A stretch of 40,450 nucleotides of DNA. It comes from Deltaproteobacteria bacterium. Its GTDB lineage: Bacteria > Myxococcota_A > UBA9160 > SZUA-336. Below the pieces are notes generated by a model. That model was not told the DNA's origin, made no database searches, and was given only the letters and a program-made list of their open reading frames with translations. The stretch spans positions 1 to 40,450 of the forward strand of contig VGRW01000027.1 of the NCBI GenBank assembly GCA_016875225.1, in the 5' to 3' direction. Below, piece after piece: positions 1 to 40,450 of this stretch. The translations under genes were made by a program, and so were the position numbers. Position 1 is the stretch's first letter, and every line of letters starts with the position of its first letter.

Positions 1-121
1 GCTCGCGCAGCAGCAGCACCCCGCCGTCGCTGCTCGCGTGCTCCGCGTCGAACCGGCCCACCACGGGCCGTCGTCCCAGCGGCGAAAACTCAAGCTGCGT
101 CGCGCTACACTCTGTCTGCAC
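1..121 (-). CDS. IS1380-family transposase, N-terminal fragment (cut by window edge)
   Basis: The minus strand from a GTG at 121-119 reads open to the window edge. The product contains LEFSPLGRRPVVGRFDAE followed by SSDGGVLLLRE. This matches the characteristic N-terminus of IS1380-family DDE transposases, which have a 'LGRR-VV-FD---SSD-G-LLLRE' pattern. Only about 40 residues are present, so the DDE catalytic residues are not visible. A purine-rich AAAGGG lies about 8 bases before the GTG. The enzyme would cut and paste the element whose end is at about 216. The identification comes from the motif alone. Confidence 0.78.
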   Translation of the reverse strand, partial: MQTECSATQLEFSPLGRRPVVGRFDAEHASSDGGVLLLRE

Positions 122-216
122 AGGTCGGCCCTTTCTGTTGGCCCGTTTTGTCTTGCAACTCAACGGTTAACAGAAGTCAGCCGGCCTGTGCTCGTTTGAG
201 TGGTGAGAAATCCAGG
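1..216 (-). mobile_element. End of an IS1380-family insertion sequence (partial, runs off the left edge)
   Basis: The left edge holds the 5' end of an IS1380-type transposase gene on the minus strand, followed by about 95 bases of non-coding DNA. Read on the minus strand, the outer end probably begins CCTGGATTTCTCACC at base 216, which fits the CC-starting inverted repeats of this family. Immediately beyond it lies CTAG (217-220), a possible 4-base target duplication. A subtilase reading frame begins abruptly at that point. The exact boundary and the duplication cannot be confirmed because the other end of the element is outside the window; a boundary at 221 is also possible. The family assignment rests on the transposase fragment. 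Confidence 0.7.
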
Positions 217-789
217 CTAGGAATCACCGTCGTCGAAGCCGCCGGCAATGGGAGCGTCGATCTCGACGCTCCGGCTTGCGGCGGCGTGTTCGACCGGGCG
301 GTCGGAGACAGCGGCGCGATTCTGGTGGCTGCGGGATCGGCCGCCTCGCACGCGCCCCTCTCTTACTCGACCCACGGCGGACGCGTCGATCTCCAGGGAA
401 TCGCCGAGGGCGTCGTGACGCTCGGCGGTGGAGGTCTGTTCGGCGGGAGCGACCCGTTGCAGCGCTATCAGTCGAGCTTCGGCGGCTCGTCTGCCGCTTC
501 GGCGATGGTTGCCGGCGTGGCGCTCGCCGTCCAAGGCCAGAGGCGCGTGGGAGGTCATGCGCCGCTCGAGCCGCTGGAGCTGCGCGATCTGCTGGTCGAG
601 ACGGGCACGCCGCAGGCTCCCGATCCACGTCTGATCGGGCCGCTTCCCGACCTGGCCGCGGCATCGGCGGTCGGCGTGCCGGCGCCGCGGATCACGGCGC
701 TCTCGGCGAGCTGGACGCTCGCGCTCTGCGCGCTGCTGTGGGTCGCGGTCGCGACGCGCGCCAGCGCGCGCTGCGCTGCCGGCGGCTAG
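217..789 (+). pseudogene. Subtilisin-like serine protease (S8), 3' fragment truncated by the insertion sequence
   Basis: The frame carries the second half of an S8 peptidase domain. It has the oxyanion-hole Asn block GITVVEAAGNGS, then YSTHGGRVDLQG, then the nucleophile block GGSSAASAMVAG, equivalent to the family GTSxAxPxVAG. A C-terminal hydrophobic stretch (SWTLALCALLWVAVA) could be a membrane or sorting segment. The catalytic Asp and His blocks that should precede it are absent, and the upstream sequence is insertion-sequence DNA. The in-frame ATG at 148 lies inside the element and is not a native start. I infer that the gene was cut in two, with the 5' half on the far side of the element. 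It ends convergently, overlapping the last bases of the regulator at 786. Without Asp and His this piece cannot be an active protease. Confidence 0.75.
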
Positions 790-1337
790 AGCGCGCGGTC
801 TCGCGGTCGGTCGGCGTCCGCCAGGCGGGCCTCGAAGCCCTCGAGCGCCGTTGCGAGTCGCTCGAGGTTCTTGTTCAGCGCCTCGAGGTCGCCGCGCGTG
901 GGCAGATCGGCGACGTGCAGCACGCGCTCGACCGCGGCGTGAACGGTCTGCGTGATCTCCGAGGAGTCGAAGCGCGGGCCGTCGCCGGGAGTGCGGATCC
1001 AGCGCCTCACGTTGTCGCGCATCTCGTTCAGGTTGGTCTCGACGTCTCCGACTCCCCGGCGCACCAGGCTGTAGAGCGCGTCGCCGCCGCGCTGGATCAG
1101 CTCGGTGAGCAGCGTTCCGGAGACGGCGGGATCGCGATCGCCGCGATTCTCGCGCTGGTCGTCCACCAGGATCTGCGACAGGACGATCGGCGTGATCTCT
1201 TCGCCCGTCTCGTTGTCGATCACGCAGATGTCGTGACCCTCGCGCACGAGCTCGGAGATCCCTTTCAGCGTGATGTACCGGCTCGACTCCGTGTTGTAGA
1301 GCTTCCGGTTCGCGTAGCGCTTGATCAGGATCGCCAT
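786..1337 (-). CDS. PhaR-type polyhydroxyalkanoate synthesis regulator
   Basis: The product opens with MAILIKRYANRKLYNTESSRYI, the hallmark N-terminal DNA-binding domain of PhaR/PHB accumulation regulators (KRY-NRKLY-T---YITL). The domain continues through VREGHDICVIDNETGEEIT and ILSQIL to about residue 65. In studied bacteria this domain binds DNA and PHA granules and represses phasin genes. The C-terminal 110 residues are variable, with helical segments rich in Leu and charged residues and no recognised domain. The ATG at 1337 gives the canonical N-terminus; an in-frame GTG at 1355 would add six residues. The start overlaps the end of the small upstream gene by 13 bases, so it is probably the last gene of the ArsA operon. 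No PHA synthase or phasin gene is in the window, so the PHA role is inherited from the family. Confidence 0.85.
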   Translation of the reverse strand: MAILIKRYANRKLYNTESSRYITLKGISELVREGHDICVIDNETGEEITPIVLSQILVDDQRENRGDRDPAVSGTLLTELIQRGGDALYSLVRRGVGDVETNLNEMRDNVRRWIRTPGDGPRFDSSEITQTVHAAVERVLHVADLPTRGDLEALNKNLERLATALEGFEARLADADRPRDRAL

Positions 1338-1642
1338 GATTTTCGAGTATCCCACCGGCCCCTGGGTCGGTCAAACCCGCCCCCATCTCGTTCTCGTCTC
1401 GCGTGGACGTCCGGTGCGATGGCATCGGAGAGCGCCGCGAAGACCTCGCGCACGCGCTCGGCCGCCGGATCGCGGCCGGCGCGTTCTGCCCAGCGCTTCT
1501 CCTCTGCGCGCAGCGCCTCGCGCAGGCGCTCGAGCGAGGGGGCGGCGCCGCCGAGCAGGCTGGCTCCGGACGCGAGCGCGAGGGCGAGCTCCTGCGCGGA
1601 GCGCACCAGATGCTCGAGCGCGCGCCTGCCCGAGTCAGGCAT
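1325..1642 (-). CDS. Small protein of unknown function in the ArsA-like operon
   Basis: This is a 105-residue frame starting MPDSGRRALEHLVRSAQELALALASG. Its ATG overlaps the stop of the second ArsA-like gene by eight bases, and its end overlaps the start of the PhaR-type gene, which supports a translated, coupled gene. The first 75 residues are predicted helical and amphipathic (LERLREALRAEEKRWAERAG). The tail after about residue 80 is Arg/Gly-rich and probably disordered. No cysteine motif, signal peptide or membrane segment is visible. I do not recognise the family. Its position suggests a partner or accessory of the ATPases, but nothing in its sequence shows this. Confidence 0.55.
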   Translation of the reverse strand: MPDSGRRALEHLVRSAQELALALASGASLLGGAAPSLERLREALRAEEKRWAERAGRDPAAERVREVFAALSDAIAPDVHARRERDGGGFDRPRGRWDTRKSWRS

Positions 1643-2813
1643 CGCCGCGCTCCGCAAAGATCATCCCGACCATTCGCCCGAGCGCCGCGAGCTCGTGCAC
1701 GTCCTCGCCGAAGAGCGGCACCGCGCGCACCGCCTCGGCCGGGAGCGGAAGCGCCTTCTCGAGGCGCTCGCGCACCGAAGCGTCGCGGAGCGCAAGCGCC
1801 GCCTGCGCGCGCGTCGCCGCGACCAGTGCGCTCGCGCTCGCCGGCGCGTCCAGGTCGGGCGCGGCCTCGCCGAGCGCGCGCGTGAGCCAGGCGATCGCGC
1901 GCTCCACTTCGCCGTCGTCGTCGGCCGGCGGCTCGCCTGCGCCCGGCCAGACGTGCACCCGATTCAGCACCAGCCCGACCAGCGCGATTCCCTCCGCCTG
2001 AAGGCGCAGCCAGAACGTCTCCGCGCTCTTCGCCTGCTGCAGATCGGGCCCCGAGACCAGCACGAAGCCGCAGCTGGGATCGCGAAGCAGACGCGCGACC
2101 TCGTGCGCCCGTTCGGAGAAGCCGCCGAGCATCTCCTCCATCGCGAGCAGGAACTCCGAGATCGCGGTCAGGAACTCGAGGCCCGTGATCCGCTCCAGGC
2201 CCTTCAGGACCAGCTCCGAGCCGGAGCGGAACAGGCGCAGGCTGGCCCGTCCGACGACCGCGGCCGGATGCAGGAGCGTGGTCAGGAACTGGCTCTCGAG
2301 AAAGCCAGCGAGTCTTCGCGGCGCGTCGAGGAAGTCGAGCGCGTGCGATGCGGGGGGCGTGTCGAGCACGATCAGATCGTACCCCCCCTCGACGTGAACC
2401 TGGCGCAGCTTTTCCATCGCGGAATACTCGCGGCTGCCTCCGAGCGCGTCGGTCAGGTTGCGGTAAATGGGATTCGCGAAGATCCGCTCGCGCGACGCCG
2501 GATCGGCGGCGAAGCGCTCGACCAGCTCGTCGAAGGTGCGCTTGGTGTCGAGCATCATCGCGGCGAGCGTTCCCTCTCCGGCGACGCCGGCCTCGCGCAG
2601 ACGCTCGCGCGGCACCTCGCGCGGAACGTGGTCGAGCGCTCCGGTGCCGAGCGCGTCGGCCAGGCGGCGAGCGGGATCGATCGTCATCACGAGCACGGAC
2701 TTCCCTGCGCGCGCGCCGGCCAGCCCGAGCGCCGCCGCGACGGTGGTCTTGCCGACCCCGCCGGTGCCGACGGTGACGAGGATCCGGCGGTCGAGCCAGC
2801 CGGCAGGCTTCAC
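1635..2813 (-). CDS. ArsA/Get3-like ATPase, second of tandem pair
   Basis: This 392-residue P-loop ATPase of the ArsA/Get3 branch has the Walker A GTGGVGKTT at residues 16-24, then VLVMTIDPARRLADALG, and YDLIVLDTPPASHALDFLDAP as the Walker B/switch region. Canonical ArsA/Get3 proteins have GKGGVGKTT; here the first (signature) lysine is Thr17. This pattern recalls the second member of tandem actinobacterial ArsA-like pairs such as Rv3679/Rv3680 of M. tuberculosis. There is no metal-binding cysteine cluster typical of arsenite ATPases, so arsenite transport is unlikely. The start is the GTG at 2813, which overlaps the stop of the upstream ATPase (GTGA), indicating translational coupling and probably a heteromeric complex. 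The cytoplasmic role and client are unknown. Confidence 0.85.
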   Translation of the reverse strand: MKPAGWLDRRILVTVGTGGVGKTTVAAALGLAGARAGKSVLVMTIDPARRLADALGTGALDHVPREVPRERLREAGVAGEGTLAAMMLDTKRTFDELVERFAADPASRERIFANPIYRNLTDALGGSREYSAMEKLRQVHVEGGYDLIVLDTPPASHALDFLDAPRRLAGFLESQFLTTLLHPAAVVGRASLRLFRSGSELVLKGLERITGLEFLTAISEFLLAMEEMLGGFSERAHEVARLLRDPSCGFVLVSGPDLQQAKSAETFWLRLQAEGIALVGLVLNRVHVWPGAGEPPADDDGEVERAIAWLTRALGEAAPDLDAPASASALVAATRAQAALALRDASVRERLEKALPLPAEAVRAVPLFGEDVHELAALGRMVGMIFAERGDA

Positions 2814-3811
2814 GCCCCGACCTCGGCTCGCGATCGCGCGAGCTCGGCCTCGAGGCTGCGCGCGAGCGCCGCCACGCCGGTGGGGTCGTCGACGCCCCGC
2901 GCGAGCCAGGGCAGGGCGATCGGCGCGACGCCGAACTCGCGCTCGAGTCGCACGAGATGGCCCGCCTGCATCCGTGCGCGCGCCAACCGGTAGCGCGCGG
3001 AAGCACAGAGCGTGACCGGGTCGACGAGCGGGGACGGCGCGCCCGCGGCGTCGAGCTTCGCGACCATGCCGAGCACGCGTTCGGCGTCGCGCAGGTCGAG
3101 CGGCGGCTCGACGCCATTGGCGATCACCGGGCCGAGCGCGAGTCCGAGCTCGCGGATCCGCGCGCTGAGCTCGAGCGTCTCGTTCACCGGCAGCTCCTCG
3201 AGCAGGCTCACGATCAGCACGGCCGTCCGCGCGGCGTCGGTGAGCAACGCCTGAACCAGATCGGTGTTGCGGCGCAGTGGACCGAGCCTCACGGTGTCGA
3301 GGATCACCTTCGGGGCCGAGAGCAGCGAGAGCCCGTGACCGGTCGCGGGCGCGTCGATCACGATCAGCGGCCAGACTGGGGCTCCGCGCGAGTCCTCCCG
3401 CGTGACCAGGTGCCAGAGCTTCCCGAGCGTGATCAGCTCGCGCCAGCCGGGCGCTGCCTCCAGGAAGCGCTTGAAGCCCGCGTTGCCGACGATCCCGCGC
3501 GCCAGCGCGCGCACGCGGATCTGCAGCTCGAGGTACTCGAGCAGGGCGTCTTCGGGGATCAGCCTGAGCGTGAACAGGTTTGGCGCGGCGCGGAGCGGAT
3601 CGCGGCGGGGCTCGCCCGTCGCGCGTGGGGGGCCCTCGCAGAGCAGGTCCGGCAGAACCGACGCGTGTCCGAGCTCGACGACCAGCGTCTTTACGCCGGT
3701 GTCTGCCGCCAGCCGGCCGAGCGCGGCCGCGACGCTGGTCTTGCCGGTGCCTCCCTTGCCCGTGACGAGCAGGAGACGACGCGCGAGAAGCTGCGCGATC
3801 AGGTCCGTCAT
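2810..3811 (-). CDS. ArsA/Get3-like ATPase, first of tandem pair
   Basis: This 333-residue cytoplasmic P-loop ATPase has the deviant Walker A GKGGTGKTS at residues 18-26, which keeps the signature Lys19 and Lys24. TLVVELGHASVLPDLLCEG follows, with Glu where many relatives have Asp. The switch/Walker B segment is LIVIDAPATGHGLSLLSAP. Family members couple ATP-driven dimer opening to substrate handling, as with tail-anchored proteins in Get3. The C-terminal third (from about residue 250) is variable. It is the first gene of a minus-strand operon of four genes (3811 to 786) and is divergent from the zinc-ribbon gene, with 54 bases between the starts. Its partner is the GTGA-overlapping second ATPase. 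It could be called an anion-transporting ATPase, but no arsenite-binding cysteines or ArsB gene are present. Confidence 0.85.
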   Translation of the reverse strand: MTDLIAQLLARRLLLVTGKGGTGKTSVAAALGRLAADTGVKTLVVELGHASVLPDLLCEGPPRATGEPRRDPLRAAPNLFTLRLIPEDALLEYLELQIRVRALARGIVGNAGFKRFLEAAPGWRELITLGKLWHLVTREDSRGAPVWPLIVIDAPATGHGLSLLSAPKVILDTVRLGPLRRNTDLVQALLTDAARTAVLIVSLLEELPVNETLELSARIRELGLALGPVIANGVEPPLDLRDAERVLGMVAKLDAAGAPSPLVDPVTLCASARYRLARARMQAGHLVRLEREFGVAPIALPWLARGVDDPTGVAALARSLEAELARSRAEVGA

Positions 3812-3865
3812 CGTCGCTCCTCAAGCGGCGCGCCGCGCCCGCCGACCCGGAAGTGGGGCCCCCGA

Positions 3866-5311
3866 ATGACCGTAGAGTGCGAGAACTGCAACACGCGTTT
3901 CCACGTCGCCGACGCGCGCATTCCGGCCAAGGGTGCGCGGGTTCGCTGCTCGCGCTGCCACCACCGATTCCACATCACACCGTCGTCCGCTCCACCCAAG
4001 CAGCCGAGCGCCGGGGCACAGGGTAGCGCGGAGGAGCCGGTTCTCGGGGGCGAGGCCTCGCGCGAGGAGGATCAGCTCGACCATCCCGAGTTCATCTTCG
4101 ACCGTCCCGACACCGGACGGACCCGACCGGGGCGAGCCGCGGCGCTCGAGTCGGAGTTCGCGCAGACGCGGCCCGTGCAGCCTCACCTCGCCGAGCCTCC
4201 CGAGCCGGCGACGCCCGCGCCCCCGCGGGAAGAGCACATCGTCTCGAGCGGCGGAGTGACCGCCCAGCAGCTTCTCGACGACGGCGCTCCAGACCTGCCG
4301 ACCGGTCGCCTCGAGATCGCGGGCGCGCTCGGCGAGACCGACAGCATGATCGGCAGCCCCGACGACGGTGCGGCCTCTTCCGCTCGGCCCGCGCCGGCCG
4401 ACGACCTGATCGATTTCGACGCGCCGGTCGAGAGACTCGCGCCGCCCCGTCCCGGATCGGCGGACATCGCGGCGCTCGCGGCGGAGCTCGGCGAGGACGA
4501 GGACACCTCTCTCTCCGACTGGGATCCCCTCGCCACACCCGCGTCCGCGTCGACCGCGATTCCGGCCGACGAGCCGCTCGCGCCGGTCGCCCCGAGTCCC
4601 AAGCCCGCAACCTCGAGCCCGGCGCCGCGTCCGAAGCGCCGCGCCCTTGCCGAGACGCCGGCGTTCGATCCCGAGGCCGCCGGCCCGATCGGGCTGGTAC
4701 TGCGGGTCGCCGCTGCGATCGTCGGCCTGGCGCTGCTCGCCGGAGCCGGGCGGCTCCTCTGGCTGCAGCGCGACGTCGCCGACTTCGCCCCGGAGGTCGT
4801 TCAGGCCGCCGGCTGGATCGCGGCCGATCTCGAGACCTTCCTCGCGCGAAGCGGCGACGGCGAACGCGTGGTCGTGGTTCGCGGCAATCTGTTTCCGGAA
4901 GGGTCCGCCCCGCCTCCGGACGTCGAGGTGCGGCTGATCGGGGGCGACGGCGAGGCGTTGGTGGCCTCGCCGCGAACCTGGCTGGAGCGGATCGACGACG
5001 CCGAGATCTCGCCGGAGCGGCTCGCGATCCGGCTGGCCGGAAGCGGCGGAGAGATCGGCGCAATGGGAGAGCTGGTGACCGGATTCACCGCCGTGATCGC
5101 GGATCCTCCCCCGGGGGTGCGCCGGATCGAGGTCAGGCTCAGCGCGCGAGAGCGAGCGCCCACCGGAACCGCCACGGCCGACGCGCCGCCTGCGCCGGCC
5201 GCGCCGCCCGCCCTGGAGCCCGCGACCGAGACGGCCGCTCCGGGCCCGGTCGAGCTCCCGAGCGCCGAAGCGCCGGCCGACGTCCTTCCCGCCGCACCTG
5301 CACCGGAATAG
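3866..5311 (+). CDS. MJ0042-type zinc-ribbon membrane protein (DUF3426-like C-terminus)
   Basis: This 481-residue protein begins with a zinc ribbon. Cys5-x2-Cys8 and Cys28-x2-Cys31 flank TRFHVADARIPAKGARVRC, the usual MJ0042 finger. Residues about 40-270 are low-complexity, rich in Pro, Ala, Asp and Glu, and probably disordered. One membrane segment follows at about 273-300 (GLVLRVAAAIVGLALLAG). A C-terminal domain with VVVVRGNLFPEG and GELVTGFTAVIADPP resembles the DUF3426 extracytoplasmic beta domain. The tail is again Pro/Ala-rich. The layout suggests an inner-membrane protein with a cytoplasmic metal or nucleic-acid-binding finger and a periplasmic domain; the function is not known. The ATG at 3866 is chosen because it places the finger at the extreme N-terminus, as in the family. 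Confidence 0.82.
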   Translation: MTVECENCNTRFHVADARIPAKGARVRCSRCHHRFHITPSSAPPKQPSAGAQGSAEEPVLGGEASREEDQLDHPEFIFDRPDTGRTRPGRAAALESEFAQTRPVQPHLAEPPEPATPAPPREEHIVSSGGVTAQQLLDDGAPDLPTGRLEIAGALGETDSMIGSPDDGAASSARPAPADDLIDFDAPVERLAPPRPGSADIAALAAELGEDEDTSLSDWDPLATPASASTAIPADEPLAPVAPSPKPATSSPAPRPKRRALAETPAFDPEAAGPIGLVLRVAAAIVGLALLAGAGRLLWLQRDVADFAPEVVQAAGWIAADLETFLARSGDGERVVVVRGNLFPEGSAPPPDVEVRLIGGDGEALVASPRTWLERIDDAEISPERLAIRLAGSGGEIGAMGELVTGFTAVIADPPPGVRRIEVRLSARERAPTGTATADAPPAPAAPPALEPATETAAPGPVELPSAEAPADVLPAAPAPE

Positions 5312-5319
5312 CCTGGCGG

Positions 5320-5508
5320 CTACTCGCCCTTCTTCTCGTCGCCTTCCTTGGGCGTGACGTCGATCGCGGTCGGCTCCTTCAGCGCGCCGCGGAAGTTCTT
5401 GATCCCCTCGCCGAGGCCCTGGCCGATCTGCGGCAAGCGTGTGGCCCCGAAGATCACGATCACGATCACCAGGATGATCAGAAGCTCGGTCGCGCCCAAG
5501 CCGAACAT
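5320..5508 (-). CDS. tatA: Sec-independent protein translocase subunit TatA
   Basis: This 62-residue protein has the full TatA architecture: the start MFGLGATELLIILVIVIVI (one membrane helix), the FG hinge in IFGATRLPQIGQGLGEGIKNF, an amphipathic helix, and a short charged tail ending EGDEKKGE. TatA oligomerises to form the pore for folded Tat substrates in the inner membrane. The ATG at 5508 is chosen because it gives the exact family N-terminus; an upstream in-frame start at 5562 would add an unlikely 18 residues. No tatB or tatC is in the window. The gene converges on the zinc-ribbon gene and diverges from the phosphohexomutase. A likely Tat substrate is encoded at 39743. Confidence 0.93.
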   Translation of the reverse strand: MFGLGATELLIILVIVIVIFGATRLPQIGQGLGEGIKNFRGALKEPTAIDVTPKEGDEKKGE

Positions 5509-5570
5509 GAACGGGAGATTCGGCGACCTCCGAGTTGAAGTCAACCAAGCGAGTCGAGACACTGCGCGCG

Positions 5571-6923
5571 ATGAAGCCCGCCATCTTCAAGGCCTACGAC
5601 ATCCGAGGTCTCTATCCCGAGGAGCTCGACGCGGCCGCGGCGCTCGCGATCGGGCGGGCGCTCGCGCGCAAGCTCGGGCCGGGTCCGGTCGCGGTCGGCT
5701 TCGACATGCGCACCAGCGCCCGCGACCTGCACACGGCGCTCGTCGCCGGGCTTCGCGGCGAGGGCTCCGACGTGATCGACGTCGGCCGCGTCGCCACGCC
5801 GATCCTCTACTTCGCGACGACGACGCTTCGCGCGGTGGGCGGCGCGATGATCACCGCCTCGCACAATCCGGGCGCGTACAACGGCTTCAAGCTGTGCGGC
5901 CCGAACGCCGCGCCGATCGGGATCGAGTCGGGGCTGCGCGAGATCCGGGACGTCGCGCTCGGGCTGCACGGCCAGCCGGCGCCCGCCCCGCGCGGAACGC
6001 TGCGAAGCGAGGACCCGAAGCCGCGCTACTACGACACGCTGCTCGAGCTGTTCCCGTCGCGGCCGCGCCTGCGGGCCGTGATCGACGCGGGCAACGGCAT
6101 CGCGGGCGAGGCGTACTCGGGCCTGATCGACCGATTGCCGCTCGAAGCGCGGCGCCTGTACTTCGAGCCCGACGGCCGCTTTCCCAATCACGAGGCCGAC
6201 CCGCTCAAGCACGAGAACCTCGCGGACCTGCGCAAGGCGGTGCTCGAGGATCGCGCGGACCTCGGCATCGCGTTCGACGGCGACGGCGATCGCGCGGTTT
6301 TCGTGGACGAGACCGGCGAGGTGATCCCGGCGGATCTTCTCACCGCGCTCTTCTGCGAGGTGATCCTCGAGCGCAAGCTGCTCGGCGCGGGAGCGCGCGC
6401 CGCGATGCTCTACGACCTGCGCTCCAGCCGCGTCGTGCCCGAGACGCTGCGCGCGCGCGGCGCGGTGGCGATCCGCAGTCGCGTCGGCCACGCGTTCATG
6501 AAAGCGGTCATGCGCGAGCGCGGCGCGTGCTTCGGCGGCGAGCTCTCGGGTCACTACTACTTCAACTTCCCGTCGGGCTACATCGGCGACGACGGCGCGG
6601 CCGCGATGATGCTCCTTCTCGAGGCCATCGCCGTGCGCGGGCTCCCGCTATCGAAGCTCTGGCGGCCGTACCGGCGCTACCGCCAGAGCGGCGAGATCAA
6701 CCGACGGGTCGCCGACGTTCCGGCGACGCTCGCGCGCGTGCGCGCGGCGCACGCGGCAGGCGACGCGGACGAGCTCGACGGGCTCACGGTCAGCTATCCC
6801 GACTGGTGGTTCAACCTGCGGCCGTCGAACACCGAGCCGCTTCTGCGCCTGAACCTCGAGGCCCCGAGCGACGCCGAGGTCGCCGCGAGGCGCGACGCGC
6901 TGCTCGCGCTGATCGAGGGCTAG
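5571..6923 (+). CDS. manB: Phosphomannomutase/phosphoglucomutase
   Basis: This 450-residue alpha-D-phosphohexomutase interconverts hexose 6- and 1-phosphates, supplying GDP-mannose or UDP-glucose precursors for envelope polysaccharide or glycogen. All four active-site loops are present. The phosphoserine loop is TASHNP with Ser97. The Mg-binding loop is DGDGDR with Asp236, 238 and 240. The sugar-recognition loop is GGELSGH at 322-328. The phosphate-binding loop is RPSNTEP at 417-423. The N-terminus IFKAYDIRGLYPEEL is standard and favours the ATG at 5571 over one 12 codons upstream. The length fits bacterial PMM/PGM rather than phosphoglucosamine mutase (GlmM). Sugar preference cannot be decided from sequence alone. 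Confidence 0.93.
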   Translation: MKPAIFKAYDIRGLYPEELDAAAALAIGRALARKLGPGPVAVGFDMRTSARDLHTALVAGLRGEGSDVIDVGRVATPILYFATTTLRAVGGAMITASHNPGAYNGFKLCGPNAAPIGIESGLREIRDVALGLHGQPAPAPRGTLRSEDPKPRYYDTLLELFPSRPRLRAVIDAGNGIAGEAYSGLIDRLPLEARRLYFEPDGRFPNHEADPLKHENLADLRKAVLEDRADLGIAFDGDGDRAVFVDETGEVIPADLLTALFCEVILERKLLGAGARAAMLYDLRSSRVVPETLRARGAVAIRSRVGHAFMKAVMRERGACFGGELSGHYYFNFPSGYIGDDGAAAMMLLLEAIAVRGLPLSKLWRPYRRYRQSGEINRRVADVPATLARVRAAHAAGDADELDGLTVSYPDWWFNLRPSNTEPLLRLNLEAPSDAEVAARRDALLALIEG

Positions 6924-6957
6924 CGTCTCGCGCCCGGGATTCCTCGCGGGCCCCGAC

Positions 6958-7722
6958 GTGCTGCGGCGCGGCTTCGCTCTGCTCTGCCGCGAGCGGTCGC
7001 TCTGGCCCTGGGCGATCCTGCCGCTGCTCTCGAGCCTCGCGGCGTTCGCGCTCGCGATCTGGGCCTTCACCGCCAATCTCGACGCGATCGCGGCACCGCT
7101 CGAGCGCGCGCTCGACCCCGGCGAGCCGGAGGCCTGGTGGGGCTGGGCCTGGGCCGGGCCGCTGCTGGTGCTCGCGCTGCTCGTTCGCTGGCTCCTGCTC
7201 GCCGCGCTCGGCGTCGCGATCTATTTCCTGTTCACGGTACTCGGCGGCGTGATCGCGGCTCCGTTCCTCGAGGTGCTCTCCGAACGAGTCGAGCGGATCG
7301 CGACGGGCGCGTCCGCGCCGTCGGACTCGGGACTCGCGGCGCTCGCCCGCGGCGCAGTGCGAAGCATCGTCGAGGAGGGCAAACGCGCGGCCTTCTTCGT
7401 CTCCGTGCAGATCGGGCTGCTGCTGCTCGGCCTGATCCCGGGCGCGCAGCCGATCGCGGCCGCGGCGAGCCTCGTCTTCACGGCGCTGTTCCTTCCGCTC
7501 GACTACACCGCGCACGCGCTCGACCGGCGCCGAGTCTCGTTCCGGCTGCGCCGGCGCTGGATCTTCGGGCACCCGGCCGAGATGCTCGGCTTCGGAGGCC
7601 TCGGGCTCGCGCTCTTCTTCGTGCCCGGTCTCTCGTTCCTGTGCCTGCCGTGGCTGGTGACTTCCGGCACGCTGCTCGCGCTCGAGCTCGGCCCGCCGGA
7701 AGAGCGGCCGCCGGCTCCGTGA
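6958..7722 (+). CDS. EI24/CysZ-like integral membrane protein
   Basis: This roughly 254-residue polytopic membrane protein has about four to six hydrophobic helices. It carries the EI24-family pattern: RERSLWPWAILPLLSSL near the start, a glycine-rich VLGGVIAAPFLEVLSERVE segment after the second helix, and a C-terminal RWIFGHPAEMLGFGGLGLALFFVP. Relatives include the sulfate transporter CysZ and uncharacterised inner-membrane proteins; the substrate here is unknown. The assigned GTG start gives a rather short N-terminus. The same frame reads FLAGPD just upstream, a segment often present in the family, so the true start may lie a few codons earlier at a non-standard codon. It follows the phosphohexomutase by 34 bases and is probably co-transcribed with it. 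Confidence 0.75.
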   Translation: MLRRGFALLCRERSLWPWAILPLLSSLAAFALAIWAFTANLDAIAAPLERALDPGEPEAWWGWAWAGPLLVLALLVRWLLLAALGVAIYFLFTVLGGVIAAPFLEVLSERVERIATGASAPSDSGLAALARGAVRSIVEEGKRAAFFVSVQIGLLLLGLIPGAQPIAAAASLVFTALFLPLDYTAHALDRRRVSFRLRRRWIFGHPAEMLGFGGLGLALFFVPGLSFLCLPWLVTSGTLLALELGPPEERPPAP

Positions 7723-7745
7723 ATCGACGTACGGCGCGGCTCCGC

Positions 7746-8312
7746 TCAGGCGCGCGAAGCGCGCTCGGCGACCTCTCGGAACCAGCTCGGGCTCGGCGTC
7801 GGGTCCTTCGCGATCGCGACGTGCGCGATGCCGCTCGGCGCCGCGAGGAATCCGCGCGCGAGCTCTGCGCCCAGCCCGACACCGACGAACGTCACGCGCG
7901 ACGCGTCGAGCTCCGGATCCGCCGCGACGAGCGCGAGCACCGCGGCGAGATCTGCGGCGACCTGTTGCTCGAGCTCCGGCCGGAGCCGCGCGGCGAGCGG
8001 GGTACGCGCGTCCAGCGCGAGCGCGCTCAGCTTGTCGCTCCTTCGCGCGCCGCAGAGCGGCAGGTCGAAGCTGATCAGCGCCGCCGTCGCGCTGCACGCC
8101 AGTGCCGCGCTCTCGGCGAGCGCGGAGCTCGCGCATCCATCGGGTCCGGCCAGCCGGATCACCGGGTTCGGGCCGGGGTGCGCGGGTCGGATCACGTAGC
8201 CGTGCACGCGGTCGCCACGCGAGAGCAGACTCCAATGGGTCTTCGCGCCCTCGCGCCTCGTCGCAAGCCCCGGGACGCCCGCGTTCGGATCCTGCGCAGC
8301 GACGCGGCGCAT
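7746..8312 (-). CDS. Alpha/beta-hydrolase-like protein lacking the nucleophile serine
   Basis: This 188-residue protein resembles the core of small alpha/beta hydrolases: a strand PNPVIRLAGPDG, a second strand AALISFDLPLCGAR, and a nucleophile-elbow segment SRVTFVGVGLGAELARG. The elbow normally reads GxSxG. Here it is G-V-G-L-G, with glycine (residue 146 from this start) where the serine should be, and the protein is shorter than active relatives. Catalysis is therefore doubtful, and a structural or binding role is more likely. The ATG at 8312 forms a TGATG junction with the preceding gene, implying translational coupling; an ATG 11 codons upstream is possible. It is the third gene of the ParA operon. 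The fold assignment is moderately sure and the function unknown. Confidence 0.6.
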   Translation of the reverse strand: MRRVAAQDPNAGVPGLATRREGAKTHWSLLSRGDRVHGYVIRPAHPGPNPVIRLAGPDGCASSALAESAALACSATAALISFDLPLCGARRSDKLSALALDARTPLAARLRPELEQQVAADLAAVLALVAADPELDASRVTFVGVGLGAELARGFLAAPSGIAHVAIAKDPTPSPSWFREVAERASRA

Positions 8313-9049
8313 CAGGCCGCGAGCCGCTGGCTGAGTCGCTGGCACAGCGCGCGAAGACTCCGACCCGTCGCGCTCTCGTCCTCGAGCGCGTGCAGCGATT
8401 CGCCGCGCAGCAGGGAGCGATAGCTCTGCTCGTCGCGCGCGAGCTCGCCGAGCAGCTCGATTCCGACGCCGTACTGGCGCCGTGCGGCCGAGGAGAGCCG
8501 CGCGATCAGGTCGGCGGCCGCGACCGGGGAGTCGGATCCGACCACCAGCGCCAGCACGCGGCGGCCGGCGAGCGCCGGCGCGAGCTCGCGAAGCAGGCCC
8601 AGCGCCCGGCCCAGGCCCCAGGCGGCGAGCTCGACCGGGAGCAGCACGCCGTCGATTCCGTCCGCGGCGATCCGTCCGAGCATCGCGCCGATTCGCGCCG
8701 GGCGCTCGACCGCGATCGCGGGCACATCGTCCGAAATCGCGGCCAGCGCCACGGCCGGATCCGCGCAGACCTCCCAGCTTGCGCAGCGAACGCGGGGGAC
8801 CAGGGGCGAGGCAGGGAACGAGCTGATCACGCGAGCCGGCCGGCCCGCGGCGCCCATTCCACCGGCGAGCTCGAGCGCGAGCGCGCAGGAGAGCGGCCGC
8901 TCCGGGTCCGCCGGCAGGCAGTAGCGGGGCGCGCGCGAGGGCTGCGCCAGCGGCGGCGTCGCTCGCGCTCGCGCGGCCTCGCGGGCCTCCCGCTGCTCCT
9001 CCTCGGAGATGAAGTAGTGGAGAACGTCTCCGAGGTTCCTGCGCGCCAA
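8312..9049 (-). CDS. ParA/MinD-like protein without a P-loop (putative pseudo-ATPase)
   Basis: This is a 245-residue protein. After an N-terminal helix (NLGDVLHYFISEEE) it follows the order of a ParA/MinD fold. Residues 44-75 (PADPERPLSCALALELAGGMGAAG) align with the P-loop and first helix, but the KGGxGKTT motif is gone. A middle segment DGVLLPVELAAWGLGRALGLLREL and strand RVLALVVG follow. The end, IELLGELARDEQSYRSLLRGESLHAL, resembles the MinD/ParA 'LG-IP-D------G-P' tail. I infer a non-ATP-binding paralogue that may bind the active ParA encoded 14 bases upstream. The TTG start at 9049 is chosen because the homology-like region starts there and no ATG is near. It ends in a TGATG overlap with the next gene. 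Confidence 0.6.
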   Translation of the reverse strand: MARRNLGDVLHYFISEEEQREAREAARARATPPLAQPSRAPRYCLPADPERPLSCALALELAGGMGAAGRPARVISSFPASPLVPRVRCASWEVCADPAVALAAISDDVPAIAVERPARIGAMLGRIAADGIDGVLLPVELAAWGLGRALGLLRELAPALAGRRVLALVVGSDSPVAAADLIARLSSAARRQYGVGIELLGELARDEQSYRSLLRGESLHALEDESATGRSLRALCQRLSQRLAA

Positions 9050-9063
9050 GGCCGGCTCTCGTG

Positions 9064-10161
9064 CTAGCTGATGATGAGCACCGAGTTTACACCGCCAGCC
9101 GGACCCTCGACGCGTCGCGGGTTGCTCGGATCCGGCTGCCACTCGCCGTCGACGAAGTAGCGGTACTGGTACACGCCCGGCCCCAGCCGTACGACCTTCT
9201 CCCAGGTGCCGTTCGGACCCAGCCGAGTCTCGACGCCCTGGTCGGGAATCCAGTTGTTGAAGTCGCCGGCGAGCTGGACCTCGTTCACGTTGGGGTTCTT
9301 GAACGTGAAGACCACGCCCTTGGCCGCCGCGGAGGCCAGCTCGATCGGATCGGGCTTTGCGGCCGCGGGCTTCGCGGGCTGCTGCTCCTCTTCGCGGTCG
9401 TAGAGGACCTCGAGCGCGAGCGACATGTAGTCGACGAATCCGTAGGAGCGGCGGTCGAGCTTCGCGATCGGAATGCCGCGCTGCGCCGCCTCGCGCAGCC
9501 GCACGTTGGAACGGATCACCGTGTCGAAGACCAGATCCTTGTAGGTCTCGCGGATCTCGGCGAGCGCGCGCTTCGCGAAGCGCGTTCGCCCGTCGAAGAG
9601 CGTCGGCAGGATGCGGATCTTGAGCGAGTGTCCGATCCGATCCTCGAGCAATCCGATCGTCTCGAGCAGCTTGCCCACGCCGTGCATCGAGTAGTAGCTG
9701 GTCTCGAGCGGGATGATCACCTCCTGTGCCGCGCGAAGCGCGTTGAAGGTCAGGATCCCGACGTTGGGCGGACAGTCGATCAGCACGAAGTCGTAGCGCT
9801 TCTCGAGCTTTGCGATCGCCGCGGCCAGCCGCTCGGTGCGCCCCCGCGCTCCTTCCGCGCCGAGCTTCTGCTCGAGCGCGGAGAGGATCACCCCGGAGGG
9901 TGCGACGTCGAGGTTCTGAGAGGCGTTGGTGATCACCTCGTCGAGCTTCGCGCCCGCGCCGTCCGGCTCCGAGAGCACTTCGTACAGGTTCTCGTCGACC
10001 TCTTCGGGGTCGACGCCGAGGCCGAGCGTCGCGTGCGCTTGCGGGTCCATGTCGATCACGAGAACCGAATGACCTTCGGCCGCGAGACACCCGGCGAGAC
10101 TCACCACGCTGGTGGTCTTGCCGCAGCCACCCTTCTGGTTCATCACCGCGATGCAGCGCAT
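9064..10161 (-). CDS. ParA-family ATPase fused to a C-terminal glycogen-binding (AMPK-beta/CBM48-type) domain
   Basis: This 365-residue protein has two domains. Residues 1-255 are a complete ParA ATPase: MRCIAVMNQKGGCGKTT (Lys10, Lys15), VLVIDMDPQAHATLG, and FVLIDCPPNVGILTFNAL. They end with FAKRALAEIRETY, FDTVIRSNVRLREA and RGIPIAK, as in chromosome- or cargo-positioning ParAs. A Pro/Ala linker leads to residues about 280-365, an early-set domain: VVFTFKNPNVNEVQLAGDFN, then W, PGVYQYRYFVDGEW, and GGVNSVLII. The two Trp and the Asn used by AMPK-beta to bind glycogen are kept, and the usual Lys is Arg. This suggests an ATPase that positions a carbohydrate-bearing cargo on the nucleoid. No parB or parS is next to it. 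The ATG at 10161 has a good AGGAGG site upstream. Confidence 0.9.
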   Translation of the reverse strand: MRCIAVMNQKGGCGKTTSVVSLAGCLAAEGHSVLVIDMDPQAHATLGLGVDPEEVDENLYEVLSEPDGAGAKLDEVITNASQNLDVAPSGVILSALEQKLGAEGARGRTERLAAAIAKLEKRYDFVLIDCPPNVGILTFNALRAAQEVIIPLETSYYSMHGVGKLLETIGLLEDRIGHSLKIRILPTLFDGRTRFAKRALAEIRETYKDLVFDTVIRSNVRLREAAQRGIPIAKLDRRSYGFVDYMSLALEVLYDREEEQQPAKPAAAKPDPIELASAAAKGVVFTFKNPNVNEVQLAGDFNNWIPDQGVETRLGPNGTWEKVVRLGPGVYQYRYFVDGEWQPDPSNPRRVEGPAGGVNSVLIIS

Positions 10162-10168
10162 GCCTGTC

Positions 10169-10174
10169 CCTCCT
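10169..10174 (-). promoter_or_regulatory. Ribosome binding site of the ParA-CBM48 gene
   Basis: On the minus strand AGGAGG lies seven bases before the ATG at 10161, supporting that start. The 203-base interval between this gene and the divergent Ppx/GppA gene must hold the promoters of both; I see no convincing -35/-10 pair there. Confidence 0.75.
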
Positions 10175-10364
10175 CTCTACGAGACAGAGATCCGAATGGG
10201 GGCGTACCACGACGAGCGGAGGAGCGGCAGGGGAAACAGCGGTTCCGCGCCCCGCGGGTCATGCACGGGTGCACCGCTTGATTCCGACGAGGCAGATCGC
10301 GAGATCTCCCTCAACTTCCCCACCCCCATTCGAACCGATCGAAACGTAGCAGCAGGAGAATCCG

Positions 10365-11324
10365 ATGGCCAACTCCGAACAGGCGCGCCCGGCGCGAATC
10401 GGCGTGCTCGACCTGGGCTCGAACACCGTGCTTCTGCTCGTGGTCGACGCGAGCGGCCGCGTGATCCGCGACGTGGCGCGCATCACGCGTCTCGGACAAG
10501 GCGTCTTCGCCAGCTCCTCGCTCGCGCCCGATGCGGTCGCGCGCACGCGCGCGGCGATCTCGGAGCTCGCGAGCCTGGCGCGCGCGGACGGGGTCGATCG
10601 CCTGGTCGCGGTGGGCACCGAGGCGCTGCGCCGCGCGCGCGACGGAGCCGACTTCCTCGCGCGGCTGGTGAGCGAGGGGTGGATCGACGCCGCGCGGCTG
10701 CTCTCGGGCGAGGAGGAAGCCGAGCTCGCGATCGAGGCGACACGGCGCAGCGTCGGCGCTCACGCGGCGGCGCTTGCAGTGATCGATGTCGGCGGTGGTA
10801 GCACCGAGATCGCCTGGCGCGCGCGCGCCGACGCGCCGATCGCAGCGCTCTCGCTGCCGCTGGGAAGCGTCCGGCTCTCCGAGGAGCTGCTGCCGCGGCA
10901 TCCGGTTCCCGACGCGGATCTCGCGCGGGTCCGCGCTCGGGTCCGGAGCGCGACGCAGAGGCTTGCGCTGGCGCTGCCGAACGGATTGCCGTCCGGCTGC
11001 GCGGTGGTCGCGGTCGCGGGCACCGCGACCACGCTCGCCGCGCTCGAGCTCGCACTCGAAACCTGGGACGAGTCTCGGGTCGAGGGAATGGAGCTCGGCA
11101 CCGGGACGCTCGCGGCGTGGATCGAGCGCCTGGCACGGCTCGGTGTCGCGGAGCGAGCGCGGCTGCCGGGGCTCGATCCCGGACGCGCGGACGTGATCGT
11201 CGCCGGGCTCGTCGTGCTCGAAGGGGTGCTCGACCGGCTCGGCGCGAGCCGCTTCACCGTCTCGGGTCGCGGCGTGCGGCACGGCGTGGCGCTCCGCGCG
11301 CTCGCTGGCGAGAGGGTCATTTGA
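10365..11324 (+). CDS. Ppx/GppA-family exopolyphosphatase / guanosine pentaphosphatase-like protein
   Basis: This is a 319-residue, single-module Ppx/GppA protein of the ASKHA fold. Visible motifs are GVLDLGSNTVLLLVVD (phosphate 1), VAVGTEALRRARD, LSGEEEAELAI, VIDVGGGSTEI (phosphate 2) and the C-terminal RADVIVAGLVVLEGVL. Family enzymes hydrolyse polyphosphate or pppGpp. This short form lacks the C-terminal HD-like domain of E. coli Ppx/GppA, so substrate preference is open. The ATG has an AGGAG about eight bases upstream. It opens a long same-strand gene run; the next gene starts 10 bases after its stop. Confidence 0.9.
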   Translation: MANSEQARPARIGVLDLGSNTVLLLVVDASGRVIRDVARITRLGQGVFASSSLAPDAVARTRAAISELASLARADGVDRLVAVGTEALRRARDGADFLARLVSEGWIDAARLLSGEEEAELAIEATRRSVGAHAAALAVIDVGGGSTEIAWRARADAPIAALSLPLGSVRLSEELLPRHPVPDADLARVRARVRSATQRLALALPNGLPSGCAVVAVAGTATTLAALELALETWDESRVEGMELGTGTLAAWIERLARLGVAERARLPGLDPGRADVIVAGLVVLEGVLDRLGASRFTVSGRGVRHGVALRALAGERVI

Positions 11325-11334
11325 TAACGTCGGA

Positions 11335-12504
11335 GTGCCGGTGAAACAGACAGTTCTGGTCGTCGTCGGTCCGGACGGGCCGCGGCCCTTCATGCGCGGG
11401 ATTCTGGTGCAGTCGTTGGTCTCGCGCGGCGTGCCATTCGATGTCGCGCTGGAGACCGCGACGGCGATTCGCGACCGCGTTGCCGCCAAGCGGCAGGTGC
11501 TGGTCGGCGAGCTCTCGAGGCTCGTCGACGAGCTCCTCGACGACCGCTACGACCTCGATTCGCCGCCCATCCTCGCGAGCGCCGAGCCGCCGCGCGTGCT
11601 CGAAGAGACCGGCTCCGGCAGCCCCTTCTCGAAGGGAATCCTGGCCGTCTCGCTGATGGGCGCGGGTCTCGAGCCGGACGAAGCGCACGACGCGGCGCGC
11701 GAGATCGAGGCGCGACTCCTGCGCCAGGGTCTGCCGCACATCGACCGCACGGAGCTGCGCGACCTGGTCGCCGAGACGCTCGAGCGCACCCACGGCGAAG
11801 GGCCGGCCAGCCGGTATCGCATCTGGCGCGAGGCTCGCGACGACGGCAAGCCCAGCCTGGTGCTGCTCGGCGGAGCCACCGGCTCGGGCAAGACCTCGAT
11901 CGCGATCGAGGTCGCGCGGCGGCTCGAGATCCCGCGCGTGATCGGCACCGACTCGATCCGCCAGATCATGCGGCTGATGTTCTCTCCCGACCTGATGCCG
12001 GAGATCCACTCCTCGACCTTCGACGCGCACCTGCGGCTCGCGCGCGCGGCCACGCCGGCCGCCGAGCCGGTCGTGGTGGGCTTCCGCGAGCAGGCGCAGA
12101 AGATCGCCGTCGGCGTGCACGCGCTCTTCGACCGGGCCGTCGAGGAGAACACCAGCATGCTGATCGAGGGCGCGAACCTGGTTCCGGGAATGCTCGACCT
12201 CGAGCGCTATCGCGATCGCGCGCACGTCTCGTTCATCATGACCGGAACGCTCGACCGCGAGGCGTACCGAAGCCGGTTCTCGACCCGCTCCGCCAAGGCG
12301 CGCGGCCGCTCGGCCGATCGCTACCTGGAGCACTTCGACGACATCCTGACGATCCAGAACTACCTTCTGGCCGAAGCGGAGCGCCACGCGCTTCCGATCG
12401 TCGACAACGTGCACTTCGATACCGCCGTGGTGTCGGTGATCCGCTCGGTGATCGCGACGCTGCCGCCGGCACGAGCGAGGGGTCAGGAGGGGGAGGCGTG
12501 CTAG
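11335..12504 (+). CDS. 2-phosphoglycerate kinase-like protein with N-terminal ATP-cone-like region
   Basis: This is a 389-residue protein. Residues 1-150 contain two ATP-cone-like repeats: RPFMRGILVQSLVSRGV, then the parallel SPFSKGILAVSLMGAGL. The C-terminal half is a P-loop kinase with GGATGSGKTS at about 178-187, then GTDSIRQIMR, a MLIEGANLVPG segment, and IVDNVHFDTAV near the end. This order matches archaeal 2-phosphoglycerate kinase (cyclic 2,3-bisphosphoglycerate synthesis) and its bacterial homologues, whose real substrate is mostly untested. The GTG at 11335 (or at 11341) is the only reasonable start. The stop overlaps the start of the M48 protease gene by seven bases, indicating one operon. 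Confidence 0.82.
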   Translation: MPVKQTVLVVVGPDGPRPFMRGILVQSLVSRGVPFDVALETATAIRDRVAAKRQVLVGELSRLVDELLDDRYDLDSPPILASAEPPRVLEETGSGSPFSKGILAVSLMGAGLEPDEAHDAAREIEARLLRQGLPHIDRTELRDLVAETLERTHGEGPASRYRIWREARDDGKPSLVLLGGATGSGKTSIAIEVARRLEIPRVIGTDSIRQIMRLMFSPDLMPEIHSSTFDAHLRLARAATPAAEPVVVGFREQAQKIAVGVHALFDRAVEENTSMLIEGANLVPGMLDLERYRDRAHVSFIMTGTLDREAYRSRFSTRSAKARGRSADRYLEHFDDILTIQNYLLAEAERHALPIVDNVHFDTAVVSVIRSVIATLPPARARGQEGEAC

Positions 12505-13346
12505 GCGTGGGATTTCGGATCGGGCTCTGCGCGCTGGCCCTCGCGCTCTCGGCGTGCGGGACGCTCAGCGTCCAGGAAGAGAAGCAGATGGGCGCGCAGG
12601 CGCAGTCCCAGCTGCGCAAGCAGCTCACCTTCGTGCGCGACCCGGTCACGGTGAGCTACGTGCGCAAGCTCGGCGAGAACCTGGCCGCCGCGGCGCGACC
12701 GTCGCCGTTCGAGTTCCGCTTCTACGTCGTCGAGGACGAGACGCTGAACGCCTTCGCGATCCCGGGCGGGGCGATGTACGTGAACACCGGCCTGATCCAG
12801 GCCGTCGACAACTCCGCCGAGCTCGCGGGAGTGCTCGCCCACGAGATGGGGCACGTCACGGCGCGTCACGTCGCGCAGATGGCCAACCGCAGCCGCAACA
12901 CCGGCTTCGTCGCGAACATCTTCTACATGCTCGTCGCGATCCTGACCGGCAACCCGTACCTCGCCAACGCGGGCGGGCTCGCCGGCTCGGTCGCCGGTCA
13001 GGCGTACATGAACACGTACACGCGCGACGCGGAGCGCGAGGCGGACGCGCTGGCGGTCGAGACGCTGGTTCACGCGGGCTGGAATCCCGAGGCGCTGGTC
13101 ACGATGTTCGAGACGCTGAAGAAGGAGTCGGGCGGATTCAGCGGACCGCAGTTCCTCTCCAGTCACCCGGCCACGGACGAGCGGATCGCCAACGTGCAGC
13201 GCGACATCGCGAAGTATCCGGGCACCGCGAAGCTCCGGCTGGACGACGGCAAGCTCCCGATCATCCAGGAGCGGCTGAAGCTGATCGTGGGCACCGATCG
13301 GGAAGAGTCCGCCGACGACGAAGAGGGTGAATCGGACGAGGAATAG
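12498..13346 (+). CDS. M48-family metalloprotease lipoprotein (BepA/Oma1-like)
   Basis: This 282-residue protein has a lipoprotein signal: a hydrophobic segment then LSAC with Cys20 as the lipidation site and Gly at +2, consistent with outer-membrane sorting where that rule applies. The peptidase M48 core shows NAFAIPGGAMYVNTGLI, the zinc motif HEMGH, a downstream RDAEREADALAVE supplying the third ligand Glu, and a late SSHPATDERIANV. Such proteases (BepA, LoiP) degrade misfolded outer-membrane proteins. The C-terminal TPR domain of BepA is missing; the tail is a short acidic stretch (EESADDEEGESDEE). The GTG start at 12498 overlaps the kinase stop. The predicted site of action is the periplasmic face of a membrane. 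Confidence 0.9.
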   Translation: MLGVGFRIGLCALALALSACGTLSVQEEKQMGAQAQSQLRKQLTFVRDPVTVSYVRKLGENLAAAARPSPFEFRFYVVEDETLNAFAIPGGAMYVNTGLIQAVDNSAELAGVLAHEMGHVTARHVAQMANRSRNTGFVANIFYMLVAILTGNPYLANAGGLAGSVAGQAYMNTYTRDAEREADALAVETLVHAGWNPEALVTMFETLKKESGGFSGPQFLSSHPATDERIANVQRDIAKYPGTAKLRLDDGKLPIIQERLKLIVGTDREESADDEEGESDEE

Positions 13347-13401
13347 GGCCCGGGCGTACAATTTCCGCGCTGCAGGGGAATGCGGCCGGAGGCGTGGGAG
13401 A

Positions 13402-14796
13402 GTGGGACGACCTGAACGGCTCGGCGAGCTTCTAGCGTCGGGCTATCGACCGCGCAGCGTGCGAGAGGAGCTGCGCGCGAACCTGATCGCGCGGATCCGC
13501 GCCGGGCAGCCGCTCTTCCCGGAGATGATCGGCTACGCGGATTCCGTCGTGCCCGCGATCGAGAACGCGATTCTCGCGGGCCACGACATGATCTATCTCG
13601 GCGAGCGCGGGCAGGGCAAGAGCAAGATGATCCGCAAGCTCGTCGAGCTTCTCGACGACTGCGTACCGATCATCGCGGGCAGCGAGGTCAACGACGATCC
13701 CTGCGCGCCGATCAGCCGCTGGGGCCGCGATCGGGTCGAGAAGGAGGGCGATGCGACGCCGATCGAGTGGATCACCCGCGCCTCGCGCTACGGCGAGAAG
13801 CTCGCCACGCCCGACGTCTCGATCGCCGACCTGATCGGCGAGATCGACCCGATCCGGGTCGCCGAGGGGCGCTACCTCGCCGACGAGTCGACCATCCACT
13901 ACGGGCTGATCCCGCGCACCAATCGCGGCATCTTCTGCATCAACGAGCTGCCCGACCTGGCGGAGAAGGTGCAGGTCGGGCTGTTCAACGTGATGGAGGA
14001 GCGCGACTTCCAGGTGAAGGGCTTCAAGGTCCGGCTTCCGCTCGACGTGCTCGTGGTCGCCAGCGCCAACCCCGAGGACTACACCCGTCGAGGTCGCATC
14101 ATCACCCCGCTGAAGGACCGCTATCAGGCGCAGATCCGCACGCACTACCCGCCCACGCGCGCGCTCGAGATCGAGGTCATGAAGCAGGAGCGGCGCAAGC
14201 CGCGCACGCAGGCGGTGCCGCTCTGGATTCCGGGCTTCCTCGAGCAGATCGTCGCCGAGCTCACGATCCAGGCGCGCAAGAGCGCCGACATCAGCCAGGT
14301 CTCCGGCGTCTCGGTCCGCGCCTCGATCGCGAATTACGAGACGCTGCTCGCCGCCGCGGAGCGACGCGCGCTCCGGCTCGGCGAGGACGAGGCGGTTCCG
14401 CGACTCACCGACCTGCCGGGGCTGCTCGCGTCGATGGGTGGCAAGGTCGAGCTCGAGTACGCGGGCACCGACACCCACGAGTCCGAGATCCTGGACAACC
14501 TGGTGCGGCGCGCGGTGATCGAGGTCTTCGGCGAGGTCTGCGCGGCGTTCGATCTCGACGCGGTCGTGCGCGCGTTCGAGGACGGCTGGAAGGTCGAGGT
14601 CGGAGACGAGCTGCCCTCGCGCGAGTACGCCGACGGCCTCGACCAGATCGCGGGCCTGCGCAAGGCGGTCGAGCAGCTCGGCTGTGACTCGAGCCCGGCG
14701 CGGATCGCGGCCGCGGTGGAGTTCGTGCTCGAGGGTCTGCACCTTTCGAACCGACTCAACCGCGAGACCTCGGGCGACCGCGTCGTCTACGGCTAG
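13402..14796 (+). CDS. ChlI/MoxR-like AAA+ ATPase with Asn-Glu Walker B
   Basis: This 464-residue AAA+ protein of the magnesium-chelatase ChlI type has GERGQGKSK as Walker A (67-75), and GIFCINELPDLAEKVQVGLF containing the Walker B position, where Asp is replaced by Asn181 before Glu182. VVASANPEDYTRRGRIITPLKDRY forms sensor 1 and the arginine region. It is paired with the VWA gene two bases downstream, the arrangement of MoxR/VWA and ChlI/ChlD chaperone-like pairs that remodel or metallate other proteins. No chlorophyll or cobalamin genes are nearby, so it is not a true chelatase subunit by context. The GTG at 13402 was chosen: it has a GGGAG before it and starts where the sequence becomes ordered (RPERLGELLASGY). 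The target is unknown. Confidence 0.85.
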   Translation: MGRPERLGELLASGYRPRSVREELRANLIARIRAGQPLFPEMIGYADSVVPAIENAILAGHDMIYLGERGQGKSKMIRKLVELLDDCVPIIAGSEVNDDPCAPISRWGRDRVEKEGDATPIEWITRASRYGEKLATPDVSIADLIGEIDPIRVAEGRYLADESTIHYGLIPRTNRGIFCINELPDLAEKVQVGLFNVMEERDFQVKGFKVRLPLDVLVVASANPEDYTRRGRIITPLKDRYQAQIRTHYPPTRALEIEVMKQERRKPRTQAVPLWIPGFLEQIVAELTIQARKSADISQVSGVSVRASIANYETLLAAAERRALRLGEDEAVPRLTDLPGLLASMGGKVELEYAGTDTHESEILDNLVRRAVIEVFGEVCAAFDLDAVVRAFEDGWKVEVGDELPSREYADGLDQIAGLRKAVEQLGCDSSPARIAAAVEFVLEGLHLSNRLNRETSGDRVVYG

Positions 14797-14798
14797 CG

Positions 14799-16415
14799 AT
14801 GCCGAGGCTGCGCTACAGCCGCTGGGACGGCACGCAGCGACCGTTCTCGCTCGCCGCGGAGGCCGCGCTCGACGAGCTCGCGCGCCACCTCATGGAGGGA
14901 ATGAGCGTCGACGAGGCGCTCTCCTGGATGCGCTACCAGGGCTTCGAGCTCGCGGGCCAGAACTTCCGGGTGATGGGCGTCGAGGAGCTCATGCAGCAGC
15001 TGCGCCAGAAGGCGCGCGAGCTGATGAGCGGCCGCAACATGGACCAGGTCTTCGACGAGCGCTGGCAGAAGCTTCGCGACGCGCTCGACCGCGAGCAGGC
15101 GGCGCTTCGCGACCGACACGGAGACGAGTCACGGCGGCTGAACGAGTTCCGCGATCGCCGCGAGCCGCTTCCCAAGCGCCTCTCCGAGGCGCTGCGCCGC
15201 TTCGAGAGCCACGAGTGGGAGGATGCCGAGGCCGAAGCCGCCTACCGCGAGCTGCTCGAGGAGCAGGAGGAGATCCGCGCGCTCGAGGACTTCCAGGCGC
15301 GAAACCGCCAGCAACTCCGCGGCGGACGCAGTCTCGGCTACGACGAGGCGCTCGAGCTGATGCGCCAGGTCGAGCGGCTGGGCCAGATGGCGCGAAACCT
15401 GCTCGAGGGGAACTTCGAATCGATCTCGCTCGACGAGCTTCGCGAGCTCGCGGGCGAGGAGGGCGTCGAGTCGCTGCTGATCCTGCGCGATCTGCGCGGG
15501 CGGCTCGAGCAGGCGGGCTACGTTCGCGACGGCTCGGGGGGACTGGAGCTCACGCCGCGCGCGATCCGGCGCATCGGCGAGCTCGCGCTCGACGACATCT
15601 ACGGCGCGCTGAAGCGAGGCGCGCCGGGCGCGCACGCGACCGTGCACCGCGGCGGGGGCCCGATCACGATCGAGCGCAGCCGGCCCTACGTCTTCGGCGA
15701 GCCGGCGAACATCGACGCGGTCGCCACGGTGCGCAACGCGCTGCTACGAGACCCCGCCAGCGCCAGCGTGCCGGTCTCGATATCGCCGCAGGACCTCGAG
15801 GTCTGGGACACGGACCAGCAGACCGACACCACGACGGTGCTGCTGCTCGACATGAGCTGGTCGATGTCCTGGTCCGGACGTTGGCCCGCGGCCAAACGCG
15901 TGGCGATCGCGATGGACCAGCTGATCCGAACCCGCTACCCGCGCGATCGCTTCTTCACCGTCGGCTTCTACACGCGCGCTCGCGAGCTGCGCATCCCCGA
16001 GCTGCCGGAGCTGGTCTGGAACATGGAGGACCCGTTCACGAACCTTCAGGACGGGCTGCGCGTCGCGCAGCGCCTGATCGACCGGCATCCCTCGGCCAAC
16101 AAGCAGATCATCGTGATCACCGACGGCCAGCCGACCGCGTACTTCGTCGGCGAGGAGCTGCGCGTCGAATGGCCCAGCGGCGTGGGCGGAACCAGCCCGC
16201 GCGCCAACAAGGAGACGCTGGGCGAGGTCTCGCGCGTCACGCGAAAGGGCATCACGATCAACACCTTCATGCTCGACGACGCGCCGGAGCTGATGCACTT
16301 CGTCGAGGCGATGACCCGAATCAACAAGGGCCGCGCGTTCTACACCACGCCGGGTCAGATCGGCGAGTACGTGATGGTCGACTACCTGTCGCGGAAGCGC
16401 CGGAAGATCCGCTGA
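14799..16415 (+). CDS. VWA-domain protein, partner of the ChlI-like AAA+ ATPase
   Basis: This is a 538-residue cytoplasmic protein with no signal peptide. Residues 1-270 are mostly charged helices, including a long coiled-coil-like region rich in Glu, Arg and Leu (RQKARELMSG through LEEQEEIRALEDFQ). The C-terminal von Willebrand A domain starts near residue 340 with a complete MIDAS motif DMSWSMS (Asp351), followed by KQIIVITDGQPTAY. Such proteins act as metal-dependent adaptors for AAA+ partners. The gene starts two bases after the AAA+ stop and ends in a TGATG overlap with the SppA-type gene, so the three are very likely translated together. Confidence 0.87.
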   Translation: MPRLRYSRWDGTQRPFSLAAEAALDELARHLMEGMSVDEALSWMRYQGFELAGQNFRVMGVEELMQQLRQKARELMSGRNMDQVFDERWQKLRDALDREQAALRDRHGDESRRLNEFRDRREPLPKRLSEALRRFESHEWEDAEAEAAYRELLEEQEEIRALEDFQARNRQQLRGGRSLGYDEALELMRQVERLGQMARNLLEGNFESISLDELRELAGEEGVESLLILRDLRGRLEQAGYVRDGSGGLELTPRAIRRIGELALDDIYGALKRGAPGAHATVHRGGGPITIERSRPYVFGEPANIDAVATVRNALLRDPASASVPVSISPQDLEVWDTDQQTDTTTVLLLDMSWSMSWSGRWPAAKRVAIAMDQLIRTRYPRDRFFTVGFYTRARELRIPELPELVWNMEDPFTNLQDGLRVAQRLIDRHPSANKQIIVITDGQPTAYFVGEELRVEWPSGVGGTSPRANKETLGEVSRVTRKGITINTFMLDDAPELMHFVEAMTRINKGRAFYTTPGQIGEYVMVDYLSRKRRKIR

Positions 16416-18103
16416 TGGCGAAACGCGCGACGGGCGGCGCGCGCGCGGCCGCCCAGGCGACGCGCGCGGCGGCAAACGCGGCGAGCTGGCTGCGCGACGC
16501 GGCGACGCTTCCGTTCACCTGGCGCCTGCCGCGCGACTGGGTCGCGCTCCCGCTCGAGCACGGCATCGCCCCCTCGCCCCCGACGCTGCCTCGCTTCCTG
16601 CAGCGCGGCCGGTCGCCGCTGCCGCTGCTCGCGCTCGACCTCGGGCTCTCGCTCGCAGAGCGCGATCCGCAATTGTGCGGGCTGGTGGTGCGACTCGGCG
16701 CAGCTCCGCTCGGCTTCGCGCGCACGGCGCAGCTCGCGCGCGGCATGGCCAGGCTTCGCGCGGCCGGCAAACGCGTCGTGGTCTGGGCGGCCTCGACCGG
16801 GAACGCGGGGGCCTGGCTGGGGGGCCTCGCCGATCGCTTCTGGCTCGCTCCCGAGGGTCGGCTCGAGCTCGTGGGGCTGCGCGTCGAGAACGTCTTCCTG
16901 CGCCAGGCGCTGGACCACCTGCGCGTGCGGCCGGACGTGTTCTCGACCGGCGAGTACAAATCCGCCGGCGAGATGCTCGAGCGCGACTCGCTCTCCGCTC
17001 CCGCGCGCGAAGCGCTCGAGACGGTGGTCGAAGATCTGTACCAGACGCTCGTCGCCGGGCTCGCGGCCGGGCGCGCGGGCACGGTGGAGCGCGCGCGCGA
17101 ATGGATCGACGCCGGCCCGTATCTCGCGCGCGAGGCGGTGGCCGCGGGAATCGCGGACGGACTCGTCTATGGCGACGAGCTGCCCGCGAAGCTCGCCGAG
17201 CTCGACGACGGTGGAGCCCCGCAGCCAGCGACGGAGGAGCCGCGCGAGGCGCGCCCGATCCCCTTCTCCGCGTATCTGCGCGTGGCCCGGCCGCGCTTCG
17301 TGTGGCAGCCGGTCCGGGTCGGCCGGCCGGAGATCGCGGTCGTTCCGCTTCTCGGCGCGATCCGTCCCGGCGCGGGCGAGCCCTCCGGCGTGGTCGGCGT
17401 GCTGCGCGCGCTCGCAGAGCGCGAACCCGTCCGGGCCGTGGTGCTGCGGATCGACAGCCCCGGCGGCGAGCCGCTCGCCTCCGATCTGCTCTGGCGCGCG
17501 GTGCGCGTGCTCGGCGAGAAGAAGCCGGTGATCGCGAGCCTGGGCGATGCCGCGGCCTCGGGCGGCTACTACGTCGCGATGGCCGCGCACGAGATCGTCG
17601 CCGATCCGTGTAGCCTGACCGGCTCGATCGGGGTCGTGCTCGCCGGCCTCGAGATCGACGGGCTTCTCGACTGGCTGGGCGTCTCGCTCGACGGCGTGCA
17701 GCGCGGCAAGCACGCGGGCATCCACGACCTCGCGCGCAAGCGCACGCCCGAGGAGCGCGCCCACCTGCACCGGCAGGTCGAAGGCATCTACCGCAGCTTT
17801 CTCGCCAAGGCCGCCCTGTGCCGCGGTCGCAGCGAAGCGGAAATCGAGGCCGTTGCGCGCGGCCGCGTCTGGACCGGCCGCCACGCGCAGGAGCGCGGTC
17901 TGGTCGATTCGCTCGGCGGCCTCGACGACGCGCTCGCCCGTGCGCGCGCGCGGGCGGGTCTCGGAAACGACGAGGGCGACCCGCTCTACTGCACCCTGAA
18001 CGTCCGGCCGTGGGAGCGCCTGCTCGCGCGCCGTCCGTTCGATTCGCGCGCCCGCGCATTCGCGCCGGAGCTGTCTTGTCCGATCCGCGTCCCGCTGCGC
18101 TAG
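16415..18103 (+). CDS. SppA-type signal peptide peptidase (S49, long form)
   Basis: This 562-residue protein has two S49 repeats, as in 67-kDa SppA. The N-terminal repeat carries the catalytic lysine in STGEYKSAGEMLERDSLS (Lys182). The C-terminal repeat carries the nucleophile in DAAASGGYYVAMAAHEIVA (Ser382), followed by SLTGSIGV. SppA cleaves leftover signal peptides at the cytoplasmic membrane. An N-terminal membrane anchor is not obvious; the first 45 residues are Ala/Arg-rich, so it may be soluble or peripheral. The ATG at 16415 overlaps the VWA stop. The 3' end overlaps the start of trmB by 28 bases. Confidence 0.9.
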   Translation: MAKRATGGARAAAQATRAAANAASWLRDAATLPFTWRLPRDWVALPLEHGIAPSPPTLPRFLQRGRSPLPLLALDLGLSLAERDPQLCGLVVRLGAAPLGFARTAQLARGMARLRAAGKRVVVWAASTGNAGAWLGGLADRFWLAPEGRLELVGLRVENVFLRQALDHLRVRPDVFSTGEYKSAGEMLERDSLSAPAREALETVVEDLYQTLVAGLAAGRAGTVERAREWIDAGPYLAREAVAAGIADGLVYGDELPAKLAELDDGGAPQPATEEPREARPIPFSAYLRVARPRFVWQPVRVGRPEIAVVPLLGAIRPGAGEPSGVVGVLRALAEREPVRAVVLRIDSPGGEPLASDLLWRAVRVLGEKKPVIASLGDAAASGGYYVAMAAHEIVADPCSLTGSIGVVLAGLEIDGLLDWLGVSLDGVQRGKHAGIHDLARKRTPEERAHLHRQVEGIYRSFLAKAALCRGRSEAEIEAVARGRVWTGRHAQERGLVDSLGGLDDALARARARAGLGNDEGDPLYCTLNVRPWERLLARRPFDSRARAFAPELSCPIRVPLR

Positions 18104-18693
18104 CGCCGGTCGTCTCCGCCGAGACGCTGCGCGAGCGGGGCTTGCGCAGCTGTCTGGGCGTCGATCGCGTCGTGCTCGAGCTCGGCTTCGGCCGCGCCGA
18201 GCTGCTGCTCGATCTGGCCGAGCGCAATCCGGAGCGCGTGTACCTGGGCGTCGAGGTTTCGCGCAAGCGGGTCGAGAAGGCGGGACAGCGCGCGCAGCGG
18301 CGCGAGCTCGCCAACGTCTTCATGATCCACGCGCCGGCCGAGTACGTGCTCGAGCGCGTGCTGCCCGCCGACTCGGTCGAGGAGTGCTGGGTGAACTGCC
18401 CCGATCCCTGGCCGAAGAAGCGCCACTGGCGGCGCAGGCTGGTGCAGGCGCCGCTCGTCGCAGCGCTCGCGCGTGTTCTCTGCGCCGGCGCGGTTCTGCA
18501 CATCGCGACCGATCACGAGGGCTATCGCGACTGGATCGCCGCCGTCATGGCCGCGCAAGACGCGTTCGTGAACCTGCACGCGCCCGAGGCCTTCGTCGCC
18601 ACGCAGCCCGACCGGCGCGAGACCGCCTACGAGGCCGAATGGCGCGCCGAGGGTCGCGTGATCGCCTACTTCGACTATCGTAGGGCGAAGTGA
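18076..18693 (+). CDS. trmB: tRNA (guanine-N7-)-methyltransferase
   Basis: This 205-residue class I SAM methyltransferase makes m7G46 in the tRNA variable loop. The SAM site is VVLELGFGRAELLLDLAE. YLGVEVSRKRVEKA and the TrmB signature NCPDPWPKKRHWRRRLV follow, and the end RRETAYEAEWRAEGR matches the family's T-YE--W. The protein is on the short side because the N-terminal extension is missing. The TTG at 18076 is preferred because CGGAG sits seven bases before it and little conserved sequence lies upstream; the start lies inside the SppA-type gene. The stop overlaps the GTG of rlmN, linking two RNA methyltransferase genes. Confidence 0.9.
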   Translation: MSDPRPAALAPVVSAETLRERGLRSCLGVDRVVLELGFGRAELLLDLAERNPERVYLGVEVSRKRVEKAGQRAQRRELANVFMIHAPAEYVLERVLPADSVEECWVNCPDPWPKKRHWRRRLVQAPLVAALARVLCAGAVLHIATDHEGYRDWIAAVMAAQDAFVNLHAPEAFVATQPDRRETAYEAEWRAEGRVIAYFDYRRAK

Positions 18694-19754
18694 ACTCCCT
18701 GCTCGCACTCACCCCCGACGAGCTGCGCAGCCATTTCACGGCCGTCGGCGTGCCCGGCTTCCGCGCCGCGCAGGTCTCGAGCTGGCTGTACGCGCGGCGC
18801 GTGCGCGACTTCGCGGCGATGGCCAATCTGCCGCGCGCGCTGCGCGCGACGCTCGCCGCGACCTGGGACGCTCGAGCGCTCGAGCGCATCGACGTCCGTG
18901 AAGCCCCCGACGGCACGCGCAAGCTCGTGCTCGGCACGGCTGACGCCGCGCGAATCGAGGCCGTGCTGATTCCCGAGGGCCGAAGGCAGACGCTCTGCGT
19001 CTCGTCGCAGATCGGCTGCAGCCTGGACTGCTCGTTCTGCGCGACCGGCCGGATGGGCCTGGGGCGGAACCTGCGCGCCGAGGAGATCGTCGACCAGGCG
19101 CTGCACGCGAGCGACATCCTCGCGGCGGAAGGCAAGGCGCTCACCCACGTGGTCTTCATGGGCATGGGGGAGCCGCTGCTGAACCTCGCCAGCGTCGTGC
19201 AGGCGATCCGCGTGCTCACGCACGCCGAGGCGTTCGCGCTCTCTCCCAAACGCATCACGGTGTCGACGGCGGGCGTCGTGCCCAGGCTCGCCCAGCTCGG
19301 CGCTGCGGTGCCGGTTCGGCTGGCCGTGTCTCTGCACGCCACCACCGACGCGCTTCGCGACGAGCTCGTGCCGCTGAATCGCCGCTTTCCGCTGGCAAGA
19401 CTGCTCGAGGCCTGCGCGGCGTATCCCGTCGCCAGACGCGACCGTCTCTCGTTCGAGTACGCGCTGCTCGCGGGCGTGAACGACTCGGACGTCGATGCGC
19501 GCAGGCTCGCGCGGATCGCGAACGGGGCGCGGGCCAAGGTCAATCTGATCCCGATGAACGAGCACCCCGCCAGCCCCTACCGGCGGCCGAGCGAGGCGCG
19601 GATCGACGCCTTCCTCGCCGCGCTCTGCGAGGCCGGCGCGAGCGCGACCGTCCGGCGCTCGCGAGGAGACGACATCCTCGCCGCGTGCGGCCAGCTCGGG
19701 GCGCTCTCCGGCGCGCAGGGCGGAGCGACAAGCGCGGACGCGAGCGGCCGATAA
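18690..19754 (+). CDS. rlmN: Dual-specificity 23S rRNA/tRNA adenine-C2 methyltransferase
   Basis: This 354-residue radical-SAM enzyme methylates A2503 of 23S rRNA and A37 of some tRNAs. The cluster motif is Cys110-x3-Cys114-x2-Cys117 in GCSLDCSFCATGRMGLGRNL. GMGEPLLN, the SAM-binding GGEP-like motif, follows. AVSLHATTDALRDELVPLNR and LIPMNEH also match the family. The second catalytic cysteine is Cys333 in RGDDILAACGQL. The last 15 residues are a low-complexity tail. The start is GTG overlapping the trmB stop (GTGA). It is encoded with trmB as an RNA-modification pair within the long plus-strand run. Confidence 0.95.
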   Translation: MNSLLALTPDELRSHFTAVGVPGFRAAQVSSWLYARRVRDFAAMANLPRALRATLAATWDARALERIDVREAPDGTRKLVLGTADAARIEAVLIPEGRRQTLCVSSQIGCSLDCSFCATGRMGLGRNLRAEEIVDQALHASDILAAEGKALTHVVFMGMGEPLLNLASVVQAIRVLTHAEAFALSPKRITVSTAGVVPRLAQLGAAVPVRLAVSLHATTDALRDELVPLNRRFPLARLLEACAAYPVARRDRLSFEYALLAGVNDSDVDARRLARIANGARAKVNLIPMNEHPASPYRRPSEARIDAFLAALCEAGASATVRRSRGDDILAACGQLGALSGAQGGATSADASGR

Positions 19755-19764
19755 GAGCCGGCGA

Positions 19765-20433
19765 ATGCTCTACGCGATCGGCGACATCCACGGCATGCGC
19801 GACGAGCTCGCGGAGCTTCTGGCGAAGCTCCCGCTCGAGCCGAGCGACCGCCTGATCTTCATCGGCGACTACGTCGATCGCGGCCCGGATCCGAAGGGCG
19901 TCGTCGATCTCCTGATCGAGGTCTCGAAGCAGCGCGAGTGCCTGTTCCTGATGGGCAACCACGAGGCGATGTTCCTGTCGTTCATCGGCTGGCAGGGGCC
20001 CAACTACTTCGGCAAGGAGGCGTTCCTGCACAACGGCGGCGAGACGACGCTCGCGAGCTACGGCTACTTCGAGTCCGACGCGAGCTTCGAGCTTCCGCCC
20101 GAGCACGAGCGCTTCTACCGCGATCTGCGTCTCTGGCACCTCGAGGGCGAGTACGCGTTCGTCCACGCGGGACTCTCGAAGGCGGCGCTCCCCCTCTCCG
20201 ACGCGAAGTACGCGCTGTCGCGCGAGCGGGTGAAGGACCTGCTCTGGCAGCGCGAGACCGCGGACCTGCCCCACAGTCTGGGCGTGACGATCGTCTACGG
20301 CCACACGCCGCTCCCGGATTTCGGTGTAAGGTGGAACGTCCCATACTCGATCGGGATCGATACCGGGGCGGTCTACGGCGGGCCGCTCTCCGCGATCCGG
20401 CTCCCCGACGAGACCATCTTCCAGAGCCCCTGA
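19765..20433 (+). CDS. PPP-family metallophosphatase (serine/threonine or diadenosine-tetraphosphate type)
   Basis: This 222-residue calcineurin-like phosphatase has the three PPP blocks in order: [10 protein letters not shown] near residue 6, [10 protein letters not shown] at about 34, and GNHEAMF at about 63. The metal-binding histidines VHAGLS and [10 protein letters not shown] follow. It lacks regulatory extensions and signals, so it should be a cytosolic Mn/Fe-dependent phosphatase. The family includes bacterial PrpA/PrpE and symmetric Ap4A hydrolases, and sequence alone does not separate these. It starts 10 bases after rlmN and its stop overlaps the start of the acyl-CoA dehydrogenase. 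An ApaG-type gene occurs at 35803 but is not linked to it. Confidence 0.88.
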
Positions 20434-21575
20434 TGGACCTCACCCCCGAGCACGAGCAGATCCGCGACACCGTCCGGCGCCTCGCCGAGCAGGAGCTCGC
20501 TCCGATCGCGGCGAGAATCGACGCGGACGATTGGTTCCCGCGGGATTTCTTCCGGCGGCTGGGAGAGATCGGCGCGCTCGGCGTGCTCGTGCCCGAGGCG
20601 TTCGGCGGCAGCGGCGGCGACTATCTGGGCGCCGCGCTGATCATGGAAGAGCTCGCGCGCCACAGCGGCTCCGTCTCGCTCTCCTACGGCGCGCACGCGG
20701 TGCTCTGCGTCGGTGCGATCGCGCGCGACGCGTCCGACCAGCAGAAGCGGCGCGTGCTGCCGCGGCTCTGTTCGGGCGAGGCGATCGGCGCCTGGGCGCT
20801 GACCGAGCCGAGCTCCGGCTCCGACGCGCTGGGAATGCGCACGCGCGCCGTTCGCGACGGCGACGTCTACGTGCTGGACGGCAGCAAGACGTTCATCACC
20901 AACGGCTCCGAGGCGGAGACCCTGGTCGTCTACGCGCGCACGAACCCCGCGCTCGACGCGCACGGGATCTCGGTCTTCCTGGTCGACGGCAAGGCGTCCG
21001 GCTTCTCGTGCAGCAAGAAGCTCGACAAGATGGGAATGCGCGGCAGCCCGACCGCCGAGCTGCGCTTCGACGGCGTGCGCGTCCCCGTCGCCGATCGGCT
21101 GGGCGAGGAGAACCGCGGCGTGGCGATGATGATGCGCGGTCTCGACGTGGAGCGCGCGACGCTGGCCGGCGTCTCCGTGGGCCTGGCGCAGGCCGCGCTC
21201 GACCACGCGCTCGTCTACGCGCGCGAGCGCGAGCAGTTCGGCCGGCCGATCGCCGACTTCCAGATGGTGCAGAAGATCCTCGCCGACACGTACGTCGAGC
21301 TCACCGCCGCGCGGCTGCTCGTCTACGAGTCGGCGCGAACCTGCATCCGCCAGAGCAGCGGGGTCTCGAAGCTGGCGTCGGCCGCCAAGCTCTTCGCGTC
21401 CGAGATCGCCACGCGCGCGGGTCTGGCCGCGGTGCAGATCCTCGGCGGCTACGGCTACACGCGCGACTATCCCGTGGAGCGCATCGCGCGCGACGCGAAG
21501 CTGATGGAGATCGGCGCGGGCACGTCCGAGATCCAGCGCACGATCATCGCGCGCGACCTGATCCGCGGCCGCTAG
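20433..21575 (+). CDS. Isovaleryl-CoA dehydrogenase-type acyl-CoA dehydrogenase
   Basis: This 380-residue FAD enzyme catalyses alpha,beta-dehydrogenation of an acyl-CoA. ACAD signatures are present: [19 protein letters not shown], a [15 protein letters not shown] segment, and [13 protein letters not shown]. The catalytic base is not at the MCAD position (there GAGTSEIQR, with Ala-Gly). Instead a Glu sits in [10 protein letters not shown] (Glu240), the arrangement of isovaleryl-CoA dehydrogenase. This points to leucine-derived or related branched acyl-CoA. The ATG at 20433 overlaps the phosphatase stop by one base. No carboxylase genes of the leucine pathway are adjacent, so the physiological substrate is an inference from the catalytic residue. 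Confidence 0.88.
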
Positions 21576-21582
21576 TCGCTCG

Positions 21583-23520
21583 CTACCCGACTTTCTCGAC
21601 GATCGGGATCACCAGCACGACGCCGGGCACGAGCTTGCCGAGATCGACGTCGGGGTTGTAGCGGCGGATCAGCCAGCCCGGCACGGCGTACTTCTTGTGC
21701 GAGAGCAGCCAGAGCGTCTCGCCGGGCTTGAGCTTGTGCTCGAGCGTGTTCGCGACGCGGAAGCTGCCGAAGAAGTCCTCCTCGATTCCCTTGTGGTACT
21801 CGAGCCGGCGCTGCTGGAAGACGTCGGGCGTGACCTTGGCGAAGTCGAGCCGCAGCGATTGCCCGACCTGGATCGGGCGCCGCGGTCTTAGCTTGTTCAG
21901 CCGCACCAGGTGCTGCGGCGTGACCTGGAGCCAGTCCGCGAAGTGGCCCAGCGTCTCGCCGGCCTCGACGATCACCCGGTCGCCTTCGACGCGCAGGAAA
22001 TCTTCGCTGCCGGGCGCCCCGGCGGGGACGGGAGCGGCGGCGGCCGGCTCGATCGCCGCGACGACGACCGGCTCCGGCTCGGGAGCCGGCGCGGGCGCGG
22101 GCTCGGGCTTCGGCTCCGGGAGCGTCGCGGCCTCGGCGGTCCGAACGATCTCGATTCCGGGCTTCGCAACCGGCGCGGAGGCCCCCGAGCGATCGGGAAT
22201 CTGCAGCACCTGACCCGGGTAGATGGTGCGCCGTGCGCCGACGTCGTTCTCGGCGGCGAGCGCCGCGACGCTGGTGCCGTGGCGCTGCGCGATACCGCCG
22301 AGCGTGTCGCCACGCCGAACGGTGTAATAGCGGTTCTCGTGCTGGCGGGCGTGCTGGCTCTGCTTCGGAACCGCCGCGATCCAGGTCGAAGCGTCGCCGA
22401 CGACCGTCCCGGCGGGGAGGCGGAGCGTGTAGCCCTTCGGGATCCGCTTGCCCGAGCGGAACACCGGCGGGCGCAGGGCGGGATTCAGCTCCGCGATCGT
22501 CTCGCGCGAGACCCCGAGGTTCCGCTCCAGGTCCGCGACGTCCGCGTAGAAGGGGAGCGTCACGGAATCGACCACGCGCGGCTCGTCGCGCTGCAGCGGC
22601 CCCAGGTACGTCTCGTAGGAGCCGAGGATCCGGCGCGCCGCCAGGAACTGCGCGTAGAAGTTCCGCGACGCGAAGCCGAAGCTGGGCGCGTCGTAGCGCT
22701 CGACGATCACGTCGATCCGGCTGGTGCCGAGCTTCTTGACCGCGCGGTTCATCCCGGCCGCGCCGTGGTTGTAGGCGGTGAGCGCGAGCGGCCAGTTGCC
22801 CAGCACCGCGTAGTTCTCGCGCAGCAGCCGCGCCGCCGCCTCGGTCGCCACCACCGGGTCGAGGCGCTCGTCGACCACGTAGTCGACCTTCATGAAGCGC
22901 TTGCCGGTGCCGCGCATGAACTGCCAGATCCCCGCCGCGCCGTACTTGGAGTACGCGTGCACGTTGAACGAGGACTCGACGTGCGGCAGGTACGCCAGGT
23001 CCTCCGGCATGCTGCGCTCGCGGAAGTGGGCGCGCATCTCGGCCTCGTAGCCGCCGGCGACGATCACGCCCTGTCGGAACTTGTCGCGCTGGCCGAGCTG
23101 GAAGCGAATCCGCTCCTTGGCCGCGCGGAAATCCCGCGACACCGGCGCCCGGCCGAGCTCCGCCTCGAAGCCGCGTACCAGCGCGCGTTCGGCGTCGTCG
23201 CGCGGCGCTTCTCCAGCGGCGAGGCGCTCGAGCACCGCGCGCCAGCGGTCCTTGGCGCGCTCGACGATCGCCTCGCGCCGGCGGGAGTTCCGCTCGCCGT
23301 CGAAGCGCAGCAGCTCGTAGACGACTGCGAGCTCGCGCGCGTCGTGCAGGAATCCACCGTCGGTGGTGGAGTCGAGGTAGACGCGCGTCCAGAACGCGAC
23401 GGCCGGCGACAGGCCCTCGGGCTCCGGAAACGGATCGCTCGGTCCGGCCGCCTGCGCGCGCGCGGACGCAACGATGCAGGCGAGCGCAACGACGCCGACG
23501 ATCCGCGCAAATCCGCTCAC
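21583..23520 (-). CDS. MltD-like membrane-bound lytic transglycosylase with three LysM domains
   Basis: This is a 645-residue secreted protein. The N-terminus IVGVVALACIVASARAQAAG is a signal peptide; a lipobox is not evident. The lytic transglycosylase domain carries the catalytic Glu182 in LPHVESSFNVHAYSKYGAAG, followed by GIWQFM and ALTAYNHGAAGMNRAV, as in MltD. LysM domains follow at about 398-442, 515-560 and 595-640. The first two are separated by a Pro/Glu/Ala-rich linker (PEPKPEPAPAPAPEPEP). The enzyme would cleave the glycan strands of peptidoglycan in the periplasm with LysM anchoring. The start is a GTG at 23520 that gives a clean signal peptide. It is convergent with the acyl-CoA dehydrogenase gene (seven-base gap) and divergent from the racemase gene. 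Confidence 0.92.
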   Translation of the reverse strand: MSGFARIVGVVALACIVASARAQAAGPSDPFPEPEGLSPAVAFWTRVYLDSTTDGGFLHDARELAVVYELLRFDGERNSRRREAIVERAKDRWRAVLERLAAGEAPRDDAERALVRGFEAELGRAPVSRDFRAAKERIRFQLGQRDKFRQGVIVAGGYEAEMRAHFRERSMPEDLAYLPHVESSFNVHAYSKYGAAGIWQFMRGTGKRFMKVDYVVDERLDPVVATEAAARLLRENYAVLGNWPLALTAYNHGAAGMNRAVKKLGTSRIDVIVERYDAPSFGFASRNFYAQFLAARRILGSYETYLGPLQRDEPRVVDSVTLPFYADVADLERNLGVSRETIAELNPALRPPVFRSGKRIPKGYTLRLPAGTVVGDASTWIAAVPKQSQHARQHENRYYTVRRGDTLGGIAQRHGTSVAALAAENDVGARRTIYPGQVLQIPDRSGASAPVAKPGIEIVRTAEAATLPEPKPEPAPAPAPEPEPVVVAAIEPAAAAPVPAGAPGSEDFLRVEGDRVIVEAGETLGHFADWLQVTPQHLVRLNKLRPRRPIQVGQSLRLDFAKVTPDVFQQRRLEYHKGIEEDFFGSFRVANTLEHKLKPGETLWLLSHKKYAVPGWLIRRYNPDVDLGKLVPGVVLVIPIVEKVG

Positions 23521-23670
23521 GAAACCTTCCCCCGACCGACAAGCCCTCTTCGTCGCGGCGACCCGCTCGCTTGAGACGACGCAAGGTAACGAACGCGCCA
23601 GACATGGCCGCCCCGGTGGTATGCTCGCGCGTCTCTCGAACGGTGGCGTCGAGTCGGAGGAGCGTGGCGC

Positions 23671-24813
23671 ATGGGTCCTTTGTCAGGAATCCGGATTCTC
23701 GAGTTCGCAGGCATCGGCCCGGGCCCGTTCTGCGCGATGCTGCTGGCGGACATGGGGGCCGAGGTCGTGCGCGTCGACCGCGCGCAGAACGCGCGCGGCG
23801 GCGACCCCGCCAAGCCGCCCTCCGATCCGCTGCTGCGTGGCCGGCGCAGCATCGCGGTCGACCTGAAGCAGCCGCAGGCGATCGAAGCGGTGCTCCGGCT
23901 CGTCGCGGGCGCGGACGCGTTGGTCGAGGGCTTCCGTCCCGGCGTGATGGAGCGGCTCGGGCTCGGTCCCGACGTGTGTCTGGCGCGAAATCCGCGGCTC
24001 GTCTACGGGCGCATGACGGGCTGGGGCCAGGACGGCCCGATGGCGCAGGCCGCGGGCCACGACATCAACTACATCGCGCTCGCCGGGGCGCTCGAGCCGA
24101 TCGGGCGCAAGGGCCAGCCGCCGCTTCCGCCGCTCAATCTGGTCGGCGATTTCGGCGGCGGCGGCATGCTGCTCGCGTTCGGCGTGCTCGCGGGACTGCT
24201 CGAGGCCAAGCGCTCCGGAAAAGGCCAGGTCGTCGACGCGGCGATGGTCGACGGCGCGGCGCTGCTGATGTCGATGTTCTGGGGCATGCGCAACTCGGGC
24301 TTCTGGAGCGACGAGCGCGGCACGAACCTGCTCGACACCGGCGCGCACTTCTACGAGGTCTACGAGTGCTCGGACGGGAAGTACATCTCGCTCGGGTCGA
24401 TCGAGCCGCAGTTCTACGCCGAGCTGCTCGAGCTCTCGGGCCTCGGCGAGGAGAAGCTCCCCGCGCAGATGGACCGCTCGCAGTGGCCGGCGATGAAGCA
24501 GCGCGTGGCGGCGCTGATCGCGACCCGCACGCGCGACGAGTGGTGTCGGATCATGGAGGGAAGCGACGTCTGCTTCGCCCCGGTTCTCGCGATGAGCGAG
24601 GCGCCCGCGCACCCGCACAACGTCGCGCGCCAGACCTTCATCGAGATCGCCGGAATGACCCAGCCCGCGCCCGCGCCGCGCTTCAGCCGCACCAAGCCCG
24701 AGGTCGCGCGCCCGCCCGCTCACGCGGGACAGCACAGCGTCGAGGTGCTCGACGGCTGGGGCTTTTCGGAGGCGGAGATCCGCGCGCTGCGGGAGTCGAA
24801 GGCGATCGCCTGA
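23671..24813 (+). CDS. Alpha-methylacyl-CoA racemase-type class III CoA-transferase family protein
   Basis: This is a 380-residue CaiB/BaiF-fold protein. It starts [19 protein letters not shown] and contains [12 protein letters not shown] (His130), [10 protein letters not shown] (Asp160) and [12 protein letters not shown] (Glu245). The His/Asp spacing of 30 residues and the Glu block match M. tuberculosis MCR and human AMACR, which epimerise 2-methylacyl-CoA esters. This supports racemase over CoA-transferase activity. Such an enzyme prepares branched fatty-acid or sterol side-chain CoA esters for beta-oxidation, which fits the nearby acyl-CoA dehydrogenase. The ATG at 23671 is preceded by GGAGGA about nine bases upstream. 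The 150-base divergent region before it should hold its promoter, but I see no strong -35/-10 pair. Confidence 0.9.
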
Positions 24814-24832
24814 GACGCGACGCGGCCGCGCG

Positions 24833-26335
24833 ATGAGCGACGAGCGCGCGATCGACCCGGGGCGGTATCTCGCCGGCTTGCAGTGCGAGCGACGGCTCTG
24901 GCTCGCCTCGCGCTCGGCCGGGATCGCTGCGAGCGCGGCCGCCTCCGCAGAGCGCGAGGCGTGGGCGCGCACCCGGCGCGAGCTACGCGAGATCGCATTC
25001 GGGCTCTTCCCCGGCGCGCGGGGGGTCGCAGAGCCGGACTCTGACAGGGCGGTCGCGCGAACCCGCGAGCTGCTCGCCGATCCATCGATCCCGGCGGTCG
25101 CCTCGGCCGTCTTCGCCGCCGGCGGCGCGATCGCGCGGATCGATTTCGTCGAGCGGCTCGGCGAGCGCGGCTTCGGGCTGCGCCAGGTTCGCGCGGCGCT
25201 TCGGCCCAGCGAGGCCGCGCTCGACGAGCTGGCGTTCCGCTACCACGTGGCGCGGAGCTCGGGGCTCGAGGTGGTATCGGTCGAGGTCGTGCTTCTCGAC
25301 GCGGACTACGTGCGTGGGGCGAGCGCGCCCGATCCCCGATCGCTGCTTCGCAGGGCCGACGTGACCGGACAGGTCCGGTTCCTCGCCGGCGATCTCGAGA
25401 CGCGGCTCGAGGACCAGAGGCGGATCCTCGCGCGCGAAAAGGCGCCGGAGACCGAGCCGTCGCCGCACTGTCGAAGACCGGACAGCTGCGAGTTCCTGGC
25501 CTACTGCACCGCCGGCAAGCCGCCGGACTGGATCGGCCATCTGCCCGCGCTTCGCGCCAACCCGTTCGCCGAGCTCCGCGCGCGCGGGGTCGAGCGCATC
25601 CGCGATCTCGATCCGGACTTCTCGCGCACGCCGTCGCAGCGCAACGCGCGCGAGTGCCTGCTGCGCGGGACGGCGTTCGCGACGAGCGACCTCGCGCGCA
25701 GGCTTTCGGGCTTCGGGCCGCCCGCGGACGCGCTCGACTTCGAGGCGATCCTGCCGGAGATCCCCGTCTTCGCCGGAACGCGCCCGTTCGAGGTCGTGCC
25801 GTTCCAGTGGTCCGCGTGGCTCGCCGGCGGGGGCTCGGAGCCGGTGCAGGCGGAGTTCCTCGCGGATGGCCGCTCCGATCCGCGCCGCGAGTTCGCCGAG
25901 AGCCTGCTCGAGGCGTTCGCGCCGCGAGCGCTCCCGATCCTGGTCTACTCCGGCTTCGAGTCCGAGGTGCTCGGCGCGCTCTCGCGCGCGTTTCCGGACC
26001 TGGCGGACGGCCTCGAGCGGCTGCGCGCGCGGCTTCGCGACCTGCTGCCGGTCGTACGCCGATCGGTGTACCACCCGGACTTCCTGGGGTCGTTCTCGCT
26101 GAAGCGCGTCGCGCCCGCGCTCTGTTTCGGCTTCACGTTCTCGGATCTGCCGGGGATCGCGGACGGCGGCGCCGCATCGCGCGCCTGGCTCTCGCTCGCG
26201 CGAGGCGAGCTCTCGCCGGAGCGAGCTGCCGGGATTCTCGGCGAGCTGCGCGAGTACTGCGCGCGCGACGCGATCGCGCTCGCCAAGCTGCTCGTCGTGC
26301 TTCGCAATCTCGATCCGGCTCACTCCGACAGGTAG
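24833..26335 (+). CDS. DUF2779 protein: Cas4-like domain fused to RNase H-like exonuclease domain
   Basis: This is a 500-residue protein. The N-terminal half resembles a Cas4/RecB nuclease with an iron-sulfur cluster: Cys18 in LAGLQCERRLW and Cys213, Cys219, Cys225 in CRRPDSCEFLAYC. Asp104 is kept, but the expected E-V-K catalytic motif reads Q118-V-R120, so the PD-(D/E)XK site appears degenerate. From about residue 299 an exonuclease-type domain follows: LDFEAILPEIPVFAGTRPFE, PFQWSAWL, YSGFESEVL, YHPDFLGSFSLKRVAPAL and LREYCARDAIAL, all in the DUF2779 order. The physiological role of DUF2779 proteins is not established; a DNA-processing role is inferred. It begins 19 bases after the racemase stop and overlaps the convergent membrane-protein gene by 16 bases. 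Confidence 0.85.
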   Translation: MSDERAIDPGRYLAGLQCERRLWLASRSAGIAASAAASAEREAWARTRRELREIAFGLFPGARGVAEPDSDRAVARTRELLADPSIPAVASAVFAAGGAIARIDFVERLGERGFGLRQVRAALRPSEAALDELAFRYHVARSSGLEVVSVEVVLLDADYVRGASAPDPRSLLRRADVTGQVRFLAGDLETRLEDQRRILAREKAPETEPSPHCRRPDSCEFLAYCTAGKPPDWIGHLPALRANPFAELRARGVERIRDLDPDFSRTPSQRNARECLLRGTAFATSDLARRLSGFGPPADALDFEAILPEIPVFAGTRPFEVVPFQWSAWLAGGGSEPVQAEFLADGRSDPRREFAESLLEAFAPRALPILVYSGFESEVLGALSRAFPDLADGLERLRARLRDLLPVVRRSVYHPDFLGSFSLKRVAPALCFGFTFSDLPGIADGGAASRAWLSLARGELSPERAAGILGELREYCARDAIALAKLLVVLRNLDPAHSDR

Positions 26336-27246
26336 GAGAGCGTCGAACGCACCCAGCGGATCCGCGCCTCGCGGAGCGCGGCCGCGCTCGCGGACGGGAT
26401 CTCGAGCGTGAAGGCGGTGCTCCCCCCGGCGCCGATCCTGGCGACGATGAACGGAAGCTCGCGGCCCGCGACGCCGAGGCGGAACTCGGCGCGGGTCTGC
26501 TCGACGCTGGTCGCGTTCACGAGCCGTCCCTGTACGTGCAGGACGCCGCTCTGGTCCGAGAGCGACAAGCGCCCGACGTACAAGCCGTCTCCGATCGGCT
26601 GCAGCGCGGGGTCGTTCAAATCGACGAGCGCGCCGCGCTCGACGCCCCGGAGCGCGGCCGGCGCGGCAGCGGGCGCCTCGGCGCGTGCGCCTGCGCTCGG
26701 CTCCGCGGCTCGCCGGCGGCTCGCTGCGCCCGGATCCCGCTCCGAGATCAGCCGCGCGATCTCGCCGCGGCGAAGCTCGAGCAGGGCCCCGTCCTGACCC
26801 GCGAAAACCGAGCTCGAGCTCGTTCCGTCCGGCGTGCTGAGCGACAGCGCGCTTCCCTTCGCCGAGGTCGCAAGCCGGATCGTCTGAGTCGGCGCCGAGT
26901 CGCCCGCGCCCGCGAAGAGCCCGATCACCGCCTGCCCCGATCCCGCGCCGGTCGCGGGCTCGCGGCCGACGAAGACCAGACTCCGGCCGGCGTCGTCCAC
27001 GACGCGAAGCGCGCCGCGGAGCGTGAGGTCGCTCGCGACCAGGCGCGCGCCCCCGCCCCCGCTGGCGCCGGAGCCCGGCGCTCCCGGAAGCGTGGTGCTC
27101 GTGGCCAGGAACGCCGCCGCTGCGCAGAGTCCCACGAGCATGACTCCGAGCGCGGCGAGTCCGGTCCAGAGCCTGCGGTTCTCGCGCTCGAGCGCGGACA
27201 GCCGCGCGAGCACCCACGCGTCCTCGTGGCCAGCGGTCTCTCGCAT
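26320..27246 (-). CDS. Unknown single-pass membrane protein
   Basis: This 308-residue protein is of no family I recognise. A short cytoplasmic N-terminus with a coiled-coil-like ALERENRRLW leads into one membrane segment at about residues 27-48 (GLAALGVMLVGLCAAAAFLA). A Gly/Ser-rich linker follows. A predicted beta-rich extracytoplasmic region follows with repeated short motifs (LRGALRVVDDAGRSLVFVG, TIRLATSAKGSALSLS, GQDGALLELRRG), resembling repeat strands. A Pro/Ala linker separates a last beta domain (RLSLSDQSGVLHVQGRLVNAT ...). It is probably the final gene of the minus-strand run starting at 33118, 11 bases after the histidine phosphatase. Its 3' end overlaps the DUF2779 gene in antisense. 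Confidence 0.7.
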   Translation of the reverse strand: MRETAGHEDAWVLARLSALERENRRLWTGLAALGVMLVGLCAAAAFLATSTTLPGAPGSGASGGGGARLVASDLTLRGALRVVDDAGRSLVFVGREPATGAGSGQAVIGLFAGAGDSAPTQTIRLATSAKGSALSLSTPDGTSSSSVFAGQDGALLELRRGEIARLISERDPGAASRRRAAEPSAGARAEAPAAAPAALRGVERGALVDLNDPALQPIGDGLYVGRLSLSDQSGVLHVQGRLVNATSVEQTRAEFRLGVAGRELPFIVARIGAGGSTAFTLEIPSASAAALREARIRWVRSTLSYLSE

Positions 27247-27257
27247 GCGGCACCCCG

Positions 27258-27872
27258 CTACAAGTGGTCGGTGCGATTCCAGGCGATCAGTCGAGGCGCA
27301 GGCTCGAGCACCAGCTCCGACAGCCCGCAGTTCGACAGGTGGTACTGCTGCCAGCGCATCGGGTCGCGATCGAGGAGCTGGCCCAGCGCGATGCCCAGCG
27401 CCGCGCCGTGACTCACCACCACCACCTCGAAGCCCCGGTGCGCGATCGAGATGCGCTGGAGCGCGGCGGTCACGCGTGCCATCACGGCGTTGGGTGACTC
27501 GCCGCCGGGCGGCGCGAAGTCGAGATCGTCGCGAATTCGCGTGAAGAAGCCGTGCTCGTCGAGCAGCGCCTGGTACGAGACACCCTCGAGCTCGCCGATC
27601 CCGTACTCGGCGAGTCCGGGCTCGACGATCGGCTCGAGGCCGAGCCGCGCGCCGATCTCGGCGGCCGTGTCGCGCGTGCGCTGGAGCGGGCTCGTGTAGA
27701 GCGCGCGCACGGCCGGGCGGGTTCGGGCCAGATGCTCGCCCGTGCGCTGCGCTTCGAGCCGTCCGTGATCGGTGAGCGGGCTGTCGGTCGAGCCGTGCCA
27801 GATCCGGGCGGTGTTCGCCGCGATCTGGCCGTGACGAACGAGCACGAGCCGGGTCGATCCTGTCTCGGACAC
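27258..27872 (-). CDS. Histidine phosphatase / phosphoglycerate mutase-like protein
   Basis: This 204-residue protein of the histidine phosphatase superfamily has VLVRHGQIAAN, with the catalytic His14 after Arg13. The phosphate-pocket arginine is in YTSPLQRTRDTA. The proton-donor region is AEYGIGELEGVSY, and the second His is in VVVVSHGAALG. The size fits cofactor-dependent PGM-like enzymes such as CobC/GpmB types. The substrate cannot be told from sequence; broad phosphatases of this kind act on small phosphate esters. It lies one base downstream of the carotenoid oxygenase gene, indicating co-translation with the catabolic cluster. Confidence 0.88.
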   Translation of the reverse strand: MSETGSTRLVLVRHGQIAANTARIWHGSTDSPLTDHGRLEAQRTGEHLARTRPAVRALYTSPLQRTRDTAAEIGARLGLEPIVEPGLAEYGIGELEGVSYQALLDEHGFFTRIRDDLDFAPPGGESPNAVMARVTAALQRISIAHRGFEVVVVSHGAALGIALGQLLDRDPMRWQQYHLSNCGLSELVLEPAPRLIAWNRTDHL

Positions 27873-27873
27873 G

Positions 27874-29208
27874 TCAGTCGCGGATCCAGCTGCCGTGGAA
27901 GCCGTGCGGGACCCGGCGGGGCATCTCGATCGTCGCCACGGGCCGCCCAGACGGGTCGCTCGCGTCGAGGATCACGAGATCGGACCCGTCGCGCGCCTTG
28001 TCGTAGACGAAGCCGAGCGCGTAGCCCTCGTCCTCCGCGGCGGAGTCACTGGCCTGCGCGAAGACGAACTCGCCGGGCTGGGCGCTCGGCCCGAAGTCGT
28101 GCACGGCCGAGGTCCCGCGCTCGAGGTCGTACTTCAGCAGCACGCCCGCCGCGCCGAAGCCCGGCTCCTCGCCGGGGCGCGACGCGACCGCCCAGCCGTA
28201 GCGGTTGCGCAGCCCGACCGCGCGGTCGTCGACGCGGGGAAACGCGTGCGCGACGTCGTCGAGCTGCCGCTCGGCGACCCGGCCCGTCGAGAGATCGAAC
28301 TCCCAGCGGTGCAGGTAGGACGGCGGGAAGTCGTTCATCGACTCGCGCCACATCGACTCGTGGCGGCCCACGTCGCAGAAGACCACGTCGCCTTCGACCC
28401 AGGCGTTCATGGGATGGAAGACGTAGCACGGGTCGATCTCGAACCAGCGCACGTCGCGGTTGTCGCCCATTCGCGGCAGGATTCCGATCCGCGCGCCGTA
28501 GTCCGGATCCCAGCCCAGCGGAACCTCGCCCTTGATCGCCTTCTCGAGGCTGAACGTGACGGGCAGGTCCATGAAGATCGCGTGATCCCGCGTGATCATG
28601 AAGTCGTGCATCATCGTCGGGCCCGGCACGCTGATCTCCGCGCTGTGCACGAGCGCGCCCTTCGCGTCGAGCACGTGGTAGACGAGGTGGGGCGGGAGCA
28701 CGCCGTAGCCGAAGAAGTGCAGCTCCCCGGTGACCGGGCAGAGCTTGGGGTGCGCCGTGAACGCCGTCGTGAGCCTTCCGCCGAAGCTCTCGCAGCCGAG
28801 CGTCTCGAGCTCGCGCGACAGCTCGTACGGGAAGTGGCCCTCTTCGAGCGCGAGGATCCGCCCGGCGTGGCCGACCACGTGCGTGTTCGCGGCGCTGGCC
28901 GTGCGGTCCATCATCGTCGCGGGATCCATCGCATCGAGGTCGCGCTCGAGCTTGGTCGTGCGAACCCAGCGGTTGCGGTACCAGACGGCGCGGCCCGACT
29001 CGAGCCGGACGCCGTGGACCATCCCGTCGCCCATGAACCAGTGGCTCGACGCGCCGCTCTTCGGATTCGCCCCGTTGCGGACGTACAGCCCGCAGAGCTC
29101 CGGCGGGATCGCTCCGGTCACCCGCAGATCGAAGCGGGTGAGCTCGTCAGCGACCGGTCCGTAGTTTCCGGAGAGGTGCCAGGGCTTCGCGTCGCGCGGA
29201 TCCGCCAT
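27874..29208 (-). CDS. Carotenoid oxygenase / lignostilbene dioxygenase family protein
   Basis: This 444-residue non-heme iron dioxygenase of the RPE65 family cleaves a carbon-carbon double bond in carotenoids, apocarotenoids or stilbenes. The four iron-binding histidines are recognisable: His153 in TAHPKLCP, His201 in MMHDFMIT, His265 in FHPMNAW and His438 in GFHGSW. The N-terminal LYVRNGANPK and WFMGDGMVHGV also match the family. There is no signal peptide, so it is cytoplasmic. It is 10 bases after the MFS permease gene and one base before the histidine phosphatase. The window has no carotenoid biosynthesis genes, so a catabolic role on an imported substrate is more likely than retinal synthesis, though this is inference. 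Confidence 0.93.
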   Translation of the reverse strand: MADPRDAKPWHLSGNYGPVADELTRFDLRVTGAIPPELCGLYVRNGANPKSGASSHWFMGDGMVHGVRLESGRAVWYRNRWVRTTKLERDLDAMDPATMMDRTASAANTHVVGHAGRILALEEGHFPYELSRELETLGCESFGGRLTTAFTAHPKLCPVTGELHFFGYGVLPPHLVYHVLDAKGALVHSAEISVPGPTMMHDFMITRDHAIFMDLPVTFSLEKAIKGEVPLGWDPDYGARIGILPRMGDNRDVRWFEIDPCYVFHPMNAWVEGDVVFCDVGRHESMWRESMNDFPPSYLHRWEFDLSTGRVAERQLDDVAHAFPRVDDRAVGLRNRYGWAVASRPGEEPGFGAAGVLLKYDLERGTSAVHDFGPSAQPGEFVFAQASDSAAEDEGYALGFVYDKARDGSDLVILDASDPSGRPVATIEMPRRVPHGFHGSWIRD

Positions 29209-29218
29209 GGCGCCGAGC

Positions 29219-30520
29219 TTACACCGCCCCGCGGCTCTCGCGAAGGCCCGCCTCGCGCGCGCGCTCGAAATCGCGGGCGAGGGTTCGCGACGCCAGGTAG
29301 AAGTGCAGTGCCGACCAGACGAAGAGCGACGAGACGATCAGCAGCGCCCAGCGCAGCGAGTCCGCGCCGAAGCGCGGCTCGAGTGCGTCGCTCAGCGCCC
29401 CCGTCGCGAGCGGCCCGAGCGCGAGCCCGATGATGTTGATCACGAACAGCAGCACCGCGGCGGCGGTGGCGCGCATCTTCGGCGTGGCCAGCGACTGCGT
29501 GATCGCGAACGCGGGCGCCTGATACATGAGGCCGAGCCCCGTGGGCAGGACCAGGAACACCAGCGCGATCGTCGCGCTCTGGGTTCCGTAGATCACGAGC
29601 GAGAACGGCGCCGCGACCGCCATCGCGATCGCGGGCACGAGCGCGCGCTTGCGCGCATCCTTCGCGCCGAAGCGATCCGCGAGCACGCCGCCGAGGTAGT
29701 TTCCGATGCCACCGCCGACGCCGACGATCAGCGCCAGCCAGGATCCGACCTCGCCGCTCGTCATGTGGTGCGTGCGGATCAGGAACGACGGCACCCAGTT
29801 GATCACCGAGTAGCCGACGAAGGCGTACAGGCCGGAGGCCAGCGACAGATGGCGGAAGGTGGGCGCGCTCCACAGGAAGCGGATCACGTCGAGCGCGGAC
29901 GGCGTCGCTCCGTCGCTGTGCAGGCCCTCGGAGTGCCCGCGCGGCGGCTCGCGCAGCGTGAGCGCGACCAGAACCGCGAGCAGCAGGCCGGGCAGGCCGA
30001 CGACCACGAACGCGCGCCGCCAGCCGAGGCCCTCGTTCAGCCAGCCCCCGGCCAGGAAGCCGACCAGGATCCCGAAGGGCACGCCGAGCGAGAAGATCGC
30101 GAGCGCCGTCGCGCGCCGCTCGGGCGGGAAGTAGTCGGAGATCATCGAGTGCGCGGGCGGGCTGCCGCCGGCCTCGCCGACGCCGACGCCGACGCGGAAC
30201 GCGAGCAGGCTCGTGAATCCGACCGCGGAGCCGCACAGCGCCGTCATCCCGCTCCAGAGCGCGAGGCAGACCGTGATCACCCATTTTCGCGACACGCGGT
30301 CGGCCAGGCGCGCGATCGGGACACCGAGCGTCGCGTAGAACAGGCCGAACGCGGTGCCCGAGAGCAGGCCGAGCTGCGTGTCGGTGAGCGAGAGCTCCGC
30401 CTTGATCGACGGCAGCAGGATCGCGAGGATCTGGCGATCCACGAAGTTCACCACGTACACGGCGCAGAGCAGGCCGAGCGCGTAGCGCAGATAGGACGCA
30501 GAGAAGCTCGGGGCCGCCAT
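29219..30520 (-). CDS. MFS permease, Spinster-like
   Basis: This 433-residue major facilitator protein has 12 predicted helices. The N-terminus YALGLLCAVYVVNFVDRQILAILLPSIKAEL matches the Spinster/aromatic-acid-type subfamily (NFVDRQ). The cytoplasmic loop 2-3 motif is IARLADRVSRKWVI, and helix 5 carries GVGVGEAGGSPPAHSMISDYFPPERRATA. These permeases carry organic anions, lipids or aromatic acids in or out across the inner membrane. The ATG at 30520 overlaps the thioesterase stop (TGATG), so the two genes are coupled. Its place between a thioesterase and a carotenoid oxygenase suggests that it moves a hydrophobic substrate or product of this cluster. Confidence 0.9.
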   Translation of the reverse strand: MAAPSFSASYLRYALGLLCAVYVVNFVDRQILAILLPSIKAELSLTDTQLGLLSGTAFGLFYATLGVPIARLADRVSRKWVITVCLALWSGMTALCGSAVGFTSLLAFRVGVGVGEAGGSPPAHSMISDYFPPERRATALAIFSLGVPFGILVGFLAGGWLNEGLGWRRAFVVVGLPGLLLAVLVALTLREPPRGHSEGLHSDGATPSALDVIRFLWSAPTFRHLSLASGLYAFVGYSVINWVPSFLIRTHHMTSGEVGSWLALIVGVGGGIGNYLGGVLADRFGAKDARKRALVPAIAMAVAAPFSLVIYGTQSATIALVFLVLPTGLGLMYQAPAFAITQSLATPKMRATAAAVLLFVINIIGLALGPLATGALSDALEPRFGADSLRWALLIVSSLFVWSALHFYLASRTLARDFERAREAGLRESRGAV

Positions 30521-31326
30521 CAGGTGAGCAGCGCCAGCTGGCGCGACTGCGCCAGAAGCGTGCCGTCGCGGGTCCAGATCTCGCCGTCCTCCTCGACGTA
30601 GCCGTCGCGCGCGATCTGGCTGCGGAACACGCACAGGTAGGAGTCCTCGGGCCGCGCGTTCGCCGGCAGCGGCGCGCGGAAGTGCACCGAGAGGTCGATC
30701 GTCGGCACGCCGCGCACGGAGTGGTCTCCCGACACCTGGCGCTGCATGACCGCCGGCCACCACGCGTCGCAGAACATCGCCAGCGCCGGCGCGTCGGGGA
30801 CGAACGGCTCCGCGAGGCGCAGCCACCCGCCGACGAGCGCGCGCGAGGACGTGCCCGGGCCGATCGCGCCGAACGCGGGCCGCGTCTCGAAGCGCTCGCG
30901 CATCGGCACCATCCGCTCGCCGGTCGGCGCGAGCACGGCCAGCTTCTCGGGGCTCGCGACCTCGGGCATGTGCAGGTCCTGGAACTCGAGCGAGTCCCGC
31001 GCGCGGCCGAACGACGCCAGCGCCAGCGCGACGAGCCGACCGTCCTGCTCCAGCCGCGCCGAGAGCGCCGAGAGAGAGCGGCCGCTGCGCTCCTCGCGCA
31101 CGTGCACCCGCACCGGCCCCTCGGCCGCCGGCGAGACGTAGTGGATCGTGAGCGAGCGCGGCGTTCGCTCCCCATCGTCGACCGCGGCGATCAGGGCGCG
31201 GAGCACGATCGAAGCCAGGTAGCCGCCGTTCGCGCCCATCACGACCCACCAGCCGCGATCGATTCGCGCGTCGAACGCTCCGTCGGCCGCGAGCACGACG
31301 GCGCTGTCCCGCTCGAAGCGGGTCAT
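30520..31326 (-). CDS. Acyl-CoA thioesterase family protein (double hotdog, TesB-like)
   Basis: This is a 268-residue protein with two hotdog halves. The first has WWVVMGANGGYLASIVLRAL, the usual N-terminal helix-strand of TesB-like 'thioesterase family' proteins, then TIHYVSPAAEGPVRVHV. The second has PTIDLSVHFRAPLP and VEEDGEIWTRDGTLLAQSRQLALL, the DG--W---G-L---SRQ ending typical of this group. These enzymes hydrolyse acyl-CoA thioesters in the cytoplasm; chain-length preference is unknown. The ATG overlaps the stop of the LLM oxidoreductase and its own stop overlaps the MFS start, placing it firmly in the operon. Confidence 0.87.
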   Translation of the reverse strand: MTRFERDSAVVLAADGAFDARIDRGWWVVMGANGGYLASIVLRALIAAVDDGERTPRSLTIHYVSPAAEGPVRVHVREERSGRSLSALSARLEQDGRLVALALASFGRARDSLEFQDLHMPEVASPEKLAVLAPTGERMVPMRERFETRPAFGAIGPGTSSRALVGGWLRLAEPFVPDAPALAMFCDAWWPAVMQRQVSGDHSVRGVPTIDLSVHFRAPLPANARPEDSYLCVFRSQIARDGYVEEDGEIWTRDGTLLAQSRQLALLT

Positions 31327-32264
31327 GCGCCGGAGAACGCGGGCAGCACGCGCTCCGCGAAGAGGCGCGCGGGAACGCGCGTGTCGCGCCCGAAGAATTC
31401 GATCACGAGCAGCCCGCAGCCGAGCTTTCTATGCCGCTCGATGCAGTCGATCACGCGCTCGGGCGTGCCCCAGATGCCGTGCTCTTCGAGCGCACCGCCC
31501 ATGTGGCCGCCGTAGATCTTCTTGGCCTTCTCGAGCGACTCTCTTGCCCGCGCCTCGTCCTCTTCGATCACGACCACGCACTGCTGCGAGATGCGGATCT
31601 CGGCGATGTCGCGCTTCACGTCGTCGCAGCGGCGGCGCAGTGCCTCGATCTTCGCCGGGAGCTGCGCCTGGAAGACCGCGAGGTTGTTCCAGATGTCGGC
31701 GTGCTGCGCCGCGATCCGCAGCAGCACCTTCTCGCCCGCGCCGCCGATCAGGATCGGCGTGCGCCGCAGCGGCTTCGGCTCGCACCAGGCCTCCGACACC
31801 GAGAAGTGACGGCCCTGGAACGTCACTCGCTCCTCGCTCAGGAGCCGGCGCAGCAGGATCGCCGTCTCCTCCAGCGCCTTCATCCGCTCGCCGAGCGCGG
31901 GGAAGGGGCTCCCCGTGCCGCGAAACTCCGCCTCGAACCAGCCGGCGCCCAGGCCCACGATCGCGCGCCCGCCCGAGATGTGATCCAGCGTCGCGATCTG
32001 CTTGGCCAGGATCGCGGGGTTGCGGAAGAACGGCGGCGTGACGAGCGTGCCGAGCTCGATGCGCGAGGTGACGGCCGCGACCGCCGCGAGCTCCGTCCAC
32101 GCCTCGAAGATGGGCAGGTTCGGCGCCGGCACCCCGTAGACGTGGTCGCAGACCCACGCCGAGTGGAAGCCGAGCGCGTCGAGCTCCTCGGCCACCGCGC
32201 GCGCCTCCTGCCAGCTGCGCTTGATCTGCGGCAGCGTGCCTCCGAACTGCATCGAGCTCGCCAT
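31323..32264 (-). CDS. LLM-class flavin/F420-dependent oxidoreductase
   Basis: This is a 313-residue luciferase-like monooxygenase-fold protein. Typical blocks are FGGTLPQ at the N-terminus, VAEELDALGFHSAWVCDHV, IELGTLVTPPFFRNPAILAKQIATLDHISGGRAIVGLGAGWFEAEF, and TPILIGGAGEKVLLRIAAQHADIWN. The pattern is that of actinobacterial and deltaproteobacterial F420-dependent oxidoreductases. Whether the cofactor is F420 or FMN cannot be decided here, as no F420 biosynthesis gene is in the window. The ATG at 32264 has GGGAGG about six bases before it. The gene ends in an ATGA overlap with the thioesterase gene, so it probably oxidises or reduces a substrate in the same pathway. Confidence 0.9.
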   Translation of the reverse strand: MASSMQFGGTLPQIKRSWQEARAVAEELDALGFHSAWVCDHVYGVPAPNLPIFEAWTELAAVAAVTSRIELGTLVTPPFFRNPAILAKQIATLDHISGGRAIVGLGAGWFEAEFRGTGSPFPALGERMKALEETAILLRRLLSEERVTFQGRHFSVSEAWCEPKPLRRTPILIGGAGEKVLLRIAAQHADIWNNLAVFQAQLPAKIEALRRRCDDVKRDIAEIRISQQCVVVIEEDEARARESLEKAKKIYGGHMGGALEEHGIWGTPERVIDCIERHRKLGCGLLVIEFFGRDTRVPARLFAERVLPAFSGA

Positions 32265-32284
32265 CGATTCCTCCCGTCGCGATT

Positions 32285-33118
32285 CTACGCGAAGACGCGG
32301 TTCCCGCCCGAGGCCTTCGCGCGGTACAGGCGAGCGTCGGCGGCGCGCACCAGGTCGGCCGCGGTCTTGCCGTCGCGCGGCGCGCTCGCGACTCCGAAGG
32401 AGAGGGTGAGCGACACGTCCGCGCCGTCCGGCCGGAGCGCCTCGGCCGCGATCCGGATCTTCTCCGCGACGGCGATCGCGCCAAGGACCGTGGTCTCGGG
32501 CAGCACGAGCGCGAGCTCGTCTCCGCCGTAGCGTCCCGCGGTGTCGCTGGTGCGCGAGCGCTCGCGCACCAGTCGGGCGATCTGCACCAGTGCCGCGTCG
32601 CCGGCCAGGTGTCCGTGGCGGTCGTTGAACGCCTTGAAGCGGTCGACGTCGATCATCACGAAGGCGAGATCCCGGCGGTAGCGATCCGCGCGCGCGGTCT
32701 CGCGCTCGAGCGCCGCCCAGAGGTGTCCGTGATTCGCAAGCCCGGTGAGCGCGTCGCGATCGGCGCGGACCAGCGCCTGCTCGTGATCGCACGCGTTCGA
32801 AAGCGCGATCGCGGCGTGCGCGACCAGCGCCCGGAGCGCGGCTTCATCGAGACCGCCGCGCGCGAAGACGCGCAGCCTGCCGACGCTCGCGCCGCGCGCG
32901 CGAAGCTCGATGACCTGCGCCGGCGCTCCGCCGCAGTCGCCGCGTTCGAGCTCGAGGGCGCTCGTCTCTTCGCGAGCCTCGAGCTCGAGCGCCGCACCGC
33001 TCGCGCTAGCGAGCGCCAGCACCGAGCCGAGAAGCCGTGCGGCCACGTCGGCGGCGCACAGGCTGCCGGAAAGCTCGCGAACGGCTTCGAGCAGGGCCTC
33101 TGCGCGCGCGTCGCTCAT
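32285..33118 (-). CDS. GGDEF diguanylate cyclase with N-terminal GAF-like region
   Basis: This is a 277-residue soluble protein. Residues 1-110 look like a compact GAF-type sensor (LLGSVLALASASGAALELEA ... VAHAAIALSNACDHEQAL). The C-terminal GGDEF domain has DALTGLANHGHL, VMIDVDRFKAFNDRHGHLAGD and the active-site YGGDEL (198-202; Leu replaces Phe, a tolerated variant). An intact inhibitory-site RxxD (R189-T-S-D192) lies five residues before GGDEL. It should make cyclic di-GMP and be product-inhibited. It is the first gene of the seven-gene minus-strand run, 20 bases ahead of the LLM oxidoreductase, and diverges from an MFS gene with 65 bases between starts. Confidence 0.92.
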   Translation of the reverse strand: MSDARAEALLEAVRELSGSLCAADVAARLLGSVLALASASGAALELEAREETSALELERGDCGGAPAQVIELRARGASVGRLRVFARGGLDEAALRALVAHAAIALSNACDHEQALVRADRDALTGLANHGHLWAALERETARADRYRRDLAFVMIDVDRFKAFNDRHGHLAGDAALVQIARLVRERSRTSDTAGRYGGDELALVLPETTVLGAIAVAEKIRIAAEALRPDGADVSLTLSFGVASAPRDGKTAADLVRAADARLYRAKASGGNRVFA

Positions 33119-33183
33119 CGCGCGATTCTACGCGGCCAGGCTCGCTTTCTCGCGTCCGGCCCGTGTGTCACCCTCCCGCGCCG

Positions 33184-34350
33184 ATGCCGCGCTCCGTCGC
33201 CTTCGCCGCACTCACCGCGTTCGTGCTCATGCTCGGCATCGGCGTGCTGTTTCCCGTGCTGCCGTTCCTGACCCGCGATCTCGGCATTCCCGACGCGCAG
33301 GCCGGCTGGCTGCTCGCGTCGTACCCGCTCGCCTCGTTCCTCGCGAGCCCGTTCTGGGGCCGGTTCTCCAACGCGCGCGGCCGAAAGCCCGCGCTCGTGA
33401 TCGGCCTGCTCGGCTACTCGCTGGGCTTCATCCTGTTCGGCTTCGGCCAGACGCTCGGCCAGCTCCTGGCGGCGCGCGTGCTCGGCGGGCTGCTCTCCGC
33501 GGCCGCGCTTCCCGCGCTCTTCGCGTACGTCGCCGACGTCACGAGCCCCGAGAAGCGCAGCTCCGGAATGGGGGCGCTCGGCGCAGGGCTGGGGCTCGGC
33601 GTGACGCTCGGGCCGGTGCTCGGCTGGCTGACCTACGCCGCCTATGGATTGCGCGCTCCGTACTTCGTGGCGGGCGCGATCGGGCTCGCAAACGCCCTCG
33701 CGGTCTCGCGCTGGCTGCCCGAGAGCCTCGACGCGGCCGCGCGCGCGGATCGCGATCGCGAGGCCGCGCCGCGCCGACCGCTCGCGCAGATCGCGCTGCC
33801 GCTCGCGCCGTTCCTGCTCTGCAGCTTCCTGACCTCGACGGCGCGAATGGCCGTCGACACGACCTTCGGCTTCTTCGCGCAGACCGCGCTCGGGGCGTCG
33901 CCGCGCGGTGTCGCCGGCGTGCTCTTCGCGATGGGCGTGACCTCGGCGCTGGTTCAGGGCGGGCTCTTGCGCTCGCTCGCGGGTCGGATCTCCGACCTGC
34001 AGCTCTTCGTCGCCGGATGCGCGCTGATGACCGCGGGGCTCGCGGGGCTGGGATTCGCGGGCAGCTGGGCGGGGGTGCTTTCGGGCGGCATTCCGGTCGC
34101 GGTCGGCTTCGCGCTGCTCGCGCCGACCCTCACCTCGCTGCTCTCGCGCGCCGCCGAGGACGTGCAGGGAGAGGCGCAGGGGTTGAACGGCAGCGCGACC
34201 GCGCTCTCGCGCGTGATCTCGCCGCTGCTGTTCACGACCGGCCTCTGGCCGAGCTTCGGCGGACCGGGCACCTACGGCGCCGCGGCGGTCCTGTCGGCGC
34301 TCGCGGGGGTCGTCGCGCTACTGCGCTTCAGAAGCCGGGTGGCGGCGTGA
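33184..34350 (+). CDS. MFS transporter, TetA/drug-efflux-like
   Basis: This 388-residue major facilitator has about 12 helices. It starts RSVAFAALTAFVLMLGIGVLFPVLPFL. The loop 2-3 motif is SPFWGRFSNARGRKPALVIG, and helix 5 has an antiporter-like GLGLGVTLGPVLGWL (motif C, G-x8-G-x3-GP-x2-GG related). This suggests proton-coupled export, as in TetA-type drug efflux; the substrate is unknown. The ATG at 33184 gives the normal N-terminus. The last 23 bases overlap the convergent amidase gene. It is not obviously part of either neighbouring operon. Confidence 0.87.
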   Translation: MPRSVAFAALTAFVLMLGIGVLFPVLPFLTRDLGIPDAQAGWLLASYPLASFLASPFWGRFSNARGRKPALVIGLLGYSLGFILFGFGQTLGQLLAARVLGGLLSAAALPALFAYVADVTSPEKRSSGMGALGAGLGLGVTLGPVLGWLTYAAYGLRAPYFVAGAIGLANALAVSRWLPESLDAAARADRDREAAPRRPLAQIALPLAPFLLCSFLTSTARMAVDTTFGFFAQTALGASPRGVAGVLFAMGVTSALVQGGLLRSLAGRISDLQLFVAGCALMTAGLAGLGFAGSWAGVLSGGIPVAVGFALLAPTLTSLLSRAAEDVQGEAQGLNGSATALSRVISPLLFTTGLWPSFGGPGTYGAAAVLSALAGVVALLRFRSRVAA

Positions 34351-35785
34351 AGCCGCCGAGCACCTGCGCGATGCGTCGGCCGAGGTCGAGCGTGGTGCGG
34401 TCCTCGAGGTAGGGCCCCGCGATCTGCAGCCCGACCGGCAGGTTCTCGGCCGTGCGACCTGCCGGCACTACCGTCGCGGGCAGCTTGCACATCGTGACGG
34501 GCGCGATCCACCCGAACATGTCGGTGTAGGGGCGTCTGGCGGAGTTCACCGTGAGCGAGCGCGTGGTGAACGGGCCGTCCTTCTGGTGGGGGATCGCCGC
34601 GACCTGGCTCACTGGCAGCAGCAGCGCGTCGTAGCTCGCGAAGAACTCCGCGAACCCGGCGCGAAGCGCCTCGCGCTGCTCGTTCGCGGCCAGCCACTGG
34701 TGGTGCTGCGCGGTGGTCGTGCGCGCTGTCAGGATCATCTCGGAGTCGTCGTCGGGCCGCGCGCCCGCGGCGAGCTTTCGCAGGCTCTCGAGCGAGTCCG
34801 GCGGAAGGCTCGACGCCATCAGCGGCATGAGCAGCCACTGGTAGATCCGCGCAGCCTCGTGAAGGCGAAGCGGCGGGCGGGCGCGCTCGTCGATCCTCGC
34901 ACCGGCGCGGCGAAGCTTCTCGACCGCCTCGGCGTGGACCCGCTTCACGGCGCCGTCGACGGGGAAGTCGCCGTCGTCGAGCCACGCGGCGATCCGGTAC
35001 TCGGCGAGGCTCGCACGGCGCGGCGCGGGAAGCTCGAGTCGCCAACCCTTCGACTCCCGCTCGCTCGCTCCCGCGAGCACGCCGAGCGCGAGCTCGAGAT
35101 CCTCGATCGAGCGCGCGATCGGCCCGTGCACGTTCAGGTCGGGCTCGGCGAACGCGCCGGGCGGGAAGGGAATGTGCCCGCGCTGCGGGATGATCCCGTA
35201 GCTCGGCTTGTGCCCGAAGACGCCGCACCAGTTCGACGGCACGCGGATCGACCCGCCGATGTCGCTGCCGAGCTCGAGCGCCGTGTAGCCCGCCGCGATC
35301 GCGGCCGCGGCGCCGCCGGACGATCCGCCCGGCGTGCGCTCGAGGTTCCACGGGTTGCACGTGGTGGGGAAGAGCTCGTTGAAGCTCTGCCAGTCGCTCG
35401 TCATGTACGGCGTGTTGGTCTTGCCGAACACGATCGCGCCCGCCTTGCGCAGCCGAGCGACCGCGATCGCGTCGCGCGTCGGCACGTGGTTCGCGAGCTC
35501 CGGCGCCCCGCAGGTGGTGCGGATCCCCTCGGTCTCGAAGCTGTCCTTGATCGTGATCGGCAGCCCGTGCAGCGGCCCGAGCTCGCGTCCGGCCGCCCGC
35601 GCGCGATCGGCCGCATCCGCCTCCGCGCGCGCGCGCGTGGCCTCGAGCGTGACGACCGCGTGGATCGCGCCGTCGTGCTTCTCGACCCGCGACAGCGCCT
35701 GCTCGAGCAGATCGCGGCTCTGGAGCTCGCCGCTGCGCAGGCGCGCGCAGAGATCGGTGGCCGTGCGGAACGAGAGATCGCTCAT
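34328..35785 (-). CDS. Amidase-signature family hydrolase
   Basis: This 485-residue protein of the amidase signature family uses a Ser-cisSer-Lys triad. Visible residues are Lys80 in LPITIKDSFETEG, the cis-Ser in TPGGSSGGAAAAIAAG (about 156), and the nucleophile Ser179 in GSDIGGSIRVPSNWCGVFGHKPS. The C-terminal MCKLPATVVPAGRTAENLPVGLQIAGP is also typical. It could hydrolyse a range of carboxamides. It is not GatA by context (no gatB/gatC), and its central region differs. No signal peptide is present. The gene is convergent with the MFS gene and divergent from apaG, with 17 bases between those starts. Confidence 0.92.
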   Translation of the reverse strand: MSDLSFRTATDLCARLRSGELQSRDLLEQALSRVEKHDGAIHAVVTLEATRARAEADAADRARAAGRELGPLHGLPITIKDSFETEGIRTTCGAPELANHVPTRDAIAVARLRKAGAIVFGKTNTPYMTSDWQSFNELFPTTCNPWNLERTPGGSSGGAAAAIAAGYTALELGSDIGGSIRVPSNWCGVFGHKPSYGIIPQRGHIPFPPGAFAEPDLNVHGPIARSIEDLELALGVLAGASERESKGWRLELPAPRRASLAEYRIAAWLDDGDFPVDGAVKRVHAEAVEKLRRAGARIDERARPPLRLHEAARIYQWLLMPLMASSLPPDSLESLRKLAAGARPDDDSEMILTARTTTAQHHQWLAANEQREALRAGFAEFFASYDALLLPVSQVAAIPHQKDGPFTTRSLTVNSARRPYTDMFGWIAPVTMCKLPATVVPAGRTAENLPVGLQIAGPYLEDRTTLDLGRRIAQVLGGFTPPPGF

Positions 35786-35802
35786 CGGGGCCCTCTTTCG
35801 CG

Positions 35803-36249
35803 ATGGACGACCGGCATCGTACCATGCGCCTCGTCGGATCCGACGCAGCGGAGGCGAATTTGGGCAGCTCGGAAGCGCTGACGCGCGGCATCCGCGTGAG
35901 GGTCGCGTCGAAGTACGTGGCCTCGCGCTCGCGACCGCTGATGAACGAGTACTTCTTCGCGTACTCGATCCAGATCTCGAACGAGGGTCGCGAGACGGTG
36001 CAGCTGGTCTCTCGCCACTGGACGATCACCGACGCGGAGGGGCAGGTGGAAGAGGTCCGCGGGCCCGGCGTGGTCGGCGAGCAGCCGGTGCTCGGCCCGG
36101 GCGACGCGTTCGAGTACACATCCGCGTGTCCGCTCGCGACGCCGTTCGGATCGATGAGCGGCACGTACCAGATGGTAACGGAGTCCGGGGAGCACTTCGA
36201 CGCCGAGGTGGGCCGCTTCGCGCTCGCCGAGCCGTACGCGATCAACTAG
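35803..36249 (+). CDS. apaG: ApaG-domain protein
   Basis: This protein has up to 148 residues and a single ApaG/DUF525 fibronectin-like domain: RGIRVRVASKYVASRSRP, FFAYSIQISNEGRETVQLVSRHW, then GVVGEQPVLGPGDAFEYTSACPLATPFGSMSGTYQM. The closing segment FDAEVGRFAL completes it. ApaG is a small beta-sandwich protein of unclear biochemical role. In enterobacteria it is linked with the Ap4A hydrolase gene apaH, but no apaH is adjacent here. Two ATGs are possible (35803 and 35824); the second gives 141 residues, closer to the usual length, and neither has a clear ribosome site. It is followed after 13 bases by the molybdopterin oxidoreductase gene. Confidence 0.9.
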   Translation: MDDRHRTMRLVGSDAAEANLGSSEALTRGIRVRVASKYVASRSRPLMNEYFFAYSIQISNEGRETVQLVSRHWTITDAEGQVEEVRGPGVVGEQPVLGPGDAFEYTSACPLATPFGSMSGTYQMVTESGEHFDAEVGRFALAEPYAIN

Positions 36250-36250
36250 G

Positions 36251-36255
36251 GGAGG
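36251..36255 (+). promoter_or_regulatory. Ribosome binding site fixing the TTG start of the molybdopterin oxidoreductase
   Basis: GGAGG stands seven bases before TTG at 36263. This strong site, together with the iron-sulfur cysteines starting at residue 10, supports the unusual TTG start rather than an internal ATG. Confidence 0.8.
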
Positions 36256-36262
36256 AGCGAAG

Positions 36263-38356
36263 TTGAGCGAGCGCAAGGTCCACACCTTCTGTCGCGTCTG
36301 CGAGCCGGCCTGCGGGCTGGTCGCGTCGGTGCAAGGCGACCGCCTGGAATCGCTGCGGCCCGACCCCGAGCACCCGGTCTCGCGCGGATTCGCCTGCAAC
36401 AAGGGCCTGGCCGGCGTCGAGATCCACCACGACCCCGACCGCCTTTCCCACCCGCAGCGCCGCCGCGCGGACGGGCGCTTGGAGCGACTTGGCTGGGACG
36501 ACGCGACGTCGCAGATCGCGTCCCGCCTGCGTGAGATCGTGGCTGCGCACGGGCCGGACGCCGTGGCTTCCTACATCGGCAATCCCAGCGCCTTCAACGC
36601 GCTGATCGCGCCGGCCGCGGGCGCGTTCTTCGGCCAGCTCGGCGCGCGGCGCTCCTTCAGCTCGGGTACACAGGATTGCGCCAACAAGTTCGCGGGCAGC
36701 GAGGCCGTCTTCGGCTCGAGCACGATCCACCCGATTCCGGACCTCGAGAACGCCGATCTGGTGCTGATCTTCGGCGCCAACCCGCGCGTCTCGCACGGCA
36801 GCTTCATCTCGATCGCCGATCCCGCGCGCGTGCTGAAGGACGCGCGCAAGCGCGGCGCTCGGCTGCGCTTCGTGAACCCGCGCGAGATCGAGTCCGCGGA
36901 GCCGGGCGAGACGATCCTGATCCGCCCCGACACGGACGTGTACCTGCTGGCGGCGCTTCTTCACGAGCTCGACCTTCTCGGCGGCTTCGACGAGGCCGCG
37001 CTCGCGGCGCACGGCGCGCACGTCGCGGAGCTAGGGGCGTTCGTCTCGCGCTACCCGGCCGAGCGCGCCGCGACCGTGACCGGCATTCCGGCCGAGACCA
37101 TCCGCGGGCTCGCGAGCGAGATCGCGCAGGCGAAGAGCTGCGCGGTGCACCTCTCGACGGGCGTGAACATGGGCCGGCAGGGCACGCTCGCCTACGCGCT
37201 GCTCCACGTGCTCTCGTTCGCGAGCGGAAATCTCGACCGGCGCGGCGGGAACATCCTCTCGGTCGGCTTCTACGAGGCGGCGAAGGCGGGACGGCGCGAG
37301 TTCTCGAGCTCCTACGCCGACACCGAATTCGGTCGGCTGCGAAAGGGGGCGCTGCCCGGCACGCTGCTCTCGCAATCGATCCTCGATTCGGCCAACCCGG
37401 TGCGCGCGCTCTTCGTCGTGGCGGGAAATCCGCTGCTCTCGATCGCGGGCGAGGCGCGACTGCGCGAGGCGTTCGGGGCGCTCGAGCTTCTGGTCTGCAT
37501 CGACCTCTACCCCAACGCGACCTCGGAGTACGCCGACTTCCTGCTCCCGGCGACCGACGCCTTCGAGCGCGCGGACGTGAACCTGACCGGGCTCGGCCTG
37601 CAGCACGAGCCGTGGGTGCAGTGGACCGACGCGGTGGTGCCCGCGCGGGCGGAGCGCCGCGAGGAGTGGTGGATCTTCGCGCGGCTCTGCCAGGAGCTCG
37701 GCCTGAAGAGCGCGCTCGACGCGGGCCCCGAGCCGGATCTCTGGGGTCGGATCGACCACATGCTGAAATCGCGCGGCCACTCGCTCGAGGAGCTCCGCGA
37801 AAGCCCGCACGGGATCGTCTTCTCGCGGCCTTCTCCCGGGAGCTTCTTCGAGAGGCAGATCCAGACCCCGGACCGGCGGGTCGACTGCTGCCCGCCCGGC
37901 TTCGCCGAAGCGATCGAGCGCGCGGAGCGGATCTTCCGCGAGCTCGAGAGGGAAGGGCGCTCGCGCCTGAAGCTGATCACGCGGCGCGACCCGTACATGC
38001 ACAACAGCTGGTACGCGAACCTCCCGGCCATGAAGCGCGGGCGCCGCGATCGCAACCGCCTCCACGTCCACCCGGCCGACGCGGCCGAGCGCGGGCTCGC
38101 CGACGGCGCGAAGGCGCGGATCTGGAACGAGAACGGCGCGCTCGAGCTCGAGATCGAGCACGACGCGACGCTGATGCGCGGCGTGGTCGCGCTCGCTCAC
38201 GGCTGGGGCCACCGCGGCGCGGCGGGGATGCGCGTGGCCGCGCGCGCGCCGGGCGTGAACGCCAACGCGCTGCTGCCGATCGGGCCGGGCTCGTTCGAGC
38301 CGCTCTCGAGCCAGGCCTTCATGACCGGAATCCCGGTGGAGCTGGCGCCTCTCTAG
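36263..38356 (+). CDS. Molybdopterin-dependent oxidoreductase (DMSO reductase/formate dehydrogenase superfamily)
   Basis: This is a 697-residue catalytic subunit. The N-terminal [4Fe-4S] motif is Cys10-x2-Cys13-x3-Cys17-x27-Cys45 (HTFCRVCEPACGLVASV to RGFACNKG). Molybdopterin-binding blocks follow, including ADLVLIFGANPRVSHG, RPDTDVYLLAALLHEL, LFVVAGNPLLSIAGE and ATSEYADFLLPATDAFERAD. The C-terminal dinucleotide-binding domain contains LHVHPADAAERGLADGAKARIWNENG. There is no twin-arginine signal, so it is cytoplasmic. No partner electron-transfer subunit or cofactor gene is adjacent. Relatives are often annotated 'formate dehydrogenase' or 'dehydrogenase' without evidence; the true substrate is unknown. 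It may be co-transcribed with apaG. Confidence 0.9.
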   Translation: MSERKVHTFCRVCEPACGLVASVQGDRLESLRPDPEHPVSRGFACNKGLAGVEIHHDPDRLSHPQRRRADGRLERLGWDDATSQIASRLREIVAAHGPDAVASYIGNPSAFNALIAPAAGAFFGQLGARRSFSSGTQDCANKFAGSEAVFGSSTIHPIPDLENADLVLIFGANPRVSHGSFISIADPARVLKDARKRGARLRFVNPREIESAEPGETILIRPDTDVYLLAALLHELDLLGGFDEAALAAHGAHVAELGAFVSRYPAERAATVTGIPAETIRGLASEIAQAKSCAVHLSTGVNMGRQGTLAYALLHVLSFASGNLDRRGGNILSVGFYEAAKAGRREFSSSYADTEFGRLRKGALPGTLLSQSILDSANPVRALFVVAGNPLLSIAGEARLREAFGALELLVCIDLYPNATSEYADFLLPATDAFERADVNLTGLGLQHEPWVQWTDAVVPARAERREEWWIFARLCQELGLKSALDAGPEPDLWGRIDHMLKSRGHSLEELRESPHGIVFSRPSPGSFFERQIQTPDRRVDCCPPGFAEAIERAERIFRELEREGRSRLKLITRRDPYMHNSWYANLPAMKRGRRDRNRLHVHPADAAERGLADGAKARIWNENGALELEIEHDATLMRGVVALAHGWGHRGAAGMRVAARAPGVNANALLPIGPGSFEPLSSQAFMTGIPVELAPL

Positions 38357-38390
38357 GACAGGGGTTCGGGACGCCGGCCCGGGGCCGGGC

Positions 38391-38419
38391 TTGCATCTAT
38401 AAATGAACACGTTCATAAT
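38391..38419 (+). promoter_or_regulatory. Sigma-70-type promoter of the tetR-coq4-like operon
   Basis: TTGCAT (38391-38396) and CATAAT (38414-38419) are separated by 17 bases and lie in the only clearly AT-rich patch of the neighbourhood. They match the TTGACA/TATAAT consensus at four and five positions respectively. The -10 box sits inside the palindromic operator, so a bound repressor would block polymerase. Upstream, 38373-38390 holds a GC-rich hairpin (CCGGC/GCCGG arms) without a T-run, which might weakly terminate the oxidoreductase transcript. Confidence 0.65.
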
Positions 38420-38432
38420 TGATCGTGTTCAT
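38403..38432 (+). promoter_or_regulatory. Inverted-repeat operator of the TetR regulator
   Basis: ATGAACACG (38403-38411) and its exact reverse complement CGTGTTCAT (38424-38432) frame a 12-base spacer. A third half-site GTTCAT (38411-38416) makes a tight ATGAAC-AC-GTTCAT palindrome within the left part. The sites cover the -10 box and probable start of transcription just ahead of the TetR gene, the usual geometry for TetR autorepression. Binding is inferred. Confidence 0.75.
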
Positions 38433-38437
38433 GGAGG
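38433..38437 (+). promoter_or_regulatory. Ribosome binding site that sets the TetR start at 38443
   Basis: GGAGG ends five bases before the ATG at 38443. The two earlier in-frame candidates (TTG 38419, ATG 38431) lie in or upstream of the operator and have no such site. Confidence 0.78.
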
Positions 38438-38442
38438 TGCAG

Positions 38443-39084
38443 ATGCCCGAGCCGGCGGTCGGACTCCGAGAGCGGAACAAGCGCGAGAAGCTGGCGCGGA
38501 TCACCGCGTCCGCGCGGGAGCTGTTCCGCACCAAGGGCTTCGAGGAGGCGACCGCTCGCGAGATCTGCGAGCGGGCCGAGATCGGCACCGGCACGCTCTT
38601 CCTCTACGTGCGCGACAAGCGCGAGCTGCTCTTCCTCTGCTTCGAGGCCGACGCGCGGCGGCTCTTCGCCGAGGGCCGGGCCGAGGCGCTCCGGACCGAC
38701 GGCCTGGTCGCGCAGCTGCTCTGCCTGTTCCGCCGCTTCATCGACTACTACGCGGCCGACCCCGCGCTCTCGAAGGCGATCGTGCGCGAGCTGTTCTTCC
38801 GCCCGCACGACCCCGAGGGCATCGGCCGGCTCACGCGCGAGTACTCCGAGCACGTGGCCGACCTCGTCACCGCCGCGCAGGCCCGGAGGGAGATCCGCGC
38901 CGACGTGTCGGCCAAGCTCGCCGCGATGGCGTTCTACGCGCACTACGCGTTCTGGATTCTCGGCTGGCTCGGCACGGGGATGCTCTCCGCCGAGAGCGTG
39001 GAGCCGGGGCTGCGGCAGGCGCTCGAGCTCCAGCTCGACGGGCTCGCGGCCCGCCGCGCGGATCGAAACACGAAGAGGAGATAG
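38443..39084 (+). CDS. TetR/AcrR-family transcriptional regulator
   Basis: This is a 213-residue regulator. The N-terminal helix-turn-helix domain reads REKLARITASARELFRTKGFEEATAREICERAEIGTGTLFLYVRDKRELL, with the typical 'G-GTLF-YV-DK-EL' recognition helix. Residues 70-205 form an all-helical ligand-binding domain of no assigned subfamily. The start at 38443 is set by the GGAGG before it. The palindromic ATGAAC/GTTCAT elements upstream suggest autoregulation. The Coq4-motif gene starts four bases after its stop, with its own AGGAG, so the regulator probably controls that gene and perhaps the neighbouring oxidoreductase. The inducer is unknown; many such TetR proteins sense acyl-CoAs or aromatic compounds. 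Confidence 0.92.
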   Translation: MPEPAVGLRERNKREKLARITASARELFRTKGFEEATAREICERAEIGTGTLFLYVRDKRELLFLCFEADARRLFAEGRAEALRTDGLVAQLLCLFRRFIDYYAADPALSKAIVRELFFRPHDPEGIGRLTREYSEHVADLVTAAQARREIRADVSAKLAAMAFYAHYAFWILGWLGTGMLSAESVEPGLRQALELQLDGLAARRADRNTKRR

Positions 39085-39087
39085 GCG

Positions 39088-39678
39088 ATGGCGAAGATGG
39101 ACCTGGCGATCAGCGTGGGCGAGGCGCGCGCGCGCTACTTCGAGGAGTCGGGCTTTCCGCCGGACGGCGGCATGTCGCAGAGCTTCGTGGCGTTCTGGAA
39201 GCTCGGCCCGATCCCGATCGGGTTTCCCAACTCGAACGCGCGACGGCGCGCGCTCCAGATGCACGACCTGCACCACGTGGCGACGGGCTACCCGCCCAGC
39301 TGGACCGGCGAGGTCGAGATCAGCGCCTGGGAGCTCGCGACCGGCTGCGGCGGGTACGCATTCGCGTGGACGATCACGCTGCAGGGGCTGGCCGTCGGCC
39401 TGTTCGTGAGCCCGATCAAGACCTGGCGCGCGTGGGTGCGCGGGCGCAACACGCGCAGCCTCTACGCGGAGCAGTTCTCGGAGTCGCTGCTGCGCAAGAG
39501 CGTGGGCGAGCTTCGCCGCCACCTCGGGCTCGACCGGGGTGTGCCGCGCGCGACGCTCGGCGACGCGCTCTCGTTCGGGTTCTGGAGCTCGGTCGCGCTT
39601 GCGCAGACGGCGGCGATGTTCGCGCTGCTGGCGCTGCCCGTCGCCGGGCTCGCCATGCTGGTCCGAGCGCTGGTCTAG
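39088..39678 (+). CDS. Coq4-motif membrane protein
   Basis: This is a 196-residue protein. It contains His59-Asp60-x2-His63-x11-Glu75 (MHDLHHVATGYPPSWTGEVE), exactly the HDxxHx11E zinc motif of Coq4, which acts in ubiquinone biosynthesis. The spacing and the flanking helix-like segments support a distant Coq4 relation. Unlike soluble Coq4, the protein has two hydrophobic segments: FAWTITLQGLAVGLFVSPI at about 93-111, and a stronger C-terminal one (VALAQTAAMFALLALPVAGLAMLV) at about 169-192. It is probably membrane-bound. It follows the TetR gene by three bases, with AGGAG upstream. No other quinone-biosynthesis gene is present, so its substrate could be a different prenylated or lipid compound. 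The motif is clear; the function is inference. Confidence 0.78.
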   Translation: MAKMDLAISVGEARARYFEESGFPPDGGMSQSFVAFWKLGPIPIGFPNSNARRRALQMHDLHHVATGYPPSWTGEVEISAWELATGCGGYAFAWTITLQGLAVGLFVSPIKTWRAWVRGRNTRSLYAEQFSESLLRKSVGELRRHLGLDRGVPRATLGDALSFGFWSSVALAQTAAMFALLALPVAGLAMLVRALV

Positions 39679-39742
39679 GCCGGAAGCGGTCCCGCCGCGG
39701 CAGGAGATTCGTCGGGGTCGCAGGCTAGAATGCGCGCGCCTC

Positions 39743-40450
39743 ATGAGCCTCCGGGGAACGCGCCGCCAATTCCTGGGCGCGCTCACGCTCTGCGTGTGCG
39801 CGCTCGCCGCCGCGATTGCGAGCGCCGACGCCTCGATCCACGCCGTGCGCTCGGCGACGCCGCCGGTGATCGACGGCCGGCTCGACGACGAGATCTGGAA
39901 GGTCGCGGGCCGAAGCGACGCGTTTCGCGAGGTCGATCCGGTCGAGGGCGGCGAGCCCAGGCAGCGCACCGAGGTCCGGGTCGCCTACGACGACGAGGCG
40001 CTCTACGTCGCGGTGCGCTGCGACGACAGCGATCCCCGCGGCATCATCGCCAAGACCCTGCTCCCCGACGTCGACATGCGCTCCGACGACCGCGTGAACT
40101 TCGTCTTCGACACGTTCCACGACTCGCGAAACGGCTACTTCTTCCAGATCAACCCCGTCGGCGCGCGCTCCGACGCGCTGATCGAGAACAACGCGATCTT
40201 CCGCCGCGAGTGGGACACGATCTGGTACGGAAAGACCAGCGTCGACGCGGAAGGCTGGAGCGTGGAGCTGGCGATCCCCTTCAAGAGCGTGACGCTGCGC
40301 CCCGGCGATCCGGTCTGGGGCTTCGAGGTCGAGCGCATCGTGCGCCGCGACAGCCAGAAGATCCGCTGGGCGAACCACTCGCAGAACCACGTGATCGTCA
40401 ACATCGCTGGCATCGGCAGGATCGAGGGCCTGGAGGGAGTCTCGGGCCCC
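39743..40450 (+). CDS. Tat-exported CBM9/DUF5916-type protein, N-terminal part (cut by right edge)
   Basis: The frame is open from the ATG at 39743 to the window end (236 codons). The N-terminus GTRRQFLGALTLCVCALAAA has a twin-arginine motif (T-R-R-Q-F-L) and a hydrophobic core ending near IASADA, a likely Tat signal. From about residue 43, TPPVIDGRLDDEIWKVAG begins a carbohydrate-binding family 9-type beta domain. It continues with VRVAYDDEALYVAVRCDDSDP, DDRVNFVFDTFHDSRNGYFFQINPVG and GWSVELAIPFKSV. In DUF5916 proteins this domain precedes a long outer-membrane-type beta-barrel region, here outside the window. Ligand and role are unknown. The Tat signal fits the tatA gene in the same window. 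Confidence 0.85.
   Translation, partial: MSLRGTRRQFLGALTLCVCALAAAIASADASIHAVRSATPPVIDGRLDDEIWKVAGRSDAFREVDPVEGGEPRQRTEVRVAYDDEALYVAVRCDDSDPRGIIAKTLLPDVDMRSDDRVNFVFDTFHDSRNGYFFQINPVGARSDALIENNAIFRREWDTIWYGKTSVDAEGWSVELAIPFKSVTLRPGDPVWGFEVERIVRRDSQKIRWANHSQNHVIVNIAGIGRIEGLEGVSGP

Follow-up and report, generated by a model that had tools for sequence, protein, structure and literature searches.

A class-wide ParA-CBM48 fusion ATPase and its likely activator, a FleN-like pseudo-ATPase with a ParB-like N-terminal tail

Cells use ParA/MinD ATPases to position chromosomes, carboxysomes, flagella and chemotaxis arrays. The locus described here raises the question of what such an ATPase might position, or otherwise control, when its own polypeptide chain ends in a domain of the glycogen-binding AMPK-beta/CBM48 type. 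The gene lies in a 40,450-nucleotide stretch of a Deltaproteobacteria bacterium genome (GCA_016875225.1, contig VGRW01000027.1, positions 1-40,450; hereafter the window), where a sequence-only reading had taken it for a ParA joined to a carbohydrate module and, by analogy with the carboxysome-positioning ATPase McdA, had proposed that it might spread or segregate glycogen granules or a glucan-coated body. The features at issue are as follows.

9064..10161, minus strand: ParA-CBM48 fusion gene, 365 aa, ATG start
9403..10161, minus strand: ParA/Soj-type ATPase domain, residues 1-253 (Pfam, alignment, Foldseek)
Within the ParA domain, minus strand: deviant Walker A K10 and K15; D39; Walker B D129; DNA-binding R192 and R221 (alignment)
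9316..9402, minus strand: linker, residues 254-282 (pLDDT and alignment), disordered at 261-279 in the model
9076..9315, minus strand: AMPK1_CBM/CBM48-type domain, residues 283-362 (Pfam, PDB match, alignment, AlphaFold2)
8312..9049, minus strand: proposed ParA-activator (partner) gene, 245 aa, TTG start, 14 bp past the ParA stop codon; FleN/FlhG-type fold
9008..9049, minus strand: partner N-terminal motif MARRNLGDVLHYFI, proposed ParA-activating peptide; most conserved 12-residue window, in 38/38 partners
7746..8345, minus strand: third gene of the run, alpha/beta-hydrolase-like, homolog of the relatives' run hydrolase (hhalign E=3.9e-22); exact start and membership of the system uncertain

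The two halves of the fused protein are assigned by several independent comparisons. In Pfam, AAA_31 matches residues 1-182 (E=1e-51), with CbiA/ParA matching as well, and residues 283-362 correspond to AMPK1_CBM PF16561 (7.5e-11; 42.5 bits vs. a cut-off of 26.8), the score for CBM_48 being barely above its own cut-off (23.0 vs. 22.4). Sequence matches in the PDB pair residues 2-253 with ParA/Soj (2.6e-45) and residues 274-362 with the AMPK beta-1 glycogen-binding domain 1z0n (1e-8). The AlphaFold2 model (mean pLDDT 88) features a ParA fold that Foldseek matches to Soj (TMt 0.93), a linker disordered at 261-279 and, at the C-terminus, a domain rich in beta structure (block pLDDT 79-94). Chance or an assembly effect can be set aside, since independent assemblies contain full-length orthologs at 49-87% identity and both AAA_31 and PF16561 (the latter at E<=0.001) are matched by 43/43 aligned orthologs. 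The fusion proposed at first sight is thus borne out by Pfam, PDB sequence matches and structure modelling alike; a literature search on ParA with CBM48, or ParA with glycogen granules, returned nothing relevant, in agreement with the earlier remark that no protein of such architecture has been characterised, and ParA-CBM48 with its pseudo-ATPase partner appears undescribed in the literature searched.

The fusion extends across a whole class, with further relatives in distant phyla. In a phylum-wide draw the fusion is present in 52 of 60 genomes of the window genome's class and in none of the 224 others sampled in the phylum; among 40 relatives, 31 carry it at full length or nearly so and 2 as partial copies, one of them at a contig end. 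Of the best 80 loci in GTDB genomes, most bear the label Myxococcota or Deltaproteobacteria; the labels of the remoter ones (42-49% identity) are Rokubacteria, Acidobacteria, Nitrospirae, Omnitrophota and Auribacter. In a tree built on the ParA domain alone, a single branch (support 97/94) divides the 77 fused forms from the 18 plain ParAs, where the plain ParAs of distant phyla are three PDB entries only and the loci are best matches to the fused form. ParA-CBM48 is a real ortholog group, and its sequences make one origin of the fusion likely rather than proven, given that sparse sampling of plain ParAs and the choice of loci by their match to the fusion. Several relatives also encode a further ParA-like group (L111-L116; P-loops NEKGGSGKT or NEKGGSCKT) that stands apart from both other groups in the tree. 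A plasmid or phage origin was considered and rejected, as the fused form turned up in none of the plasmid and viral records searched; anti-phage defence was likewise rejected, PADLOC having given only a short, weak match at Walker A.

Within the ParA half, the residues for ATP hydrolysis and DNA binding are intact as read from the alignment. The deviant Walker A motif KGGxGKT and the Walker A' and Walker B aspartates (K10, K15, D39 and D129) are kept in 43/43 orthologs, as is R192, and position 221 is Arg or Lys in 42/43. The DNA-binding arginines of Caulobacter crescentus ParA are R195 and R224 (PMC7229837), and the 29-residue spacing between R192 and R221 is the same as theirs. Part of the loci were collected with an NQKGGC search pattern, so that the P-loop is biased for those loci; because the pattern partly fixes it, Cys13 of Walker A was not used as evidence despite its look of a signature.

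The adjoining gene suggests how the ATPase might be regulated. The window partner protein gives no match in Pfam or NCBIfam and none to a ParB domain, but the profile of a 38-member partner alignment (A2) matches FleN/FlhG in the PDB (1.4e-21), and a structure model of the partner (mean pLDDT 90) is matched by Foldseek to FleN (3.3e-10). The P-loop is missing from the window partner and the Myxococcota rows of the alignment and present in a distant homolog (L099, GGNGAPGKST). It is the extreme N-terminus that forms the partner's most conserved 12-residue window, with the consensus (R/K)-x-L-x-(D/E)-(V/I)-x-(H/D)-x-(F/L) and a mean entropy of about 1.05 bits, vs. 2.0 for the body and 2.6 for the linker. 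This pattern is found near residue 1 in 38/38 partners and in 1 of 1,024 other neighbouring ORFs, that one being a partner gene that had clustered elsewhere. ParA/MinD ATPases are usually activated by basic peptides at the N-terminus of their partners (PMC10241942, PMC13170346, PMC12462528), and in ParB an N-terminal motif with a central Arg/Lys binds and activates ParA (PMC12462528). The window genome's own ParB begins MATRKALGRGLSALIP; the short motif of the window partner reads ARRNLGDV, not LGRGL, and in other lineages the tail takes the form LGRGLE(D/E)(V/I)S on two unrelated bodies, namely, in Rokubacteria and a single Acidobacteria MAG, as PLGRGLEDVSxLFLS on another body (A5), and as RLGRGLEEIS on a MinD-like body at two loci (L086/L087). 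By its sequence, the partner tail resembles the ParA-activating peptide of ParB.

In 30 of the 33 fusion-bearing genomes the partner gene lies next to that of the fused ParA, and 7 genomes have neither. The partner was not detected in G019, G034 and G035, although ParA-CBM48 is present there (truncated in one), nor near ParA-CBM48 at the Nitrospirota loci L088 and L090. At the Omnitrophota locus L096 the second gene matched the partner body so weakly that homology was rejected, although its N-terminus, KKRTLADHAHYYLSGE, resembles the motif. We consider the partner a likely dedicated activator for ParA-CBM48.

The predicted contact surface hints at how such a pair could be kept apart from the chromosomal system. 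In Myxococcus xanthus ParA, residues Y81, E82, D110 and E117 surround the ParB Arg. Mapped by alignment only, Y81 and E82 correspond to Y/F60 and E/D61 in 43/43 ParA-CBM48 proteins, and the residues aligned with D110 and E117 are never acidic, being hydrophobic at the first and mostly Lys/Arg at the second. The partner in turn has Asp or Glu in 38/38 sequences where ParB has Ala. These substitutions are consistent with a separate pair without cross-talk, and a charge swap of this kind could insulate it from chromosomal ParAB.

In most of the class the module is embedded in a longer run: a MerR-type gene, then the ParA module, followed by genes for a small third protein, an ECF sigma factor, an alpha/beta hydrolase and a DsbA-like protein. 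A codirectional ECF sigma gene follows at 55/81 loci and a MerR-type gene precedes at 43/81. The small third protein (L067:2763-3323 and relatives, alignment A4) has no significant match in Pfam and no convincing one among solved PDB structures; it adjoins the partner, occurs in 19 of 40 relatives, every one with the fused ParA, and is homologous to the Rokubacteria body that carries the LGRGLE tail (hhalign E=4.3e-11), a Rosetta-stone link. The third gene at L096 was tried as a further homolog of this protein and rejected, the match not being significant. The window's family retains ParA-CBM48, partner and hydrolase, with the MerR, ECF and third-protein genes absent beside ParA; since both ParA-CBM48 and partner are kept there while other run genes drop out, the two appear to be the core of the system.

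Several genes around the module deserve mention in their own right. In the example at L034:12650-13303 and at 54 other loci, the ECF sigma gene has the same direction as the ParA module, and no adjacent anti-sigma gene was recognised; in Auribacter (L098:9148-9780) an ECF sigma gene lies directly upstream of ParA-CBM48. The plus strand of the window carries at 10365-11324 a Ppx/GppA-type exopolyphosphatase gene, which immediately adjoins ParA-CBM48 in divergent orientation in no family but that of the window (5 loci), and at 11335-12504 a gene for a 2-phosphoglycerate kinase-like protein that includes an ATP-cone domain, homologs of which are divergent near the ParA module in 59/81 loci. At L099:4494-7004, about 3 kb upstream of ParA-CBM48, a GH13 gene with its own AMPK-type CBM is the only alpha-glucan enzyme noticed near the module.

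What, then, might the C-terminal domain hold? W304, R334, W341 and N359 align with W100, K126, W133 and N150 of AMPK beta; in AMPK beta-1 the sugar is contacted by W100, K126, W133, L146 and T148, and mutating any of these reduces glycogen binding (PMC2642990). The two Trp and the Asn pointed out by the sequence-only reading are indeed kept, W304 and W341 in 43/43 orthologs and N359 as Asn in 30/43 and Asp in 7/43, and position 334, the K126 equivalent, is Arg or Lys in 42/43 (Arg in the window protein). The proposed role of ParA-CBM48 in the spreading or segregation of glycogen granules or bodies coated with glucan, its CBM48 domain holding the granule, draws on these residues, on the full GT5 glycogen synthase of several distant hosts (strong in 7/12) and on the other CBM48 enzymes of some Rokubacteria. 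However, of the five AMPK-beta sugar contacts only the two Trp are kept outright, the L146 and T148 positions being variable across the 43 aligned orthologs, and the genes adjoining ParA-CBM48 do not encode glucan enzymes. From the window genome (97.8% complete) GT5 glycogen synthase, branching enzyme, phosphorylase and GH57 are all missing, as is any other CBM48 protein, and its single GH13 resembles alpha-glucosidase/phosphotrehalase-type (alpha-glucosidase/trehalase) enzymes, all below curated cut-offs. Of the 33 relatives with the fusion gene, 24 likewise show no GT5, no phosphorylase, no second CBM48 protein and no strong match to GH57 (the hosts are nearly all metagenome-assembled genomes, with gene absences judged at 58-99% completeness), and two relatives, G004 and G011, present the reverse mismatch of alpha-glucan genes with the fused ParA absent. 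The distant hosts are mixed, with Rokubacteria GT5 matches weak only. The missing enzymes here and these mixed hosts rule out glycogen as the general cargo, and granule positioning in the window organism is rejected on the missing enzymes and the lack of correlation among the 40 relatives. Granule segregation as the function of ParA-CBM48 strikes us as improbable, and glycogen as cargo or ligand in the window organism as more improbable still. The earlier reading is thus supported in part, gaining strength in its comparison with ParA-type positioning by McdA and finding no support here in its glycogen part. The two contacts that are not conserved and the absence of alpha-glucan metabolism from most hosts also speak for a CBM48-like domain without sugar binding, solely a protein-interaction module for its own ParA dimer, the partner or the cargo. 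The Trp pair and the Arg/Lys, invariant across several phyla, point the other way, a weak argument as the residues are also common in the fold, and we would give this reading a respectable chance that still falls well short of even. It concerns the role of the CBM48 domain alone and is compatible with a ParA-plus-activator system. The domain has only slightly less than an even prospect of binding some carbohydrate in vivo; its ligand might be a different glycan, a small oligosaccharide or else a protein.

Were an oligosaccharide sensed by CBM48, the ParA and FleN-like pair might act as a signalling or transcription switch that controls the run's ECF sigma factor or MerR-type regulator, as FleN controls FleQ. 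The ECF and MerR-type neighbours counted above and the ECF sigma gene directly upstream in Auribacter are in line with such a switch, as are the partner's nearest solved relatives, FleN, some of them in FleQ complexes, and the AMPK precedent, where the enzyme is inhibited allosterically when the domain binds sugar (PMC2642990); the FleN-like body beside an ECF sigma gene in relatives could denote transcriptional control instead of positioning. Yet ParA-CBM48 and partner persist in the window's family, where these regulatory genes and the third-protein gene are absent beside ParA, and DNA-binding arginines would be needless for a purely soluble switch; we deem the switch reading unlikely. An ordinary chromosome or plasmid ParA with an incidental extra domain would suit the Soj-like ATPase domain, but a canonical parA-parB pair is found elsewhere in the genome (G000:C16), no ParB gene is adjacent, the fused forms make up a separate clade, no plasmid record reaches 80% coverage of the query and viral contigs match the ParA part only; this reading is hardly credible.

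By its anatomy, ParA-CBM48 with its partner resembles ParABS or McdAB and is not placed as a member of either. It shares with ParABS (Soj/Spo0J) the ATPase fold and residues and an LGRGL-like, putatively activating N-terminal peptide on the partner, whereas the partner is FleN-like and not ParB, CBM48 is fused to the ATPase and the canonical ParAB pair is encoded elsewhere. With McdAB it has in common a ParA-type ATPase adjoining a partner with a basic residue in its N-terminal peptide; unlike in that system, the ParA domain is nearer Soj/ParA than McdA (158 vs. 56 bits), the partner is a folded FleN-like protein and the ATPase bears a sugar-type domain. The partner body has the fold of the FlhG/FleN MinD-like ATPases, from which it differs by the missing P-loop in Myxococcota, the ParB-like tail and an operon without flagellar genes. 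The CBM48 domain, finally, belongs to the Pfam family of the AMPK beta glycogen-binding domain and keeps both Trp and the basic site residue, but it is fused to ParA, has lost the L146/T148 contacts and occurs in hosts mostly without alpha-glucan storage enzymes. The likeness to McdA-type positioning that the first reading had drawn is strengthened by the kept DNA-binding arginines and the likely dedicated activator directly downstream.

Our preferred explanation is a chromosomal ParA/MinD-type spatial-regulation module with its own activator, separate from chromosome segregation, a reading we hold with moderate confidence. We are more confident that it comprises a ParA and a dedicated activator, and lean only slightly toward nucleoid-based positioning over a switch alone. 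In the proposed cycle, ParA-CBM48 would dimerise with ATP and then bind the nucleoid via its conserved Arg surface, the partner's N-terminal peptide would activate it, and the partner body, together with the small third protein in most relatives, would connect the cycle to a cargo or regulator, with CBM48 as an in-cis docking or sensing arm for a non-glycogen glycan, an oligosaccharide or a protein. Sequence comparison and modelling establish the fusion, the intact ATPase and DNA-binding residues, the adjacency, co-occurrence and fold of the partner, its P-loop loss and its motif conservation; peptide activation, nucleoid binding and the role of CBM48 are what we infer. The activator argument is built on a short motif, which counts against this explanation. 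A bolder and rather doubtful version is metabolite-gated positioning, in which a glycan-armed ParA/MinD ATPase and an activator derived from a dead MinD/FlhG, with its ParB-like tail, would let a non-glycogen glycan or the cell's sugar state control the nucleoid-based placement of a cell body.

Each new ParA/MinD partner pair points to a new cargo, and here a class-wide system combines an unusual domain on the ATPase with a pseudo-ATPase as the proposed activator. The pseudo-ATPase partner with its ParB-like tail goes beyond what the sequence-only reading had seen and is the most testable result of this work. The system could also reveal whether a ParA cycle is open to control by a sugar-binding module, in the way that AMPK is.

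Follow-up and report, generated by a model that had tools for sequence, protein, structure and literature searches.

The DNA analysed here, 40,450 nucleotides from a Deltaproteobacteria bacterium (contig VGRW01000027.1, positions 1 to 40,450; hereafter the window), carries a gene for a TetR-family repressor followed directly by a gene for a Coq4-superfamily protein, and the two make up a predicted on/off circuit that is conserved and recurs in distant relatives. The locus is very probably an autoregulated TetR switch, in which the repressor would occupy two operators (O1 and O2) and a lipophilic effector would release it, with induction of the Coq4-like protein and of a methyltransferase. TetR-type regulation at the locus is well supported by sequence comparison, through which the predicted operators, their autoregulatory position, the conserved pairing of the two genes and a putative specificity residue were each established. 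A TetR switch had been proposed in an earlier reading made from the letters alone, without database searches (the sequence-only reading), and the operators, the pairing and the co-variation of TetR residue 38 support that proposal. Feature coordinates are collected in Table 1.

Table 1. Features of the TetR/Coq4-like locus, in window coordinates
Feature	Position	Strand	Basis or remarks
Sigma-70-like promoter, TTGCAT-17 bp-CATAAT	38391..38419	+	Sequence and position of the elements in relatives
-35-like element, TTGCAT	38391-38396	+	Sequence
-10-like element, CATAAT	38414-38419	+	Sequence; 17-bp spacer between the two elements
Predicted operator O1, ATGAACACGTTCAT	38403..38416	.	Within the promoter spacer and the first -10 bases
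Predicted operator O2, TTGATCGTGTTCAT	38419..38432	.	Over the expected transcription start
Likely ribosome-binding site of the TetR gene, GGAGGTG	38433..38439	+	Inferred from sequence
TetR-family repressor, 213 aa	38443..39084	+	PF00440 3.9e-10
Coq4-superfamily protein, 196 aa	39088..39678	+	PF05019, HDxxH-X11-E motif, hydrophobic C-terminal helix

The promoter and both predicted operators lie in an AT-rich island (13 G or C bases among the 42 from 38391 to 38432) within DNA of about 70% GC, the surrounding 200-base windows having GC fractions of about 0.64-0.76. With 8 of 12 consensus matches the promoter is weak by consensus and was not called by a generic promoter scan set at 9 or more matches of 12; it is supported by its conserved position, as most close relatives have TTG and -10-like elements at the corresponding position with respect to the operators (L092 and L096 match poorly). 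O1 and O2 are 16 bp apart, centre to centre. The sequence-only reading had described a promoter overlaid by palindromic repeats plus a third half-site, in an AT-rich island. The overlay was confirmed from the sequence, with its placement kept in most relatives, and the island was borne out; the palindromes stand as predicted operators, but the spare half-site does not, GTTCAT (38427-38432) being the right arm of the O2 14-mer, which leaves two full tandem operators. A first-order model of the window's dinucleotide composition gives an expected count of 1.4e-4 per window for the exact operator 14-mer, and of 7.6e-8 per window, or 7e-6 per 3.87-Mb genome, for the tandem core (TGAWCN2GWTCA-N4-TGAWCN2GWTCA). 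A search of the window's own genome found the exact 14-mer once.

The TetR gene ends at 39084 and the ATG of the Coq4-like gene stands at 39088, 3 nt being left between them, and the two genes are therefore likely to be co-transcribed. No conserved third operon gene was seen by eye in the loci of relatives. The next gene starts 64 bases past the Coq4-like gene (39743-40450) and has an IDGRLDDEIW-type N-terminal region; a terminator scan found none between the two, so read-through into this gene is possible. On the other side, a molybdopterin oxidoreductase gene (PF00384, formate-dehydrogenase-like; 36263-38356) ends 34 bases before the -35 element. It was considered as a part of the system and rejected, since such a gene was near the Coq4-like gene in 5 of the 80 loci described below (best 80 of 299), which is too few.

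Named genomes were scanned with an alignment of the Coq4-like protein, and the best 80 of 299 relatives were taken as loci; by title these are mostly Myxococcota (Sorangium, Archangium, Minicystis, Labilithrix), with some Planctomycetota, Acidobacteriota and others. Clustering of neighbouring genes gave TetR as the one frequent neighbour (29 of these best 80 loci, the next clusters holding 6 and 5), and tblastn added TetR genes at L127, L135 and L147, for 32 of the 80; the TetR gene is either divergent from the Coq4-like gene or upstream of it in tandem. Sorangium, Archangium and Minicystis are among the cultivable relatives that carry both genes (loci L125, L129 and L173). The other 48 of the best 80 loci are without an adjacent TetR gene, and the Coq4-like protein thus does not need the regulator. 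A general site, TGANYNNRNTCA, was written after the intergenic DNA of the same 29 clustered loci had been viewed. It is found at 29 of 29 of them (66 sites in 5.7 kb) and at 2 of the 51 others (L135 and L147; at L127 the strict tandem is present), the background being 43 sites in 571 kb; sites of this type thus mark all 32 TetR-linked loci and 0 of the 48 TetR-free loci among the best 80 of 299. Operator repeats in linked loci are often spaced at 16 or 13 bp.

Because the pattern had been derived from the first loci, it was run on a held-out set. Briefly, a second Coq4-like query was run against 377 genomes of the phylum, and 56 loci from outside the first 97 genomes were read, of which 9 with at least 95% identity to the first set were set aside and 47 retained. 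The site was present at 9 of 11 TetR-linked loci and 0 of 36 unlinked loci, one of the latter (L284) being without upstream sequence. L219 and L264, the linked loci in which no site was called, had been searched over stretches of 26 and 38 bp, and a wider look placed sites at the gene junction. The held-out set is small (47 loci) and is the only clean test of the pattern.

Relatives of the TetR protein were searched for in 97 genomes (the window's own and relatives), with 16 matches in 14 genomes at E ≤ 1e-30. The tandem operator is present at two or fewer mismatches upstream of 11 of the 14 closest TetR relatives, so that the half-sites, whose loss in relatives had been named beforehand as grounds for giving up the switch, are conserved. 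Upstream of the remaining three (L101, L102 and L100) the best tandems have 4, 7 and 8 mismatches; L101 and L102 each have one perfect 12-mer there, and at L100 a perfect tandem lies between the TetR gene and a neighbouring methyltransferase gene. The Coq4-like gene adjoins 7 of the 14. Two paralogous TetR genes, L103 (G000:C46) and L104 (G001:C201), each lie beside a flavin-hydroxylase-like frame (HpaB-like, by eye), and TGAGCATGGTCA-N4-TGACCGTGGTCA stands upstream of the latter. A further TetR relative, L204 (G009:C458), lies directly before a distant relative of the methyltransferase, with TGAACTCGATCA and TGAACGTGTTCA, 17 bp apart, upstream of it.

Further sites were sought in the window's own genome. 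At three or fewer mismatches one additional tandem was found, C68:1281-1308 (2 mismatches), in low-GC DNA (0.53); a SAM-dependent methyltransferase gene has its ATG 47 bases further on. This gene is L079:1356-2381 (G000:C68), and a short MerR-like frame lies upstream of it on the other strand (L079:998-1213). A search with the single 14-mer gave 1 exact and 14 one-mismatch places among the matches listed; the latter were rejected as a regulon, nearly all being inside high-GC3 reading frames by an ORF and GC3 check, and only C68:1296, which belongs to the C68 tandem, is promoter-like. At 3 mismatches the tandem search gives many hits, with a match in 73 of 90 genomes, and most of these hits are likely chance, so claims were confined to two or fewer; a reversed-pattern control of the tandem search was composition-biased and was left unused. 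Methyltransferase relatives are present in 12 of the 97 genomes. The tandem precedes the methyltransferase gene in G049 (2 mismatches) and G059 (0 mismatches) and a TetR-methyltransferase pair in G087, and is absent at the methyltransferase copies of G032, G076, G086 and G023; a TetR gene adjoins the methyltransferase gene in G059, G087, G078 and G009. The sequence-only reading had the Coq4-like gene as the only gene clearly co-transcribed with the regulator: co-transcription remains likely, given the 3-nt gap, but, given the tandem before the methyltransferase gene, the regulon probably extends beyond one operon.

How far it extends bears on the alternative that survives best, namely that the repressor governs a broader lipid or xenobiotic stress regulon in which the Coq4-like protein is one detoxification enzyme among several. 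In relatives the same regulator and operator do occur beside other genes of this kind, the TetR genes of G087 and G078 being divergent from a P450 gene and that of G022 being followed by an MMPL protein (transporter), and the TetR repressors Bm3R1/FatR likewise control a fatty-acid P450 according to PMC3814354. Against this, neither of the two tandem sites found in the window's own genome at three or fewer mismatches lies before a P450 gene, and no second frequent partner emerged among the best 80 of 299 loci. A regulon of this breadth is a serious possibility, yet one that we consider doubtful on balance.

Assignment of the target to the Coq4 superfamily rests on its metal motif and modelled fold. 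The match to PF05019 (23.8 bits, cut-off 22.9) spans profile positions 120-218 of 221, the C-terminal half only. The protein has H59, D60, H63 and E75 in the spacing HDxxH-X11-E, which fits HDxxH-X(10-13)-E, the Coq4 metal motif as defined in PMC9774615, and in all 25 aligned relatives the residues H59, D60, H62, H63, G74, E75, A80, W81 and E82 are unchanged. The structure model (pLDDT 95.4) matches 6e12 with Z 9.1 over 128 residues and 3msq with Z 8.6 over 123, rows of Z 2.4 and below having been treated as unrelated, and so appears to have the Coq4 fold; Foldseek gave weaker matches (best E 0.013). These two structures, of the Nostoc Coq4 homologues Alr8543 (PDB 6E12) and Npun02000094 (PDB 3MSQ), share the HDxxH-X(10-13)-E motif and the C-terminal Coq4 fold (PMC9774615). 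The window protein is 20-24% identical to them over about 125 residues and differs in having no counterpart to the N-terminal portion of the Coq4 profile and in carrying a hydrophobic C-terminal helix (157-195; 19-residue means up to 2.24), which is consistent with a membrane anchor. Matches to the Coq4-like protein were found in 54 of the 97 genomes at E ≤ 0.001, many of which are likely to be weak matches to longer Coq4 paralogues.

The HDxxH-X11-E spacing is also that of eukaryotic COQ4, which acts in ubiquinone synthesis (PMC11495197). In the window's own genome (97.8% complete), profile searches found no COQ7 (PF03232) and no UbiG over cut-off, the two ubiquinone enzymes covered as markers of a ubiquinone-making host, and MenB is over cut-off at 446 bits; a ubiquinone role for the Coq4-like protein is therefore unlikely. 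Two adjacent MqnC-like matches lie at G000:C23:34441-36637 (350.9 bits against a cut-off of 428, and 59.5 bits). The MqnC-type match was rejected as evidence of the futalosine pathway because it is below cut-off and PF02621 is absent from the genome by profile search; MenB is the better marker. Of the ligand-controlled Coq4-like protein put forward in the sequence-only reading, the Coq4 motif is retained and a Coq4 fold is added, but to call the target Coq4 would say too much, in view of the half-profile match barely above its cut-off and of a host with MenB and without COQ7 or UbiG over cut-off.

A true quinone-pathway enzyme under metabolite feedback, acting at the ubiquinone C1 step or in a menaquinone analogue of it, would account for the metal motif and the fold, and human COQ4 is described as an oxidative decarboxylase in PMC11495197. 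Such a role is improbable when set against the COQ7, UbiG and MenB results and the limited Pfam match, and also against the 43 of 97 relatives without a Coq4-like match and the lack of a recurrent quinone-gene neighbour, by eye, among the clusters listed for the best 80 of 299 loci. The protein would instead act on acyl compounds or lipophilic rings, apart from the synthesis of ubiquinone.

The repressor itself has a TetR_N helix-turn-helix (PF00440, 39.8 bits, cut-off 24) and, by comparison, predicted palindromic operators at its own promoter, as is characteristic of the TetR family. The nearest solved proteins by profile are 3whb (fatty acid metabolism regulator), which we take to be the Bacillus FadR, 1vi0, 3ang, presumably the T. 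thermophilus FadR, and KstR, and these suggest acyl-CoA-like ligands. The NCBIfam FadR equivalog gave 38.3 bits against a cut-off of 200, no NCBIfam equivalog reached its cut-off, and the acyl-CoA-type TetR models were far below cut-off for this protein. Ligand control of the switch would follow from membership in the TetR family, and an acyl-CoA or fatty or aromatic acid as the class of effector is suggested by analogy with the nearest solved relatives.

In the proposed mechanism, each of the two palindromes, which share the core TGAWC-N2-GWTCA and have their centres 16 bp apart, would be bound by a TetR dimer. Because O1 lies in the spacer and -10 element and O2 over the expected start, the bound repressor would close the promoter that serves tetR and, just behind it, the Coq4-like gene. 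Release of the TetR protein would come from a small lipophilic molecule, for which an acyl-CoA or a fatty or aromatic acid is the likeliest candidate, and the metal-binding, membrane-associated Coq4-superfamily protein would then be induced, and with it the methyltransferase that has the same tandem operator elsewhere in the genome. Tandem binding is presumed for the window protein; for an archaeal FadR, both a single dimer and a dimer of dimers are described on operator DNA (PMC6449355). That the TetR protein might instead activate transcription is brought up by the existence of TetR activators, FasR and DhaS being among the NCBIfam model names, and is very unlikely given operators that cover the -10-like element and the expected start in most relatives examined. 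Repression thus appears to be the mode of action.

Protein and operator were further compared across 40 TetR sequences, split by operator class into TGAW and the rest, at 60 positions. The sequences of the window's TetR protein, L140 and L161 (duplicates) and L142 (incomplete) were left out, and L100 and L103 were unlabelled. Threonine at residue 38 is found in 0 of 14 predicted TGAW binders and in 25 of 26 others, which makes this residue the best discriminator of the 60 positions (Fisher 6e-10, with no correction for kinship among the sequences or for how many positions were compared). On the tree there are 3 changes per label, at least 2 of them forced by supported branches, and L175 and L104 cross its main divide; the co-variation is partly phylogenetic, as the W group is mostly one clade. 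Residue 38, an alanine in the window's TetR protein, which we assume to correspond to Thr27, the DNA-contacting helix 2 residue in the TetR-tetO structure, co-varies with the fourth base of the operator and so ties the TetR protein to the operator DNA. Although the core is GATC/GTTC-like and common in these genomes at three or fewer mismatches, palindromes arising by chance or serving an unrelated regulator are hardly credible beside the expected tandem count of 7e-6 per genome, the contrast between linked and unlinked loci in both the first and the held-out sets, and this co-variation.

As a circuit, the locus is an ordinary TetR autorepressor with tandem operators. A close parallel is FatR/Bm3R1-cyp102 of Bacillus, where, as described in PMC3814354, an autoregulated TetR gene is co-transcribed with an oxidative enzyme gene, the operator is palindromic and near the start site, and the inducer is lipophilic, the repressor being displaced by fatty acids. 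That operator is a single 18-bp palindrome between the start site and the Shine-Dalgarno sequence and its target is a P450 (PMC3814354), whereas in the window the promoter is overlaid by two operators in tandem and the target is Coq4-like. The TetR-type FadR proteins of Bacillus and Thermus thermophilus are nearest to the window TetR by profile (3whb, 1vi0, 3ang); the T. thermophilus FadR consensus given in PMC5597230, TTRNACYNRGTNYAA, differs from the window operator in its centre and flanks.

The target is a different matter. No paper on the TetR-Coq4-like pair was found in the open-access literature by title and abstract, and a TetR-switch target recurring across Myxococcota seems not to have been described before. 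We suggest tentatively, and with more doubt than assurance, that Myxococcota and some other phyla have a non-ubiquinone Coq4-superfamily enzyme, which in many Myxococcota would be induced when a lipophilic compound, acyl-CoA-like or aromatic, acts on a dedicated TetR protein. The operator specificity of this TetR protein would have drifted with one recognition residue. Compounds of that kind may be what the enzyme modifies, perhaps through oxidative decarboxylation and alongside a methyltransferase induced at the same time. In the open-access literature searched by title and abstract, no role is assigned to Coq4-like proteins that stand apart from ubiquinone synthesis. A dedicated, conserved repressor whose operator is defined provides a way into their function, since the ligand that relieves repression is probably the substrate of the Coq4-like protein or a compound similar to it. 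The operator variants, together with residue 38, offer a ready natural test of TetR specificity.
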